From Planctomycetaceae bacterium (GTDB lineage Bacteria > Planctomycetota > Planctomycetia > Planctomycetales > Planctomycetaceae): a stretch of DNA of 64,000 nucleotides. The stretch spans positions 8,096 through 72,095 of the forward strand of contig PBSL01000013.1 in NCBI GenBank assembly GCA_002726205.1, given 5' to 3'. A program made the translations under genes and the position numbers. A model generated the notes under the pieces. The model had not been told where the DNA came from, searched no databases, and saw only the letters and a program-made list of their open reading frames with translations. This document shows, piece after piece, positions 1 to 64,000 of the stretch. Numbering within the stretch: position 1 is the stretch's first letter; every line of letters starts with the position of its first letter.

Positions 1-539
1 GTCAGGCCATGTCCCTTGAGCACCGGTCCCACGAACATCTCGAACCCGGCTCCGGATGGCCCCACGACCACCCGCTTGCCCTTCAGCTGGGCAATGGCAC
101 TGATGCCGGTATCCTTCTTCGTGATGAACATCGCCACGTTGGGAGCCAGGGTCACGATCGCACGGATGTCGTACTTCTTGTCCCAACCCGATTCACCACG
201 CACGGCAAAATAACTGATCGCCGAATTGGACAAGGCCAACTCGAGCTTGCCATCCTGAATTCCCCGGATGTTGGCCTTGGAACCCTTGGTCCCCTTGGCC
301 TGAATCTTCCACTTGTTCTCGCCCTTGTGCTCGTTGAGCACCTCGGCAATCGCCCCACCCACAACGGGGAAGGCGCCTCCGACCGGCGCGGTGCCCATGC
401 TCAGGAACTGACGACGCTTCGTCTTGCCGCTACTGCCATCGCTCCCGTTTTCTCCATCTCCCCCGCACCCGGAACAAAGCAGGGCCAGGCAAGCAAACAG
501 GCACAGTGAACGTGCGAACAACTCGCGTCGGCTAGGCAT
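1..539 (-). CDS. TAXI-family TRAP transporter solute-binding lipoprotein (3' end beyond window)
   Basis: About 179 residues of the N-terminus are present and the rest runs off the left edge. The start at 539 gives a signal sequence with a lipobox, L-C-S-G-C, with Cys25 as the lipidation site. A Gly/Ser-rich linker follows, then K-R-R-Q-F-L-S-M-G-T-A-P-V-G-G-A-F-P, the typical opening of TAXI (TRAP-associated extracytoplasmic immunogenic) receptors: a substrate loop rich in Gly, followed by 'A-E-V-L-N-E'. Later come 'K-A-N-I-R-G-I-Q-D-G-K-L-E-L-A-L-S-N-S' and 'L-K-G-K-R-V-V-V-G-P-S-G-A-G', both standard for the family. Family members bind organic acids such as glutamate or dicarboxylates for a fused DctQM-type TRAP permease, which would lie outside the window. 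Substrate cannot be told from this fragment. Confidence 0.85.
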   Translation of the reverse strand, partial: MPSRRELFARSLCLFACLALLCSGCGGDGENGSDGSSGKTKRRQFLSMGTAPVGGAFPVVGGAIAEVLNEHKGENKWKIQAKGTKGSKANIRGIQDGKLELALSNSAISYFAVRGESGWDKKYDIRAIVTLAPNVAMFITKKDTGISAIAQLKGKRVVVGPSGAGFEMFVGPVLKGHGL

Positions 540-699
540 CGAACAAATCCTCTTGCCCATTTGGTAATCAGTCCTGCGGTACAACCGCATCACATCAGGC
601 CTCGAACGACAGGCGACATCAGGGCTGGCTGACGTGATCCTACCAATCGTTTCAAGGAGTCGCCAGCCGAGCCGAAACCCGTCAGCAACACCGCCTCGC

Positions 700-1305
700 T
701 CAAGTCTCCAGCCCTTCGTTGTCTCGTGCAGTGGCTTCGCCAACCTCCGCCGTCCCGGCAACTGGCGCGGGCGCCGTCGTCTCGGTCTCCGTCGGAGTGT
801 GCGTTGGTCCATGCGAAGTGTTGCTTGCCACAAGCACGATGCCGACAGCTGTCAGCAAGATCCCGACAGCCATCATCGGTTTCATGCTCCCGTGGCTGAT
901 CGCCGAGTGGAGGGCCGTGATCGTGACTGCACCACCAAAGACGATTGGCATGACCAGTTGGGGCTGTGGTTTTCCGATGAAGGTGCTCATCGCCGAGGTA
1001 AGGCAAAACGCCCCCAGGGCTCCCAGTACTCCGGCGGCAAAGCCCCATTTCAGGGCCGGCGCTTGTGCATCAGAAAACGAAAAGGAATCGCCCTTGAGCT
1101 TCATGGCCACCAGTCCCCCGATGATGGCAATCACCAGGTAGGCCAGTCCGATACCGACGTAAGGCTTGAAGGGGCTCCAACCGGCCGGGTCCGGTGGCCC
1201 CAGAGGGGGGGAACCCCCCGGGCGTGCATGCTGCAGCGTGGGCCCATACAAACCCCAGCACAAGGCGGTCCCCAGTGCGAAAAGAATCGGCAACTGATGC
1301 TTCAT
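700..1305 (-). CDS. DMT/EamA-like multi-spanning membrane protein
   Basis: 201 residues. The protein opens with a hydrophobic segment (about residues 5-22, containing L-C-W-G-L-Y-G-P, a motif seen at the start of drug/metabolite transporter domains). It has further membrane segments at about 50-68, 85-105, 118-135 and 145-162, and a hydrophilic Thr/Pro/Glu-rich tail of about 40 residues. It is shorter than a classical ten-helix EamA transporter and resembles a single repeat plus tail, so it may act as a dimer or not be a transporter. It lies between the ABC permease gene and the TAXI lipoprotein gene on the same strand, with about 110-160 bp on either side, so it is probably a separate unit. 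Membrane location is clear; function is not. Confidence 0.65.
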   Translation of the reverse strand: MKHQLPILFALGTALCWGLYGPTLQHARPGGSPPLGPPDPAGWSPFKPYVGIGLAYLVIAIIGGLVAMKLKGDSFSFSDAQAPALKWGFAAGVLGALGAFCLTSAMSTFIGKPQPQLVMPIVFGGAVTITALHSAISHGSMKPMMAVGILLTAVGIVLVASNTSHGPTHTPTETETTAPAPVAGTAEVGEATARDNEGLET

Positions 1306-1418
1306 GACTCCTCCTGAGTAGGTCGCACGGGCCGGTCAAACAGAGCCAACTTCTTGTCGGCACCGCGAAAGCGCCCATCCTAATCGGTTCCCGGTAGATT
1401 CGCATCCCCGTCGAAACG

Positions 1419-4400
1419 CTATTCACTGCGCAGTGACGCAACCACGGGCGTTCGAACCGCCTCGGCGACCGCCAGTCCCGCCGCCAGCATTCCCGCCAGC
1501 AGGACGGCCAGGAGCAGCTTACTCAAACCGATAATCAATTCGCCCAGGTCGGCGCCGGCCGACGCCAGGTGTGGTGACATTGCGACCAGGGCCGAAATCG
1601 TGCCACTAAATAGTCCCCAGAACAACAGGAACGCATTCTCACCAAGAACAAGCCAGCGCAGAGCACTTTGCCGAAACCCGATCGCTCGTAACAGGGCAAG
1701 TTCACTGCGACGTTCGAGAACGTTCCGCAACATCACCGTCGCCAGACCCACGGTGCCCAACAGCAAACCCAGTCCGCCGAGTACCTGGAAGGTCATCAGG
1801 TACGTGTTTTGAACCGCAAGGAATCGTCCCAGTCGTTCAACGACCGGTTCGGCATCGAAACCATACTCTCGCAGTCGGGATTCCAGTAGCGTCACCTGGT
1901 TTCCCCGGGTGGCGGTCAATGCGTCGAGGTTGCCGGGCTTCTGACCTGTTGCGCCGTAACGCGAGTCAGCGACCAGGAAATAGGAGAAACCGGAATTGTC
2001 AGGAAAGGCCTGCTGGAATCTGACTGCCGACATCACCAGCACCCCCTGAAACACGCTGGCATCCAGCATGCCGACGATCTTCAACTGAAGCCTCGGAGCC
2101 TCGTCATTGGGAATCGAGATCGTCTGTCCCACGCTCTTGTGCAGGCTGTACTGCAGTGTGTTCATGTCGCCGATGACGGGGTAGACCGGAATCGTCTTCC
2201 CGCTGTCCATCTCTACCATCTCCGGGTCCTGCTCGAGCAGAGTCCAGGGATTCTCCACGTCGGCTCCCACGAAGCGAAAACCGCCTCGCGCGATCGTCCG
2301 CCTGGTGGCTCCAAGAATCGTGGGCTGCCGCGTCTGGTACAGATTCAAGCAGCTGGATTCCTCGCCCGGCTTCAAGCGAAACGAGTGAATCTCCATGTGC
2401 TCCAGCAGTTCGGTCTCACCGGTGGTAAGCCTCTCGTCGAGTTCAAGTGATTTTCTTCCGTGGGATGTTCCCGGATCGTAAAGCAAGGGCTGGCTTGATT
2501 CGGCTACAAGCAGAAAACCACCACCGCCTGTCAAACGATCGGGCCATTCATCGACAGGATTGCGACGGCCCGAGGCGACGGCGGTGATCAAAAATGCTGC
2601 AGTCGCGATCATTGCTACTGACAACACGCTACGCGCCCGGTGCCTGGCCGCATTCCGAAATCCCAACTTCAGAACGGCTCGCAATCCCTTGCCGGAAATA
2701 GCCCCCTTGCGACTTGTTGCCAGGAACGCCGACAGCCCGGTAACGGCAACGACCAGCAGCCCGAGACCGACCAGGAAAAACGTGACGATCCGCACCGACA
2801 GGCCGGAAAATGCCTCCGACGCCTTCACTCCTTCCGGTAGCACAAGACTGATCGCAAGCAGTGTGAAGACAGTCGCAGCAGCAACGATCGGCACCTTGCG
2901 GGATCTTCCTGCCACACGGCTGGCATCCTCTTCTGCTCTTACCGATCCTGCCAGGAGCTCGCGGGCCGGTAGCGACAAAAGCCCTTTCGCAGCAACGAAG
3001 ATCGCCAGGCCGGCAACCAGGCACGAAAGCACACCTCCCCCAAGAAGACTGCCAAAATGCACGGTGACTTCGAGGAATGTGGTACCCACCGCGCCAACCC
3101 ACCAGTGCGTCAGGCCGTAGACCATCAGATGTGCGTAGCCGATTCCTGCCACGCAGCCCAGCACAGCACCGCAGGCGACAACGACGAGTCCCTCGATGCA
3201 GAAAAGCCGGAGCACCGCGACCGGCGAGAATCCCAGGGAGGACACCAGACCGAGACTACGACCGCGGCGTTCGATCCCGAGCCGAAACAGCAAGCCGACC
3301 AGGATCGTTGCTGCGCCGATCAGGAACATGCTGAAACCGATGAAAAGCCCGCTGAAAGGTGTGGTGCCGCTGGCGGCCTGGACACCGTGGGCTTTGACCG
3401 CTTGCACTGACAGCCCCAGCGACTCGAGTTCGATGCCGGAACGAATGGTGCCCGAGAGCGCCGCCACGGCATTCTCATTACTGGGGTCGACGGCAAATCT
3501 CTGCGAGGTCACAGGACCATAACGGCTCTCCCAGAGATCCTGGCCCGTCTGCAAGGTGACAAACCCTTTCGGGGTGGCTCGGTAACGCTCCCAGTACTCC
3601 TCGTCTCGCGTGGTCAGCGAATCGAGATCCATCTTGAAGGGCTGCCTCCAGTCGCGAAAACTCCTGACATCGGTGATTCCTGGAACGTGCGGCGTCAGTC
3701 CGCGATCATCGGCGGCCCCGGTAAGTTCCACGATCCCGTGTACCCGGAACGTCCTGATTTCCTCGGGCAACTCGCCGTCGGAGCCTACCAGGTGATAGGT
3801 CATCCGTAGCGTCCCACCGACATCCAGGCCCAGATCATCGGCGAGCCAGCGGTTGATCACGATCTCGCGGTCGGGCAACCTGGCGATCACGTCGAGTCCA
3901 TCGGCATTGTTGAAAGGTCCAAAGGGCGGAGCGGACGCGGAGTTGGGATCGAGACCGGCAATAATCGAGTACATCGCGTACTTGGTGTCGTCGTCGGCAT
4001 TCGACAGGCGATTGGCCAGGTGAACCAGGACTGACGATGAGGCGTGGTTGGCATCGTTTTCGCCGACAAGGAATTCCTCGTCGAGCACCATGCGGTTGCT
4101 CTCCAGCGCCACGTACTTTCGCTTCGGGAGCTCTCGCAACGTCAATCCCAGATCGTCGAGTGTGACACCTCGGCCGAGCAGGCTGCGGAGTTGGCTGCCG
4201 CTGCTGTTGGCGGGATCACGAGCGTGAAAGACCATCGCATTGACTCTTCCGGGAAAGTTGTCGAAGCGTCTTTTTTCCCGGTTACGGACCCGGCGTGCAT
4301 TCATACCCAGCACTTCTTGCAACGTCTCCAGAGCAACGAAGGCCAACTTCGGGAGTTGCTGGCTGGGGTTGAGTCCGAAACGGCCAACACCTCGCCGGGC

Positions 4401-4997
4401 CTGTTCATCCGAATCACCGATCAGCGTCTGCACCGTCAGTGACAGATCGATCGTGTCCTCGTCGCGTTCCCCCAACAACGTGTCACGTGGGATCGCGCTG
4501 GGCAGTTCCATCCAGAGGTTGACCGACTGACCGCCTGCTAGCGGCAACTCCCGGGCCACGCCTTCCGACAGAATAACCTGGCCAGGTTCCGGAGGGGCGA
4601 GACTACCGTGGCCGGTCATCTTCCAGAATCGTTCATCCACGCCGTAGACCATCACGCCACCCACACGGAGGGCGCCTCGCCCCTGGGCCTTGTCGGTCTC
4701 GCGGGCTTCGAGACCACCTCGCATCATCAGCAAGGGAGCGGCATTGAAGCCGTCGTTGGAAGCGACTGCGATTTCGTCGGCCAGGTTCTCGCGGACGAAA
4801 CGATCACCCCCGGTCACGGCAAAGTCGATTTGACCAAGTCGATCAAGATGCATCTGCAACAGGCTGTGCTTGACGGAATCGCCCACGATGAGCGCCCCGG
4901 CGATCACGGCGGTGGCCGCGGCGACGCCGAGTCCCACCGAGAGATTTGATCGCCAGTGGTACCGCAATGTCTGCAGCAACAATCGCCGGAGATTCAT
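1419..4997 (-). CDS. Giant FtsX/MacB-type ABC transporter permease
   Basis: 1192 residues, built as two FtsX-type permease units. Residues about 18-42 form the first membrane helix, then a very long extracytoplasmic region runs to about residue 545. A block of helices follows at about 550-690 (I-G-F-S-M-F-L-I-G-A-A-T-I-L-V-G-L-L-F), with more helices near 715-790. A second N-terminal-type helix begins 'L-G-F-R-N-A-A-R-H-R-A-R-S', then a second periplasmic domain and a C-terminal three-helix FtsX block with 'E-R-R-S-E-L-A-L-L-R-A-I-G-F'. It overlaps the upstream ATPase gene by 4 bp, so the two are translationally coupled and form one transporter. Relatives (LolCE, MacB-like, DUF214) move lipids, lipoproteins or hydrophobic products across the envelope. 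The cargo is unknown; neighbouring genes suggest a lipid or aromatic product. Confidence 0.88.
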   Translation of the reverse strand: MNLRRLLLQTLRYHWRSNLSVGLGVAAATAVIAGALIVGDSVKHSLLQMHLDRLGQIDFAVTGGDRFVRENLADEIAVASNDGFNAAPLLMMRGGLEARETDKAQGRGALRVGGVMVYGVDERFWKMTGHGSLAPPEPGQVILSEGVARELPLAGGQSVNLWMELPSAIPRDTLLGERDEDTIDLSLTVQTLIGDSDEQARRGVGRFGLNPSQQLPKLAFVALETLQEVLGMNARRVRNREKRRFDNFPGRVNAMVFHARDPANSSGSQLRSLLGRGVTLDDLGLTLRELPKRKYVALESNRMVLDEEFLVGENDANHASSSVLVHLANRLSNADDDTKYAMYSIIAGLDPNSASAPPFGPFNNADGLDVIARLPDREIVINRWLADDLGLDVGGTLRMTYHLVGSDGELPEEIRTFRVHGIVELTGAADDRGLTPHVPGITDVRSFRDWRQPFKMDLDSLTTRDEEYWERYRATPKGFVTLQTGQDLWESRYGPVTSQRFAVDPSNENAVAALSGTIRSGIELESLGLSVQAVKAHGVQAASGTTPFSGLFIGFSMFLIGAATILVGLLFRLGIERRGRSLGLVSSLGFSPVAVLRLFCIEGLVVVACGAVLGCVAGIGYAHLMVYGLTHWWVGAVGTTFLEVTVHFGSLLGGGVLSCLVAGLAIFVAAKGLLSLPARELLAGSVRAEEDASRVAGRSRKVPIVAAATVFTLLAISLVLPEGVKASEAFSGLSVRIVTFFLVGLGLLVVAVTGLSAFLATSRKGAISGKGLRAVLKLGFRNAARHRARSVLSVAMIATAAFLITAVASGRRNPVDEWPDRLTGGGGFLLVAESSQPLLYDPGTSHGRKSLELDERLTTGETELLEHMEIHSFRLKPGEESSCLNLYQTRQPTILGATRRTIARGGFRFVGADVENPWTLLEQDPEMVEMDSGKTIPVYPVIGDMNTLQYSLHKSVGQTISIPNDEAPRLQLKIVGMLDASVFQGVLVMSAVRFQQAFPDNSGFSYFLVADSRYGATGQKPGNLDALTATRGNQVTLLESRLREYGFDAEPVVERLGRFLAVQNTYLMTFQVLGGLGLLLGTVGLATVMLRNVLERRSELALLRAIGFRQSALRWLVLGENAFLLFWGLFSGTISALVAMSPHLASAGADLGELIIGLSKLLLAVLLAGMLAAGLAVAEAVRTPVVASLRSE

Positions 4998-5725
4998 GAC
5001 GGCGCTCCGACCTCGGCCAGCAATCCATTACGCAATTCGCGATGCATGGGAAATCGCCCTGCCAGTTCCAGACTGTGGGTGACACAAATCAGAACGGATT
5101 CCTCTTCGGCGGCCAGTTCCAGCAGCAACGTTCCAACAGCCTCGGCGGTTCGCTGATCGAGGTTGCCAGTGGGTTCATCGGCCAGCAACAGTGAGGGCTG
5201 ATTGATCAATGCCCGGCAGACGGCGACGCGTTGTCGCTCCCCACCGGAGATCTGGGCGGGTCGGTGGCCAAGTCGTTCCGCCAGGCCGACCCGTTCCAAC
5301 AAGTGCTGTGCCCGCTGCCGGACATCGTTACCGACACCGGTTCCGGCCAGCAACGGGACAAGGACATTTTCGAGGACGGTGCACTGAGGTAGCAGGTGAT
5401 GGTCCTGGAACACGAAGCCGACCTCGTCGTTGCGAAAACGGGCCAGCCCCGCTTCATCCCGGTCGAACGGGTTCTCGTCATCAACAAGCACGCGACCGTC
5501 AGAAGGGGTGTCGAGTGTGCCGACGATATAGAGCAAAGTGCTCTTGCCGGACCCGGACGGACCGGTAATTGCCAGGCGATCGCCCCGGCGCATCGTCAGG
5601 TTCACGCCCTGCAACACCTCCAGAGGTTCATCGCCGCCGTGAAACACCTTGCCAAGTGACTCGACAACGAGGTGCGGGGCCACGGTCGGGTTCTGCTCGA
5701 CGCTGTTCACGATTTCACTCCGCAA
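4994..5725 (-). CDS. ABC transporter ATP-binding protein, LolD/MacB type
   Basis: 243 residues with every nucleotide-binding motif: Walker A G-P-S-G-S-G-K-S near residue 55, Q-loop 'F-V-F-Q-D-H-H-L-L-P' near 110, signature 'I-S-G-G-E-R-Q-R-V-A' near 160, Walker B 'L-L-L-A-D-E-P-T-G-N-L-D' and H-loop 'V-T-H-S'. The 'H-L-L-P-Q-C-T-V-L-E-N-V' stretch is characteristic of the LolD/FtsE/MacB group that energises FtsX-fold permeases. The gene overlaps the thioesterase gene by 11 bp upstream and the permease gene by 4 bp downstream, so all three are co-translated. Expected role: ATPase of an envelope extrusion system with the 1192-residue permease. Confidence 0.93.
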   Translation of the reverse strand: MRSEIVNSVEQNPTVAPHLVVESLGKVFHGGDEPLEVLQGVNLTMRRGDRLAITGPSGSGKSTLLYIVGTLDTPSDGRVLVDDENPFDRDEAGLARFRNDEVGFVFQDHHLLPQCTVLENVLVPLLAGTGVGNDVRQRAQHLLERVGLAERLGHRPAQISGGERQRVAVCRALINQPSLLLADEPTGNLDQRTAEAVGTLLLELAAEEESVLICVTHSLELAGRFPMHRELRNGLLAEVGAPS

Positions 5726-6143
5726 CTTCCAGTTCGGCCAATCGAGAATGTAACGGTTCGGGAATCGTCATCGACTTCAGTTCGGACCCGCCCGTGACCT
5801 GGCAACAGACCGTCTTCATCACACCCTGTGCGACCAGAGACTCGTCACGACGAAACTCATAGGCAAGCGTCAGCGAGGAGTTTCCCAGGTGACGTACGCT
5901 GATGCGGATCTCCAGTTCATCCTCGAACAGCACTGGTGCGTGAAACGAGCACTCGGCGGAGAGTCGCGGCCAACTGACAGTCGTACCGTCGTCCTGCCGA
6001 TCGATGACGCTTGTTCCCATGGATCGCAGGAACTCGTGTTCCGCCTCTTCCATCAACCGGTAGAAGCAACTGAAGTGGATCAGTCCTGCCATATCGGTAT
6101 CAGCGAATTCGATGCGACGAGTTGTCGTGAAGGCCTGGGCCAT
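5715..6143 (-). CDS. Hotdog-fold acyl-CoA thioesterase (4HBT/YbgC family)
   Basis: 142 residues, normal length for a single hotdog domain. The N-terminal 'R-I-E-F-A-D-T-D-M-A-G-L-I-H-F-S-C-F-Y' matches the 4-hydroxybenzoyl-CoA thioesterase/YbgC signature, Asp17 standing where the catalytic Asp sits, followed by the long helix 'R-L-M-E-E-A-E-H-E-F-L'. Family members cleave aryl- or acyl-thioesters of CoA or acyl carrier protein. It starts 5 bp after the symporter gene and overlaps the ABC ATPase gene by 11 bp. In aryl-polyene and related clusters similar thioesterases travel with exporters. Here it could release an aryl or fatty acyl intermediate, but that is inference from context. Confidence 0.85.
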   Translation of the reverse strand: MAQAFTTTRRIEFADTDMAGLIHFSCFYRLMEEAEHEFLRSMGTSVIDRQDDGTTVSWPRLSAECSFHAPVLFEDELEIRISVRHLGNSSLTLAYEFRRDESLVAQGVMKTVCCQVTGGSELKSMTIPEPLHSRLAELEVAE

Positions 6144-6148
6144 TTCGG

Positions 6149-7702
6149 TCAGCGCTCCGGGTTGCCGGTTGTGGGGAAAAATCTTGCCAGCGATTCCTCA
6201 GAGGGTGGACGCGTCACCAACGACACGCCCACCAACACGACTGTCGAGACGGCAACGATCGTTGCGACCGGCAGCATACCCAGAAACGTGTAACGCGGGT
6301 TGGGCGGATAACCTCCCATGTCAACGAAGAACAGAGTCAGCCAGGTCACGACCATCGCGATCACACTGGCCGCGGCGCCGGCCACGCTCAGACGTCGCCA
6401 ATACAGCGCGGCCAGCACCAGTGGCACCAGTCCGGCAAATCCGCCGAAGCACCACAATCCAAGGTCAAATACGCCGGCCGGCGCCAACAGGCTCAGCAGG
6501 TAAGTGAACGCGACGATGAACACGATGAACCCACGAGCCATGCGAATGACATGTGCATCGTCCATCGGTTCGTTTCCGCCTCGGGCCTGCACGATGTCGG
6601 TGGTGAACATGGTTCCCAGGCACAGGAACTGACTGTCGAGAGAAGACATCACGGCGGCGAGAATACCGGCCGAGAGAAATCCCGACAGCACCGGTCCAGC
6701 GAGCTTGCCGACCATGATCGGCAGCACTGTATTCACGTTCGTCGGAGGCTCGGGAAAAATCAGCTGCCCATCGACGGTGGCCGCGGACGCCCAGGCGCCA
6801 ACCATCACGCACGGGACCCAGACGATCAGGATGAACAGCGGATGCAGGATCACCGGCAACTTGAATGTCGCTGCACTGCGAGCCGTCAACCAGTGCTGGA
6901 AAAGATGCGGAAACATCCCGGCCGAAAGAGGAATCAGCAGAAAACTGAAGAAGAAAGCGTGGCTGGAAGTCATTGTCAGCTTTTCGGGGTGTGATTGAAG
7001 AACATTGGCCGTGGCGGCCTTGAGATTCTCCCAGAGGGACTGTTGTCCACCGATTTTCGAGGCGATCACGAAAAACGTGAGGACACCCAGCACCATGAAG
7101 ACCCCGGTCTGAAACGTGTTCGCCCATGCCGTGCCCCGCATTCCACCGGCAAACACGTAGGTCAAAACGACCAGGCAAATCACCAGCGAGCCCAACCAGG
7201 GGGGAACCCCGTGCCCATGGGCGGCAAAAGACTCTTCAAAAGCGCCACGCGTGACCCCGTTGATGACGGCCCCGGCACCGAGCACACCGATCAGCAGGTA
7301 GGGAATCACCAGCCCCACCAGGACGGGAAACAACAGGTAGCCGAAACGGTGAGACTGCAGACGGTCACGAAAGAATCCGACCTGGGTCGTATAGCCATGA
7401 GCCTGCCCGAGCTGCCACAAGCGAACTCCGATCACGAAGAAGCAAAGCGAGTGAACAATTCCACTGGAAGAGGCCATCAACCCATAGACGACAATCCCCA
7501 GCTGAAATGATTTGCCGGTGGAACCGACCAACGCAAAGGCTGTCATCGTGGTGCCGAACAAAGACATCAGTAGCAGGACCGGTCCAATCGAGTGGCTCGC
7601 CAGGAGATAGTCCTTGCCAGTCCCGCGGAACCATCGTGATGCCCCGATCCCCAGGACCACCAGCAGTGCCAGATAAACGAGAATGATCGCCAGTTGCGTC
7701 AT
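6149..7702 (-). CDS. Sodium:solute symporter (SSS family)
   Basis: 517 residues with about 13 membrane helices beginning at the extreme N-terminus. Recognisable SSS features are 'K-D-Y-L-L-A-S-H-S-I-G' after helix 1, 'G-T-T-M-T-A-F-A-L-V-G-S-T-G', 'F-A-G-G-M-R-G-T-A-W-A-N-T-F-Q' (a family signature region in the middle) and 'I-L-A-A-V-M-S-S-L-D-S-Q-F' near residue 365, which carries the Ser residues used for Na+ coordination in this fold. The start overlaps the stop of the small membrane-protein gene by 4 bp, the common arrangement for a symporter with a small accessory subunit. Substrate is not deducible; relatives take up pantothenate, proline or monocarboxylates. Confidence 0.9.
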   Translation of the reverse strand: MTQLAIILVYLALLVVLGIGASRWFRGTGKDYLLASHSIGPVLLLMSLFGTTMTAFALVGSTGKSFQLGIVVYGLMASSSGIVHSLCFFVIGVRLWQLGQAHGYTTQVGFFRDRLQSHRFGYLLFPVLVGLVIPYLLIGVLGAGAVINGVTRGAFEESFAAHGHGVPPWLGSLVICLVVLTYVFAGGMRGTAWANTFQTGVFMVLGVLTFFVIASKIGGQQSLWENLKAATANVLQSHPEKLTMTSSHAFFFSFLLIPLSAGMFPHLFQHWLTARSAATFKLPVILHPLFILIVWVPCVMVGAWASAATVDGQLIFPEPPTNVNTVLPIMVGKLAGPVLSGFLSAGILAAVMSSLDSQFLCLGTMFTTDIVQARGGNEPMDDAHVIRMARGFIVFIVAFTYLLSLLAPAGVFDLGLWCFGGFAGLVPLVLAALYWRRLSVAGAAASVIAMVVTWLTLFFVDMGGYPPNPRYTFLGMLPVATIVAVSTVVLVGVSLVTRPPSEESLARFFPTTGNPER

Positions 7703-8046
7703 GAGTCGTCCTCCTCGCCAGCGAGTTCGCCGGGTGGCGCCATCGACCGATTGCCCGGCGAGGCTTCGGACAGTGCCCTGGCACCTGTGATCGCCGCATC
7801 ACCGGGCCAGGCGACGATTGTTCCGATCCACCAGATCACGACAGCCGCTAGCGACACGCAGACGTGGTAGAAAAGGGGTGTCGGCAGAAATCCCAGGATC
7901 AGCCCTTGACCGATTTCCGCAGACAACTGTTCGGAGGTTTTTCCCGCTGTACCGGATTGCCAGAACAGCGAACACTGTTGCGCCGCGACCAGCGTGGCCA
8001 CCAGCAGCCAGAAAAGTGCAACTCGCGTTCGTCTAGCGTTAGTCAT
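7699..8046 (-). CDS. Small two-helix membrane protein, likely symporter accessory subunit
   Basis: 115 residues. Two hydrophobic segments are visible, about residues 8-28 (V-A-L-F-W-L-L-V-A-T-L-V-A) and 55-83 (F-L-P-T-P-L-F-Y-H-V-C-V-S-L-A-A-V-V-I-W-W), followed by an acidic, Pro-rich tail. The 'P-x-x-x-Y-H' and aromatic second helix are reminiscent of DUF3311/DUF997-like small subunits that accompany sodium:solute symporters. The 4-bp overlap with the symporter gene supports that role. The family name itself is not certain. Confidence 0.7.
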   Translation of the reverse strand: MTNARRTRVALFWLLVATLVAAQQCSLFWQSGTAGKTSEQLSAEIGQGLILGFLPTPLFYHVCVSLAAVVIWWIGTIVAWPGDAAITGARALSEASPGNRSMAPPGELAGEEDDS

Positions 8047-8070
8047 CGCCGGGGTTGCTCTGCAGAAAAC

Positions 8071-9351
8071 TCAGGTGGCCGGAACGAGCTCATCATCTCG
8101 GGGGGGGACCGCGTCACCGACGATGTCGAACAGGGTCTCGACGCCGGGTTCGAACACGTTGCCCATCAGGATACTTGCCAGTTGATCTTTGCACTCGGGA
8201 TGTTCGCGTAACAATGAACCAAAGCTGAAGCCGGGACTATAGAAAGCGTAGACGAGCTTATGGAAGAGCCCGACGCCCTTGTCGTATTTCTTCTTCCACG
8301 AACCCAGGCGTTCGCCACTGATGTCATTCAAAGCCAACCCCTCGGCGATGGCATCGGCGGCCATTTCTCCGGATTTCAGTGCGAGATAGACACCACTGGA
8401 ATAGACGGGGTCGATAAAACTCTGTGCGTCGCCGACAAGCACCCAACCGTCACCGGCTGATCGAGTGGTGTGGTAACTGAAATCTCGCGTGGTTCTCAAC
8501 GGACCCTCGAGCGTGGCATTTGCCAGGCGATGCTGAATCGCTGGACATCTGGCCACCTCGCGTTCCCACACGCTGTGAGCATCGCTGCCGGCCCCGGGGA
8601 ACATGTACTTCAGGCTGCCGGTGCAGCCGATACTGACCATGTCGTCGGGAAGAGGGATGTTCCAGAACCAGGATCGCTTGCCCTCGGTCTGCAGGATGAT
8701 GGTGGCTCCTTCATCGCGACCGCTATCTCTTACAGCGCCGCGAAAATACCCCCAGACTGTCCCCTTCTTCAGGCGGGGATCGGGTCGCTTCAGTTTCAGT
8801 CGATTTGCCAGGAACGTGGTCTGGCCGCTGGCATCCACAACGACACGGGCCTGGACTTCAATCGGCTCTTCCGCAGCGGCACCCACCGCTGATCGCACAC
8901 GAACTCCGCGAGCGTGCTCGCCGTCAAAGATGACGTCACTGACATGGGCCTGCTGGACGACCTGGGCTCCCCTGGCCTCTGCGTTCTCGAGCAGCATCTG
9001 GTCGAAGTCGTCACGCCAGACCTGCCACGTCTGGGAACTCTCATGCGGGCGAAACTCGTCAAAATAGAACGGGCTTGTGATCTTTCCCGTTTCTGTGACG
9101 AACTGGACACTGAACTTCCGGGGGAAAGCACTTTGCTTGAGCCGTTCGATCAGGCCAAGTCGTTGCAGTGTCCAGTAGGTGGCAGGAATCAGTGACTCAC
9201 CGACATGAAACCGCGGCACTGTCTCACGCTCGAACAGCACAACCGAATGCCCGGCCCCGGCAAGCAGCGTGGCTGCCGTGGCTCCGGCCGGGCCACCACC
9301 GATGATGGCGACGTCGGCTTTTCGGGTGTTGAGTTGGTCAAGGGTCACCAT
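8071..9351 (-). CDS. FAD-dependent halogenase-like oxidoreductase
   Basis: 426 residues. The Rossmann FAD motif G-G-G-P-A-G-A-T lies at residues 18-25, and a second FAD motif 'V-G-D-A-Q' at about 306-310. Three marks of flavin-dependent halogenases are visible: the W-x-W-x-I-P motif as W228-F-W-N-I-P233, the F-x-x-P-x-x-S-x-G motif as F312-I-D-P-V-Y-S-S-G320, and a lysine (K79, in P-R-K-F-S) where the catalytic lysine that forms the haloamine or positions HOCl is expected. The family also contains dehydrogenases and geranylgeranyl-reductase-like enzymes, so halogenation is inferred, not shown. The gene overlaps the chorismate-lyase-like gene by 14 bp, which points to an aryl acid, probably carrier- or CoA-bound, as substrate. 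It would need a flavin reductase, none of which is encoded nearby. Confidence 0.8.
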   Translation of the reverse strand: MVTLDQLNTRKADVAIIGGGPAGATAATLLAGAGHSVVLFERETVPRFHVGESLIPATYWTLQRLGLIERLKQSAFPRKFSVQFVTETGKITSPFYFDEFRPHESSQTWQVWRDDFDQMLLENAEARGAQVVQQAHVSDVIFDGEHARGVRVRSAVGAAAEEPIEVQARVVVDASGQTTFLANRLKLKRPDPRLKKGTVWGYFRGAVRDSGRDEGATIILQTEGKRSWFWNIPLPDDMVSIGCTGSLKYMFPGAGSDAHSVWEREVARCPAIQHRLANATLEGPLRTTRDFSYHTTRSAGDGWVLVGDAQSFIDPVYSSGVYLALKSGEMAADAIAEGLALNDISGERLGSWKKKYDKGVGLFHKLVYAFYSPGFSFGSLLREHPECKDQLASILMGNVFEPGVETLFDIVGDAVPPRDDELVPAT

Positions 9352-9901
9352 GGCTCGACTCGTCAGTGACCAGGGGGGCTGAAATCTCGAGCAGGTCCAC
9401 TGCCGGACATTCGTTGCAGAATATCGTCGCCAGCCGGCCGAACGTGGTCTCGCCAGATTTCATCTGCAGCAGGCCGGCAAGTTCTTCGCCAGCGGTGACA
9501 CGAATGATCGCACCCAGGTCTATGTGTCGCAGGACATTGTGTTTGATAAGAACTCGCCCAAGCGGTGTCTTTCCGTCGACAATCTCGGATCGCACGTCAT
9601 CGGTCACGTAATGGAAATTGAAACGGACGATGCCGAATTGAACCACTTCTTCGGTTCCTGTTTTCAGCAACACGATCTTCCGACAGTACAGGCCCTCGGA
9701 GTCGATCTGGTCGATGATGCGTACGTCGACGGCTGTTCCATGAAAGTTCTCCATCGTGACCGTCATGTGATGGTCATGGACAAGCATCTGCTTGTACGGC
9801 TCGGGCGTCATTGCCGACGGAATGTGGACGGCACTGCCAAAGATTGCGTCGCCACCGTCAAACAGGCCTGTCAGAGCGTTGAGTTCATCCTGTGGGTTCA
9901 C
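9338..9901 (-). CDS. Chorismate pyruvate-lyase-like protein (DUF98/UbiC fold)
   Basis: 187 residues. The pattern fits the chorismate lyase/DUF98 fold: 'H-M-T-V-T-M-E-N-F-H-G' (about residues 45-55), 'Y-C-R-K-I-V-L-L-K' with the arginine that binds the carboxylate in this fold, and 'K-T-P-L-G-R-V-L-I-K-H-N-V-L-R-H' near 118-133, equivalent to the 'P-L/I-G-x-x-L' signature. Enzymes of this type remove pyruvate from chorismate to give 4-hydroxybenzoate. The gene overlaps the halogenase-like gene by 14 bp and starts 22 bp after the radical SAM gene, so the three are probably one transcript. The family call comes from motif memory without a profile search, and a non-catalytic or ligand-sensing role remains possible. 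Confidence 0.6.
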   Translation of the reverse strand: MNPQDELNALTGLFDGGDAIFGSAVHIPSAMTPEPYKQMLVHDHHMTVTMENFHGTAVDVRIIDQIDSEGLYCRKIVLLKTGTEEVVQFGIVRFNFHYVTDDVRSEIVDGKTPLGRVLIKHNVLRHIDLGAIIRVTAGEELAGLLQMKSGETTFGRLATIFCNECPAVDLLEISAPLVTDESSHGDP

Positions 9902-9923
9902 GGCTATCTTGCCCCGTCCGCAT

Positions 9924-11231
9924 CTAGGTGTAGCGTACCTGCCGGAATTGCTCCTCGAAATATTCCGGCAACAGACTGTCGGCCTGCAGCAATCCTTTTC
10001 GCGTCAATCGCACGGTGTCCGCGTCGGTTTCGAGAAACCCGGCCTGCTGCTGGTTGGAAAGTGGCGTGGCGAATTGCTCGAGGATCTGCACATCGAATTT
10101 ACTGTCCAACTCGTTGACCTGCACCACGCCTTCCTTCAATTGCAGCACGAACTCCCGGATCAGGCTCTGCAGCGGCGTGGGCTTCAACGCCCGGTTGATC
10201 GGGAGTGCTCCGGTCTGCACAACCGTCTGGTAATCCTCAATCGCATCCAGGTTCTGGTAGTGCACTCCCTGAAAGTGTCCAAAACTGGAGACGCCCAGCG
10301 CCAGGACGTCGGAACCGCGAAACAGGTTGTCGCGGTAGATGAACCTGTCTGTCTGTGGATTTCTGACAAGTTCATTCCCACTGGAAACGTGGTAGCCAGC
10401 CTCCAGCATGCGATCGATGGCCTGGCTGGCCCAACGTCGTTTCGTGGGCCAATCGGCAATCGGTGAGACGATTCCCTGGTCCTGGATCTCGTGTGAATAA
10501 ACCGTGTTGAACGGCAATTCCATCTGGTAGATCGTGATGTTGTCGGGCCGAAGCTGGATTGCCTTGTCGATGCACTCCGACCAGTTCTCGTCGGTTTCCC
10601 CCGCCATACCCGCGATCAAGTCGATATTGATCTGCGGAAAACCCACCTGCTGCAGCCAGTCGTAGGCTGCGAGAATTTCGGCGGAGAGGTGTGCACGGCC
10701 GTTTTCCTCGAGGACCGCATCACTGAAATTCTCCACCCCCAGCGAGACCCGGGTGATGCCGATCTCGCGGAGAGTCTTGACCTTGTCGAGACTGAGTGTT
10801 CCCGGCTCGCATTCAAAAGTGACTTCCCGGGCGGTTTCCCAGGTAAAGGAATTGGCAAGTGACTCTCTGAGAAACAACAACTGGCGCGAACTGAGGTAAG
10901 AAGGTGTTCCGCCGCCGAAGTAGACGAAGTCCAACTCGCGGCCCTCGACACCGGCACGGCAACTGACCATCCGTGCTTCTTCAGCAATCGCCTCGACATA
11001 GTCGGCAATTGCCTGTGCGTTCTTGTTCGTATAGACGCGAAAGTAACAGAACTTGCACCGTTTCCGGCAAAACGGGATGTGCAGGTACAACCCCAGCGGA
11101 ACCGGTTCTGCGGCCGAGTCCAGTGCGGCCTGGATTTCGCTGACGTGCTCTGCAGACCACTGTGAGAACGGTGGATAGTTCGAGATGAAATAGCTGCCGA
11201 CCTCTGTCGTGCTGCTCGTGTCGGTTGGCAT
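9924..11231 (-). CDS. HemN/HemW-like radical SAM protein
   Basis: 435 residues from the ATG at 11231, chosen because it overlaps the stop of the upstream gene by one base (TAATG). The reading frame stays open further upstream but lies inside that gene. The radical SAM cluster motif is C55-x3-C59-x2-C62 ('[13 protein letters not shown]'), followed by '[10 protein letters not shown]' near residue 110, 'F-E-C-E-P-G-T-L' and 'V-S-L-G-V-E-N-F-S', all typical of the coproporphyrinogen III oxidase-like group. The C-terminus has the HemN-type region about 330-430. Most members are not true HemN: they include heme chaperones, C-methyltransferases and cyclopropanases. Placement with a chorismate-lyase-like and a halogenase-like enzyme suggests a biosynthetic role. 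Confidence 0.85.
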
Positions 11232-12442
11232 TACTTCGCACCGAAGCAGAACAATTGGGCCTGGGTTCCTTCCGATCCAATCAGCAGGCATCCGTCGGCC
11301 ACCGAGGGGGCTGCGTTGAAATCGGATTTGCCGCGATATTTCCACAACTCCTTGCCGGATTCGAGATCGAGGCCATAGACATGCTTGTCGCCTGAACCAA
11401 AGAACACGCGATCGCCGGAAATCACAGGTGAACTGTTCACCTGTGCACGCGTCTGGAAGACCCAGAGCCGTTTGCCATTGCGACGATCGATGCAGTGCAC
11501 TCGTTTGTCCTGGCAACCAACGATGACTCGATTTCCGGAGATGGCGGCCGAGGCGTGATACGGTTGCATGCGTTGCGGATCACTGTAACGCCAGAGAACC
11601 GACTGCTTCTTCCAGTCGATTGCCAGAAACTCTCCATCGTGGGTGCCGACGTAGAGCATGTTGTCAACGATCGCGGGAGAGGCGATCATGAAGCTGCCCA
11701 GGGCCATGTCGTATTCCTGCTTTCCGGTTTCGACGTTGATCATTCGCAGGTGCTGGTCGCAACCGGTGACAAACGTGTACTTTCCCGCGATTGCCGGCGA
11801 ACCGTTGATGCGATCCGCCGTCTGAAACGTCCAGATCTTCTTGCCGTCAGCAACCGCCAGGCAGTACAGGGTGGCGTCGTAAGACCCAAAAATCACTCGA
11901 TTGCCCAACACCACCGCGGAACTGTTCACCTCGGCCTGCGTCTGAAACGTCCATCGTTTCTTACCTGTCTTGCGGTCCACGGCGTGGAAGATTCCGTCCT
12001 CGTCTCCGACGAAAACCGTCGTGTCGGTGACTGTTGGTGCCGAGGGAAATCCAGGGATGAACGTGTCCTTGTCCGGCTTGGGTGCCGAAAGGTACTTCCA
12101 GATCGATTTGCCGGTTTTCAGGTCCAGGCACAGCAACTCACCACCCAGGGAAGCGGCATAGACCCGCCCCTGAAGTACGGCGGCCGCGGAGGTGAAGACC
12201 ATTCCGTCGGCTATGGCGAAAGACCATTTCAAGTGCAGCGAGTCGGGGAGCCTGCCGCCGGCCAGGCCACGAAGCTGGTGGCCGTTACGAAAGTTTGGCC
12301 AGGAACGCGGGTCGAGCTTCGTTGTGGACTTGCTGGTTGGCGACGGCTTCAGACGCGGAGCAGTGGCCGTAACCGAGACCACGGTTGCTGAAACCAGCAC
12401 AGCAACCACGACGATCAGGCAGACGGGCCGGGAGATGCGCAT
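11231..12442 (-). CDS. Secreted PQQ-like beta-propeller protein
   Basis: 403 residues from the ATG at 12442, which begins a signal sequence ([19 protein letters not shown]). It overlaps the alcohol dehydrogenase gene by 28 bp. The mature part is a series of about seven PQQ/YWTD-like blades with the recurring pattern 'G-x-V-Y-x-x-x-x-D-G-x-L-x-x-x-D-x-x-T-G-K-x-x-W-x-x-x-T'. It opens with 'W-P-N-F-R-N-G', a form of the 'W-P-x-W-R-G' start common in planctomycete PQQ proteins. Related BamB-like proteins act as scaffolds, while true quinoproteins have extra PQQ and Ca2+ ligands that I cannot confirm here. No enzyme activity is assigned. Confidence 0.85.
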
Positions 12443-13701
12443 TCGTAGAGTTCCTTCAACGTCTCGATGGTGACCGGCCTTGGGTTGAACTGTCCAGTCC
12501 ACTGTTCGGCGGCTTCTTCGGCCATGGTTTCCAGCTTGTCGTCCAGAACGTCACACTGCATCAATGTGGTTGGCAGACCCGCGTCTGAAACAATCTGCTC
12601 AATGAACCCGGCCAACCGGTTGGTCGCCTCGTCGGTTTCCAGCTCGCCACTGATCAAACCTGCCTCACCAAGAAGTTGCCGGTACACATCGCCGGCGGTT
12701 GCCTGATTGTAACGGATCACGTGCGGGAGCATGATTCCGATCGCCGCACCATGCGTCATTGCATAATGGGCCGAAAGCGGGTTGGCCAGAGCGTGGGTTG
12801 CCCCGAGCATCGAGTTCTCAATGGCGGCACCGGCCAGGTGGGCTCCGTAGAGCATCGTGGTCCTGGCCTGGACATCTTTCCCGTCCCTGATCACCCTGGG
12901 AAACGCTTCCGCGAGCCGTGTCCAGGCCTCGTGGCTGAATCGGTCCGACACATCATTGCGGCGCGTTGTTACCGCTGTTTCCAACGCGTGGCTGATCGCG
13001 TCGATGCCGGTCGCCGCGGTCACCAGCGGCGGCATCGTCAACGTCAGTTCCGGATCCAGGAGGGCAACGCGGCACGCGGCCTTCTTGTCACCGCAAGCCA
13101 TCTTCATGTGCGTTTCTGGATCTGCAATCAAGGCGAATGACTGCGCCTCGCTTCCTGTTCCGGCTGTAGTAGGCACTGCGATCATCGGCAGCATTGGTTT
13201 GGTTGCCTTGCCGACGCCCTGGTAATCCTCCATCCGACCGCCATTTGTGAGCAGGAAATTCACCCCATTGGCGCAATCCATGCTGCTGCCTCCACCGAGG
13301 CCGATGATCAGGTCAACCCGGCCCAGTTGTGCCGTCGCCAACGCTCGGTCGACATCCTCGGTGGTCGGATTGGGCGTCACCTCGTCGAAAACGACAACAC
13401 TCTCTCCGGAAAACCCCGTGTCCGCCAGCGATGCCAGCACACGTTCCTGGTGACCGGCCTCCCGGAGCCCCGGGTCGGTGACCAGTAGCAACCGTTGGCC
13501 GCCCAGTTCGCGGGCCACACGGCCAAGTGTTTCAACAATTCCCGGGCCCGAAATCACACGCGTCGTCGAGGACTGCGCCAGCAACGCCTCGACGCTCAGA
13601 CGACCCGCCTCTGCAACAGGCGACGAATCAGCCGTTTGCTGCGGAACCTGCATCGGATCGCCGTCGGTAGGAGCGGGTGGGAAGGAGCGTTGGTCATCCA
13701 T
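12415..13701 (-). CDS. Iron-containing (group III) alcohol dehydrogenase
   Basis: 428 residues; the first 30 or so are a poorly conserved extension, so translation may begin at Met17. The NAD(P)-binding 'G-L-G-G-G-S-S-M-D' lies at 134-142 and 'P-T-T-A-G-T-G-S-E' at 177-185. The four metal ligands expected for the family are present: D234 and H238 ([10 protein letters not shown]), H303 (G-A-T-H-A-L-A-N-P) and H317 (A-M-T-H-G). The enzyme reversibly oxidises an alcohol to an aldehyde using NAD(P)+ and Fe2+ (or Zn2+). It is the first gene of a ten-gene same-strand run, with its stop inside the start of the PQQ gene. The true substrate is unknown. Confidence 0.9.
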
Positions 13702-13810
13702 GACTTGGCGGCCGACACGCTGCGAGCAGCTCGGGTCGGGTCGCCGTGGGCGGGGATTTCGTCTTCATTCTAGACCGCAACCGTGACTCCGGCAATTCGC
13801 TGTCCGCCGC

Positions 13811-13845
13811 AAAAAAACGTGCCCGGTGAGGGGACACCGGGCACG
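13811..13845 (-). terminator. Rho-independent terminator after the 13877-15595 PQQ gene
   Basis: A perfect 11-bp stem (13818-13828 paired with 13835-13845, arm C-G-T-G-C-C-C-G-G-T-G) with a 6-base loop. On the minus strand it is followed directly by seven T (13817-13811). It lies about 30 bp beyond the stop of the minus-strand PQQ gene, which sets the end of that transcript. It also isolates the alcohol dehydrogenase operon that starts at 13701. Confidence 0.9.
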
Positions 13846-13876
13846 GTCACAATCGTCACACAGCCCGGCAGAGCCG

Positions 13877-15595
13877 TCATTTCGCCGGGGCCTGGATGGC
13901 AAACAGGGTCGACTTGTTGGCGATGTAGAGGGTGTTGTTGGCAACGATCGGAGTCGAGTACACGGCGTTGCCCATGTTGATCACTCCCAGGGCGGGGGCA
14001 AGTTCGCCATCGACCATCTTCAACGCCTTCTTCGGATCACCGGTCAACGGGAAGATCGCCACATCACCGTCTTCGTCTCCGATGTAGACCTTGCCGTCGA
14101 CAATCAGCGGCGACGCCCACGAGGCGGCAAACATGTCGTAGGTCCAGTGCAGTTTGCCAGTGCGTGCGTTGAGGCAATGGAACAGGCCGCTGAAATCGGC
14201 GATGTAGAGCAGGTCGTTCTTGATCGCCACCGTTCCGCAGGAACGATGCATCTGCTTTTCGAAATCGGTGGCGTTGTATTCCTTCTCGGACTTCTGGCCA
14301 TAGTGCCAGAGCACCGCGGAATTCGGATTGTCCTTGACCGATTCCCCCATCTTCTCGATCACGACCTGCAGGCGACGGCGCTTGGCGAAAGGAATTGGCT
14401 TGGAATCCTTGCCGAGAGCGATCGTCGGACTCACGTCACCCCGTTTCTTGGGATCGATGCACCAGAGGTGGCCCATGCCTTCCCCGTGTTCGGGATCCTG
14501 CCCCACGGCCGCATAGACCATCCCGTCGTAAACGACCGGCGTGGCGATGATGTTGTTACGGGTCCCACGTCCGCCCAGGATCCACTTGGCTTCCTTCGGA
14601 TTCGCATCAAACCGCCACAGCTCCTTGGCACCTTTCTTGCCGTCCCCCTTGGGATCGAAGCTGTAGACCCAACCGTCGCCACCGGCGAAGATCACCTGGG
14701 GCTGCCCGCCGAGCACGGCGTAAGTGGGGCTGGACCATTGTCCGTGCAGGATTGCCAGGTCCGGCGACTTGTTCGTCCAGAGCACCTCGCCGGTGTCGCG
14801 ATTCATCGCGATAAAACTCGGCGCATTCGGTGCGGGGATGTTGAGGTGTTCGAAGCTGACACCGTTTGACGTATTGACGAACAGTACATTGCCGGCACAG
14901 GTGACCGAGCAGCTGCACATGTTGTGCTGCGAAACGCCAAGCTTCCCCATCATGTTGTAGGACCAGATCACGTCGGCCTCGTCCTTGTTCTCATTCGGCT
15001 CGGTCTTGAACGGGCCGTCGTTTTCCCCGTCGTGGAAACCGGCCGTATCCAGACAGGCCACCTCGCCGCGACTGGTGACATACCAGACTCTTTCCCCGTC
15101 GACGTAGGGCGAGTCGCAAATGCCCTGCAGCGGCCAGTCATGAACTCGACCGGTGGAGAGTTTCGGACTGGAGTGCTGCCACAACAACTTGCCGTCAGCC
15201 TCGTTGAAGCACAGCAGGCAGCCCAGGTCGACGTTGGCCGGGTACCGCTTGACGTGACCGGCGCCATTGTTGGTGCCGACATAGACCTTGCCATTGGCGA
15301 CCACCGGGTTGCCGTAGGTCTGTGACCCAAGCTTGGATTGCCATTTGATGTTCTTGCCGCTGTCGATATCCCAGGTCACCGGGATGTTCTTGCCCGAGGG
15401 CGTGTTGTTCCGCCCGCTCCAGCCGGCCCATTGAGGCCAGTCAGTCTTGCCCACTTTGAGCTTGGCGATCTCGGCCAACGCCGTGGCGGTCGGGTCGTAC
15501 TTGGCCCCCTCCTTGGCCTCCTGCGCCGAACTCAGGGGAATGGTCAGCAGTGCGACCAGGCACAGCCCGGTCGACGAAATGGCGAGTGACTTCAT
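13877..15595 (-). CDS. Secreted PQQ-binding-like beta-propeller protein
   Basis: 572 residues with a clean signal peptide (M-K-S-L-A-I-S-S-T-G-L-C-L-V-A-L-L-T-I-P-L-S-S-A). After 'W-P-Q-W-A-G-W-S-G-R-N-N' come eight or so PQQ-type blades with repeated 'G-K-V-Y-V-G' and 'L-x-W-x-x-D' patterns. A dense cysteine segment 'H-N-M-C-S-C-S-V-T-C' occurs near residue 222-231, and 'R-S-C-G-T-V-A' near 460. In quinoprotein dehydrogenases a vicinal disulfide contacts PQQ, but here the cysteines are spaced C-x-C-x3-C, so that role is not established. It is the second gene of a two-gene unit with the 870-residue PQQ protein (43 bp apart) and ends at a strong terminator. Probably periplasmic. Confidence 0.85.
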   Translation of the reverse strand: MKSLAISSTGLCLVALLTIPLSSAQEAKEGAKYDPTATALAEIAKLKVGKTDWPQWAGWSGRNNTPSGKNIPVTWDIDSGKNIKWQSKLGSQTYGNPVVANGKVYVGTNNGAGHVKRYPANVDLGCLLCFNEADGKLLWQHSSPKLSTGRVHDWPLQGICDSPYVDGERVWYVTSRGEVACLDTAGFHDGENDGPFKTEPNENKDEADVIWSYNMMGKLGVSQHNMCSCSVTCAGNVLFVNTSNGVSFEHLNIPAPNAPSFIAMNRDTGEVLWTNKSPDLAILHGQWSSPTYAVLGGQPQVIFAGGDGWVYSFDPKGDGKKGAKELWRFDANPKEAKWILGGRGTRNNIIATPVVYDGMVYAAVGQDPEHGEGMGHLWCIDPKKRGDVSPTIALGKDSKPIPFAKRRRLQVVIEKMGESVKDNPNSAVLWHYGQKSEKEYNATDFEKQMHRSCGTVAIKNDLLYIADFSGLFHCLNARTGKLHWTYDMFAASWASPLIVDGKVYIGDEDGDVAIFPLTGDPKKALKMVDGELAPALGVINMGNAVYSTPIVANNTLYIANKSTLFAIQAPAK

Positions 15596-15638
15596 TGTTT
15601 GACATCCTATCCGCGGAAGAGTCGTTCGGAGATCCCGT

Positions 15639-18251
15639 CTATTTCTTCTTGTTGTTCTTCTTGACTGTCAGGTTGTCATAGAACACTTCAGCGTCAATGG
15701 CGTTCCCAAACACGCCGGGGCTACCGTTGAGATTGGGGCTTTCGTCGGTCGCTTCAACCTGCCACTTGGCCGGTTCCTTTTCGCCCTTGATCCAGACCTT
15801 GCCCTTGAGAACGGCGGTCGTCTTGCCGCCGTTGGTCTGCAACTGGGCCTGGAGCTTCATCGTGTACCACTTGTTCGGATCCCATTTGAACGGCGTACTC
15901 TTGGCCATCCGTTCCTGGGTTGGCCACGTGCGAATCTGCAACCGCTGATTGGCGCCTTGCATGTCGAGCGTGTACCTCTGGGCCGACAAGCCGATATCGG
16001 GCATCTTGTTGTCCTTGCGAGCTCCCAGCACATCGGCCTGGATGGTGTAGTTGGAACCGCCGATGTGGCCCATCCAGCCCTGGCTGCGCGCCCCCTTGGG
16101 GATTGTCTTGATCTTGACCATCACCCCGTTGCCGTCGATCTTCCGCGGCCCCCTGGTCACAGCCAGTTGCACGCCTCCCTTGAGGTTCGTCCAGGCGTGC
16201 TTGGCGACGATCTTCTCCCTCGCGAGAATCGCCAGCACGGGGTCAAGTTTGGCCTTGGCCTGATCGAGCGTCTTGACCGTCTCGAGCAGCTTCAGGAACC
16301 TCAGCAATGCTGACCAGGTACGCCGCGGCGTGGCATCGTTGTAGACCTGGGCGGCCAGGCCACCGGTGATCTTGGGATTGTTCGTGTTCGTGAAACTGGT
16401 CATCAGGTAAAGGTAGGCCTGTGCCGTCAGAGCATTTTCTTTTTCCAGTTTTGTCAGCAGTTTGTAGTCCACTGCAATGTGCCGGTACCGACAACCAACC
16501 CAGGTGACCGGCACCAGGCCGTCATCGAAGTTGAAATTCCAGTCATAATCAGGCACAAGCCGGATGCGTGCCTTGCCTTCAAGTTTGGCAACCTTCGCGG
16601 TGACATAGACGGCCTTGTGGACGGGCTGCTTGGGTGTGGTGTATTCCCAGCCGACGTGCGACTTGCCTTTTACGTCAATATTGCCCTTGGCGATCTTGCC
16701 TGGGCCGTTGATCGAAAATGTGACTTCGTCGGGTTTCGCCAGTCGCAGGAATTGCCCCCTCGAGTTGAAGAGCCGGACCTGAAACTCTTGTCCCTGGCCT
16801 CCTTCGACCGAAGGCCGCAACAGCGATTCCACCGGGACCACCTGCGCGTGAGCCACCACGGCATCCTCCTCGCGTGGCTTTTCCTTGGCGGCCGCGGGCC
16901 GTTTGTCCACAGCTGGCTTGGCATCCTTGCTGCCGATGCAATACAGGGCCTGGGTGCTGGGGACGAACAGGCGGCCGTGCGAGACGATCGGTGACCCATA
17001 AACCTCGGTCCCGGAAAACCGCCCACGGAACAACACGTCGGCTCCCGTCGGTGTCGGTTTGAGTGTCCACCAGATTCCGTTGGAGGTGCAGACGAAGACC
17101 TTGCCGTCGACGAAAAGCGGACTTGCGCGAACAGGACCCCGCAGCTTCATCGACTTCAGGAGTTTCCCGTCCTTCGCGTTGACGATCAACAACGTGCCCT
17201 TGTCCTCTGCTGCGAAAATCTTTCCGTCGACATGGACCGGTGAACTCTTGCCGACATACCATTCGGGGATTCGCCATTTTTCACCGGTCTTGGTGATGTC
17301 ACCGGTCTTCGCTCCGTCGATCGCGAACAATGCCCCCATCTTGGTGGAACCGATGTTCTCTTCACTGTGGCCGGCAAAGATCGAATTCCCGACGACCAAC
17401 GGTGTCGTGTTGATCCCGCGTCGCGAGACATTGAACGTCCAGATCTTGCGTCCGGTCTGTGGCTGGAAGGCATGGATTCCGCCATCGCCTGAGCCGAACA
17501 CCATCAAGGACTGGCCGTTGATGACCGTCAGGACCGGCGAGCTGTAGGTCGTGTCGTAGGGCAAGGGGCGGGTCCCCTCGAACCAGACGGCTTGCCCGTT
17601 GCGTTTATCAAAGGCGATAAAACGATGGCTTGGCTTGGCCATCGCGCCCCAGCCAATCACGACTGCGCTGATGGTCACGACCTGCCCGTGAATCAACGGC
17701 ACGTTGGTCCGCCCACCGTAGGTGCTCAGCAATCCGTACTCTTCGCTCAACGAGTGCTTCCAGATCGTGGCCCCCGTCTCACCATTGATGCACTGAAACA
17801 GCCCGCAGACTCCCAGCGCAAACACGTTTCCCGTTTCCGGGTCACCGGTGACACACGACCAGCCCACACGGGTGTCGGGAACATCGGAGAGAAAGACGTT
17901 GAACTTGTTCTCCCAGAGCACCTTGCCATTCTTGATATCCAGGCAGACAACTTTCTCGCCCTCGAATTTCGATTCTCGCTGGTTCCGACAGATCGTGTAC
18001 AGCTTCCCGTTCATCACGATCGGCGTTGATCGCCCGCCCACGTCGTCATTCTTCCACAGGACGTTTTCGCCCTTCGGATTCCACTTGTCGACGATTCCCT
18101 TCTCGCGAGAGATTCCGTTCATTTCGGGGCCACGCCAGTGAGGCCAATCCATCGCATCAGCCGCCGTGGCTGTCGAAAAAGGATAGACGCTCAATACACC
18201 CACCATGACCACAAATGCCCGGCGGAACAGGTTCCCAGACGAGTTCTTCAT
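15639..18251 (-). CDS. Secreted PQQ beta-propeller protein with C-terminal jelly-roll-like domain
   Basis: 870 residues from the ATG at 18251, which begins a signal peptide (V-F-S-T-A-T-A-A-D type cleavage after residue ~35); the frame extends upstream to 18443 without looking like a signal. Residues about 40-430 are a PQQ-type propeller starting 'W-P-H-W-R-G-P-E-M-N-G', the standard planctomycete form. A linker with 'K-P-A-A-A-K-E-K-P' follows, then a segment near 490-590 resembling an Ig-like fold. The C-terminal 160 residues look like a laminin-G/DUF1080-type sandwich ('G-G-S-N-Y-T-I-Q-A-D-V', 'W-Y-T-M-K-L-Q', 'F-Y-D-N-L-T-V'). The protein ends in K-K-N-N-K-K-K. A carbohydrate-related surface role is plausible but not shown. 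Confidence 0.82.
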   Translation of the reverse strand: MKNSSGNLFRRAFVVMVGVLSVYPFSTATAADAMDWPHWRGPEMNGISREKGIVDKWNPKGENVLWKNDDVGGRSTPIVMNGKLYTICRNQRESKFEGEKVVCLDIKNGKVLWENKFNVFLSDVPDTRVGWSCVTGDPETGNVFALGVCGLFQCINGETGATIWKHSLSEEYGLLSTYGGRTNVPLIHGQVVTISAVVIGWGAMAKPSHRFIAFDKRNGQAVWFEGTRPLPYDTTYSSPVLTVINGQSLMVFGSGDGGIHAFQPQTGRKIWTFNVSRRGINTTPLVVGNSIFAGHSEENIGSTKMGALFAIDGAKTGDITKTGEKWRIPEWYVGKSSPVHVDGKIFAAEDKGTLLIVNAKDGKLLKSMKLRGPVRASPLFVDGKVFVCTSNGIWWTLKPTPTGADVLFRGRFSGTEVYGSPIVSHGRLFVPSTQALYCIGSKDAKPAVDKRPAAAKEKPREEDAVVAHAQVVPVESLLRPSVEGGQGQEFQVRLFNSRGQFLRLAKPDEVTFSINGPGKIAKGNIDVKGKSHVGWEYTTPKQPVHKAVYVTAKVAKLEGKARIRLVPDYDWNFNFDDGLVPVTWVGCRYRHIAVDYKLLTKLEKENALTAQAYLYLMTSFTNTNNPKITGGLAAQVYNDATPRRTWSALLRFLKLLETVKTLDQAKAKLDPVLAILAREKIVAKHAWTNLKGGVQLAVTRGPRKIDGNGVMVKIKTIPKGARSQGWMGHIGGSNYTIQADVLGARKDNKMPDIGLSAQRYTLDMQGANQRLQIRTWPTQERMAKSTPFKWDPNKWYTMKLQAQLQTNGGKTTAVLKGKVWIKGEKEPAKWQVEATDESPNLNGSPGVFGNAIDAEVFYDNLTVKKNNKKK

Positions 18252-18433
18252 CGGTTGTGTCACACTTCGAGTCGTTGAAACGGTCCAAGACATGCCGCAG
18301 GTGGCAAAACACCCTTCCGGCGTGCCCCAACAATACCCAACCTCTCGGACTCCGGCAAGCACCCCCAGCAGAGTGGGTTCTGACTTGGGTCTTTCCCATT
18401 CTCGCCATAGAATGCCCGCCCAAGAGCAGACAC

Positions 18434-19627
18434 ATGTGGCCACGAAAACGACTCGACATCACCTGGATCGACCTGGCGGCAGGCCAATGGGCGTGTGGCT
18501 TTTCCTGGAACCGCCAACGCCTGGCAAGCCGGCTTGAAACGGCCTGGATTTCCCCAGAAACCGGGCTCGCAACCCTGTCGGTTCGCAGTGGCTTGCACCT
18601 GTTGCTGATGAACGCCGACTGGCCTGCGGGCAGCGAAATCCTGATGTCGGCGATGACCATCCCGGACATGGCACGCATCGTTCGCCAGCATGGCTATGTT
18701 GCGGTCCCGGTGGAACTCGATCTCGAAACAGCTGCTCCGACAGTCGCGTCGCTCGAACAGGCGACAACGACCCGCACACGCGCGATGATTATTGCCCATC
18801 TCTTCGGCACGCGCATCCCGATGCAAGAGATCCTCGAGTTCGCGGATCGCAATGAGCTCGACGTCATCGAGGACTGCGCGCAGGCCTATGTCGGACCCGA
18901 GTGGACAGGAACAGCAGGCGCCCTTGCCTCGTTGTTCAGCTTCGGAACGATCAAGACAGCAACCGCGATCGGCGGTGGCCTGCTCACTCTCGGCAAGAAA
19001 GACCTGAGGCGTCAGCTCGCAGAGTCCCAGGCCACCTGGCCGGTGCAACGACGCGCAGTCTACACGCGACGTATTGCCAGATCGTTCGTCTTGAAATGGC
19101 TATCACAACGCAGTGCATTCGCAATGTTCAGACTGGCCTGCCGCATCTTCGGACAAGACTATGACACGATCCTGAATCGCTCGGTGCGTGGTTTTCCCGG
19201 CGATGACCTCGTTGCCCAGATAGAACACACTCCCTCGACACCGTTACTGGCCTTGATGCTGCGACGGTTAGAGCAGTTTCGGTGTGGGCGGCTGCAACGC
19301 CGAATCGAAGTGGGCCAGCGACTGCTCGCCGCCTGCGGCGAGAGCGTCGAGATCCTTGGGCATCGCGGCGCTCAGAATTCGTTCTGGGTCGTCCCGGTCC
19401 TGGCCAGCGACCCGCCGGCGTTAATCGAAACACTTCGGCACGCGGGTTTCGACGCGACACGTGGAGCCAGCATGGAAATTGTCGCCGCGCTGCCGGACCG
19501 TGAAGACACCGCCCCGAGAATTCGCGAAGCCTTCGATCGGATCGTCTATCTGCCGTTGTATCCGGACATGCCCGATCGTGAAATTGATCGGCTCGGCACC
19601 ATCGTTCGCGGCAGTGGCACCGCGTAA
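18434..19627 (+). CDS. DegT/DnrJ/EryC1-type PLP aminotransferase
   Basis: 397 residues from the ATG at 18434; the frame is open back to 18215 but that part overlaps the divergent PQQ gene start and has no family similarity. Fold-type I PLP features: 'M-I-I-A-H-L-F-G' near residue 122, 'V-I-E-D-C-A-Q-A-Y' near 145-153 (the Asp that contacts the PLP ring nitrogen, then Gln) and 'F-S-F-G-T-I-K-T-A-T-A-I-G-G-G' near 168-182, where K174 should form the Schiff base. The family transaminates nucleotide keto-sugars or acts in amino-sugar and antibiotic pathways. No sugar-nucleotide genes are adjacent and the gene stands alone between minus-strand units, so its substrate is unknown. Confidence 0.82.
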   Translation: MWPRKRLDITWIDLAAGQWACGFSWNRQRLASRLETAWISPETGLATLSVRSGLHLLLMNADWPAGSEILMSAMTIPDMARIVRQHGYVAVPVELDLETAAPTVASLEQATTTRTRAMIIAHLFGTRIPMQEILEFADRNELDVIEDCAQAYVGPEWTGTAGALASLFSFGTIKTATAIGGGLLTLGKKDLRRQLAESQATWPVQRRAVYTRRIARSFVLKWLSQRSAFAMFRLACRIFGQDYDTILNRSVRGFPGDDLVAQIEHTPSTPLLALMLRRLEQFRCGRLQRRIEVGQRLLAACGESVEILGHRGAQNSFWVVPVLASDPPALIETLRHAGFDATRGASMEIVAALPDREDTAPRIREAFDRIVYLPLYPDMPDREIDRLGTIVRGSGTA

Positions 19628-19650
19628 CTGGCCGGACGCCTCGCCTGGCG

Positions 19651-21306
19651 TCACTTCTTCTTCTTCTTCTGGGCGGCCGGCTTCAAGAACAGCCACAAGT
19701 GCTCGGTACGATCAGGCAGCCGATCAATCGCGGCCGTTGCAACGGTCACGGCGTCCTTGACTCCGTCCACCCGTCCGACGATCCGCAACACACCGCTGCC
19801 ACGGGCCGGGGCATCCGGCTTTCGGCTCAACACCAGCGCCACGGCTTTGGCGGTGGCCCCTTTCGGTTCGGAAATGACGGGCTTGGCGATCACCCCGGCA
19901 GGCAATTCGACGGCCTCGAATCGCACCGGCTTATTGAATCCGCCGGACCGCGTCACGGTGAGTTTGATCGAAAGGGGTTTATCGGCCACTTCCCAACGGT
20001 CCTTTTCTACCGTCGCCGAGACTGTCGCGACGACCGGTTCGATCGTCAGGCGGTAGCTGTAACGCGGACCCCCGTGATCAAACAGATCGCGGACTTCGGC
20101 GAGAAACTTGCCTTTCGCAGGAGCCGTCCACGTGATGGATTCGTCAATTGTGCTCGCCGAGCGGGTGTCGGTTTCTGCCAGCTTCTTTCCTTTGCCATCG
20201 CTGATGCGAATGACCGGGTCCAGGGGAAATCCGAGCTGCCTGGATTCGACAGAGATTCGCAACGCCTGGCCTTTTTTTGCCTTAAAGGAAAACACGTCCC
20301 GATCCCTGGCGGCACCGATTCTCCCGGAAATCGTCACGGGCAGCGAAACGATCTGGGGTTTCTTGCGACCGTTGGGTTCGCTTTCCACCTGACTGGAGTG
20401 CGTTACCCGCTTCAGGGAAATCGTGTTCGACCAGCCTGCATGAAAATACTGGTCCGAGACCCCCTGGGTCTTGCCGTCAACCGTCCACGTCTGCTGTGAC
20501 TTCTCGAGGTTCCAGCCAATCACCTGCAGGGCGCGCGGCGCCTTGCCGGTAAAGGCCGAGGGGATCGTGAAATCAACATAAGGAGCCGTGGTGATCGTCA
20601 GCCGGTAGACAAACTCGGGCCCTCCGGCCAGTTGGATCGAGGAGTTCGTCTTCGACGGAAAAGCAAACACGCGAACGTAGTAGTCGCCGTCCCTGCGGGC
20701 CGTCCAGGCAATAAACGGGTCCAGTCCGAGCGAATCGTCGTCCTGTGCGAGGACGAATCCGCGAGCGGAAACCACCTGGATCAATCCATCCATCGGCGAG
20801 CCCAGCGCGGTATTGGCCGTCATCGAAGCGACGAGTGTCTGGCCCTTTCTGAGCGAAACACGGTAGCTGTCGACATCCCGGGATTTGGCCAGGACCCCGT
20901 TGACCACGCATTGACGCGACTTCAGGATCTGAGCCTCGGCGGAACTGTTGTTGGGCTCCTTCTCGGCGATCTCCTCGATCGCTGAAACCACAAACGCCAG
21001 CGGACTACTGGCGGCACCTTCGTTGGCAAGCCGGATCCAATGGCGCCCGGGGGGTACATCTGCCTTGACTTCGACCTTGATCCGATCGTTCTTCTTGCCG
21101 AAGGTGACGACCAGCCCCGGATGGCTTGTCCATGCCCGTCGGGAATCCTTGCCGTTGACACTGCCCCTGAGCAGCACCTCCACCGTCGATCCTCGCCTGG
21201 CACCACTGGGGATCAGGTGCAAGACAGCCGCTTCGTCGGCCGCCATCACCGACCGCGGCGACAGCAGCAGCAGCAGGGTCAGCAGCGACACAGCACGTGC
21301 GATCAC
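19651..21306 (-). CDS. Secreted PPC-domain protein (pre-peptidase C-terminal type)
   Basis: 551 residues with a signal peptide of about 22 residues (L-L-T-L-L-L-L-L-S-P-R-S-V-M-A-A). The start overlaps the stop of the DUF1501 gene by 4 bp. After an IPT/Ig-like opening ('P-S-G-A-R-R-G-S-T-V-E-V'), two PPC-like beta domains are visible, each with 'E-x-E-P-N' and 'D-x-D-x-Y/F-x-F/V' patterns: 'E-K-E-P-N-N-S-S-A-E-A' near 115 with 'D-V-D-S-Y-R-V' near 143, and 'E-S-E-P-N-G-R' with 'D-R-D-V-F-S-F-K-A' near 330. The protein ends with a run of five lysines. This third gene of the DUF1549/1553-DUF1501-PPC trio is common in Planctomycetes; function is unknown, presumably extracytoplasmic and structural. 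Confidence 0.8.
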   Translation of the reverse strand: MIARAVSLLTLLLLLSPRSVMAADEAAVLHLIPSGARRGSTVEVLLRGSVNGKDSRRAWTSHPGLVVTFGKKNDRIKVEVKADVPPGRHWIRLANEGAASSPLAFVVSAIEEIAEKEPNNSSAEAQILKSRQCVVNGVLAKSRDVDSYRVSLRKGQTLVASMTANTALGSPMDGLIQVVSARGFVLAQDDDSLGLDPFIAWTARRDGDYYVRVFAFPSKTNSSIQLAGGPEFVYRLTITTAPYVDFTIPSAFTGKAPRALQVIGWNLEKSQQTWTVDGKTQGVSDQYFHAGWSNTISLKRVTHSSQVESEPNGRKKPQIVSLPVTISGRIGAARDRDVFSFKAKKGQALRISVESRQLGFPLDPVIRISDGKGKKLAETDTRSASTIDESITWTAPAKGKFLAEVRDLFDHGGPRYSYRLTIEPVVATVSATVEKDRWEVADKPLSIKLTVTRSGGFNKPVRFEAVELPAGVIAKPVISEPKGATAKAVALVLSRKPDAPARGSGVLRIVGRVDGVKDAVTVATAAIDRLPDRTEHLWLFLKPAAQKKKKK

Positions 21307-22637
21307 GCCAGCAGTTCTCGAATCGGAGTGGGGTCACTGACCAGCCCTGCCGGACGGCCCGTTGGCGTGTAAAGCACCGTGGCGGGGTCAATTCCGAGCT
21401 TGGTGTACACGGTGGAGGCGAAGTTCTCCGGAGAGAGCACTCGTTCGACGGCTGAATAACCGGCACGGTCGGTGGCGCCGACGATTGTCCCGCCAGGAGT
21501 CCGGGCACCGGCCATCATCACCGACATGGCGTTTGACCAGTGATCCCGTCCGCCCCTGCTGTTGACCTTCGGCGTCCGTCCGAATTCACCCAGGACCAAC
21601 ACGAGCGTGGAATCGAGCATGCCCCGTTGCTTGAGGTCTTCAAGCAGAGTGGCCAGTGTTTGATCCCACGCGGGCAGCCGTTTTCGCAGCGTCGGAAAAA
21701 TGGTGCCGTGATTATCCCAGCCGCCCTCGTAGAGAGTGACGAACGGGACACCGGCCTGGACCAGTCGCCTCGCCAGCAACGCGCGCTGGCCGAAAGAGTT
21801 ACGGCCATACGCGTTGCGAACTTTCGGCGACTCGGAATGAATGTCGAAGGCCTTCTGTGCCTTCGGGGAGGTGACGAGGTTGTAGCCCTGGCGGTAATAG
21901 TCATCGAGGCCAACGACCGGATCACCAGCCGCCTCTTCCTTGATCCGTTTCATCCGGTCGACCAGTCCTCGCAATTCCCGTCGGTTACCGAATCGCAGTT
22001 CGGCCAAGCCCTTGGGTAAAGCGACGTCGCGTACGCGAAAGCTCTCGGAATTGGGGTTATCGGGGACGATGAACGGGGCGTACTTGGCGCCCAGGAAGTT
22101 CGGCCCGCCCGATCGTGACATCCGTGGGATCGAGAAATACAACGGCAGCCCGCGGCTTTCACCGCGGTCATGAGCTGTCACCGAACCCAGGCTTGGGTGA
22201 AAGCTCACGAAAGCCCCGCAGCCCACCGGAATCCGAGGCGGCGCACCGGTCATCATGTAGTGATTTCCGGCGCCGTGGTTGCCCTGGCTATGACGAATCG
22301 AACGGACCACGGCAAGCTCTCCTGCCGCCGCCGAAAGCCGCTTGAGGTGTTCAGAGAACTGCACCCCGGCGATCGCAGTCGAGATCGGCTGAAATTCCCC
22401 ACGGATCTCCTTGGGCGCATTGGGCTTCGGATCAAAAGTCTCGTAATGGGTCGGTCCACCATCGAGCCACACCAGAATGCAACTGCGTTTGCGTGCGTTG
22501 TCGTCGGCCGCCTCGGCACGCTGCTGCAGCAGGCCGGAGAATCCTGCGGTCGACAGTGCCCCGAGCCCCAGTTGCAGACAATTTCGACGGGTGAGGCCGT
22601 CGCAGTACTTTCCGGTGACGTTGTTCATCTGGCTCAT
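21303..22637 (-). CDS. DUF1501 family protein
   Basis: 444 residues, the usual length. The N-terminus 'L-T-R-R-N-C-L-Q-L-G-L-G-A-L-S' is a twin-arginine (Tat) export signal. Family marks include 'C-I-L-V-W-L-D-G-G-P-T-H-Y-E-T-F-D-P-K-P' (about 53-72), 'G-N-H-G-A-G-N-H-Y-M-M-T-G' (about 120), 'T-L-Y-E-G-G-W-D-N-H' and 'G-E-F-G-R-T-P-K-V-N'. These metal-ligand-like D and H residues place it in the alkaline-phosphatase/sulfatase-like superfamily, although no reaction has been firmly assigned to the family. It lies 33 bp after the DUF1549/1553 gene and overlaps the PPC gene by 4 bp. Confidence 0.93.
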   Translation of the reverse strand: MSQMNNVTGKYCDGLTRRNCLQLGLGALSTAGFSGLLQQRAEAADDNARKRSCILVWLDGGPTHYETFDPKPNAPKEIRGEFQPISTAIAGVQFSEHLKRLSAAAGELAVVRSIRHSQGNHGAGNHYMMTGAPPRIPVGCGAFVSFHPSLGSVTAHDRGESRGLPLYFSIPRMSRSGGPNFLGAKYAPFIVPDNPNSESFRVRDVALPKGLAELRFGNRRELRGLVDRMKRIKEEAAGDPVVGLDDYYRQGYNLVTSPKAQKAFDIHSESPKVRNAYGRNSFGQRALLARRLVQAGVPFVTLYEGGWDNHGTIFPTLRKRLPAWDQTLATLLEDLKQRGMLDSTLVLVLGEFGRTPKVNSRGGRDHWSNAMSVMMAGARTPGGTIVGATDRAGYSAVERVLSPENFASTVYTKLGIDPATVLYTPTGRPAGLVSDPTPIRELLA

Positions 22638-22670
22638 CGCAAGATCCCGCCTTGTGTGATGACTGGTGGT

Positions 22671-24884
22671 TCAATCCTTGAACACGAACTCGGGAGTATT
22701 AATCAACGCCCACAACAAATCTTCGGTCGCCTGGCGACGCGTCGTCCCCTTTTTATTGAAGACTCCCTGCCCGATGATTCGTTCCTCGCTATCAGGCCTT
22801 CTCGAGTATACCGCAAGGTAGAGTTCCTCGACAATCTCTGCCGAGCCACGTTTGCTGCCGGCCAATCGGGCCGCCCAACCGCTGTCGGCGGCAACCTTGC
22901 GGTGAAGGTTCTCGGAGTTCATCAGATGAAGCGACTGCACCACGGTCGTGTCGCCGGTGCGTTCGCAGGGGGGGTCCTGGTTCGGATCAGGCCGCCCGAA
23001 GGCATCCAGGAACAGGGAGCCAATCCGCGTTGTCCAGAGTTCCTTCGCGCGTGAACCCGGGGGCATCGCGGCGAAGGATTCAGGGACGCCGGTGATGTCA
23101 CTGATCGCATCCAGCATCACTTCGGCGCGCAGTCGCTGACGGTAGTGACGTGAATAATTGCGGGTGTCCTGCGCGTTGCGAGGGCCCGGCAACGAACTCA
23201 GCGCGTAGACGTGCGACGCGGTGACTCTGCGGATCAGTGCCTTGATGTCGAAGTCAGAATTCTGGAAATCCGAGGCGAGCGCCTCAAGAAGTTCGGGATT
23301 GCTGGCCGGATTGGTCGCCCGCAGGTCGTCGACCGGTTCGACAAGGCCGCGACCCATCAGGTCGGCCCAGACCCGGTTGACCATCACCTTCGCAAAAAAG
23401 GGATTCGACTTGGAGGTGATCCACCTGCTCAGCGCCTCGCGGGGATCAGTCTCAGCGTCGATCACAGGCGCCTGACCAAACAAAGGACGAGGCGGCATCA
23501 CCTTGCCGGTGCGAGGATGCGTGACACTTCCGCCCTCGACACTGAAGAAGATCTCCTCGGAACCGGAGATCGGCGGTGAGAGACCGGTGCCCTTGCGGCC
23601 GACACGGGCGAAATATGCCGCGAAGCTGTAGAAGTCGTCCTGGGCCCAGATCTCGAAGGGGTGGTGATGGCACCGGGCACATTCCAGGCGGATGCCCAGG
23701 AAGAGCTGGGTGATGATCGTCGTCCGTTCCGCGGGGCTGCGACGATCGCGGTACAGGGTCACCGCGCCGTTGCGGTAGGTGCTGCCCCGGGCTGCCACCA
23801 GCTCACGAACGAACTGGTCATAGGGCATATTCTGTCGGAAGGCTCGCCGCACCCACGCGTCGTAATTCAAAACCGCCTTGATCCCGACCCGGTAAGGGTT
23901 TGGGCGAAGCAGATCGGCCCACTTGTTCGACCAGTGCTCGGCGTACTCTGGTTCGGCCAGCAACGCGTCGACCAGTAATGTCCGCCGGTCGGCTCGCGTG
24001 TCTTCGAGAAACGTCCTGGCTTCCTGTGGTGTGGGCACACGACCAATGATGTCGACATAGACCCGTCGCAGATATTTTTCGTCAGAACATCCACTGGATG
24101 GCGTGATTTGCAGCCGCTGCAACTTCTTCCAGACCAGGTCGTCGATAAAATTCTTGCGTGGCAGGGCCTTGTAGGTCGCGGCCGACACCTTGCCTGGCAG
24201 CGGGATCGTGGGTCGAAACACGGCAATCGCGCCCATGTAGCGAGCCATGATCGCGGCTTCGCCACAGACACCCTGGCCACGGACGATTCCGTGTTCATTG
24301 ACCGATGCAATCCCGGATTCGTTGGACTGGAACTGTGTATACCTGGTGACATCGCGTTGACTGTTGTCGGAGTAGTGGGCGGTGACACGCATCTGCTGAA
24401 TTCCCCGCGGGTCGAGAATCTGTCGCTGGGGCACGACACTGATCCGGGCCAGTCGCGGTGCGTCGGGCAAACGCCGCGGCATGCCCCGGACGACCCAGCC
24501 CAGCAGCATTCGGTACTCGGGGCCCTCCTTGAGGATTCGCTTCCCGCCACCGTGAGGGTTCTCGCCGGTGGGCTTGGTCAACAGGAGACTGCGGGTCGGC
24601 TCGAGTGAAAACACTCGCCGACCGCGCCCCTCTTTTGTCAGTGCGTCGTAATCAAAATCAGGATCAAACCCCAGCAACGACAACTTGAAGCCATTTTGTC
24701 CGGCCTGTTTTCCATGGCAGGGACCGGCGTTGCAGCCAAAACGTGTAAAGATCGGCAGGATGTCTCTTTCAAAATCAACCGGCGCGTCCGCGGCAAAACT
24801 CGCAGGGCACGTGAAACCCAATCCGATCGCCGACAGCACAATCGCCATCATGCTGTTTCTGCGTATCGCGAGCTTCTCACTCAT
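22671..24884 (-). CDS. DUF1549/DUF1553 planctomycete surface protein with Ig-like domain
   Basis: 737 residues from the ATG at 24884, which gives a clear signal peptide (I-V-L-S-A-I-G-L-G-F-T-C-P-A-S-F-A); the frame could start 16 codons earlier at 24932. Domain order: a c-type-cytochrome-like motif 'C-N-A-G-P-C-H-G' near residue 50, a Big2 bacterial Ig-like domain about 165-230, the DUF1549 region about 250-450 containing 'E-C-A-R-C-H-H-H-P-F-E', and DUF1553 about 500-735 ('F-A-K-V-M-V-N-R-V-W-A-D-L-M-G-R-G'). The CxxCH motifs suggest covalent heme or metal binding. It heads the trio with DUF1501 and PPC genes. Its role is unproven; related proteins are extremely abundant in Planctomycetes. 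Confidence 0.93.
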   Translation of the reverse strand: MSEKLAIRRNSMMAIVLSAIGLGFTCPASFAADAPVDFERDILPIFTRFGCNAGPCHGKQAGQNGFKLSLLGFDPDFDYDALTKEGRGRRVFSLEPTRSLLLTKPTGENPHGGGKRILKEGPEYRMLLGWVVRGMPRRLPDAPRLARISVVPQRQILDPRGIQQMRVTAHYSDNSQRDVTRYTQFQSNESGIASVNEHGIVRGQGVCGEAAIMARYMGAIAVFRPTIPLPGKVSAATYKALPRKNFIDDLVWKKLQRLQITPSSGCSDEKYLRRVYVDIIGRVPTPQEARTFLEDTRADRRTLLVDALLAEPEYAEHWSNKWADLLRPNPYRVGIKAVLNYDAWVRRAFRQNMPYDQFVRELVAARGSTYRNGAVTLYRDRRSPAERTTIITQLFLGIRLECARCHHHPFEIWAQDDFYSFAAYFARVGRKGTGLSPPISGSEEIFFSVEGGSVTHPRTGKVMPPRPLFGQAPVIDAETDPREALSRWITSKSNPFFAKVMVNRVWADLMGRGLVEPVDDLRATNPASNPELLEALASDFQNSDFDIKALIRRVTASHVYALSSLPGPRNAQDTRNYSRHYRQRLRAEVMLDAISDITGVPESFAAMPPGSRAKELWTTRIGSLFLDAFGRPDPNQDPPCERTGDTTVVQSLHLMNSENLHRKVAADSGWAARLAGSKRGSAEIVEELYLAVYSRRPDSEERIIGQGVFNKKGTTRRQATEDLLWALINTPEFVFKD

Positions 24885-24993
24885 CAATCGCCGCCACCAG
24901 GAGTCCAGGTCTCGCGTGTATCGCCTCGTCATCGCTCTGGCTCACAACAACCGCCAAGCAGAGTATACGTCACGTCCCAGCGTGAAACCAAGA

Positions 24994-25779
24994 TCAGCTG
25001 TCCCGACTCGTCAGACGGTCATCCCCGGAAAAATACCGGAGCCAGACCATTCTGACGCCCAGGGGGAACACTCCCAGCAGGATCAACGCCGCCATCAACG
25101 GACCGCTGACGATGCCTTCGATTGAGCCATCCAGTGCCGCTTTCAATGACGGCAACCGGGATCCGGCAAACACATACAGGCAGGTGCCCGGAAACATGCC
25201 GATCTGGCTGACCCAAAAAAACGTCGAAGCGCGAATCGATGAAACACTCATCACCAGGTTGACGAGTACAAATGGCGCCTGGGGCATCATCCGCAGCGAG
25301 AACAGGTAGAAGGCCCCGTGGTTGCGAAAGGACTCGAGAATCCCAGAACCACGGTCCCCCAGTCGGCGGACAACGATTTCACGAAAAAGGTAACGACCCA
25401 GCAGCATCGCCAGGGTCGCGCCGACAGTCGAGCCTAAGCTGACAACCGCCAGGGCCGGCCAGAAGCCGAGAAAGCGGCCCAGCGCCAGGGAGAGCAGGGT
25501 TGCAACGGGAATTGAAAACGCCGAGAGGAACACGTACGCCAGGAAGGCCACCAATAGCACGATCGCCGGTTGATTTTCCCAGCCTGCATCCAGTCGCGAC
25601 TCCTGGTCGAGCACCCAGGCAACGGTCTCACTCTCGCGATTCCACCAGATCCCCCAGCCGACAATCGCCGCGACGAAGACCAGCAGCAGGCAACGACCCC
25701 TTCGCCGTCGCTCCACGACCTCTTGCACGGCAGTCTCGGGCACCGGTTCGCTCGTACTGCTACCGTCCCGCCCGCACAT
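24994..25779 (-). CDS. VTT-domain (TVP38/TMEM64, DedA-like) membrane protein
   Basis: 261 residues from the ATG at 25779, which overlaps the stop of the upstream PQQ gene by 20 bp; the frame extends further into that gene without similarity. Membrane segments lie at about 27-45, 70-105, 110-135, 185-210 and 225-245. The VTT core is visible: 'S-I-P-V-A-T-L-L-S-L-A-L-G-R-F-L-G-F', 'G-S-T-V-G-A-T-L-A-M-L-L-G-R-Y-L' and 'M-M-P-Q-A-P-F-V-L-V-N' with 'G-M-F-P-G-T-C-L-Y-V-F-A-G'. These correspond to the F/Y-x-x-x-R and G-x-x-x-V/I-P-G motifs of the family. Related DedA/TMEM64 proteins move or flip lipids such as undecaprenyl phosphate or phosphatidylethanolamine. Confidence 0.87.
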   Translation of the reverse strand: MCGRDGSSTSEPVPETAVQEVVERRRRGRCLLLVFVAAIVGWGIWWNRESETVAWVLDQESRLDAGWENQPAIVLLVAFLAYVFLSAFSIPVATLLSLALGRFLGFWPALAVVSLGSTVGATLAMLLGRYLFREIVVRRLGDRGSGILESFRNHGAFYLFSLRMMPQAPFVLVNLVMSVSSIRASTFFWVSQIGMFPGTCLYVFAGSRLPSLKAALDGSIEGIVSGPLMAALILLGVFPLGVRMVWLRYFSGDDRLTSRDS

Positions 25780-27016
25780 CGTAGATGTGCAGGGCGTCGT
25801 TCTCGCGGAGGTACAGATGACCATTGGCCAACGCCGGATGTGACCAACTGTCGTTCCCGGCACCGGGCAATCGGAAGGAACCCTTCAGGCGATATCCTTC
25901 GACAGAAGCCTCGATCAACGCGATCACCCCGTTGGAATACCTCATGTAGAGATTGCCATCGGCATAGATGATTGCTGCCGAGCCCGCTCCCGGGCCACGC
26001 CTTTTCCAGAGCACCTCGCCAGTTTCGATCTCAATGCACGTCGGAAGCCCATTGTTGCTCCCGTGTCCACCGAAGATGTGGCCATCGACGAACACAAAAC
26101 CACCGTGGTGATTCTGAAACTCGCGTCCGCGGAGGTGATACTGTTCCTTGACCAGCACCCCGCCCTGCCCGTCTCCGGAAAGTTTCAGCAGCGCCGACCC
26201 GCAGTTGTAACCATTGGAAGCGAAGACGTGCGAGCCGAAGATGACCGGTGTGGGAATATTGGCCTGCGGGATGGCAATCTTGTTGTATCCCCACTGAAAC
26301 TTGCCATCAGCGGCCCGCACGCCGATCACTCCACGACCAATGAACTGGACATAGATCGGCACACTGCCGACAGTCACCGCCACCGGAGAGGAAAAGCCCG
26401 CACCCGCTCTTCCGCGTGGCCCGAAGGCCTTCACGGGGCAACTCCAGACAGTCTCGCCTGATGCCTTCACGAGCTTGACCATCGTGTGTTCGGCGCTTCC
26501 GGGTGTGCCGATGACGTACTTCCCGTCGATCAAGGGCGACTCGGCAAATCCACGCCCGTTCTGAAGTTGCCCACCGAATTCCGCGGAGAAGCTCCGAGTC
26601 CAGACGACTTTTCCGTCAGCGACTTTCAGGCAAAACAGATTACCGTCAGGATCCAATGCGTAGACACGATCGCCGTCGACAGTCGGTGTCGAAAGAGCCT
26701 TGCGTCCAGTCTGGCCGATCCGGGTTTTCCAGAGCAGCGCGCCATCCTTTTCTGCGTAGGCTCGCGCGTAGACAATCGCCTTGTCCTTACCGATGGTAAA
26801 AATCCGTCCATCGGCCACCACCACGCTGGCATAGCCCGCGCCGATCCCCACGACGCTTCGCACATGCCTGGGGCCGTCTGCCGGCCAGCGTGCCAACAAA
26901 CCGGTCTCCGACGAAATGCCGTTTCTCCCGGGGCCTCTCCATTGCGGCCAGTCCGCCGATTCGCCGATGCTGCCAGCAATGGCCACGGCCAGTACGACTC
27001 CGCTGACGATCCGCAT
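25760..27016 (-). CDS. Secreted PQQ-like beta-propeller protein
   Basis: 418 residues with a short signal peptide (M-R-I-V-S-G-V-V-L-A-V-A-I-A-G-S-I-G) followed by 'W-P-Q-W-R-G-P-G-R-N-G-I-S', the diagnostic planctomycete opening. Seven or so propeller blades follow, with 'G-R-I-F-T-I-G', 'V-D-G-D-R-V-Y-A-L-D-P-D-G-N-L-F-C-L' and a His/Gly-rich loop 'H-H-G-G-F-V-F-V-D-G-H-I-F-G-G-H-G' near 310-326. It is the first gene of a two-gene unit with the VTT membrane protein. The divergent LRR gene starts 180 bp upstream, so that interval holds both promoters. No catalytic assignment can be made. Confidence 0.87.
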   Translation of the reverse strand: MRIVSGVVLAVAIAGSIGESADWPQWRGPGRNGISSETGLLARWPADGPRHVRSVVGIGAGYASVVVADGRIFTIGKDKAIVYARAYAEKDGALLWKTRIGQTGRKALSTPTVDGDRVYALDPDGNLFCLKVADGKVVWTRSFSAEFGGQLQNGRGFAESPLIDGKYVIGTPGSAEHTMVKLVKASGETVWSCPVKAFGPRGRAGAGFSSPVAVTVGSVPIYVQFIGRGVIGVRAADGKFQWGYNKIAIPQANIPTPVIFGSHVFASNGYNCGSALLKLSGDGQGGVLVKEQYHLRGREFQNHHGGFVFVDGHIFGGHGSNNGLPTCIEIETGEVLWKRRGPGAGSAAIIYADGNLYMRYSNGVIALIEASVEGYRLKGSFRLPGAGNDSWSHPALANGHLYLRENDALHIYDVRAGR

Positions 27017-27197
27017 CTGTGAAGCACTCCCGATTCGTAATACTGTCGGATGGCACGTCAGTATACGGAGGAGATCCCCGTCGTCTCAACCAACGTAGGC
27101 CAACGACCTCAAAGGCCGCATCCCGAAGACTTGCCCTGCGTGGCAACCATGAACATGCTGTGTCAGTTCCTCGTCGTCCCTCCATCGAGACACCCGG

Positions 27198-28529
27198 ATG
27201 ATTCGTCGAATTCACGTCCTGGCCATGGCCGCCGTCACGTTATTCACCGTTGCTGCAAGATCTTCAGGCGAGGAACTCAATTTCCGCCCACTCGTCCAGG
27301 TGGAACTACAGCGAAAGCAAACACGTTGGCGAGAACTGGCCCGCTTTCAAGCGGTTCGCATGCCGCTGCCGAAAGGGGACAGCGTCGCGCTGACCGACAA
27401 ACATCTCGACAATTCCGGCCAAATTCGTCCCGCTGTGTTCCGGCGATTGTCCGAACACAAGCAACTGGTGGGACTCAGTTTCCGCAACACCTCGTTTTCG
27501 GATTCCGGCCTGGCGCAAATCGTCAGCCTGGTTCGGATCGAGTTGCTTGATCTCTATGGGACCCGCATTACCGACAAGGGGCTTTCCGCGCTCCCGCGAT
27601 TCGGTCGACTGCGAGAACTGGACCTCGGCGTGACACGGATCACTTCCTCAAAGCTCGCTCCACTGAAACGACTTCGTCACCTCGATGTCCTGGAACTCTC
27701 GGGCCGCAGGATTTCTGATGACGCGATCGCGACACTGAAGGAACTGAAACATTTGCGTCAATTGAATCTCTCGGGAACCCGGATCGGGGACACCGGCGTG
27801 GCCCAACTGAGATCGTTGGTCGGACTCGAGGCGCTCGGTCTGGCGGGGACGCCAGTCGAGGGGACCGCATTGGCGTCTCTGGCGACCCTCCCCCGCCTGG
27901 GACTGCTCGACCTGGCAGACACCGACGTCAAAGGGAATTCGATCGAACAACTCACTGCTTGCCGTCGACTGACGGCCTTGAACCTGGAGAACTGCCCGCT
28001 CGTCGTCGATGACTCCACGCGGCACCTGCCGGGCTTGAAGTTCCTCAAAGGCCTCGTACTCCGCAAGACCGGATTCGAGTCCGAATCGATCACCGGCAAG
28101 GGGTTGGTGGCCATCGGCACGATACGAGGCCTCGAGCACCTCAACCTCTCGGCGACCCGAATCAATGATGAGTCGCTCCCGTCACTGGTAAAACTCGACC
28201 AACTCCGATTCCTGCACCTTGGGCTGACCGGCGTTTCCAATGCCGGACTGGCACAACTGGCCAAGTTGCCGCGACTGGAATCGCTAAACCTCACGTACCA
28301 GGAAGGCTTTGGTGGGACCAAGGTCGATGCGGGCGGTCTGGGCCAACTCGCGACCTACCCTGCGTTGAGACGACTTGATCTGACGGGTATCAAGATCGGC
28401 GACAAGGATGTGAGTCGATTCCGTGTGTTGAAGCAGTTAACGAGACTGACGGTCTCGGGGACGATGATCGGATCGGAGGGCCTGAGGCAGCTCCGCCAGA
28501 CCTTGCCCGGCTGCGAAGTTGTGCGCTAG
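27198..28529 (+). CDS. Secreted leucine-rich-repeat protein
   Basis: 443 residues with a signal peptide (V-L-A-M-A-A-V-T-L-F-T-V-A-A-R-S-S-G). From about residue 75 to the end it consists of 24-residue leucine-rich repeats of the RNI/cysteine-containing style, for example 'L-R-E-L-D-L-G-V-T-R-I-T', 'L-R-Q-L-N-L-S-G-T-R-I-G-D-T-G-V' and 'L-E-H-L-N-L-S-A-T-R-I-N-D-E-S-L', giving about 14 turns. The 'T-x-I-x-D-x-G-L' pattern is widespread in planctomycete LRR proteins of unknown role. The final stop shares bases with the stop of the convergent Ldh-family gene (4-bp overlap, C-T-A-G). Probably a secreted interaction scaffold. Confidence 0.85.
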   Translation: MIRRIHVLAMAAVTLFTVAARSSGEELNFRPLVQVELQRKQTRWRELARFQAVRMPLPKGDSVALTDKHLDNSGQIRPAVFRRLSEHKQLVGLSFRNTSFSDSGLAQIVSLVRIELLDLYGTRITDKGLSALPRFGRLRELDLGVTRITSSKLAPLKRLRHLDVLELSGRRISDDAIATLKELKHLRQLNLSGTRIGDTGVAQLRSLVGLEALGLAGTPVEGTALASLATLPRLGLLDLADTDVKGNSIEQLTACRRLTALNLENCPLVVDDSTRHLPGLKFLKGLVLRKTGFESESITGKGLVAIGTIRGLEHLNLSATRINDESLPSLVKLDQLRFLHLGLTGVSNAGLAQLAKLPRLESLNLTYQEGFGGTKVDAGGLGQLATYPALRRLDLTGIKIGDKDVSRFRVLKQLTRLTVSGTMIGSEGLRQLRQTLPGCEVVR

Positions 28530-29617
28530 TCCAACGCAACGCCGGTCATCGCGACAATCTCCCGCAAGTCATCGATAACGGCTGCCACGAGCGGGATCCC
28601 CTTGCCGGCCCGAATCGCCTCGGCCTCCCGTTCCGGATCGCCGGGAATGATCGGCCCCTCGGTCCCCGGCGCCGGCCTGGTCGCGCGGAACGTACGGATC
28701 CAGTCGTCGATCTGACGTTTGAACTCGTCGGGATCGATGAAGGCGTCGATCCTCATGGCCCCGAAGAAATGGCCAAGCCCCACGCCAACCTCTCGGGGTG
28801 GTTCCTCGAAGTCGGTGGTGAAGATCGGGGTGAAAGGCCCCCAGTTGGCGCCGCTGAGCACTCCCGAGAGGATATCGATCATCGCTCCCAGGCAGTATCC
28901 CTTGTGACCTCCACGTTCCCGTGTGGATCCCAGGGGAAGCATCGCTCCCCCGTCAACCATCGCGGCGGGATCGCATGTTGGCTGACCCTCGCGGTCAATG
29001 GCCCAGCCCTCGGGAATCGCCTCGCCCTTGCGAAGGGCCATTTCGAGTTTGCCAAAGGCCGCAGCCGGGGAGGCCATGTCGATGACGATCGGTGGCTCTT
29101 CGTGACCCGGGAAGGCGATCGCGATGGGGTTGGTCCCCAGCATCCGGTCGGCCCCCCACAGCGGAGCGACGATTTTGGTTGTATTGGTCATGGCCCAGCC
29201 GATCTGGTCACGTGCCAGCGCTTCGAGGACGTAGTACCCGGCGATGCCATAGTGATTGCTGCCACGGACGGTCACCCACCCGGTCCCGACCGTGTCGGCC
29301 TTGTCCATCGCAATCCGATTGGCAACCGGTCCTACGACCAGTCCCAACCCGTTGTCCCCATCGATGCTGGCCGTTCCCGGCGTCTCACGAATCGTGCGGA
29401 TCATGGGCCGGGGATTGATTCGGCCAGAATCCAGCATCGTGGCATAGGCGTGAAGGCGTGCGATTCCGTGCGAGTCGATGCCGCGCAAATCTGCTCGGGC
29501 CAGGATGTCGGCCGCTAGCGCGGACTGGTCATCGGGCACCCCGTAATGCAAAAACACGCGATGACTGAACTCGCGCAGCCGTTCGATCGGGAAGACCGTC
29601 AGTTTCGAGCCAGGCAT
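28526..29617 (-). CDS. Ldh family (malate/L-lactate/ureidoglycolate type) NAD(P)-dependent oxidoreductase
   Basis: 363 residues, full length. Family marks are 'A-D-L-R-G-I-D-S-H-G-I-A-R-L' near residue 43-56, 'G-S-N-H-Y-G-I-A-G-Y-Y' near 119-129 with the catalytic His, 'I-V-I-D-M-A-S' and 'G-H-K-G-Y-C-L-G-A-M-I-D' near 240. Enzymes of this fold reduce 2-oxo acids (oxaloacetate, pyruvate, 2-oxoglutarate, ureidoglycolate type substrates) with NAD(P)H. It starts 9 bp after the L-2-hydroxyglutarate oxidase gene, so the pair may handle the same 2-hydroxy/2-oxo acid couple. Exact substrate cannot be read from sequence. Confidence 0.88.
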   Translation of the reverse strand: MPGSKLTVFPIERLREFSHRVFLHYGVPDDQSALAADILARADLRGIDSHGIARLHAYATMLDSGRINPRPMIRTIRETPGTASIDGDNGLGLVVGPVANRIAMDKADTVGTGWVTVRGSNHYGIAGYYVLEALARDQIGWAMTNTTKIVAPLWGADRMLGTNPIAIAFPGHEEPPIVIDMASPAAAFGKLEMALRKGEAIPEGWAIDREGQPTCDPAAMVDGGAMLPLGSTRERGGHKGYCLGAMIDILSGVLSGANWGPFTPIFTTDFEEPPREVGVGLGHFFGAMRIDAFIDPDEFKRQIDDWIRTFRATRPAPGTEGPIIPGDPEREAEAIRAGKGIPLVAAVIDDLREIVAMTGVALD

Positions 29618-29626
29618 GCGTCCTCC

Positions 29627-30826
29627 CTATGCGAAACGGTGGGCCAGTTTCTCGACCACGTGATTCCCAATATTCAATGACGCTGTGGCCGCCGGCGATG
29701 GGGCGTTGCCGACATTGACGATCCGATCGGTTTCCTGGATCAAGAAATCATCCACGAGCGATCCGTCCCGTGCCAGGGCCTGCGCTCGGACGCCGGCCGG
29801 TGCCACTTCAAGATGTTCAGCCTTGATCTCCGGGACCAACCGCGAAAGCGCCTTGACGAAGGCCCGCTTGCTGATCGAACGCCACAGCTCACCCATCCCC
29901 ATCTTCCAGTGCCGGGCCGCCATCCGCAGGAATCCCGGATAGGTCAGCGATTCGCACAGGTCCCGCAGATTCACATCCCGCAGACGGTACCCTTCCCTGG
30001 CAAAAGCCAACACGGCGTTGGGACCACACTCGACACCTCCGTGGATCATCCGCGTGAAATGCACGCCCAGGAAAGGGAACTCCGGATCGGGGGTCGGATA
30101 GATCAGGTTGCGGCAGAGGTGGTGCGCTTCGGGCTTCAGATCGAAATACTCACCTCGAAACGGCACGATTTTGGCCTCGGGGCGGACGCCGGTCATGCGT
30201 GTCACGCGATCACAGTGAAGCCCCGCGCAATTGACCATCATCGTGGCCGCGACGTCGCCCTGGGAGGAATGCACGACGATCTCCTGCGTGGAGTGCGTTA
30301 TGCCGGTAACACGAGCGCCGAGAAGAATCTCCGATCCGCCGGCCGTGATCAGTTCGCCCATCCGGTTGCAGACCTGTCGATAATCAACGATCCCGGCCTC
30401 GGGAACATGAATCGCCTGCACACCAGCGACGTGCGGTTCCAGTTCGGCAAGTCGCTCCTTGCCGATCATCTCGCAGGCGACCCCGTTGGCTTGACCTCGT
30501 TGAAAAATCCGATCCAGGGCCGGCAGTTCACGGTTCTCGATGGCGACGATCACCTTGCCGCAGCGTTCAAACGGAATGTCCTGCTCGCCACAAAACGATT
30601 CCATCGCCAGTTTCCCCACGCGGCAGTTCCTGGCCTTGAGTGATCCGGGCTTGTAATAGATGCCCGAATGCATCACGCCGGAATTGCGACCTGTCTGGTG
30701 TGCTGCCAGCTCATCTTCTTTCTCGAGCACCACGACCGAGCGGCCCGGAAATCGTTCGATGAAGCGTAACGCGGTCGCAAGCCCAACGATGCCGCCGCCG
30801 ACAATGACAAGGTCGATGTGTCGCAC
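29627..30826 (-). CDS. lhgO: L-2-hydroxyglutarate oxidase (LhgO)
   Basis: 399 residues, matching the E. coli LhgO length. FAD-binding '[13 protein letters not shown]' at 7-19, then the family signature '[16 protein letters not shown]' at about 43-58 and 'K-P-G-S-L-K-A'. Further marks are '[10 protein letters not shown]' near 222 and '[10 protein letters not shown]' near 248. The enzyme oxidises L-2-hydroxyglutarate to 2-oxoglutarate and passes electrons to the membrane quinone pool. It follows the ApbE gene by 26 bp at the end of the nqr operon, fitting a shared quinone-linked respiratory unit. In E. coli the gene sits in the glutarate operon, so this neighbourhood is different. Confidence 0.92.
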
Positions 30827-30852
30827 AGTTCCCTTTCGCCGACAAATCTCGT

Positions 30853-32166
30853 CTAGTTTTCGACAGGCACCGAACAGTTCGTCGCTGAATCGGAATCGGG
30901 CACAAAGCCCTCAGCAGATGGATTCGAGCACGCACGGCACTGCGAATCGTTCCGGGCATCGCAAAACACCGACAGTCCGCCGCAACTTCCAATCAGGCCA
31001 CGCCCTTTCAGCAAGACGCCAGTGGACAGTCCCCCCACGGCCAAAACCACCAGTGCCAGAACCGGCCAAAGCGTTGCCGTCCATCCGCTGGCCCGGCCTG
31101 TCGGAAAGGCGTTCAGGAACTCTGGCGTTGCCGTTTCGTGGACCTCCCCGCCCAGGCGACTCAGCAACAACGCGGCGATCCCGTGACGCTTGGCATGGTC
31201 CAGGCCTTCTTCCGGCCCCAGAACCATCAACATCGTCGCCAGCCCATCAGCAGTCATGCAGTCTGAGGCGACCACGGTGACTGCGGCCAGGTTGTGCTGT
31301 ACCGGTTGGCCAGTTCGAGGATCAAGAGTGTGGGAGACGTATCGCCCCTGGTGAACCTTCCTGTTGCGGTAGTCCCCGGATGTCGCGACGGCACGTGATC
31401 CTTCCGAAAACGAGAGTACGCGACGCACGCGGCGAACTCCCGCGATCGGCTCCTCCACGCCTATTCGCCAGGGCCTTCCACCTGGTCTCTTGCCACCCAC
31501 GCGTGTTTCACCACCAATCTCAACGAGGTAACCGTCGACCGGGAGCGATTCGAAGAACTCTGCCACCACGTCCACCGCGTATCCCTTGGCAATCGCCGAG
31601 AGGTTGATCGTCAATCCAGGGATCGTCTTGCGGATTGCAGGCGGATCCTGTCTGGTGACGAGTTTCTTCCAGCCAACCAGGCTCTGGGCGACCGCCAGGC
31701 GTTCCGTGCCCGGTGCGGCCTTGGCCGCCGCCACCCCAAAACCCCACAACTCAACAAGCGGTGACACGGTGATGTCGAAGGCGCCCTTGCTTTGACGGCT
31801 GATCTCTCCTGCCGCATCGATCACCCGGACCGTTTCGCTCGACACCGAAAACCAGTCGGTGCTCTCGGAACTGTTGAAGCGGCTGATTTCCGAATCGTCT
31901 CTCCAGTTCGACATTCTCGATTCGATTCTCTCAATCCGTCGAGAAATCTCCGCGCGCAGTCGCTCCGGTGCCAGGATCGGACTGCTGTGTTCGCCGGCAT
32001 GCCATCTTGCTGTCCAGGCGGTCCCCATGGCCTGGCCGCCGAGTGTGCTGGCCTCGGCAGCCACGGCTGTCCGGGATGAAATGGCCAACGCTGGAATCAG
32101 CACCAGGATGATGGCGGGCCACCAGGGCGGCATCAGCGCTTTCCTCGAGGGTACGCTTCGGATCAT
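30853..32166 (-). CDS. apbE: ApbE FAD:protein FMN transferase with C-terminal NqrM-like domain
   Basis: 437 residues, about 80 longer than usual ApbE. A signal peptide or anchor lies at 12-37. ApbE marks follow: 'A-M-G-T-A-W' at 46-51, '[13 protein letters not shown]' near 85-97, 'A-I-A-K-G-Y-A-V-D', 'V-A-T-S-G-D-Y', 'H-T-L-D-P-R-T-G' and '[12 protein letters not shown]', with the Asp that binds Mg2+. The tail has a hydrophobic helix (about 367-385) followed by 'G-S-C-G-G-L' (C395) and further cysteines at about 402, 410 and 413. This helix plus G-S-C-G-G plus C-x2-C layout is that of NqrM, the small iron-delivery protein needed for Na+-NQR assembly. ApbE attaches FMN covalently to Thr in NqrB and NqrC. 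It sits directly after nqrF (37 bp). Confidence 0.87.
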
Positions 32167-32203
32167 CAGCAGTCACCGGGAATCGCGCACACGAGGAGGC
32201 GTG

Positions 32204-33424
32204 CTAACCAAAGTCGTCGAAGAGGATGTTGTCAGATTCGACGCCCAGGTCATCCAGCATCTTGAGCACGGCTTGCAACATCATCGGAGGGCCGCAGATA
32301 TAGTACTCGCAGTCTTCCGGGGCTGCGTGGCCGTCGAGATAGCTGTCCAGGAGAACCTGGTGAATGAAACCGGTTTTCCCCTCCCAGTTGTCTTCCGGTT
32401 GTGGTTCTGACAGCGCAACGTGGAAACTGAAATTCTCATTTTCATCGGCCAGTTGCTGGAATTCCTCTTCGTAGAACATCTCACGGGAACTGCGTGCACC
32501 GTACCAGTACGAGACCCGGCGAGCCGTTCTGCGTTCCTTGAAAAGTTCAAAGATATGGCTCCGCAGTGGTGCCATTCCCGCACCACCTCCGATGTAGACC
32601 ATTTCCGTCTGGCTCTCGCGGATGAAGAACTCTCCAAAAGGGCCGGCAATCGTCACATCGTCACCGGGCTTCAGGTTGAAGATATACGACGAGACTTTCC
32701 CGGGTGGAATCCCCGCCGGGCCCCGTGGCGGAGGAGATGCAACACGGACATTCAGCATGATGATGCCGCGTTCGGCGGGGTAATTGGCCATCGAATACGC
32801 GCGGACGACAGGTTCTTCGACGACCGACTTGTAGTCCCATAGTTTGAAGGTGTCCCAGTCGCCCCGGTAGATCTCATCGATGTCGAACGTGCGGTACTCC
32901 AATTCGTGAGGTGGCACTTCGATCTGGATGAATCCACCCGGTTTGAAATCGACGGTTTCTCCCTCGGGTAATTCCAGCACAAGTTCCTTGATGAACGTGG
33001 CGACATTGTTGTTGGACCGCACGCGGCAGTTCCACTTTCTTGTGTCGAAGACTTCCGGTGGCACCGCGATCTCGAGGTCCTGCTTGACCGAGACCTGGCA
33101 ACTCAATCTCAGGCCCTCGCGTGCTTCCCGGTTATTGATGTGATTCTTCTCGGTCGCAAGAATTTCTCCACCGCCGGAAAGCACGTGCACCGTGCACTGG
33201 GCGCAGGTGCCACCGCCCCCGCAGGCGGACGAAACAAACACCTTGTTGTCGGCCAGGGCACCCAGCAATTTGCCTCCCACGGGAACCGTGATCGTCTTTT
33301 GTTCGTTGATCACGATCGCCACATCACCGCTGGCGACCAGTCGCGACTTGGCGGCAAGGATCACGGCCACCAACGCCATCACCACGCCGGTAAACATCAC
33401 GACACCAAGCAGGATCGACGTCAC
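32204..33424 (-). CDS. nqrF: Na+-translocating NADH:quinone reductase subunit F
   Basis: 406 residues, standard length. An N-terminal membrane helix (about 3-25) is followed by a 2Fe-2S ferredoxin domain with '[13 protein letters not shown]' (C's near 69, 75 and 78) and 'L-S-C-Q-V' near 110. The FAD domain has 'R-A-Y-S-M-A-N-Y' near 210 (the R-x-Y-S FAD motif). The NADH domain has '[12 protein letters not shown]' near 275, and the protein ends 'D-D-F-G'. It is the electron entry subunit: NADH to FAD to 2Fe-2S. The start overlaps the nqrE stop by 4 bp. Confidence 0.96.
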
Positions 33425-34038
33425 AGCTGGATCCCTCCAAACGCCATAAACGCCAACGCCATCAGCCCGACGGTGATGAAGGTGATGCCGAGTCCTCGCA
33501 GGCCGGCGGGGACATCACTGTACTTGAGCTTCTCGCGGATTCCGGCCAGGGCCATGATCGCCATCGCCCATCCAATCCCCGACCCGAGCCCATAGACCAC
33601 GCTTTCACCGAACGTGTATTCGCGTTCCACCATGAACAGCGTGCCACCCAGAATGGCACAGTTGACCGTGATCAGCGGCAGGAAAATTCCCAGCGCGTGG
33701 TAGAGCCTGGGGAAGTAACGGTCGAGGGCCATCTCCAGGACCTGGACCATCGCCGCGATCACGCCGATGTAGCTGATCAGGCCGACAAACGTCAGGTCCA
33801 CATCGGGAGGGACGCCGACCCATTCCAGGGCACCGGGCTTGAGCAGTCGGTTGTAGATCAGGTTATTGGCCGGCACGGTAATCGCCTGGATCACGATCAC
33901 GGCGATCCCCAGCCCGGTGGCCGTGCGAACGTTCTTGGAAACGGCAAGAAACGTGCACATCCCCAGGAAGAACGACAGGGCCAGGTTCTCGATGAACACC
34001 GACTTCACGAACAGGCTGAGATATTCTTCGATTCCCAC
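33421..34038 (-). CDS. nqrE: Na+-translocating NADH:quinone reductase subunit E
   Basis: 205 residues with six membrane helices. The N-terminus '[20 protein letters not shown]' and '[11 protein letters not shown]' are typical of NqrE/RnfA, and '[10 protein letters not shown]' carries the second conserved cysteine. In the enzyme structure NqrD and NqrE hold a 2Fe-2S cluster between them through such Cys residues. The gene starts 6 bp after nqrD and overlaps nqrF by 4 bp. Confidence 0.96.
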
Positions 34039-34044
34039 CGAAAA

Positions 34045-34671
34045 TCAGCTCCCTTCCACCTGGTCGGTCTTCCACGTTCTCAGTGCCCAGATCAACATGC
34101 CGATCAGGAAAAACGCGCTGGGCGAAAGCATCATCAACCCGTTAGGAACAAACCACCCGCCCTCGCTTGCCGGCTTGAACACCGTGAGTCCGTAGAGTCT
34201 GCCGGACCCTAAGATCTCCCGGAAGCAGGCCAGAATCAGCAGCAGTCCGCTGTAGCCCAGTCCGTTGCCCAGCCCGTCAAAGAAACTCAACTTGACGGAA
34301 TTCTGCATCGCAAAACCCTCGGCACGCCCCATCACGATGCAGTTCGTGATGATCAGACCAACAAATACCGACAGTTGCTGGCTAACCGAAAACGCGTAGG
34401 CCTGGATGAATTGATCCACGACGATCACCAGTGATGCGATGATCGTCATCTGAACAATAATGCGAATACTGCTGGGAATGTGACTGCGGATCAGGGCCAC
34501 CGAGACGTTCGAGCAGGCCAGAACAAACGTGACGGCCGCACACATGACCAGTGTTGGCTTGACCTGTGTTGTCACGGCCAGCGCGCTGCAGATTCCCAGG
34601 ACCTGTAGCGCAATCGGATTGTTGTTCACCAGTGGATCAAGCAGCACATCCCGGTTCCGGGTCTCAGCCAT
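34045..34671 (-). CDS. nqrD: Na+-translocating NADH:quinone reductase subunit D
   Basis: 208 residues from the ATG at 34671 ([14 protein letters not shown]), which overlaps the nqrC stop by 8 bp; the frame extends 20 codons upstream within nqrC. Six membrane helices. '[17 protein letters not shown]' and '[14 protein letters not shown]' are hallmark NqrD/RnfE segments with the two conserved cysteines for the membrane 2Fe-2S cluster shared with NqrE. Confidence 0.96.
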
Positions 34672-35551
34672 CGGCTTCTCCTTTTGCCGCTGGCGACGGT
34701 TGCCTGTCCGGGTTCGCGTGTTCCGAAGCACGTCTCTTCAGGTAGGGCCCGTACCCGTTACTTCCCAGCCAGAAGTCGAGCATCCGAGAGACGCCATTCG
34801 AGGTGATTGTCGCCCCCGAAAGTGCATCGACGTCGTGCAGACTAGCGTCCTCTGCCGATTTCGTAACGCTCAACAACACTTGCCATTCGTCGTCGAAAAT
34901 CCGTTTTCCGATCCAGAGTGTTTTCCAGGCCGGATTGTCGACTTCACCGCCCAAGCCCGGCGTCTCACCATGCTGGTAAAAGGTCAGGCCGCGGACGGTG
35001 GCCTGCGTCGGTCCCCTGTCGAGTGAGTCCGAGTCAATGGCCAGAAAACCGTAGAGTGTTGACCACAGCCCGTAGCCACGGATCGGCAGGATGATGGTTT
35101 CGACCTTTTCCGGTTGGCCCTTGGCTGTCACAAGGTAAACCCAGCCAACGTCCTCGCGCCGTTTGATCCCCGCCACGTCCAGTTCCCGAAGCTCGCTCAG
35201 ATCGAGATCCGACGACGTGCCGGGCCGTCGCGAGGCCTTGAGCTGGTCGTACTCGTCAGGCTTCTCCGCGACGTCGCCGGTTTTCAGTCGTATCGCCTGC
35301 CGGATGACGAAGGAGTCGAAGAAAGACGAAAGGTCATCGACACCCCGCGACTGGAAAAAGGCGTCGAAATCCGTACCGTCGCCAAGCTCGGTCGGAAAGG
35401 CCGCCTTGAGGATGTTGCGGCGTACCGCGTCAGCCCGATTTCGGTCCTGCCGTTCGCGCAAACCCACGGCGGTTGCAGACACCAGGAACGAGCAGGCCAG
35501 GCACAACAGCAACGCTACCAGAAATGTTCGAAGCGTCGAATCACGTGACAT
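34664..35551 (-). CDS. nqrC: Na+-translocating NADH:quinone reductase subunit C
   Basis: 295 residues from the ATG at 35551 ([10 protein letters not shown]), overlapping the nqrB stop by 11 bp; an upstream in-frame Met at 35599 is less likely. One membrane helix (about 8-28) anchors a periplasmic FMN-binding domain. The flavinylation motif is '[10 protein letters not shown]' near residue 250, whose Thr in S-G-A-T receives FMN from ApbE. '[12 protein letters not shown]' near 180 is the typical G-x-x-x-x-x-x-G-x-L segment. A C-terminal tail of about 20 hydrophilic residues follows. Confidence 0.95.
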
Positions 35552-36776
35552 CGTGAGGCCTCCGTCGCAGACGTCGCCGGACATTGGCCTGCACGACAAA
35601 ATGGTCGATCAACGGGGCAAACACGTTCCCGAAGAGGATCGCCAACATGATCCCCTCGGGGTAGGCCGGATTCACTACCCGGACCAGGATCGTCACCAGA
35701 CCAATCAGTGCTCCGTAAAACCACTGGCCGGTGCGAGTCATCGAGGCAGAAACCGGGTCGGTGGCCATGAAGATCGTGCCGAAGGCAAATCCTCCCAGGA
35801 CCAGGTGCCAGTGAACCGGCAGGGCAAACAGGGCGTTGGTCTCGCTACCAATCGCGTTCAGGGCCAGCGTCCACAGCGATGCCGAGGCCGTCAGCGAGAC
35901 CATGATCCGCCAGGAACCGATCCCCGTGCCAACCAGGATGAATGCTCCGATCAGGCAGGCCAGCGTCGAAGTCTCGCCCATCGAACCGGCCGTGACACCC
36001 AGGAAATTGTCCCACCAGGAACTGGAGATCGCCTGCAGGCCCTCAGAGGCGTCAACGGTCGCCAGTGTGCCCAGGGGCGTCGCGGCGGTGTGGCCGTCGA
36101 CGGCCGTCCAGACACGATCACCGACCATCGAGGTGGCATTATTGAAATACAGGAAAGCCCTGGCCGTCAGGGCCGGGTTGAGGAAATTCCGCCCCGATCC
36201 CCCAAACACCTCCTTGCCAATAACGATCCCAAAACTGGTCCCCAGGGCGACTTGCCACAGAGGAATCGTCGGTGGCAGTGTCAACGGCAACAGGAGGCCG
36301 GTCACAAGCATTCCTTCGTTGAGTTCATGCTTGCGGATGCAGCAGAAAAGGACTTCCCAGGCACCGCCGACCACATTGCAGACAATGTAGACCGGAAGAA
36401 AGTACAGGCCTCCGTGGATCACGTTGGCAACCAGGCTCTCGGGATTGAACTCAAGCCCCAATTGCAGCAGCAGCGCTCCCCGCCAACCTTCAGCCGCCGC
36501 ATCGGCAAGCCCCTTGTCGACAGCCAGGACCAGATTTGCCTGGTAGCCGGTATTCCAGAGAGCCATGACCAGGCACGGGATCGCCGCCACGACGACGGTG
36601 ATCATCAATCGTTTGGTGTCGAGTGCGTCCCGAAGATGTGTGTCCCCCTCAGCCACCGTCCCGGCCGAATAGAAGAAACTTTCACCACCCTCATACAGCG
36701 GGTACAGACGCTCAAATCGACCGCCGCTGTCAAAGTGCGGATGAATTCGATCAAAAATGCGCCGCAGCAGTCCCAT
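35541..36776 (-). CDS. nqrB: Na+-translocating NADH:quinone reductase subunit B
   Basis: 411 residues, standard length, with about ten membrane helices. The N-terminal amphipathic 'L-Y-P-L-Y-E-G' region precedes '[13 protein letters not shown]'. The covalent FMN site is '[11 protein letters not shown]' near residue 235; it reads T-A-A-T where S/T-G-A-T is commoner, but the Thr accepting FMN is kept. '[16 protein letters not shown]' and 'M-A-T-D-P-V-S-A-S' are further NqrB/RnfD marks. It carries FMN and riboflavin and most of the Na+ path. It starts 9 bp after nqrA. Confidence 0.96.
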
Positions 36777-36785
36777 GACGAAGAA

Positions 36786-38171
36786 TCAACCCTCTCGTTG
36801 AATCTGTTCGAGGTTTTCGCGAAGCAGGTTGCCGTAGTCGTATTTGCCCGGGCAGACGTAGGTGCAAAGGGCCAGGTCTTCCTCGCCCAATTCCAAGCAG
36901 CCAAGTTCCTTGGCCCGTTCCGTATCGCCGACGATCAGTGCTCGCAGCAGGTGCGTGGCCAACAAGTCAAGAGGCATCACTCGTTCATAGCTGCCAATAG
37001 GAATCATCGCACGCGAGCTGCCTTCCAACGCCGTGGTGAACTTGTACCGATCAACCCGGGGGGAACGTCCCAGCCACTGTTCCAGTGTGTGCAATGCCGA
37101 TCCGAGGAAAGCTCGCGTCACCGAGAACTTATCGCCCCCGGGGCGTTGCCATCCCAGAAGCACTCGTTCCCTGCCCTCGTGTAACAAGGACACCTGCTGG
37201 TGCCGTCGCCCCAGGTAGCCCAGGGCGCCGGTCGCATGACGTCCCGAAAGCACGGAACCGGAAATCACACGATGTTCCCTGTCGTCGGCCTCGCCTACCA
37301 GGAGCTCTTCCAGCGAAGCCCCCCAGCGGGTTTTCACCAAACGCGGTCTCAGCGCTGCCGGACCAGCCAAGGAAACGACACGATCGCTGGTCAATCCACC
37401 GGTCACGAACAATCGGCCAATCGCAACCACATCCTGATAACCGATATGCCAGGCCACCCGCGATTCATCGACTGGTTCGAGAAAATGCATGTGTGTGCCG
37501 GGAAGGCCGGCAGGATGCGGTCCCGAAAACACTTGATGCGTGAACCCCGGAAGATCCGTCCCTGGAATCGAGCCTGTCGGACCCGTGACAAGATGCCGAG
37601 GCCCGTCAACAAGCTGAACCAGGACACGAAGTCCCTGCACGAAGGCCTCTTCGCATGAAGCGAGCACGACCGACGGATCCGCCGCGAGTGGATTGGTATC
37701 GATGGCGGTCACAAACAGCGATGCCGGGACGCTGTCGATGGCTGGAACGACGCCGAAGGGCCGCTGTCGGAAGGCCGGCCACAACCCCGAATCCACCAGC
37801 GTCTCGCGAATCTGCTGAGATCCAAGAGACTCAAGTTCCGATTCCGGGACTGACGGGAACTCTACAGCACGGTCGTCGTTCGCATCAAAACACTCGATCA
37901 CCAACGATTGAAAGACGCGTTTTTCGCCCCGGTTGATCGCGATCACGGTGCCGGATGCAGGGGCAGTCAGAACAACGCCGGGGTTCCTGCGATCGGTGAA
38001 CAGGCGGCCTCCACGCCGGACCACATCACCAACGGCGACTTCCATGGACGGTTTCAGGCCGACATAATCATCACCGACAACGGCGAGTCGACTCGTAACC
38101 GGACCGGTCGTGATCTCCTGCACGGGGGCACCCGGGACCGGCAGGTCGAGCCCCTGCTTGATCGGTATCAT
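36786..38171 (-). CDS. nqrA: Na+-translocating NADH:quinone reductase subunit A
   Basis: 461 residues, standard length, soluble. It opens 'I-K-Q-G-L-D-L-P-V-P-G-A-P' as in all NqrA proteins. Family marks include 'V-G-D-V-V-R-R-G-G-R-L-F-T-D-R', 'P-G-V-V-L-T-A-P-A-S-G-T-V', 'L-R-P-R-L-V-K-T-R-W-G-A', and a C-terminal 'L-C-T-Y-V-C-P-G-K-Y-D-Y-G' motif. NqrA is the cytoplasmic subunit on NqrB implicated in ubiquinone binding. It is the first gene of an operon that continues through nqrF, apbE, lhgO and ldh, all on the minus strand with gaps under 40 bp. Confidence 0.96.
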   Translation of the reverse strand: MIPIKQGLDLPVPGAPVQEITTGPVTSRLAVVGDDYVGLKPSMEVAVGDVVRRGGRLFTDRRNPGVVLTAPASGTVIAINRGEKRVFQSLVIECFDANDDRAVEFPSVPESELESLGSQQIRETLVDSGLWPAFRQRPFGVVPAIDSVPASLFVTAIDTNPLAADPSVVLASCEEAFVQGLRVLVQLVDGPRHLVTGPTGSIPGTDLPGFTHQVFSGPHPAGLPGTHMHFLEPVDESRVAWHIGYQDVVAIGRLFVTGGLTSDRVVSLAGPAALRPRLVKTRWGASLEELLVGEADDREHRVISGSVLSGRHATGALGYLGRRHQQVSLLHEGRERVLLGWQRPGGDKFSVTRAFLGSALHTLEQWLGRSPRVDRYKFTTALEGSSRAMIPIGSYERVMPLDLLATHLLRALIVGDTERAKELGCLELGEEDLALCTYVCPGKYDYGNLLRENLEQIQREG

Positions 38172-38467
38172 CCCGCCAACAGTCCCTTATCAGCCGGATG
38201 ACACATTTCGGCCATTCCCGGCGAATGCCACGTCAAAACCCCATAAATCAGGCGGCATCTTACACCTCTTCCGCATAAATGACAGGCCAGCGACTGGGCA
38301 TTCGCCGCTTTATGGGAGGAAAAACAGAGCCGGAGTTCAAGCGAATACATCTTGAAACGCTTCTGGGGACCCGCGATAATCGACAGCTTGTGATGCAGTT
38401 ATTCCTGTCAGATTTCTTCGCGGTCTCGGTATCGTCCCGCGACAGTCGCCGTTCTGGAGTCCAGAAG
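38172..38467. promoter_or_regulatory. Divergent intergenic region between nqrA and the prepilin gene
   Basis: 296 bp with no credible gene; it must hold the promoters of the minus-strand nqr operon and the plus-strand prepilin gene. It contains two direct copies of C-A-T-A-A-A-T (38242-38248 and 38274-38280), 32 bp apart, and a third related inverted copy (C-T-T-T-A-T-G-G) near 38309-38316. No clear sigma-70 boxes or riboswitch could be identified by eye. A ribosome-binding-like G-G-A-G lies just ahead of the ATG at 38468. Confidence 0.4.
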
Positions 38468-39442
38468 ATGAAATATTCTCAGCGGGCGCGCGCTCAAACG
38501 AGACGGGCGTTCACTCTTATCGAATTACTCGTCGTGATCGCGATTATCGCGATCCTGATCGCATTGCTGCTACCCGCCGTTCAGCAGGCTCGCGAAGCTG
38601 CCAGACGAACAAGTTGCAAGAATCGACTGAAACAGATCAGCCTTGCCGCGCAGAATTTTCATGACCAGATGAACACGCTTCCACCGGGCTACCTGGGTCC
38701 GATGCCGGTTGGATCCCGCAACACGAATTCCAACATCAGCACTTTCCAACAGATCGGCGTCCTCGTCTTCCTGCTGCCGCACATGGAACAGGTCGAACTA
38801 CAACGGCAGGTCAAGGTACTCAAGGTGCTCGACCGGATCGGTCCCGCCTGGTGGCGAGACTCGATCAGTTGGAACACCGCTCATTACAAGATCGGCAATT
38901 TCATATGCCCCTCGGCACGCCCCTATGGCAACGAAAGGGGAACTGCTGCCACCACAAACACCTTCGGCCCGACATCCGGCGGTTCCGGAACACTCGAATT
39001 GTGGTATTTCCCCAATCCGGGTGGCCAGAACCTCGGCCGAACCAACTATGTGGGGGTCTCGGGTGTCCTCGGACATGTACCCGTCGGAAACGGCTGGTAC
39101 AAATTTCACGGCCCGCTTGGCAATCGCACCAAGATCAAGATCAGTGAAATTTCCGATGGTTCCAGTTACACGTTCCTGTTTGGTGAACACACCGGTGGAA
39201 TTCACGTCATCAGCGACCGCGATCATCACCTGTATGCCCACTCCTGGATGGGGTCCGGCTGCATGCCGACCGCCTGGGGCCTTGAAGGCAAGGAATGGTA
39301 CCGCTTCAGCAGCGAGCACGTCGACATTGTGCAGTTTGCCATGGCAGACGGATCGGTCCAGACCGTCAACGTCAACATGGACCTCGGCAAGTATCGCAAC
39401 CACGCTGGTATGGAAGAACGCAACGCGACCGAAGGCCTGTAA
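38468..39442 (+). CDS. DUF1559 prepilin-like (type II pseudopilin) protein
   Basis: 324 residues from the ATG at 38468, which puts the prepilin signal at the N-terminus: '[20 protein letters not shown]' with cleavage before the Phe and Glu at position +5, followed by '[14 protein letters not shown]' and 'C-K-N-R-L-K-Q-I'. Residues about 75-310 are the DUF1559 domain ('[10 protein letters not shown]', a late '[10 protein letters not shown]' and the terminal 'F-A-M-A-D-G-S-V'). The N-terminal motif should be processed by a PilD-type peptidase. These proteins exist in dozens of copies per planctomycete genome and are probably extracellular. The small lipoprotein gene follows by 62 bp. Confidence 0.95.
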
Positions 39443-39504
39443 CACGGGACGCGGAGACGATCCCGTTCATGCATCCGCCGTACGTTTCCTCAATCGAGTG
39501 ACCA

Positions 39505-39708
39505 ATGAAGTTTCTTACGACCGCCGCTTTTTTCGCTTCGCTGTTGTTGCCGATTTCCGGCTGTGGAGGTCCTGGTGTGGGCGTCGAGGCGCCGACCGAG
39601 GTGCCGGCACCGGCATCCGCCGACCCCTTCAAGGACGACAAGGGTGGCAGTGCCGCCGAAGAAGCTCCGCCTCTGAACGCCGCGGACATCAACAAGAAGT
39701 CGACGTAA
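39505..39708 (+). CDS. Small lipoprotein downstream of the prepilin gene
   Basis: 67 residues. Signal sequence 'T-T-A-A-F-F-A-S-L-L-L-P-I-S-G-C' with the lipidated Cys at residue 20, then a low-complexity Gly/Pro/Ala/Glu-rich acidic mature part of 47 residues. Small lipoproteins of this kind routinely follow DUF1559 genes in Planctomycetes, so the pair is probably one unit. No domain is recognisable. Confidence 0.75.
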   Translation: MKFLTTAAFFASLLLPISGCGGPGVGVEAPTEVPAPASADPFKDDKGGSAAEEAPPLNAADINKKST

Positions 39709-39740
39709 ATCCGGCGACGCGGGTGACCTGTCGGCGACGC

Positions 39741-41195
39741 CTACCGTTTGTCTCGCCGCGGCAGCATGTGAATCGCTCGGCCCCGCGCATGCTCGGCAGC
39801 TTCGGAGATCGTCTCCGAGAGTGTCGGGTGCGGATGAATCGCTTTGCCCAGCATCTCGACGGTCATTTTCTGCTCAACCGCGAGCACACCCTCGGCGATC
39901 AGTTCGCCTGCCCCGACGCCAACCAGACCAACCCCGAGGATCTGTCCCGTCGACGGATCAAACACCAACTTGGAGAGGCCGTCCGGGCGACCCAGCGACT
40001 GTGCCCGCCCCGATGCCGACCAGGGCATCCGGGCAACCGACACCTGACGACTCTCGCCTTTGGCTGACTCTTCGGTCAAACCACACCAGGCCAATTCCGG
40101 ATCGGTAAAGATCACTGCCGGTATGACCGGATCCGATGCGATCGAGGTCCCGGCAACTGTGTCGCTGCCCTGAGAACGTGTCAGTGTCTCGACGACTCCT
40201 CTGGCGTCATCGCTTGCCTTGTGGGCCAGCATCGGGCCGTCACAAACATCTCCAACGGCGAGGATGTGAGAGACACTGGTGCGTCCGTGCTCGTCGACGA
40301 CGATTTGACCTCCCGGACGAAGTTCGACACCGCACTCCTGCAAACCGAGAGCCGCGGTGTTCGGTCGGCGGCCGACGGCCACAAGCACCCGGTCAAATCG
40401 CTCGCAGTCACGTTCTCCCGATCCGGAAACGAGGGTGGCCTCGATCCCTTCCGGCCGCGATTCCAGGGAGTCAACCGACGTTTGTGTTCGAATCGACTCG
40501 AACTGTTCGTCCAGGGCTCGGGACAACGGACGCACCAGGTCACGATCGGCACCGGGCAGAAGGCCTGACTCCATTTCCACCACGCTGATCCGCGATCCCA
40601 AGGCCGCATAGACGGAACCAAGTTCCAGCCCGATGTAACCACCCCCAACGACCAGCAGTTTGCCGGGTATCTCGGTCAACTCCAGCGCGTCACTCGAATC
40701 CATCACCCGTTCATCGTCGATCGTCAACGTGGCCGGGCGGACGGGGATCGAACCTGTAGCCACGACCAACTGCTCAAATTCCAGCTGCCCGGTCTCTCCA
40801 GCCGGTCCGGCCAGGGCCAGGGAATTCTGATCGGAAAGCGTCCCTCGCGCGACAACGATCTTGATCTTCCTCGCTGTCGCCAACCCGCTCACACCGCCTC
40901 CCAGCCCTGCGATCAGCTCATCCTTCCAGGCGCGAAGCCGGTCGAGGTCGATCCGGGGAGACCCGAACTCCACCCCGCAATCGGCCAGTGCCGCGGCCTC
41001 GCGAACACCACGAGCGACGTGCAGCAGCGCCTTGGAGGGTATGCAACCGTGTCGCAGGCACGTGCCACCCGGGACGTGCCCGTCATCAACGAGGGTCACG
41101 TCGAATCCGGCGTCGGCGGCGGCAAAGGCGGTTGGATAGCCACCCGGGCCGGCACCAAGCACGACCAGTGGTGCGTGTTGGACGCCCCAGGACAT
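39741..41195 (-). CDS. lpdA: Dihydrolipoyl dehydrogenase (E3)
   Basis: 484 residues from the ATG at 41195, which has a G-A-G-G-G-G box about 6 bp ahead; an in-frame ATG at 41228 would add 11 residues. FAD motif 'V-L-G-A-G-P-G-G-Y' at about 11-19, redox-active disulfide 'G-G-T-C-L-R-H-G-C-I-P-S-K' at about 41-53, NAD motif 'V-G-G-G-Y-I-G-L-E-L-G' near 180, and the C-terminal active-site 'H-P-H-P-T-L-S-E' with the His-x4-Glu pair. It oxidises dihydrolipoamide with NAD+. It follows the oxidoreductase beta gene by 54 bp (21 bp from the alternative ATG) and no lipoylated E2 is nearby, so pairing with a ferredoxin-type oxidoreductase is unusual. Confidence 0.92.
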   Translation of the reverse strand: MSWGVQHAPLVVLGAGPGGYPTAFAAADAGFDVTLVDDGHVPGGTCLRHGCIPSKALLHVARGVREAAALADCGVEFGSPRIDLDRLRAWKDELIAGLGGGVSGLATARKIKIVVARGTLSDQNSLALAGPAGETGQLEFEQLVVATGSIPVRPATLTIDDERVMDSSDALELTEIPGKLLVVGGGYIGLELGSVYAALGSRISVVEMESGLLPGADRDLVRPLSRALDEQFESIRTQTSVDSLESRPEGIEATLVSGSGERDCERFDRVLVAVGRRPNTAALGLQECGVELRPGGQIVVDEHGRTSVSHILAVGDVCDGPMLAHKASDDARGVVETLTRSQGSDTVAGTSIASDPVIPAVIFTDPELAWCGLTEESAKGESRQVSVARMPWSASGRAQSLGRPDGLSKLVFDPSTGQILGVGLVGVGAGELIAEGVLAVEQKMTVEMLGKAIHPHPTLSETISEAAEHARGRAIHMLPRRDKR

Positions 41196-41249
41196 CGGTT
41201 TCCCCTCGGCCGACGGGTTTGGCCCCAACGACGGTCAGTTGACCAGTCT

Positions 41250-42896
41250 CTAACGCAGCCCCGCCAGTTCCTGCAACAGGTGCCAGTTTTCTAGCCGATC
41301 GGCCTGGGCCCGCATCAGTGTGTCGGAAGGGTTGCCGTCACGATCAAAATGCTTGGCGAATCGTCCTTCACTGCGGCAGAACTCGATGAAATCGACGGTC
41401 TCACCCGACTTCGGGTGTTTCCACCAGTCCTCTTTCATGGCGGGATTGCCCTGCAGGCTGAGTCTTTCGCGGAGGGTGTCGCCCTGGCCGGGATCGTGGA
41501 CCATCAGGGGAAAGGCCCTGGCGTCGACGGCCATTCGAGCCTGATCGGCGGACATGTTGTCTGCGACACCATGTTCTGGTTGGCAGGTCGTGTAGACGTT
41601 GATCAGCGACGGGCCGTCAAAAGCCAGCGCGCCAAGCACGGACTTGTAGAAGTGGTTCACGTGTGCCGGCGTGGTCTGAGAAACGTACGTGCGAGGGTGC
41701 ATCATGGCGATCTGAGCAATCTCCTTGCGACGTTCCTGTTTTCCGGAAATCTTCTTGCCGTGGAGACTCATCTTCGCGTTCTGCCCGGTGTAGGTGGCCG
41801 TGGAAGCCTGCCCACCGGTGTTCGAGTAGACCTGCGTGTCCAGGACAAGGATATTGATGTTCATCCCCGAAGCCAGCAGTCGTGAGAGTGACTGAAAGCC
41901 GATGTCGAACATCGCCCCGTCTCCACCGATGCACCAGATCGGCTTCTCCGTCCAGCCGATCTGGTCCCAGCGAGCTCGTACACCCATCGCATCCGCCGGG
42001 GCGTTTTCAAACAGCGAGTTGGTCCACGGCACCAGGTAGGGGTTGTAGGGGTACGTCGAAGTGTAGACGGTGTTGCACCCGGTCGCGGCCACGATACCCC
42101 ATTGGTCACCGTGCTTCTCTCCGGTTGCAGCGCACATCATCCGCAAGGCCGTCCCTTCCCCACACCCCGCGCAACTGCCGGCTCCGCCCACGTAGATGTG
42201 GGTCCGTTCCTTGAGCATCATGTCGACCAACACGTTGTCGTTAACGTAGGACTCATCGGTGGGCCCGACCTCCTTGAACATCCGGTGCCCCTTGCGAATC
42301 GTCTGCATCAAGTCCTCGGTCTTCTCGACCATCTTCAAGGCCAGGTCATCACAGACCGTCACGCACTCGGCACAACCCTTGCACTTGCTAGGATCGATGA
42401 TGATCGCCATCCGGCCCCCTTCCTTGTCTTTCTTGCGGGGCTGGTCGTAGTACTTGCGGGTCTTGGACCACTGCTGTTCGAACATGGTCCGGTCCGACTC
42501 ATCATCGATGTCCCCGAGCTTGTTCTCGAGGTTCGACTCGGCCAACACCTTCCCCAGGATGGCCGTGTCAGGGCACTGGGTCACGCAGTCCATGCAACCG
42601 GTGCAGTTTTCGGAAATGTAGACGGGGATTTCCGGCGCCACATAACTAAAATCCCGCAGTGTCGCGGTGCCGGCCGGGATCAGTGAGCGAGCCACCGAGA
42701 GATCAGCCTGGAGACTCTTTTCAGCGCTCCCTTCCTCATAGCCGCGAATGATCCGCTCGTTGAAATCCGCGACGTCCAGTACCGGGAGTTCGATGGGTAC
42801 GTAGTCGGAATCAACGAGCGTTCCGTAGCTATTGTTGTTGAACGGGTCCTGATCGTGGGACGCGTTCATCGACCCGGGTTTTTTGGCAGTAGCCAT
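41250..42896 (-). CDS. Pyruvate:ferredoxin (2-oxoacid:acceptor) oxidoreductase, delta-beta subunit
   Basis: 548 residues. The N-terminal part holds two 4Fe-4S motifs, 'C-T-G-C-M-D-C-V-T-Q-C-P' near residue 97-108 and 'C-K-G-C-A-E-C-V-T-V-C-D' near 171-182. The rest is the TPP-binding beta domain with 'G-S-C-A-G-C-G-E-G-T' near 240, the TPP/Mg2+ motif 'G-D-G-A-M-F-D-I-G' near 323-331 and 'V-Y-S-N-T-G-G-Q-A-S'. This matches the delta and beta parts of the large single-chain PFOR of clostridia, but encoded separately. It follows the alpha-gamma gene by 62 bp. The complex oxidatively decarboxylates pyruvate (or another 2-oxo acid) to acyl-CoA and reduces ferredoxin. Confidence 0.9.
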   Translation of the reverse strand: MATAKKPGSMNASHDQDPFNNNSYGTLVDSDYVPIELPVLDVADFNERIIRGYEEGSAEKSLQADLSVARSLIPAGTATLRDFSYVAPEIPVYISENCTGCMDCVTQCPDTAILGKVLAESNLENKLGDIDDESDRTMFEQQWSKTRKYYDQPRKKDKEGGRMAIIIDPSKCKGCAECVTVCDDLALKMVEKTEDLMQTIRKGHRMFKEVGPTDESYVNDNVLVDMMLKERTHIYVGGAGSCAGCGEGTALRMMCAATGEKHGDQWGIVAATGCNTVYTSTYPYNPYLVPWTNSLFENAPADAMGVRARWDQIGWTEKPIWCIGGDGAMFDIGFQSLSRLLASGMNINILVLDTQVYSNTGGQASTATYTGQNAKMSLHGKKISGKQERRKEIAQIAMMHPRTYVSQTTPAHVNHFYKSVLGALAFDGPSLINVYTTCQPEHGVADNMSADQARMAVDARAFPLMVHDPGQGDTLRERLSLQGNPAMKEDWWKHPKSGETVDFIEFCRSEGRFAKHFDRDGNPSDTLMRAQADRLENWHLLQELAGLR

Positions 42897-42958
42897 TGTT
42901 GCTCCTTGTTTGCAGCCAACTGCAGAGCCGCCTGCCGCATTCGACCTTTGTCGTTGCG

Positions 42959-44956
42959 CTAATCGCTCGCAGACTCACCAAGGATCATCTCCCCGGGAAC
43001 CTGCTGCATTTCACTGTAGCCTCGCTTCACGCAGGTCAGGTTGTCCTGCACGACTTGCTCGCCACGCTTGCCAAAGTATTTTCTCAGGGCTGTCTCGACG
43101 CCCTCGTAAACTTCCTCATCACTCATACCGCTCTCGGTCACGTAGGGAGTCAGTTTCAGGAAGGCTCCCAGCAACACGATACCCTGCATCCGCATCTCCA
43201 GGTCGGCCACCGAGGCCACTTCCCGTGCGATGCTGACCATGTCGGCAAAGTAGACGTTGAGTTCTTTTTCGCGGATCACTGCCTGCTGGTGTTGCGGAAT
43301 GCGCGACCAGACGTCGGCGGGGTCTTCGAAATGGCTCTGCATGAAGACCGCCCCCCCCTGGATCACCCCCTTCAACGGTTGGCTACTGGCCAACGCCGTG
43401 GTGTCATTGAGGACGACCAGGTCAACATATTCGAGTTCACTATGGGTGAAAATGTGCGAGTCGGCCACGGTCAGGTAATACGTCGTCGGCAGCCCCTTCT
43501 TTTCCGATCCGTACTTCGGGTACGCCTGGACGTCCTTGCCGAAGACCTGGCCACCGATTGTGGCGATCACCTTGTTGGAGGTCACCGAGCCGAAACCGCC
43601 AACCGAATGCCCCCGCATCGAAAAGGCCCCGTCGGGACGCAGGTCGGGGTCATCTTTCAACTCCAGGGCGAGGGCATGTTTGATACCCACCACGAAGAAG
43701 TCCTGGCCCTCGCTGATCATGTTCTGGAATATCGCATTGATATCGCCGGGTCTCACGTCACGACTACCCAGCCCGGCAGCTCCGTGATAGATCCTGGGCA
43801 CCTGCTCGACCTGCTCGATCCCTCCCTGTCCAGTCATCGCGTCACAGAAGGCCGCCTTGATCTCCCGCGCCAACGGGTTACCGGTCGTCGACAATGGATC
43901 ATCCATTCGTTCGATCACGGAAAACGCCTTGCAGTGTTTCAGCGCTGCCACCAGTTGGCGAGCCGGAAACGGGCGGTAGCAATACACGTTCAGACACCCG
44001 GCCTTGATGCCCTTCTCGTCACGCAGGTAGTCGATCGTCGTCTGTGCGGTCTCCATGTAGGATCCGAGGCCGACCAGGATGTACTCCGCATCCTCGCAAC
44101 GATACGCGTTGATGAAATCGTAACGACGACCCGTCTTGCGGGCGAATTCCTCGAAAGCGTCCTGCAGGTGGTCTTCGACCTGGTCATAAAACCATCGCTG
44201 GGCAATCTTGCCCTTCATGTACGAATCCTGGTTCTGGACGACGCCGGACATGACCGGGTTGGTCGGATCCATGAGGTTGAGCAGTCGCTCTTCGGGCTTG
44301 CCAACGTACTCCTTCATCAGTTCCGGCTCACAAAGCAACACAGTCTCGACGGTATGTGTCGTCAGAAACCCGTCCTGGATGTTCATGAACGGCACTTCCG
44401 ATGACTCGGCGGCTCTCCGGGAAATCAGGCACAGGTCTCCGGCTTCCTGGGCATTGCGGGCGAACAACATTCCCCAGCCGCAATCCGCCACCGCCATCAC
44501 GTCATCGTGTCCGGCGTGCACGTTGAGGCTGTGACTGGTCAACGCCCGGGCTCCGATATTGAACACCACCGGCAACCGTTTGCCCGAGATCGTGTACAAC
44601 ACCTCCTTCATCAGCACCAGGCCCTGCCCCGAGGTGAAGTTCGTCGCACGGCCTCCCGAGAGGGCGAACCCCTCGCAGATGGTCGCTGAAGAATGCTCGC
44701 TCTCGGGCTCGATAAAAACCAGCTGGTCTCCCCAGAGATTGGGAATGCCATTCTGAACCGCCGCGTTGAACCCACTGCCCATTGTCGTGGAACTGGTGAT
44801 CGGAAACGCACCCGATCCCTGGCAGATCCGCGTCTCAACCCAGACAACCGCCTCGGCCCCGTCACAGGTCACGGGGATTCCGGGATACTCGAATTTCGCT
44901 TCGCGAGACTGCGTAGACGGTGTTTTCGTTGTCCCGTCAAGTGTTCCAGTTGCCAT
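42959..44956 (-). CDS. Pyruvate:ferredoxin (2-oxoacid:acceptor) oxidoreductase, alpha-gamma subunit
   Basis: 665 residues from the ATG at 44956 (M-A-T-G-T-L-D-G-T); the open frame upstream to 45628 is antisense to two small plus-strand genes. The first 430 residues are the alpha (PorA-like) domain: 'A-V-V-W-V-E-T-R-I-C-Q-G-S-G-A-F-P-I-T' near 36-55 and 'S-E-H-S-S-A-T-I-C-E-G' near 88. The last 200 or so are the gamma domain ('G-H-S-V-G-G-F-G-S-V-T-S-N-K' near 465). Domain order is alpha then gamma, the reverse of single-chain clostridial PFOR (gamma-alpha-delta-beta). The acyl substrate cannot be fixed from sequence; pyruvate is most likely given the overall match. Confidence 0.88.
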   Translation of the reverse strand: MATGTLDGTTKTPSTQSREAKFEYPGIPVTCDGAEAVVWVETRICQGSGAFPITSSTTMGSGFNAAVQNGIPNLWGDQLVFIEPESEHSSATICEGFALSGGRATNFTSGQGLVLMKEVLYTISGKRLPVVFNIGARALTSHSLNVHAGHDDVMAVADCGWGMLFARNAQEAGDLCLISRRAAESSEVPFMNIQDGFLTTHTVETVLLCEPELMKEYVGKPEERLLNLMDPTNPVMSGVVQNQDSYMKGKIAQRWFYDQVEDHLQDAFEEFARKTGRRYDFINAYRCEDAEYILVGLGSYMETAQTTIDYLRDEKGIKAGCLNVYCYRPFPARQLVAALKHCKAFSVIERMDDPLSTTGNPLAREIKAAFCDAMTGQGGIEQVEQVPRIYHGAAGLGSRDVRPGDINAIFQNMISEGQDFFVVGIKHALALELKDDPDLRPDGAFSMRGHSVGGFGSVTSNKVIATIGGQVFGKDVQAYPKYGSEKKGLPTTYYLTVADSHIFTHSELEYVDLVVLNDTTALASSQPLKGVIQGGAVFMQSHFEDPADVWSRIPQHQQAVIREKELNVYFADMVSIAREVASVADLEMRMQGIVLLGAFLKLTPYVTESGMSDEEVYEGVETALRKYFGKRGEQVVQDNLTCVKRGYSEMQQVPGEMILGESASD

Positions 44957-45181
44957 CAGGGTAGACCCTCTCCGCCCGGTTCTTTGCCACTGCCCCAGGG
45001 GGTTGCCCCTCCTCCACCTCCGAGGAAAGGCCATTATGGCAGGTCGGTCAATGACGGGCAATCCCGGTCCGACTGCGCTGGTTGGGGATAAGATTCGCTC
45101 TTGCTCGCTCGGCCGATCCCGTGCACAATCGCCCACCAGAAGCATTTCGCAGCGGCCGTGGGTGACAATGGGACAGAGTTT

Positions 45182-45436
45182 GTGGCACCGCGTGTATCGA
45201 CCGTCGATGTGCTGTTGGCCGAGTACGAGCTGACCATAGAAGATCTCGCCGAGCGTGCCGGACTGCAGGTGGACCGCGCGACGGCGATCGTCATGGGCCG
45301 ATGGACGCCCGCGCCCGCCGAACGCCGTTGTATCGCCGAGGCGTTCGGTGTCGAAATCGAAGCGGTCAGCTGGGGTCACACGATGGATCCCCGCAATGTC
45401 CGTTATCGTCAGTTCGGGATGCGAGAGGACTTTTAG
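45182..45436 (+). CDS. Mini HTH (XRE-like) protein, first of a tandem pair
   Basis: 84 residues if translation begins at the GTG at 45182. I chose it because the product then aligns end to end with the neighbouring protein; TTG 45101 or GTG 45158 are also possible. The sequence resembles a lambda-repressor-like HTH: 'L-T-I-E-D-L-A-E-R-A-G-L' then 'G-R-W-T-P-A-P-A-E-R-R-C-I-A-E-A-F-G-V' and 'S-W-G-H'. It shares the G-R-W-T-P-x-P-x-E-R...G-V-x-x-E-x-x-S-W-G-H core with the next gene, so the two are paralogues from a tandem duplication. They are divergent from the PFOR operon and only one base apart. A DNA-binding regulator is the natural guess, not demonstrated. Confidence 0.65.
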   Translation: MAPRVSTVDVLLAEYELTIEDLAERAGLQVDRATAIVMGRWTPAPAERRCIAEAFGVEIEAVSWGHTMDPRNVRYRQFGMREDF

Positions 45437-45437
45437 G

Positions 45438-45668
45438 ATGGCCTTGAGTGTCTCGGAACTGTGTGAACAACAGCAACTCAGCGTCGAACAACTTACCGAA
45501 CGGTCCGGACTGGACCCGCAGCGGGTCCTGTCGATCATGCTGGGACGCTGGACCCCTTCCCCAGGGGAGCGGCAGAAAATCGCCGCGTCATTGGGAGTCG
45601 ATCTCGAGGAGATCTCCTGGGGGCACAAGACGCCGATCCAGCATATTTACGGGCACGGTCCGGGGTAG
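45438..45668 (+). CDS. Mini HTH (XRE-like) protein, second of a tandem pair
   Basis: 76 residues from the ATG at 45438, one base after the stop of its paralogue, with A-G-A-G-G-A about 10 bp ahead. Core motif 'L-S-V-E-Q-L-T-E-R-S-G-L-D-P-Q-R-V' followed by 'G-R-W-T-P-S-P-G-E-R-Q-K-I-A-A-S-L-G-V' and 'S-W-G-H-K-T-P'. The pattern is that of a helix-turn-helix of the XRE type but without extra domains. It ends with a His/Gly-rich tail. Frame and start are firmer here than for the first copy. Confidence 0.72.
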   Translation: MALSVSELCEQQQLSVEQLTERSGLDPQRVLSIMLGRWTPSPGERQKIAASLGVDLEEISWGHKTPIQHIYGHGPG

Positions 45669-45938
45669 CTGCGGCCCGTCGAGGGCGTTACATCACGCAA
45701 TTCGCTCCCCGCCTCTAACCACGTACTGTCAGCAACTCCTGGTAGTGCTGTGCAGCCTTGCTCGTCGACGCCAGCTACGCAGTCAACGAGCGGGATAATC
45801 ACCCGTCAGTCGGCGCGCGTGGTCCCCCCTTTGGTTTTCGTGTAATCTAATCTATTATTTGGATGACTCAAAACCTCGTGGCCTGTCGGACTTTGCTCGG
45901 TCATGCAGCACCTGATGATCTTTTCCCCGGGAGCAAAG
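45669..45938. promoter_or_regulatory. Intergenic region ahead of the metal ABC operon
   Basis: 270 bp without a convincing gene. It turns locally AT-rich near 45838-45870, in contrast with the GC-rich surroundings, which suits a promoter. The ATG at 45939 is preceded by a G-G-G-A-G box (45929-45933), which fixes the operon's translation start. Confidence 0.45.
45845..45864 (+). promoter_or_regulatory. Imperfect inverted repeat, possible metal-regulator operator
   Basis: A-T-C-T-A-A and T-T-G-G-A-T half sites, 8 bases apart, form an imperfect 20-bp palindrome in the only AT-rich patch upstream of the binding-protein gene. DtxR/MntR and Fur regulators bind palindromes of this size, and the operon encodes metal uptake. 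The match to any consensus is weak; this is a suggestion only. Confidence 0.25.
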
Positions 45939-46940
45939 ATGTCGACTGGCGTCGGGCTGCGCACGGCGATCCTGGTTGTGCTCGCGGTGTCCATTTCAGG
46001 CTGCCAGGACTCGGCGGCGCCACGCCGGCAGTCGTCGGCACAATCCGTTTACACGGTTGTGACGACCTGTGGCATGGTCACCGACATCGTCGCCAACGTC
46101 GCCGGCAAACACGGACACGTCCGTGGACTGATGGGGGAAGGCGTCGATCCCCACACCTACAAACCGACTCGCAACGATCAAAAGGCACTTTTGGACGCGG
46201 ATATCGTTTTCTATTCGGGCTTGATGCTCGAGGGACGAATGAGCGACACCTTTCAGCGAATCGCACGCTCCGGGACGCCTGTCTACGCAGTGACCGAACA
46301 GATTGCCGAGAATTACTTGCGGAAGCCACCGGAGTTCGCCGGCCACTGGGATCCACATGTCTGGATGGACATCTCTGCCTGGAGTCGTTGCGTCGATGTT
46401 GTGGCCAAGGCCCTGCAGGACTTCGACCCGGTTCATTCCGACATCTATCGATCCAACGCCGAACGTTACCAGACCGAGTTGGCGGAGTTGGACGCGTATG
46501 TCAAGACGGCAATTGCCTCGATTCCCCGCAAACAGCGTTGGCTGGTCTCGGCCCACGACGCATTCGGCTATTTCTCCCGCGCCTATGGGATCCCGGTCAA
46601 GAGTGTCCAGGGCATTTCAACCGAATCGGAAGCCGCCGTTGACGACATCAACGAACTGGTCACGTTTATCGTCGCAAAACAGGTCAAGGCGATTTTCGTG
46701 GAGTCCAGCGTCAACCAGAAGAACATCGAGGCGGTCGTGGAAGGCTGCCGGAGAAAGGGGTGGATGGTCGCGATTGGTGGCACACTTTTCTCCGACGCGA
46801 TGGGTGCCCCGGGGACCTACACGGGAACGTACCTCGGAATGATGGACCACAATGCCACCACGATTGCCAGGGCCCTGGGCGGAAAGGCTCCCGCACGAGG
46901 TCGCAACGGCACGTTACCGCGGTCGACCACTCGACAATGA
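45939..46940 (+). CDS. Mn/Zn/Fe-type ABC transporter substrate-binding lipoprotein
   Basis: 333 residues from the ATG at 45939, the start with a good ribosome-binding site; an ATG at 45903 would add 12 residues. Lipobox 'V-S-I-S-G-C' with Cys22. This is a cluster A-I (TroA/ZnuA/MntC/PsaA) binding protein: 'G-V-D-P-H-T-Y-K-P' near 85 (first His ligand), 'D-P-H-V-W-M-D' near 144 (second His), '[10 protein letters not shown]' near 205, and 'F-V-E-S-S-V-N-Q-K' near 255 with 'S-D-A-M-G' near 285 (Glu and Asp ligands). A His-His-Glu-Asp set favours Mn2+ or Fe2+ over Zn2+, but that is inference. The ATPase gene follows at 46969. Confidence 0.92.
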
Positions 46941-46968
46941 CCACCACAGCATCGCGCGAGGATTCGGC

Positions 46969-47799
46969 GTGAGCACCACCAACCCGTCAGATCCCGCGGC
47001 GGTCGAACCGACGTCGAGCCCGCCCGAGCATCCTTCATCTGCGCCGCTGGCGATCCATGACATGACGGTGGCCTATCACCGGCGTCCCGTCCTGTGGGAC
47101 ATCGACTACGATGCTCCGCCGGGAAAACTCGTCGCGATTATCGGCCCCAACGGCTCCGGCAAAACCACGTTCATCAAGGCTGCACTGGACCTTGTGCCCC
47201 GCATCTCCGGTGATGTGCGTTTCTTCGGTGAACCGTACCGTCAGGCCCGAACCCGGGTCGGCTACGTCCCGCAGCGTGGCAGTGTCGATTGGGACTTTCC
47301 CGTCAGCGCACTCGACGTCGTGGCGATGGGTTTGTACCGGAAGATCGGCTGGTTTCGTCCCGTGACACGTCGCTACCGTCAGCAGGCCCTGGAATGTCTC
47401 GATCGGGTCGGCATGGCCGACCTGGCTCGTCGCCAGATCAGCCAGCTTTCCGGCGGCCAACAGCAACGAGTATTCCTGGCACGGGCCCTGGCCCAGTCAG
47501 CCGACCTTTACCTGATGGACGAACCATTCGCCGGCGTCGACGCCGCCACCGAGCGTGCCATCGTCGCCGTCCTGCATGAATTACGACAATCCGGAAAGAC
47601 GGCGCTCGTCGTCCATCACGACCTGCAGACTGTCACCGAGTACTTCGACCACGTCCTGCTTTTGAACATGCGACTGGTGGCCACCGGCCCCACACGTGAT
47701 GTCTTCACCAACGAGAACCTCCGAGCCACCTACGGAGGAAAACTCGCATTACTCGACCAGGTCGGCCATCGCATGACACTTGGCCAGGGCAATCAATGA
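46969..47799 (+). CDS. Mn/Zn/Fe-type ABC transporter ATP-binding protein
   Basis: 276 residues from the GTG at 46969, 28 bp after the binding-protein stop; the frame runs further upstream inside that gene, but this start avoids the overlap. Walker A 'G-P-N-G-S-G-K-T-T' near residue 58, signature '[15 protein letters not shown]' near 160, Walker B '[12 protein letters not shown]' near 183, H-loop 'V-V-H-H-D' near 215. The '[12 protein letters not shown]' Q-loop region is diagnostic of metal-uptake (ZnuC/MntB-type) ATPases. It overlaps the first permease by 4 bp. Confidence 0.94.
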
Positions 47800-49400
47800 G
47801 CTCGTCTACATGCCAGTACCGCTCTGGCCTGCGCCCCCGCGTGAGCACTGGCCCTCTCGGCACCGTCGTACGGTTCGCTCACCCCTTCATGGTGACAGGA
47901 CTGCTGCTGCTGCTGTCGACTCCGTCAAACGCGTTGCCTGCCGTGATCACTTCACAGGCCCCGGCATCACGCCCGACAATGCCTCTTCCCAGTCCCGTCT
48001 CGATCAGCGGCGCCACCCCAGCCACTCGCAGCGCACCAGGCAAGTTTGCACGGGCGTTGCTGCTAGAAGACTACAACACCCGTGTCGTTGTCATCGGAAC
48101 CCTACTGCTGGGCATTGGCTCCGGGATTGTTGGCACGTTCATGCTTCTCCGAAAACGGTCACTCGTCGGTGATGTTGTCAGCCATGCGGCGCTGCCGGGA
48201 ATCGCGATGGCATTCCTGATCGTCGAAATCACCCAGCCCGGCACAGGGCGTTCGATGCCGCTGTTGCTGGTCGGCGCGTTGCTGGCTGGCCTGGTCGGCG
48301 TCGGCTGCACGATGGCCATCAGCCGCTTCAGCCGCATCAAACAGGACGCAGCGCTAGCAATCGTGCTCAGTGTTTTCTTTGGCCTGGGCATCTCGCTGTT
48401 CACGATCATCCAGAAGCTTCCCACCGGAAACGTTGCCGGCCTGCAGCAATTCATCTATGGGCAGACGGCTTCGATGACGTCAGGCGACGTACGGCTGATT
48501 GCCCTGGCTTCGCTTGCTGTATTGGGCATCGCGTCCCTGTTGTTCAAGGAAATTGCTTTGCTCTGTTTTGACGAACAGTTCGCTCGCAGCAACGGCTGGC
48601 CAACCGGTGGGCTGGATTCGATCCTGATGGCGCTGGTGGTCAGCGTTGCGATCATTGGCCTGCAAAGTGTAGGTCTGCTGCTGGTGGTCGCCCTGCTGAT
48701 CATCCCTGCCGCCTCGGCAAGATTCTGGACCGAACGACTGGGACCGATGACAATAATTGCCGCCTGCTTTGGCGGCCTGTCGGCCTGGCTTGGCGCTGTC
48801 ACCAGTTCGATGTTTGCCAGGTTTTCGGCCGGGCCGGTCATTGTGCTGGCTGGCACGCTTTTCTTCCTGTTCAGCATGACATTCGGAACACGCCGCGGCA
48901 TCGTTCGCCGGCTGCTTCTGCAACTCGCCATGCGTCGCCGGGTGGGTCGTCACGATCTGGCACGAACCATCTACGAGTTCCTTGAGCCCGAGTTGCCGTT
49001 GCTGGAGTCTTCCGCACATCCCGGCAGCGGCGATCCCCTCTGTATCCCCCTGCTGGTTTTGCAGGATCTGTTGGGCCGTCGGACCTGGTCACCGAAACGT
49101 CTCGGGCGGCTAATACAATCTGCCTGCCGCCACGGGCTGCTGCAAGTGGAACCAAAGGGTTGGCGACTGACCAGCGAAGGCGCTCGCCATGCCCGACTGG
49201 TCGCCCGAAATCACCGGCTCTGGGAAACCTATCTCATCCTGCACGCCGACGTCGCCCCAAGCCACGTTGACCGCAATGCGGACCTGATCGAACACGTGCT
49301 CGAGCCGGAATTGATCGAGCAACTCGTCGAGGCCGTCATGGACCGTTATCCACAGATGGATATGCCCCCCAGCCCACATCCCCTGGCCCAGGGTTCATGA
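47796..49400 (+). CDS. Metal ABC transporter permease fused to a DtxR/MntR-like domain (first copy)
   Basis: 534 residues. After an unusual N-terminal extension of about 90 residues with a hydrophobic stretch, an ABC-3 permease domain with about eight helices spans roughly 95-365: '[20 protein letters not shown]' is the family signature. A helical linker leads to about 150 cytoplasmic residues that read as a DtxR/MntR-type module: a winged-helix-like part ('[12 protein letters not shown]', 'W-R-L-T-S-E-G') and the dimerisation helices '[10 protein letters not shown]' and 'I-E-H-V-L-E-P-E'. The H-x3-E and E-H residues are metal ligands in DtxR-family proteins. It ends 4 bp inside the second permease gene. 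Confidence 0.9.
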
Positions 49401-50827
49401 CACCGCAACTCGACATGCTGACGACGATCAAGACCATCCTGCTCGATGAATGGTTTCTACTCGACACGTGGATCGTCGTGACCGCGGCGTTGGCCGCAAT
49501 GGGTTGTGCGATTCCCGGAACTTTCCTCGTGCTGCGACGGCAAAGCATGATGGGCGATGCACTGACGCACACCGTCCTCCCTGGGATCGTGGGCGCTTTC
49601 ATAATCTCCCATGCGATGAAGACATCAGGATGGTTCGCCGCCACTGGCGGGGAACAGCCATATGCCTTCGATGCAATCACTTACACAATGATGTTCGTCG
49701 GTGCTGTAGCAATCGGTGCTCTGACGGCCGTTCTCTCCGAATGGGTCCAAAGACAGGGACGGGTCGAGAGTTCCGCAGCGCTGGGAATCGTCTACACGTC
49801 TCTGTTCGCCGTCGGGCTGCTGATGATTCGCCTCTTTGCCGACAGCGTCCACATCGATCCCGATTGTGTCCTCTATGGCAGCGTCGAAACCGTCTGGGTC
49901 ACCGGGGACGGCGTACCCCGGGCTGCCCTGGCCAGCGGCGGCGCATTAGTGCTGAACACGCTGCTCGTCGTCGCTTTCTTCAAGGAACTCCGCGTCAGCA
50001 CTTTTGACCCTGACCTGGCAATCTCACTGGGCATCAACTCGACGGCCATACATTATGGCCTGATGGCGATCACGGCAGTGACGGCCGTCGCGGCATTCGA
50101 GAGTGTCGGCAACATCCTGGTCATTGCAATGCTGATCGTTCCTCCAGCAACCGCTCACCTGCTGACCGACCGCCTCTGGCTGCTGATCGTTCTCAGCGTC
50201 ACCGTCGCTGCCGCCAGCGCATGGCTCGGCCACGCGTTCGCCCTGATTCTTCCCACCCTGCTGTTGACGCCCTTTGCCGACGCGCCGTTGCTCAGGAGTG
50301 TCAACATCACCTCGCTTGACGCCAGCACGGCCGGAATGATGGCCACGACCTCGGGTTTGTTGTTTCTTCTGGCCTTGCTGCTAGGCCCCCGCCACGGCCT
50401 GGTGATTCGCCGGTTGCATCGCGGGTTCTTGGCAATCCGTATCGCCGCCGAAGATCTGCTCGGGGTGATCTACCGGAACCAGGAAGACCCGGAGACTGTC
50501 AACCCGGCGATCCTCACAGATCGCTCGCTGACAAGGAGGTTGGCAGTGTGGTGGCTGAGACGACGTGGCCTGGTCACGGGCTCCTCAACCTCCCCCGTCC
50601 TGACCTCAAGTGGCCATGCATCCGCTCGGCAACTCGTACGCGCCCACCGCCTCTGGGAGAGCTATATGGCGCATCATTTCAATGTTCCTGCCGACCACCT
50701 CCACGAAATGGCCCACCGGGTCGAACACTTCCTTGACCCGGAACTGCGAGACCAGATCGCCGAAGAACTCGACGGTCCCCAGAGAGACCCGCACGGACGC
50801 GAGATCCCACTCGACGAGCCAGATTGA
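49397..50827 (+). CDS. Metal ABC transporter permease fused to a DtxR/MntR-like domain (second copy)
   Basis: 476 residues, starting 4 bp before the end of the first permease gene. ABC-3 permease domain about 20-325 with 'L-R-R-Q-S-M-M-G-D-A-L-T-H-T-V-L-P-G' near residue 45 and 'I-L-V-I-A-M-L-I-V-P-P-A-T-A' near 245. The last 130 residues again carry a DtxR/MntR-like module: 'R-R-G-L-V-T' and 'L-T-S-S-G', then 'A-H-R-L-W-E-S-Y', 'R-V-E-H-F-L-D-P-E' and 'D-P-H-G-R-E-I-P', the last being the well-known (C/D)-P-H-G-x-x-I-P motif of the DtxR family. The two permeases presumably form a heterodimeric channel with a cytoplasmic pair of metal-sensing domains. Confidence 0.92.
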   Translation: MTPQLDMLTTIKTILLDEWFLLDTWIVVTAALAAMGCAIPGTFLVLRRQSMMGDALTHTVLPGIVGAFIISHAMKTSGWFAATGGEQPYAFDAITYTMMFVGAVAIGALTAVLSEWVQRQGRVESSAALGIVYTSLFAVGLLMIRLFADSVHIDPDCVLYGSVETVWVTGDGVPRAALASGGALVLNTLLVVAFFKELRVSTFDPDLAISLGINSTAIHYGLMAITAVTAVAAFESVGNILVIAMLIVPPATAHLLTDRLWLLIVLSVTVAAASAWLGHAFALILPTLLLTPFADAPLLRSVNITSLDASTAGMMATTSGLLFLLALLLGPRHGLVIRRLHRGFLAIRIAAEDLLGVIYRNQEDPETVNPAILTDRSLTRRLAVWWLRRRGLVTGSSTSPVLTSSGHASARQLVRAHRLWESYMAHHFNVPADHLHEMAHRVEHFLDPELRDQIAEELDGPQRDPHGREIPLDEPD

Positions 50828-50853
50828 AGCAACCCCAGGGCGGTTGCTATCGA

Positions 50854-51486
50854 CTAGAGCGCGACAATCTCGATCTTGCGAAATTCCAGTGTGCCGCCTT
50901 CTCCCTGGATTCCTATGTGCCCTTTACGGACCGCCAGTCCGTCGGCGACGGTGATCCGCTGCCCGTTCAACGACACTTCGACACGGCCGCCCATCGCGTG
51001 GATGCGGTACTCCTGCCATTCCCCGGCCGGCTTCAGTGCCTTCTGCAATAACTTCTCATCCTTCTGCACTCGCGGCTTCGCCAGACCCCGGTTGTAGATC
51101 GAACAGATCGAGATGTCGTCCTTGGTCTGAACCTGGTACCCCACGTTGGGTCCAGGATGGTTGTCCGCACGAAAGAAGATTCCACTGTTTGAGTTCTTGT
51201 CGACAAATCGAAAGACCATGCGCAGTTTGAAATCCTGCCACGTCTTTTCCGTCCGCAACCACCCCCCGCCGCGATTCAAAAAGATCACACCGTCGCGAAC
51301 CGAGAACTTTCCTTTACGCATGATCTTCCAGCCGGCAAGGTCCTTGCCGTTGAAAAGTGACTGCGACTTTTCCGGCCTTGGTGATGCGAGCGCCTCAACT
51401 CCGACAGGTACTGACCCCAACAGCAACCAGCCACAGGAAAACGCCAGCAACCAGCCGACCGCTCGTCCATAGAAACCCATTGTCAA
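50854..51486 (-). CDS. Secreted DUF1080 (3-keto-disaccharide hydrolase-like) protein
   Basis: 210 residues with a signal peptide (W-L-L-A-F-S-C-G-W-L-L-L-G-S-V-P-V-G-V-E-A). The DUF1080 jelly-roll begins 'S-L-F-N-G-K-D-L-A-G-W-K-I' near residue 43, continues 'F-S-V-R-D-G-V-I' and 'N-S-N-S-G-I-F-F-R', and closes with 'H-I-G-I-Q-G-E-G-G-T-L-E-F-R-K-I-E-I'. One member of the family is a 3-keto-disaccharide hydrolase; most are uncharacterised and abundant in Planctomycetes. It overlaps the ligase gene by 4 bp, an unexpected partner. Confidence 0.9.
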   Translation of the reverse strand: MTMGFYGRAVGWLLAFSCGWLLLGSVPVGVEALASPRPEKSQSLFNGKDLAGWKIMRKGKFSVRDGVIFLNRGGGWLRTEKTWQDFKLRMVFRFVDKNSNSGIFFRADNHPGPNVGYQVQTKDDISICSIYNRGLAKPRVQKDEKLLQKALKPAGEWQEYRIHAMGGRVEVSLNGQRITVADGLAVRKGHIGIQGEGGTLEFRKIEIVAL

Positions 51487-52805
51487 TTCTCCATTGCTGT
51501 TTCACCTTGGGGCCCCCGGAAAAATCGCCGCCCCTTCAACTCAAAACGTGGCAGACTACCCGGCGCGACCGCCTCGACTTCGACCTGAAAGTGCAATGAA
51601 CGCATGATCGCAGCGGTCACTTCCGCGGAAACCTCTTCACCATTGGCTCCGGTTGCCGACTCGACCTGGATTACCAGGTGATCCATCGCTCGCTCCGTTC
51701 GCACCTCCACCCGGAATTCCGACACGGCATCCACCTGCCGAATTACGGACTCAATACTGGAGGGAAAAACATTGTTGCCCCGAATCGTGATCATGTCGTC
51801 GGCACGCGAGAGAATGCCTCCATCGAGTCGCAGCAAACAACGACCGCAGCCACACGGTTGCTGGTCGACAACCACCAGGTCACCGGTTCGATATCTCAGC
51901 ACCGGACTGCCTCCACGGCCGAGCGTCGTGATCACCAGTTCTCCCTGCTCTCCGGCAGGTAGTGGTAGCAGCGTCTCGGGGTCGATCACTTCCGCGACGT
52001 AGTCTGACTCCAGAATGTGCATGCCGCCTGGCGCTTCGTCGCACTCGACCGCAACTGGACCAAGTTCGGTCATGCCCCAATGGTCGATCACTCGCGCTCC
52101 CCACGCCTTTTCGATCCTGCCTCTCACCCCCGGCACACTGCCTCCCGGCTCTCCCGCCACGATCAGCATTCGGACCGAACCAGTCGCCAGATCTCGATTC
52201 TCAACACTGGCCACTTCCGCCAACCGCAGGGCGTAGGTCGGTGTACAACACAGGACCGTCGCCGAGTTCTCGTCGATCATCCGCAAACGGGACTCACTGG
52301 ACATTCCGCCCCCTGCCAGGCACAAGTGGCCGGCCTGCTGCGCGGCTTCGAAGGCAGACCAGAAACCGATGAACGGTCCGAAGGAAAAGGGGAAACAAAA
52401 TCGGTCTTCAGGGAGCACACCGGAAATCCGAAAGATCTGTTCCCAGCTTTTGAGTAATCTGCCCCAGGACTCAGCAGTGTCCAGCCAGCGAAGGGGCCTG
52501 CCGGTGGTTCCTGATGTCTGGTGCAGACGCGTGTAGGCGTTGATCGGGGAACTGAGATTCGTCCCGTAGGGTTGCTGCCTGTCCTGGTCGTCGACCAATT
52601 CCTGTTTCGTACACAAGGGCAGTTGCGAGAGACTGGCAACGTTGTCCAGCGACTCGATCAGCGCCTTGGACTTGTCCCACCCCGCGTTACTCAACTTCGC
52701 CCGCCAAAAGGGATTCTGCTCCCAGAGATCTGAGATCAGCCCGCGCAAGAGCTCAACCTGCGACGCCTCGACTTGATCTCGTGTGCGATCTTCAGGGAAA
52801 ACCAT
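51483..52805 (-). CDS. Phenylacetate-CoA ligase-like AMP-forming enzyme
   Basis: 440 residues, the PaaK length. Adenylation motifs: 'Q-T-S-G-T-T-G-R-P-L' near residue 94-103 (P-loop A3), 'D-H-W-G-M-T-E-L-G-P' near 240 (A5), 'Y-R-T-G-D-L' near 304 (A7) and 'G-R-R-F-F-R-G' at the C-terminus. A cysteine pair 'Q-P-C-G-C-G-R-C' near 313-320 is typical of the PaaK subgroup. The enzyme should activate an aryl or arylacetic acid as AMP-ester and CoA-thioester. No other phenylacetate catabolism genes are nearby. It could equally activate an aromatic acid for biosynthesis. Confidence 0.86.
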   Translation of the reverse strand: MVFPEDRTRDQVEASQVELLRGLISDLWEQNPFWRAKLSNAGWDKSKALIESLDNVASLSQLPLCTKQELVDDQDRQQPYGTNLSSPINAYTRLHQTSGTTGRPLRWLDTAESWGRLLKSWEQIFRISGVLPEDRFCFPFSFGPFIGFWSAFEAAQQAGHLCLAGGGMSSESRLRMIDENSATVLCCTPTYALRLAEVASVENRDLATGSVRMLIVAGEPGGSVPGVRGRIEKAWGARVIDHWGMTELGPVAVECDEAPGGMHILESDYVAEVIDPETLLPLPAGEQGELVITTLGRGGSPVLRYRTGDLVVVDQQPCGCGRCLLRLDGGILSRADDMITIRGNNVFPSSIESVIRQVDAVSEFRVEVRTERAMDHLVIQVESATGANGEEVSAEVTAAIMRSLHFQVEVEAVAPGSLPRFELKGRRFFRGPQGETAMEN

Positions 52806-52968
52806 CCACGCCTCGCGTTTGCATCAGTCCCCCAAAACAGCGTCTCGGGACACCTCGATTGTAGCGACCACCCGATGTTGCTGAACCACTCAAGTGGGCA
52901 TTTCGAACCGCCGAGAATAGAAGTGAGGGACTGCGCTGTCGATCCGCAACATGCCGGGATTGCACACC

Positions 52969-53532
52969 ATGAACCAGCCGACCATCGATACGCGAACTTT
53001 TCGTCTCGGATACCTCACGGCCCTGGAAACTGACGACGGGGCTTTCGTCGCTGGGCTGCTGGTTACAAACCGTTTTGGACGTCCTCTTGAGTTTCAATGC
53101 ACCAGCGCCGTTCGGCCAACTCACGCTCAGACACTGCTTTACGGCGCGACACTGCGCCCCTTCCTCCTGGGCGAATTGATGGGCCGCGCATTGCTCGATC
53201 GCCTGGCAACGGCGCCAGATCTGCTGTTGACCGACAACGATGCGATCCTCGAACTCCGCAACCATGTCGGGGTTCCGATGGCGCGAGTTGGTGCTGACCT
53301 GCCTTCCAACGATGCCACGGATACCGCGCCGCCACTGGGCCGTGTGCGGATCGGTCAACGCATCCTGACAATTCACACGTCCCACCAGTCCGACGTTGCC
53401 GCGTTACACCAGGGTGCGACACGCATTTCTGCCGACGCGGATCTGCAAGAGCCCCTCGAACGTGTCCGGCAGGCGCTCGAAGAAACTCTCCGCGGCCAAC
53501 AGGCGGGAATTGCCAGTGACCTCAAGGACTGA
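52969..53532 (+). CDS. Conserved-looking protein of unknown function upstream of the SNF2 helicase
   Basis: 187 residues from the ATG at 52969 (52951 would add six). No signal peptide, membrane helix or recognised domain. 'F-R-L-G-Y-L-T-A-L' and 'A-G-L-L-V-T-N-R-F-G-R-P-L-E-F' near the N-terminus, a middle 'L-L-G-E-L-M-G-R-A-L-L-D' helix and 'T-D-N-D-A-I-L-E-L-R' suggest an alpha/beta fold. It overlaps the start of the SNF2 helicase by 17 bp, so the two are probably co-translated and may work together. Function unknown. Confidence 0.7.
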   Translation: MNQPTIDTRTFRLGYLTALETDDGAFVAGLLVTNRFGRPLEFQCTSAVRPTHAQTLLYGATLRPFLLGELMGRALLDRLATAPDLLLTDNDAILELRNHVGVPMARVGADLPSNDATDTAPPLGRVRIGQRILTIHTSHQSDVAALHQGATRISADADLQEPLERVRQALEETLRGQQAGIASDLKD

Positions 53533-55345
53533 CCAGTCGCGGCGTGCCCCCGAACAGCCTCCGGTCACCGCCCGGATCATACCGCTACATCTCAACGTCG
53601 AACTCTTCGCGTCGGGACTTGGTGCCGGCATCACACGTGCCCCACGTTGCGATCTCGAGCACGTGCCCCTGATCACCCCTCCGCGGTTTCAGCCGGCATG
53701 GCTTCCTCACTGGCCTCAGTTGCAGACGATCGGTCTAGAGTTTCCCGAGGCCTCGTTTCTGGACGTTGGTCACAACGACTGCATCGCTCCCGCACATGAC
53801 ACGCCTTGCCAGCCGCAGTCAACCACGCCCACACCCTCCTCGCAGACACCCCAACGCAAACCGACCCGTTTATCGATTTCCGACACGGCCCTGTCGATCT
53901 CTGACCGTCTTTACTGCTTGCTGCAACCCCCCCTGGAATCGCTTCTGTCCGGACAGGAGCTGGTCATGCCTTTCGAGCCGTTCCCCTTCCAGTACGAGGG
54001 GATTGCCTGGCTGTTCTCACATTCCGCAGCACTGCTGGCCGATGAGATGGGGCTGGGAAAGACGATGCAGGCAATCAGCGCTATCCGGTTGCTGCTCCGT
54101 GCAGGACACATTCGCAGTGTGCTCCTGGTCTGCCCAAAACCGCTGATCACCAACTGGCAGCGTGAACTCGCGATGTGGGCAGAAGAACTTCCTGTGCTGC
54201 CGATCGAGGGGCCTGCCTCTCGACGGCAAATGCTCTGGCAGGTCCCTCAGGCACCGATCAAGATCGCCAATTACGAGTTGCTCGTGCGGGATTTCGAGAT
54301 GATCGGGGAGGATGACTTTCCCGCTTTTGACCTGGTCGTTCTCGACGAGGCGCAGCGTATCAAGAACCGCGGTTCGCGAACTTCGCAGACCGCTCGCGCA
54401 TTAAAGAGCCAAAGATCGTGGGCTCTGACCGGCACACCAATGGAGAATCGCCCCGATGAATTCGTCACCCTCCTGGAATTCCTGAGGGCCACCCCCGACA
54501 AGAGTGCCCTCGACATCGGTCAGCTGAATCGCCTTGCTCGCGAATACGTACTCCGTCGGACCAAGGACCGCGTCCTCAAAGACCTGCCGCCTCGCCTGGA
54601 TCGTGACGAGTATCTTCAACTCAATCCCGCCCAGGAAGCAGCGTACCGTACGGCCGAACGTGACGGCGTGGTGCAACTCAACGAACTGGGTGAGTCGATC
54701 ACGATCCAGCACGTCTTTGAATTGGTGTTGCGACTCAAGCAAATCGCCAACTTCGACCCCCTCACCGGTCAAAGCTGCAAATTGGACCGACTGTCCGCCG
54801 AGATGGAAGAGATTGCCTCCAGCGGCGGCAAGGCGATCCTGTTCAGCCAATGGACAAAATGCCTGGACTGGCTGGCCCGTCAGCTTGAGCACTTACAACC
54901 GCTTGTCTTCCATGGCGGCGTCGCCTCAGCTCAACGGGACGCGACCCTTCACAGGTTCGAACACGACCCCGACGCTCACCTGATCCTGATGAGTTACGGC
55001 GTCGGCGCCGTTGGCCTCAACCTTCAGTTCGCCGGCTACGTGTTCCTTTTCGATCGATGGTGGAACCCGGCCGTAGAAGACCAGGCAATCAACCGTGCGC
55101 ACCGAATCGGCCAGCAGAACCCCGTGCTGGTGACGAAGTTCATCTGCCGGGACACGATCGAGGAACGGATCGACCGGGTGCTGAAACAAAAACGAGATTT
55201 GTTCAACCTCGTTCTCGGCGACTCGGATATCAGCAACGTCAGCCTCAGTCTCGATGCCCGGGAAATCTTTGGCCTGTTCGACCTCAAAACCGGCCACGGT
55301 GCCGACGCCCGCAGCATCTCGCCGCAAGAGCCCGTCGACAACTAA
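53516..55345 (+). CDS. Compact SNF2-family DEAD/DEAH-like helicase/ATPase
   Basis: 609 residues from the GTG at 53516; the frame is open further upstream but this start overlaps the previous gene by only 17 bp. About 140 N-terminal residues have no recognised domain. Helicase motifs: I 'L-L-A-D-E-M-G-L-G-K-T' near 173-183, Ia 'V-L-L-V-C-P-K-P-L', II 'V-V-L-D-E-A-Q-R-I-K-N' near 275, III 'A-L-T-G-T-P-M-E-N-R', IV 'L-F-S-Q-W-T-K-C-L' near 445, V 'A-V-G-L-N-L' and VI 'Q-A-I-N-R-A-H-R-I-G-Q' near 523-533. SNF2 enzymes use ATP to translocate on DNA or remodel protein-DNA complexes. Lacks SWIM, HIRAN or nuclease domains. Confidence 0.92.
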   Translation: MTSRTDQSRRAPEQPPVTARIIPLHLNVELFASGLGAGITRAPRCDLEHVPLITPPRFQPAWLPHWPQLQTIGLEFPEASFLDVGHNDCIAPAHDTPCQPQSTTPTPSSQTPQRKPTRLSISDTALSISDRLYCLLQPPLESLLSGQELVMPFEPFPFQYEGIAWLFSHSAALLADEMGLGKTMQAISAIRLLLRAGHIRSVLLVCPKPLITNWQRELAMWAEELPVLPIEGPASRRQMLWQVPQAPIKIANYELLVRDFEMIGEDDFPAFDLVVLDEAQRIKNRGSRTSQTARALKSQRSWALTGTPMENRPDEFVTLLEFLRATPDKSALDIGQLNRLAREYVLRRTKDRVLKDLPPRLDRDEYLQLNPAQEAAYRTAERDGVVQLNELGESITIQHVFELVLRLKQIANFDPLTGQSCKLDRLSAEMEEIASSGGKAILFSQWTKCLDWLARQLEHLQPLVFHGGVASAQRDATLHRFEHDPDAHLILMSYGVGAVGLNLQFAGYVFLFDRWWNPAVEDQAINRAHRIGQQNPVLVTKFICRDTIEERIDRVLKQKRDLFNLVLGDSDISNVSLSLDAREIFGLFDLKTGHGADARSISPQEPVDN

Positions 55346-56496
55346 GCGCCCAGGTCTTCTACGGCCTCGATGACCCTCGCTTCGGCCGCCGCGAGTTCGC
55401 GTTCGCAATCAACAACCAGCAAGATCAATCCGGCTGGCGCGACTGCCGGTCCCCTGGGCGAATATCTCACCAACTGACGGATTCCCGGAATCTCATCAGC
55501 GAGATCCCGCAGACGGTCATCCACGCCTTCCGTGTGACCCCATCGCACCTGAAGCACAGTCGCTGCCCCAGTTGTCGCAACTCGATCGAGCCACCCCAAT
55601 GCCAGGCGTCCCATAGTGAATCGTGCATTCACATCCTGCAGAGGCCGCCATCTCGCCTCTCCCGCCGGATCCCGGTACAGCATCGCGTCGATGCCTAACG
55701 GGCCGAAATAGCCCGTTTCACCGATCCTTGTGACCACCGGTTCAAGCATCGACAGCAACGTGCCAAGTTCTTCTACCGCCCCACGGACGCCTGCGGGCCG
55801 GATTCGCGTCCCGCGATACCTTCCGTCCGAGGTACTCAGGAGTTGCGTCACGCCACATAAGCGAAACGTTCCGTTTCGCTCGACATGAAACTGAACTCCG
55901 AACTCTTCGAGAGCATCCAGCCACGGTTCGACGAACAACACTCCATCGATCCGCAACCGACCCTGAGCCCATCCGCCAAGCGAGTCATCCACCACCGCCT
56001 CACGACCTCGACGCTGCTGACGGCCCGCCATTCCCAGATCCCCTTTGAGGATCCAGCCCTGCCCTTGCGATGTCGCGGCAGCGAGTTTGTCCCGCAGCTC
56101 GTCGATCCCACTGACCACGTCGGCACCTTCCAGTGCCGGCAACCCTCGCGCTGCCTCTCCCCATGCCCATCGTCTTCGATTCAGGGTCTTTACCACATCC
56201 AGATCTGGAATATCGGCAGCACACCCCACAATTCTCGCCAGTTGTGCTGACGAATGATTCCAGCCCCAGGGAATGACTTGGGAGATCCCCGTGTCGGGGA
56301 GCCAGGGCGGTGGCGCACCCCCCTTACCGGAAAGCGTCCCCGCGAGTTGATCCTCGGCAAGGACTCGATCGCCGTCCTCGAAAATCGGCTGCCAGCACTC
56401 GGCCAGGCCTTTGGTCGAGTGCATTACCGACGCTGGAATCGCCTTGCCCTGCAATTCGATCTCGAACCCGAAGTTCGACACAAACAGTCGCGTCAT
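55342..56496 (-). CDS. ATP-grasp-like protein
   Basis: 384 residues from the ATG at 56496; 16 residues more if 56544 is used. The central and C-terminal parts look like an ATP-grasp fold: 'G-W-I-L-K-G-D-L-G-M-A-G-R' near 150 (P-loop-like Lys/Gly strand), 'V-L-F-V-E-P-W-L' near 190 and 'L-Q-D-V-N-A-R-F-T-M-G' near 305, a D/E-x-N-A-R box that usually carries the Mg2+ ligands. Such enzymes couple a carboxylate to an amine or thiol with ATP. No pathway partner is adjacent. The final stop overlaps the SNF2 gene's stop by 4 bp on the other strand. Confidence 0.65.
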   Translation of the reverse strand: MTRLFVSNFGFEIELQGKAIPASVMHSTKGLAECWQPIFEDGDRVLAEDQLAGTLSGKGGAPPPWLPDTGISQVIPWGWNHSSAQLARIVGCAADIPDLDVVKTLNRRRWAWGEAARGLPALEGADVVSGIDELRDKLAAATSQGQGWILKGDLGMAGRQQRRGREAVVDDSLGGWAQGRLRIDGVLFVEPWLDALEEFGVQFHVERNGTFRLCGVTQLLSTSDGRYRGTRIRPAGVRGAVEELGTLLSMLEPVVTRIGETGYFGPLGIDAMLYRDPAGEARWRPLQDVNARFTMGRLALGWLDRVATTGAATVLQVRWGHTEGVDDRLRDLADEIPGIRQLVRYSPRGPAVAPAGLILLVVDCERELAAAEARVIEAVEDLGA

Positions 56497-56582
56497 CCGC
56501 TCATTCTGTTCCAGTGGACGATTCTCTCTCCAACGCGTGTTCAACCTTCCGGCACGCGGATGCTGCTGCGATGGCCAGCGCT

Positions 56583-57458
56583 CTAGAAAACAATCTCCAG
56601 CACTTGTTCCTCCTTGAGCATACGAGACTGAATACGGATCCTATCACGCACCAGCTTCTTGGCCGGCGGGACGCGAATCAATATCTGTGCGATCCGGTTT
56701 CTGACCGGAAGAGAATCAGCCTTTCTGATCACCGGCACCGCCTTGCCCTTGCGAATCGTCAGCGTCACGTTCGGCCAACGACGATCCCAGGGGATCGTCT
56801 GATGATACTTGTCACTGCCTTCGACTTCGCCACTGAGATCCCTGGCGCGGTAGCGTCTGACGCCATCGGGAAGTCGAACCTGGATCACGATCGTGTACGC
56901 CATTTCCGGCAACGGGTCGACGGGGACCGTCCAGGCGGAAAAACTGCCCTTGCGCACCACTCGTGCTCCATCGGGCGCCTTGAGCAACCCGCCGTCACCT
57001 GCACCGGCTTGGTCTTTCGACACAGAGGCGAGAATCGACTCTGTCAACTGTTCCTCCAGCACGTCGGACCGATCGCTCTCGACCGCAACGCGGGCCGGCC
57101 GCTTCTCCTGCATGTCGTTTCTTTGCGTCTGGGCGTCCAGGACAACTCCTACCGATTCGGGCAAGGAGGGCGGACGTTCGTCGGAGCGACCCCATTCCGT
57201 GGACAGCGGTGACCTGTCGACCAACTGGTCGATGATCAACAGCGAAAGGCCGGCCGTCACCAGCAGATGCAGTGTCAGCGAGGTGCCGTAACCAGCCAGC
57301 CAGTGCCGGGTCCCGCTACGGCTTCCCGCCATTCCTACCTCCGGCGCACGATTGCCTGCACGTCCTTCAAGCTGCTTTTGCCGACGCTCGTCCACTGAGT
57401 TCCTTTGTGTTTTGCTGCTGAAGAGTCTCGGAAGTTTCGGCACGGCTTTCTGCGCCAA
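56583..57458 (-). CDS. Single-pass membrane protein of unknown function
   Basis: 291 residues. A basic N-terminal region of about 50 residues precedes one strong membrane helix at about 60-77 (S-L-T-L-H-L-L-V-T-A-G-L-S-L-L-I), then a soluble, presumably extracytoplasmic region. Residues 165-290 are beta-rich with 'W-T-V-P-V-D-P-L-P' and 'Y-T-I-V-I-Q-V-R-L-P'. The layout resembles a TonB-like or VWA-associated membrane anchor but no family can be named. It lies between mutY (75 bp upstream) and the ATP-grasp gene, same strand. Confidence 0.6.
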   Translation of the reverse strand: MAQKAVPKLPRLFSSKTQRNSVDERRQKQLEGRAGNRAPEVGMAGSRSGTRHWLAGYGTSLTLHLLVTAGLSLLIIDQLVDRSPLSTEWGRSDERPPSLPESVGVVLDAQTQRNDMQEKRPARVAVESDRSDVLEEQLTESILASVSKDQAGAGDGGLLKAPDGARVVRKGSFSAWTVPVDPLPEMAYTIVIQVRLPDGVRRYRARDLSGEVEGSDKYHQTIPWDRRWPNVTLTIRKGKAVPVIRKADSLPVRNRIAQILIRVPPAKKLVRDRIRIQSRMLKEEQVLEIVF

Positions 57459-57533
57459 ACTCTCTTGGTGACGCGTTCGGTGGCGTCCCGTTCATCCTAA
57501 CCCCCGTTGGCAGCTCGGCAAGCACCAACCAGT

Positions 57534-58628
57534 TCATGCAGGTTTACGGATCCATTGCGCAACCTGCCGTCCCGGCACCGAGAGCGGCCGTCGAGACAAC
57601 TCATCGATCGGGATCCACTCCGCTCTCTCCCCTCCATTCCATTCGCCATCGACCCACGACACATCGGCCGCCTGCAGATGGATTCGAAACCGCGTTACGC
57701 CATGCCGAAATTCACCAAGTTGTCTGCAAAACTCGATATCGATCCCCCGTGCACGCATCTCCCGGACAAGATCGAGGATTGTTGTCGGCTGATCGAGAGT
57801 CTCACCTCGGGCCCGACTGATCAGTGGGAAGCCCCACAAGCCGGGCCAGCGTCCTTCTTCCGAGTAGCGAATCATCAACACGTCACCGGATCTCTTGATC
57901 ACGACGGCTGTCTCATGCAATTCGGTAATCCGGGCCCGCCGACGCCGCATCGGGACTCGTGAGGTAATCCCCAGACGAAACGCCTGACAATTCAGTCGGA
58001 CTGGACATTCTTCGCACAAAGGTTCTGATCGGCAGACGGTTGCGCCCAGGTCCATCAAGGCCTGGTTGAATTGGCCGGGGCGCGCCGGCGGCACAACCCG
58101 TTCGGCGAAAGCCCACAACTGTTTCTGACCAGAAGCCCTGGCGGGATCATCGACCATTCCCAGCAAACGGGAATACAGCCTCAGCGTGTTGGCTTCCACG
58201 ATGGGAGCGGCTTCATCAAAGGCAAACGACGCAATCGCCGATGCCGTGTAGCGACCGACCCCAGGCAAACACTCAATCGCGTCCGCCGAACGCGGCCACA
58301 CCCCTTCCCATTCCTCGACGATCATTGTGGCCGCGCGATGAAGGTTGCGGGCGCGACTGTAGTAACCCAGGCCTTCCCATACCCGTAACACCGCTTCCTC
58401 GCTCGCTTGAGCCAGGCTCGTGACAGTGGGAAATTCGTCGAGGAACTTTTCCAGGTACGGAACGACCGCGGCAACGGTCGTCTGTTGCAACATGATCTCG
58501 CGAACCCAGACACTGTACGGATCGGCATCCTCTTTCCAGGGCAATTCTCGCCCGTGGAGTCGATACCAACGTCGAACACGGCGGCGAAAAGCAGCCACCC
58601 ACTGACTGGTTCCGACATCAGAAGTCAA
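57534..58628 (-). CDS. mutY: Adenine DNA glycosylase MutY with altered catalytic motif
   Basis: 364 residues, standard length. HhH-GPD core with catalytic Glu44 in 'V-W-V-R-E-I-M-L-Q-Q-T', hairpin 'L-P-G-V-G-R-Y-T-A-S-A-I' near 121-132 and a 4Fe-4S loop with Cys199, 205, 208 and 214. Its spacing is C-x5-C-x2-C-x5-C, one residue shorter than the usual C-x6-C. At the place of the canonical catalytic Asp (in L-D-G-N-V) it reads 'I-V-E-A-N-T', giving Glu145. The C-terminal NUDIX-like domain (about 230-360) that recognises 8-oxoG is present. MutY removes adenine opposite 8-oxoguanine. It follows the cytidine deaminase gene by 37 bp. Confidence 0.93.
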   Translation of the reverse strand: MTSDVGTSQWVAAFRRRVRRWYRLHGRELPWKEDADPYSVWVREIMLQQTTVAAVVPYLEKFLDEFPTVTSLAQASEEAVLRVWEGLGYYSRARNLHRAATMIVEEWEGVWPRSADAIECLPGVGRYTASAIASFAFDEAAPIVEANTLRLYSRLLGMVDDPARASGQKQLWAFAERVVPPARPGQFNQALMDLGATVCRSEPLCEECPVRLNCQAFRLGITSRVPMRRRRARITELHETAVVIKRSGDVLMIRYSEEGRWPGLWGFPLISRARGETLDQPTTILDLVREMRARGIDIEFCRQLGEFRHGVTRFRIHLQAADVSWVDGEWNGGERAEWIPIDELSRRPLSVPGRQVAQWIRKPA

Positions 58629-58665
58629 TGATCATGCCTCCGCGTTTCCACAATCGGCCCGTCAG

Positions 58666-59085
58666 CTAACCGGTTGACGGGCTCGATTGCAGCTCGTCTT
58701 CCCCGAAACGCCTGGGAAGCAATTCGCTCAGCTGAACAGTTTCCCGACCGCCGTGGGAATCGGCAAGAACGATCTCCAACTCCTCGCAGAATTCCGCCAA
58801 CACCTGTCGGCAGGCGCCACAGGGAGCCACCGGTCCCGGCCCCTCCACGGCCACCACCAGCCGTTTCCAGCCCAGAACACCACGACTGATCGCCGCCCCC
58901 ACAGCGACCCGCTCGGCACACATTGTCAGCCCGTAACTCGCATTCTCGACGTTACACCCGAGCACCACACGACCGTCGATCGCCTCGATCACAGCTCCGA
59001 CACCAAACTCCGAATACGGAACATGCGCTCCTTCACGAGCCTTCAACGCCTCTTCAATCAACAGCTCAAGTGAGGAAACATTCAT
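58666..59085 (-). CDS. cdd: Cytidine deaminase
   Basis: 139 residues from the ATG at 59085, preceded 6 bp away by G-G-A-G; ATGs at 59088 and 59097 are also in frame. Zinc and active-site motifs: 'C-N-V-E-N-A-S-Y-G-L-T-M-C-A-E-R' (first Zn Cys with the proton-shuttling Glu in C-A-E) and 'P-C-G-A-C-R-Q-V' (the two further Zn Cys). Substrate-binding 'V-P-Y-S-E-F-G-V-G-A' near residue 21. This is the homotetrameric small-type enzyme converting (deoxy)cytidine to (deoxy)uridine. It lies 32 bp after the nucleoside transporter gene, so uptake, deamination and phosphorolysis form one salvage unit. Confidence 0.95.
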   Translation of the reverse strand: MNVSSLELLIEEALKAREGAHVPYSEFGVGAVIEAIDGRVVLGCNVENASYGLTMCAERVAVGAAISRGVLGWKRLVVAVEGPGPVAPCGACRQVLAEFCEELEIVLADSHGGRETVQLSELLPRRFGEDELQSSPSTG

Positions 59086-59117
59086 CATCAGCTCCATTGC
59101 GCCTGCCGGCCCGGGTG

Positions 59118-60365
59118 TCAGATGAACATGCCCGCCATCGTCGCGGTCATCCAGGAAGCCATCGCCCCGCCAAGCATCGCCCGGGGGGCCAGACGGGCGA
59201 TATCAGTCTTCCGGGACGGTGCCAGGGGAGTGATGCCGCCGATCTGAATTCCGATCGACGCGAAATTGGCGAAACCGCACAGGGCATACGCTGCCATCTG
59301 TGCGGATCGCTTGTGCTGGAAGGGATTCTCGCCATCCGGCAGCATCGATTCCAGTTGCGTGAACGCCACGAATTCATTGATCGACAACTTTGTTCCCAAC
59401 AGTGAACCAAACAGCTGGCAGTCATGTGTCCCCTCGATGCCCATCAGCCAGGCCACTGGCGAGAAGATCCAGCCAAAGATCTTTTCCAACGACAACCCGA
59501 CCTCCCCCAGTGGCCAGTCGATCAACGTCACCAATCCGGTAAAGGCAATCAACATGGCGATAACGTTCAGCCACAATTTCAACCCGTCGGTGGTGCCGTT
59601 GGCGGCGGCTTCAACAATATTGCTGGCGTTACGTTCGACTCGAAACTCAATCCGGCCCCCGGTTTCTGACTCCTCGGTTTCGGGCAACATGAGTTTGGCG
59701 ATCAGGAATGCCGCCGGTGCACTCATCACCGAAGCTGCCAACAAATGCGCACCGAACTCTTCACCGAGAACACCGATATAGACGGCCAGTACCGAACCGG
59801 CGATCGTGGCGAACCCACCGGTCATCAAGGCGTTCAGTTCTGATTGTGTCAATTTCTCGATGTAGGGCCGGACCACCAGCGGCGCCTCGGTTTGACCAAC
59901 GAACACGTTGGCCGCGACTGCCATCGATTCCGCCCCGGACACCCCCAGCAGCACCGACATCACGCGGGCCAGTCCGTACACGAGCAACTGCATGATGCCC
60001 AGGTGATAGAGCACAGCCATCAATGCCGAGAAGAAAATGATGGCCGCCAGGCCGCTGCCGGCAAATGCGAAGATGAACGCGTTCTTTTCTCCCACGGCTT
60101 CAGCCATGACGGCGCGGTCCGCCAACGGACCGAAAACCAGTTTCCCGCCCGGTTCTGCCATGCTGATCAATTTGCGGACCGCGTCGGACGCCCCGGCAAA
60201 GACGCGTCCGCCGATATCAGTCCCCAGGATCAACGCTGCCAACAAGGCTTGCATCAGCAAGCCGAAGAAGACGATCCGCCATGGAATCCGTCGCCGATCC
60301 GAAGATAACGCCCAGGCCGCCAGGCAGAAGAAGGCCAATCCCAGCAGGCCGCGTGCGACCGTCAT
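59118..60365 (-). CDS. nupC: NupC-type concentrative nucleoside transporter
   Basis: 415 residues with about ten membrane helices. Nucleoside transporter marks: 'G-Q-T-E-A-P-L-V-V-R-P-Y' near residue 152, 'M-T-G-G-F-A-T-I-A-G-S-V-L' near 182, and 'K-L-S-I-N-E-F-V-A-F' near 325 with 'C-G-F-A-N-F-A-S-I-G-I-Q-I-G-G' near 365. These line the nucleoside and Na+ (or H+) sites of the CNT fold. The start overlaps the phosphorylase gene by 4 bp. Confidence 0.94.
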   Translation of the reverse strand: MTVARGLLGLAFFCLAAWALSSDRRRIPWRIVFFGLLMQALLAALILGTDIGGRVFAGASDAVRKLISMAEPGGKLVFGPLADRAVMAEAVGEKNAFIFAFAGSGLAAIIFFSALMAVLYHLGIMQLLVYGLARVMSVLLGVSGAESMAVAANVFVGQTEAPLVVRPYIEKLTQSELNALMTGGFATIAGSVLAVYIGVLGEEFGAHLLAASVMSAPAAFLIAKLMLPETEESETGGRIEFRVERNASNIVEAAANGTTDGLKLWLNVIAMLIAFTGLVTLIDWPLGEVGLSLEKIFGWIFSPVAWLMGIEGTHDCQLFGSLLGTKLSINEFVAFTQLESMLPDGENPFQHKRSAQMAAYALCGFANFASIGIQIGGITPLAPSRKTDIARLAPRAMLGGAMASWMTATMAGMFI

Positions 60366-61693
60366 GCCTTTTCCTCATTCGTCGAATTGGCTGCAATCGT
60401 TGCCATCACCAATGGCTCCGGATCGTACGACACCTCATCAACCCCGATCGCCGAAACAGCAAGGGCCTCGGCCCGGGTAAACAGCCCGGCATCTGCTGCC
60501 ATCAGTTCCATTACGGTCTCCCCTTCCCGAACACTCGACCCCAGCGGGTGACAAATACGAATTCCGGCACCCGGATCGATTTGTTCCTGTCCGCTCCGGC
60601 GCCCGGCCCCAAGCAAGCTCGCCGCCCTTCCCAGACCGAGTGCGTCCAGTCTGACAATCGTGCCGTCCCCGGGCGAGCCAATCGCCCGTCTTTGCGTGGC
60701 CTGCGGCAGGCTTGCAGTGTTGTCGATCACACTCGCGTCCCCACCCTGCGCCGTCACCATTCGCACCAATCGCTCCAGTCCATGACCCGAATCCAGGGCC
60801 TCTTCGGCACGTCGCCGCGCGCGGGGCACCGACTCCTCGAGGCCGGCCCCGGCGATCATCTGCGCCACCAGTGCCAGGCACAGTTCCCGCAGGTCGGGGG
60901 GGCCCTCACCCTTGAGGCAAGCGACCGCCTCGGCGACTTCCAGGGCGTTTCCGACCGTCAATCCCAGCGGGGTGGACATTCTTGTCAGCAAGGCCACCGT
61001 TGCCAGTCCCGCGGCTTCCCCCCGGGCCACCAGTTCGCGAGCCAGCGTTTCACTCTGCTGCCTCTCGGAAAACACGGCCCCCGAGCCACACTTGACATCG
61101 AGCACGAGTGCCGAGATCCCCTCGGCGAGCTTCTTGCTCAGGATCGAGGCGCAGATCAAAGGAACACTGCCGACGGTACCCGTCGCATCGCGAAGACCAT
61201 ACAGCACACGATCGGCGGGCGCGATTCGCTTGGTGGCACCGCAGATCACACAACCGGCAGTGGCCACGACGTGATGAATTTCTTCGACGCCGAGGTCCAC
61301 GCGAAAGCCTGGAATCGACTGCAACTTGTCCAGCGTTCCGCCGGTGTGGGCCAGGCCTCTTCCCGAGAGCATCGGGACGTCGATTCCACAGGCGGCGGCC
61401 AGCGGCGCGACCACCAGGGACGTCTTGTCGCCCACGCCACCGGTCGAATGCTTGTCGGCAGTCGGCCGTTGAAAACTGGCAGGATCAAAACGCTCTCCCG
61501 TTTCGACCATCGCGGCAAGCAGGTGGTCGGTCTCCTCCTCATCAAGGCCGACCAACACAATCGCCATCAACAGGGCCGCCACCTGCCCTTGCTGCCATTC
61601 TCCATCAAGCACACCGCAGATGAACTCCGAGATTTGACCGGCGGTCAAGCGGCCGCCATCGCGTTTGCAGCGGATGATGTCCACTGCCGACAT
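60362..61693 (-). CDS. deoA: Pyrimidine-nucleoside (thymidine) phosphorylase
   Basis: 443 residues. Phosphate-binding 'K-H-S-T-G-G-V-G-D-K-T-S-L' near 80-92, the family signature 'S-G-R-G-L-A-H-T-G-G-T-L-D-K-L' near 109-123, and 'V-L-D-V-K-C-G-S-G-A-V-F' near 196. It cleaves thymidine or (deoxy)uridine with phosphate to base and (deoxy)ribose-1-phosphate. Gene order deoA-nupC-cdd suggests a pyrimidine nucleoside salvage operon. The discrimination between DeoA and Pdp types is not certain from motifs. Confidence 0.94.
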   Translation of the reverse strand: MSAVDIIRCKRDGGRLTAGQISEFICGVLDGEWQQGQVAALLMAIVLVGLDEEETDHLLAAMVETGERFDPASFQRPTADKHSTGGVGDKTSLVVAPLAAACGIDVPMLSGRGLAHTGGTLDKLQSIPGFRVDLGVEEIHHVVATAGCVICGATKRIAPADRVLYGLRDATGTVGSVPLICASILSKKLAEGISALVLDVKCGSGAVFSERQQSETLARELVARGEAAGLATVALLTRMSTPLGLTVGNALEVAEAVACLKGEGPPDLRELCLALVAQMIAGAGLEESVPRARRRAEEALDSGHGLERLVRMVTAQGGDASVIDNTASLPQATQRRAIGSPGDGTIVRLDALGLGRAASLLGAGRRSGQEQIDPGAGIRICHPLGSSVREGETVMELMAADAGLFTRAEALAVSAIGVDEVSYDPEPLVMATIAANSTNEEKA

Positions 61694-61826
61694 CTCGTGT
61701 TCCCGGAGCCCAGATTCGCAAACACTATCTGACCGTCATCACACGCCCTGTGTGTCGCTCGGGCCATCCCCCCCTCCCGAGACATGACACGAACAACACC
61801 GCCGTCGTAGCGTACCGGCGCGTGGA

Positions 61827-64000
61827 CTAGATGGTCACTTCATCGACCCAGTCATCGAAGAATTCAAACGTCTCGTCGATATCGTCCGCCTGGTTACCCA
61901 TCAACTCAACAGCGTAGTCTACACCCTTGTCCGATCCTGTCCCGCCGGCCAGCAGATCGTAACCCGCCTGGCCCTTGATCCAGTCATCGCCGTCTTCACC
62001 GAACATCAGGTCATGATCGTTGCCGCCCCGCAGCGAGTCATCTCCCAGGCTACCAAGCATCGTGTCGCGACCACTGTTGCCATTCATGGTGTCGGCACCA
62101 GCATGCCCCTGCATGGCGTCGGCGCCTTTCCCGCCGAACAACACGTCATCACCCTCGTTGCCCTTCACCGTGTCGTCGCCATCGTCCCCATACACCAGGT
62201 CGTCATCCTCGCCACCGGTCAGCGAGTCGTTGTCCCGTTGCCCGTAGAGGATGTCGGCATCGCCACCGCCGTCGATAATGTCATCGCCACTGCCGCCGAA
62301 GATGGTGTCGGAACCCTCGTTGCCGGAAATCTCGTCGTTGCCCGGGCCGCCGTTGATTCGGTCATCCCCCAGCCCGCCGCTCATCGTGTCGTCGCCCCCG
62401 GAACCCCAGAGGATCACCTGGCCGCTGAAGGCCGAAGCGTCGATCGAGTTGGCACTCGCGCCACCGATCAACTTGAGGTCCTCGACAGTCTGCACGATGT
62501 CGGTACCCATTCCGGTCAACTGGCTGTCGCTGGCGACGAAATCCCAATCGCCGGTTTCGTACAGTCGGTCGTAACCGTCGCCACCCTTCAACTTGTCGTT
62601 GCCGAGTCCACCCCGGATCGTGTCGTTGGCCCCCTGGCCGTTGACCGTGTCGTTGCCTTCGCCCCCATACATCAAATCCCGGTCGCCACCGCCAACCAAC
62701 TTGTCGTCGCCTTCTCTTCCGTCAAAGGTGTCGTTGCCGGAGTTCCCGTTGAGGTAGTCGTTGCCCAGTCCGCCGATCAGCGTGTCCGCCCCGTTGCCAC
62801 CAAAGAACATGACCGGCAGCGTGGCTTCGACGGCGCTGAACTTGTTCGCCTCGTCATTGCCGACAATCGAGATCAGTTCCACCGACAGCAGTTGATCATT
62901 CCCGATGTCACCGCTCAGCGTCGTGTCGGTCACGTACACGGTCACGCCGTCATCGGCCCCCAACCAGGCGATGAGTTTATCGTAGTCGTCACCACCATCG
63001 ATAATGTCGTCACCGATACTCCCTCGCAGCCTGTCGTCTCCTGGCCCCCCATAAAGAGTGTCGTCACCGGTGTTGGCCAGCAACTTGTCGTTGCCTTCTC
63101 CTCCGGTGAGAAGATCGTTGCCGAATCCACCGAACAGCGTGTCGTTGCCGTCGCCGGCAGTCAGCACGTCATCCCCGTCCTTGGCGTTGAGTTTGTCGTT
63201 GCCGTCACCACCATCGAGCGAGTCTCCGCCCCCGCCGCCGGTCAACCGGTCGTCACCGTCGGTGCCGAACAGTGAAACCGAACCCAGGTCGTAACTGCTG
63301 GCATCGATCGTGTCGTTGCCCAGCCCGCCGTTGAGTACAAACTCCTCGACCGCGCTGAAACTGTCAGTTCCTGCCCCGGTGAGGGTGGTGTTTGTCAGTG
63401 TCTGGCTTCCATCAACGGTTTGTTCAATACGATCGGTGCCGTCACCGCCATTCAGCTCGTCGTCGCTGGCGGCACCGTAGAGCGTGTCGTTGCCGTCACC
63501 ACCGTTGAGAATCACTGATCCCCCGAAACCGGAGGCATCGAGCACGTTGTCGCCCGCACCGCCGCTCAACTCGGCGAGCTCGATCGCGTCAAGTGAATCC
63601 GTCTGGCTCACCAGCCCATCATCCACCGTCAGTGACGTCGTGAGCAGGACGAAGTCCGCATCGGCCACCTCAACAATCGTGTCCGTACCGCTGCCACCAA
63701 AGATTTGATCGTCACCACCACCGCCACCGGGCGAATCGTCTCCCGTACCACCATTGACGATGTCGTCGCCGAGTCCACCACCGAGCAGGTCGTCGCCAGC
63801 ATCACCGCTGATCGTAAGCGAGTCTGGATAGGTGGAGGCATCGACTGTGTCGTCACCATCGCCGGCGTTGACGGTCACGGCGACTGCCAGCAGCGGGTCC
63901 ATCGGCGTCATCGTCAGCCGGTTGTCTCCTGGACCGGCATTGATCACCAGCGAGGTCGCAGGATTCTGGAAACTGAACACACCGAAGCTGGAAGCTCCTG
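61827..64000 (-). CDS. RTX (hemolysin-type calcium-binding) repeat protein, 5' end beyond window
   Basis: At least 723 residues; the frame continues past the right edge, so the true start and any N-terminal domain are missing. Over forty nonapeptide-like G-G-x-G-x-D-x-L/I-x repeats are arranged in four blocks separated by about 60-residue spacers that resemble one another (pattern 'T-x-L-x-x-x-G-x-D-x-x-x-x-V-E' then 'N-x-I-D-A-S-x-F'). RTX repeats bind Ca2+ as parallel beta-rolls outside the cell and usually accompany type I secretion. The tail is acidic and ends 'W-V-D-E-V-T-I'. It is probably a large surface or secreted adhesin-like protein; no enzymatic domain is visible in this part. Confidence 0.9.
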   Translation of the reverse strand, partial: GASSFGVFSFQNPATSLVINAGPGDNRLTMTPMDPLLAVAVTVNAGDGDDTVDASTYPDSLTISGDAGDDLLGGGLGDDIVNGGTGDDSPGGGGGDDQIFGGSGTDTIVEVADADFVLLTTSLTVDDGLVSQTDSLDAIELAELSGGAGDNVLDASGFGGSVILNGGDGNDTLYGAASDDELNGGDGTDRIEQTVDGSQTLTNTTLTGAGTDSFSAVEEFVLNGGLGNDTIDASSYDLGSVSLFGTDGDDRLTGGGGGDSLDGGDGNDKLNAKDGDDVLTAGDGNDTLFGGFGNDLLTGGEGNDKLLANTGDDTLYGGPGDDRLRGSIGDDIIDGGDDYDKLIAWLGADDGVTVYVTDTTLSGDIGNDQLLSVELISIVGNDEANKFSAVEATLPVMFFGGNGADTLIGGLGNDYLNGNSGNDTFDGREGDDKLVGGGDRDLMYGGEGNDTVNGQGANDTIRGGLGNDKLKGGDGYDRLYETGDWDFVASDSQLTGMGTDIVQTVEDLKLIGGASANSIDASAFSGQVILWGSGGDDTMSGGLGDDRINGGPGNDEISGNEGSDTIFGGSGDDIIDGGGDADILYGQRDNDSLTGGEDDDLVYGDDGDDTVKGNEGDDVLFGGKGADAMQGHAGADTMNGNSGRDTMLGSLGDDSLRGGNDHDLMFGEDGDDWIKGQAGYDLLAGGTGSDKGVDYAVELMGNQADDIDETFEFFDDWVDEVTI

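Follow-up and report, generated by a model that had tools for sequence, protein, structure and literature searches.

The locus described here raises the question of whether the two proteins that mature Na+-NQR can be carried by one polypeptide, and at which face of the membrane each of its parts would then work. Passages of two papers give ApbE the task of attaching FMN to NqrB and NqrC, and indicate that the intramembrane [2Fe-2S] centre of NqrD/NqrE apparently depends on NqrM (PMC12174285, PMC6209661); the passages of the former describe both as NQR maturation proteins. In the window, the whole stretch of 64,000 nucleotides of planctomycete DNA that was analysed, the gene following nqrF had been predicted to fuse an ApbE flavin transferase to an NqrM-like module.

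The fused gene and the nqr operon

Every element named in the original prediction, namely a complete ApbE domain, a membrane helix, GSCGGL, a later cysteine and C-x2-C, is found in a single ORF that starts with ATG. Its features, with their basis in brackets, are as follows.

30853..32166, minus strand: apbE-nqrM fusion gene, 437 aa (ORF in which ApbE and NqrM are matched in the same frame)
32056..32166, minus strand: predicted Sec signal peptide, residues 1-37 (...TAVAA/EA), without lipobox (sequence reading; lipobox heuristic negative)
31168..32028, minus strand: ApbE FMN-transferase domain, residues 47-333 (PF02424, E 5.6e-85; PDB 6NXI, E 1.4e-66)
31072..31167, minus strand: linker, residues 334-365 (codon scan and sequence)
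31009..31071, minus strand: predicted NqrM transmembrane helix, residues ~366-386 (hydropathy and charge; the NqrM profile match starts at residue 367)
30928..30990, minus strand: NqrM cysteine motif GSCGG...C...CxxC, residues 393-413, with C395, C402, C410 and C413 (sequence and the tails of relatives)

The ApbE domain covers positions 1-265 of the 266 in the PF02424 profile and retains the conserved flavin-transferase motifs, and the match to 6NXI extends over residues 37-350. The signal-peptide-like N-terminus, ending in AVAA/EA, was read from the sequence. Residues 366-386 form a single hydrophobic stretch followed by K387/R389 and then by G393-S-C-G-G-L398, after which further cysteines lie at 402, 410, 413 and 431. 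AlphaFold models of four sequences gave a reasonable ApbE domain and a tail of low confidence, mostly with pLDDT <40.

The fusion ORF closes a complete nqrABCDEF set, in which nqrF is its nearest upstream gene at a distance of 37 bases. Chains B-E of PDB 7XK3, from Vibrio cholerae, served as the reference for NqrB to NqrE.

32204..33424, minus strand: nqrF (ORF; homologues recognised beside the fusion in relatives)
33421..34038, minus strand: nqrE, cysteines of MCTFLAVSK and NCAI kept (7XK3_E, E 1.3e-89)
34045..34731, minus strand: nqrD, cysteines of ICSALAVTT and NCIVMGRAE kept (7XK3_D, E 1.9e-81)
34664..35599, minus strand: nqrC, FMN site DALSGAT, with its true start probably within the listed ORF (7XK3_C, E 5.8e-55)
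35541..36776, minus strand: nqrB, FMN site DGHTAAT (7XK3_B, E 3e-124)
36786..38171, minus strand: nqrA (PF05896, E 5.1e-33)

The putative target sites are intact in NqrC (SGAT) and in NqrD/NqrE (cysteines). The FMN-transfer target motif of NqrB/NqrC is D-x-x-[S/T]-G-A-[S/T], and the window NqrB carries an altered form in which Ala replaces the conserved Gly. Its two nearest relatives (loci L305 and L306) have DGH[S/T]AAT and L300 has DGYSAAT; most other loci read have DGx[S/T]GAT. A Gly-to-Ala change in the flavinylation motif of another protein gave about half flavinylation, as stated in a passage of a review (PMC12052999).

Immediately behind the fusion, also on the minus strand, is an ORF (29627-30826) that, by sequence impression, encodes a FAD-dependent oxidoreductase resembling 2-hydroxyglutarate oxidase, and a malate/lactate-dehydrogenase-like ORF (28526-29617) comes next. 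Beside nqrA, on the opposite strand, there is an ORF (38279-39442) with a prepilin-type N-terminal methylation-like sequence; such ORFs are common in planctomycetes.

Homology of the tail to NqrM

The original prediction had proposed a profile search as the check on the tail. Against the Pfam model of NqrM itself (PF04400, cut-off 22 bits), residues 384-414 match only weakly (12.3 bits, E 0.16), too little to decide the assignment either way. A profile of stand-alone NqrMs only, the Marinobacter protein included, does match the tail (48.4 bits, E 2.5e-17) and matches none of 200 shuffled window tails, which upholds the claim of an NqrM-like tail fused to ApbE beside nqrF. All 53 other fused proteins match the same profile with at least 41.2 bits. 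In addition, a profile of 20 tails from the class, with the window row left out, matches the window tail at 51 bits (E 8.7e-18). The PF04400 cut-off is reached by eight of ten representative tails, one of them exactly at the cut-off; stand-alone planctomycete tails score 27.0 and 26.5 bits and one fused tail 31.7 bits. Since the window tail is below this threshold, its membership rests on intermediate sequences, and by such sequence comparison it is homologous to NqrM. No NqrM model of NCBIfam was matched, even by the stand-alone Marinobacter protein, and NCBIfam is therefore uninformative on the tail.

Across the class, the same module is found either at the C-terminal end of ApbE homologues or in a small reading frame of its own immediately behind them. 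The transmembrane helix directly before GSCGG (G393-G397 in the window protein), a feature of NqrM, is present. Existence as a separate small protein, also a feature of NqrM, is absent here, which is a difference in gene organisation and not in the domain.

Fused and split genes in the class

The source genome is a draft of 4.86 Mb that is 96% complete. In a profile search of it, the tail itself was found at E 1.4e-20 and the next match at E 0.07, and PF04400 gave weak matches only, none over the cut-off. Neither the window, as had been claimed, nor the rest of the genome yielded a separate nqrM, although the completeness of the genome leaves a little room for a hidden second copy. A tail with no NqrM match or a separate nqrM elsewhere had been named as evidence against the original prediction; both were looked for and neither was found. 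The genome has a single NqrB/RnfD gene and therefore one NQR/RNF-type complex. A separate ApbE is more distant and lies on another contig, so the fused ApbE is taken as the NQR-linked copy.

Among 397 sampled genomes of the class, the NqrM module occurs in 123, with exactly one copy in each. A real nqrA is present in 126 genomes, and NqrM was found in 122 of these versus 1 of the 271 without nqrA (odds ratio ~8000; Fisher p 1e-96, which is descriptive only, the genomes being related). Conversely, 122 of the 123 NqrM genomes also have nqrA, and in the sole exception (G379) NqrM lies near a contig end. Every locus was re-read, and NqrM was found fused to ApbE in one frame in 54 cases, separate and just downstream of apbE in 61, and elsewhere, on the opposite strand or broken by frame in the remaining 8. 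The fusion is thus carried by about four in ten of the sampled relatives having Na+-NQR. The split nqrM adjacent to apbE overlaps it or starts at most 60 bases off in 58 of the 61. No second NqrM was found in any of the 54 fused genomes, and the survey suggested with the original prediction therefore returned fusions only where a stand-alone nqrM was absent.

Fused genes were seen in three family-level groups, and in two of these both states are well represented; a quick ApbE tree needs up to eight changes between the fused and split states, two of them forced by starred branches. The ApbE-NqrM architecture is recurrent and not a one-off. Met stands at the old NqrM start position in 19 of the 54 fused genes, versus 2 of 54 in an equal-length neighbouring stretch, which fits fusion through loss of the apbE stop codon.

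Not every NQR seems to require NqrM, because two genomes with well-covered nqr loci have an NQR without detectable NqrM. G002 (L298), a single closed contig, has a complete nqrABCDEF with no apbE beside it, and NqrM was not detected anywhere in it; G043 (L299) has nqr and apbE at a well-covered locus and no detectable NqrM. Maturation in these genomes is either NqrM-independent or served by a strongly diverged factor. Stand-alone NqrM without apbE nearby was seen at L257 (G242), L260 (G310), L262 (G112) and L264 (G092). Beyond the class, a phylum-wide sample yielded one long-frame candidate (G420, of another class), which was rejected after the upstream part of its frame proved not to be ApbE.

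With these data, two readings that would do away with the fusion, or with NqrM as a part of it, were rejected. The source assembly consists of 76 contigs, and a stop codon lost by sequencing or assembly error could have joined two genes; since the 53 further fused genes come from independent genomes, several of them single-contig (G065, G073, G349, G142), and the fusion is shared by both nearest relatives, the chance of such an artefact is negligible. Scarcely more credible is the view that helix and cysteines are unrelated to NqrM, forming merely an ApbE anchor with a convergent motif. The PF04400 score below cut-off would allow this, but the stand-alone-NqrM profile finds the tail and no shuffle of it, and relatives have the module as its own gene right behind apbE, several of these tails being over the NqrM cut-off.

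Cysteine pattern of the module

Exactly four cysteines lie within 30 residues from GSCGG in 114 of 115 linked proteins, the exception being a truncated frame. The fourth usually follows CxxC by seven residues. It is absent in one genus-level group of 15 genomes, where a cysteine stands three residues before CxxC instead, and also in the window protein and its nearest relatives (G371 and G395), where a cysteine precedes CxxC by eight residues (C402 in the window); G170 shows yet another arrangement. A constant number of cysteines at shifting positions would be expected of a four-thiolate metal or cluster site, and a putative four-cysteine site in the NqrM tail is in this way supported comparatively, with too few independent pairs for a paired comparison of cysteine loss versus gain. 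Among unlinked NqrMs, three of eight depart from the four-cysteine pattern. Divergent NqrM-like proteins whose motif region holds only three cysteines in its first 30 residues were seen at L271 (G010), L272 (G004) and L268 (G391). A 2016 study by Kostyrko and colleagues reportedly found four conserved cysteines in Vibrio harveyi NqrM, of which only Cys33 was indispensable; the GSCGG cysteine kept in the window tail is presumably its counterpart.

Anchor and membrane orientation

By a heuristic rule, a lipobox is found in 49 of the 61 split ApbEs. Of the 12 that fail the rule, four look like lipoproteins by inspection and the rest start with a hydrophobic helix and no lipobox. Among fused ApbEs with a readable N-terminus, only 4 of 52 have a lipobox and the other 48 mostly have a plain signal peptide, as the window protein does by the same heuristic; this contrast is confounded by ancestry, the independent pairs in the tree being too few for fusion to be tested against lipobox. 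As the lipobox is common in split and rare in fused ApbEs, it is simplest to suppose that the NqrM helix took the place of the lipid anchor, and the comparison supports a probable takeover of anchoring from the ApbE lipid by this helix.

The net charge is higher C-terminal to the helix, itself a heuristic call, in 53 of the 54 fused proteins (mean +2.1 vs -0.3). With a predicted exported ApbE in front of the helix and positive charge behind it, the ApbE domain of the fused protein should be periplasmic and the cysteine tail cytoplasmic. The helix and its charges are also found in split NqrMs, which would therefore have the same orientation.

Proposed function

It is highly probable that the fusion is one bifunctional Na+-NQR maturation protein that combines an exported ApbE, an NqrM helix anchor and a cytoplasmic cysteine module. 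The signal peptide would export the ApbE domain, which would work on the periplasmic side and attach FMN to NqrB and NqrC. Behind this domain the chain would return into the membrane via the NqrM helix, which may also anchor it in place of the usual lipid, and the cytoplasmic cysteine module would help to supply NqrD/NqrE with iron or the [2Fe-2S] centre. From the literature on other species, we infer that both FMN transfer and iron(-sulfur) delivery would be performed by the fusion; likewise, we infer its membrane orientation and a benefit of co-localisation.

Two other readings accept the homology of the tail and give it a smaller role. The tail could be a degenerate remnant that anchors ApbE and no longer works as NqrM: with the profile of the class, it scores 71.5 bits, near the bottom of a fused range that reaches 102, and the usual cysteine after CxxC is gone. 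We regard this as improbable, given that GSCGG and CxxC are kept, that the replacement cysteine at motif position 9 is common to G371 and G395 so that the count stays four, and that the genome has no other NqrM, yet an intact NQR operon and intact NqrD/NqrE cysteines. A marginally better chance, still a small one, is left to the view that a separate NqrM is additionally made from the fused gene, through internal initiation or proteolysis, and that the fusion is only a genomic convenience. The overlap or close spacing of apbE and nqrM in split relatives would agree with it, as would the in-frame ATG that 29 of 53 scored fused genes have within or close to the linker, and the enrichment of Met at the old NqrM start. 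Internal initiation is thus possible in some relatives, but a codon scan found no in-frame ATG, GTG or TTG between the ApbE end and the helix of the window gene, and therefore no separate NqrM can start there.

Returning to the bifunctional protein, a more far-reaching form of this reading, to which we give slightly better than even chances, is a two-sided assembly factor. FMN attachment outside and iron or [2Fe-2S] delivery inside would be timed at the same nascent NQR, the helix would have replaced the lipid, the fusion would fix the orientation of NqrM as N-outside/C-inside, and the four cysteines would form a movable metal site.

Relation to known systems and significance

The window tail resembles NqrM (DUF539, PF04400) of Vibrio-type operons in its single helix, GSCGG, further cysteines, nqr and apbE context and single copy; unlike it, the module is here the C-terminus of ApbE, scores below the Pfam cut-off, and has its fourth cysteine moved into the loop before CxxC. 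Similarly, the front part shares with ApbE (PF02424), the NQR-associated periplasmic lipoprotein, a complete domain and a place directly after nqrF, and differs in having no N-terminal lipobox and a predicted C-terminal helix anchor. Most characterised ApbEs are N-terminal lipoproteins, as stated in passages of a review (PMC12052999). The only fusion mentioned in these passages is the trypanosomatid ApbE-fumarate reductase, which likewise unites ApbE and a partner from the same pathway in one polypeptide; as described there, that protein is intracellular and joined to its substrate, whereas the planctomycete ApbE is predicted to be exported and is joined to a second maturation factor (PMC12052999). 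In the available passages of the open-access literature on NqrM and ApbE, including a 2021 eLife flavinylation survey and the 2025 ApbE review, an ApbE-NqrM fusion is not mentioned. Domain databases may well already list this architecture.

To our knowledge, the assembly of the Na+-NQR iron-sulfur centre is barely understood. The fusion of NqrM to an exported enzyme indicates the side to which its cysteines should be turned, namely the cytoplasmic one, and links NqrM physically to flavin attachment; the shifting position of the fourth cysteine speaks for a four-thiolate metal site. Natural comparisons are offered by planctomycetes in which the two genes are fused or split. If the two-sided reading is true, the fusion would be a natural topology reporter for all NqrM proteins.
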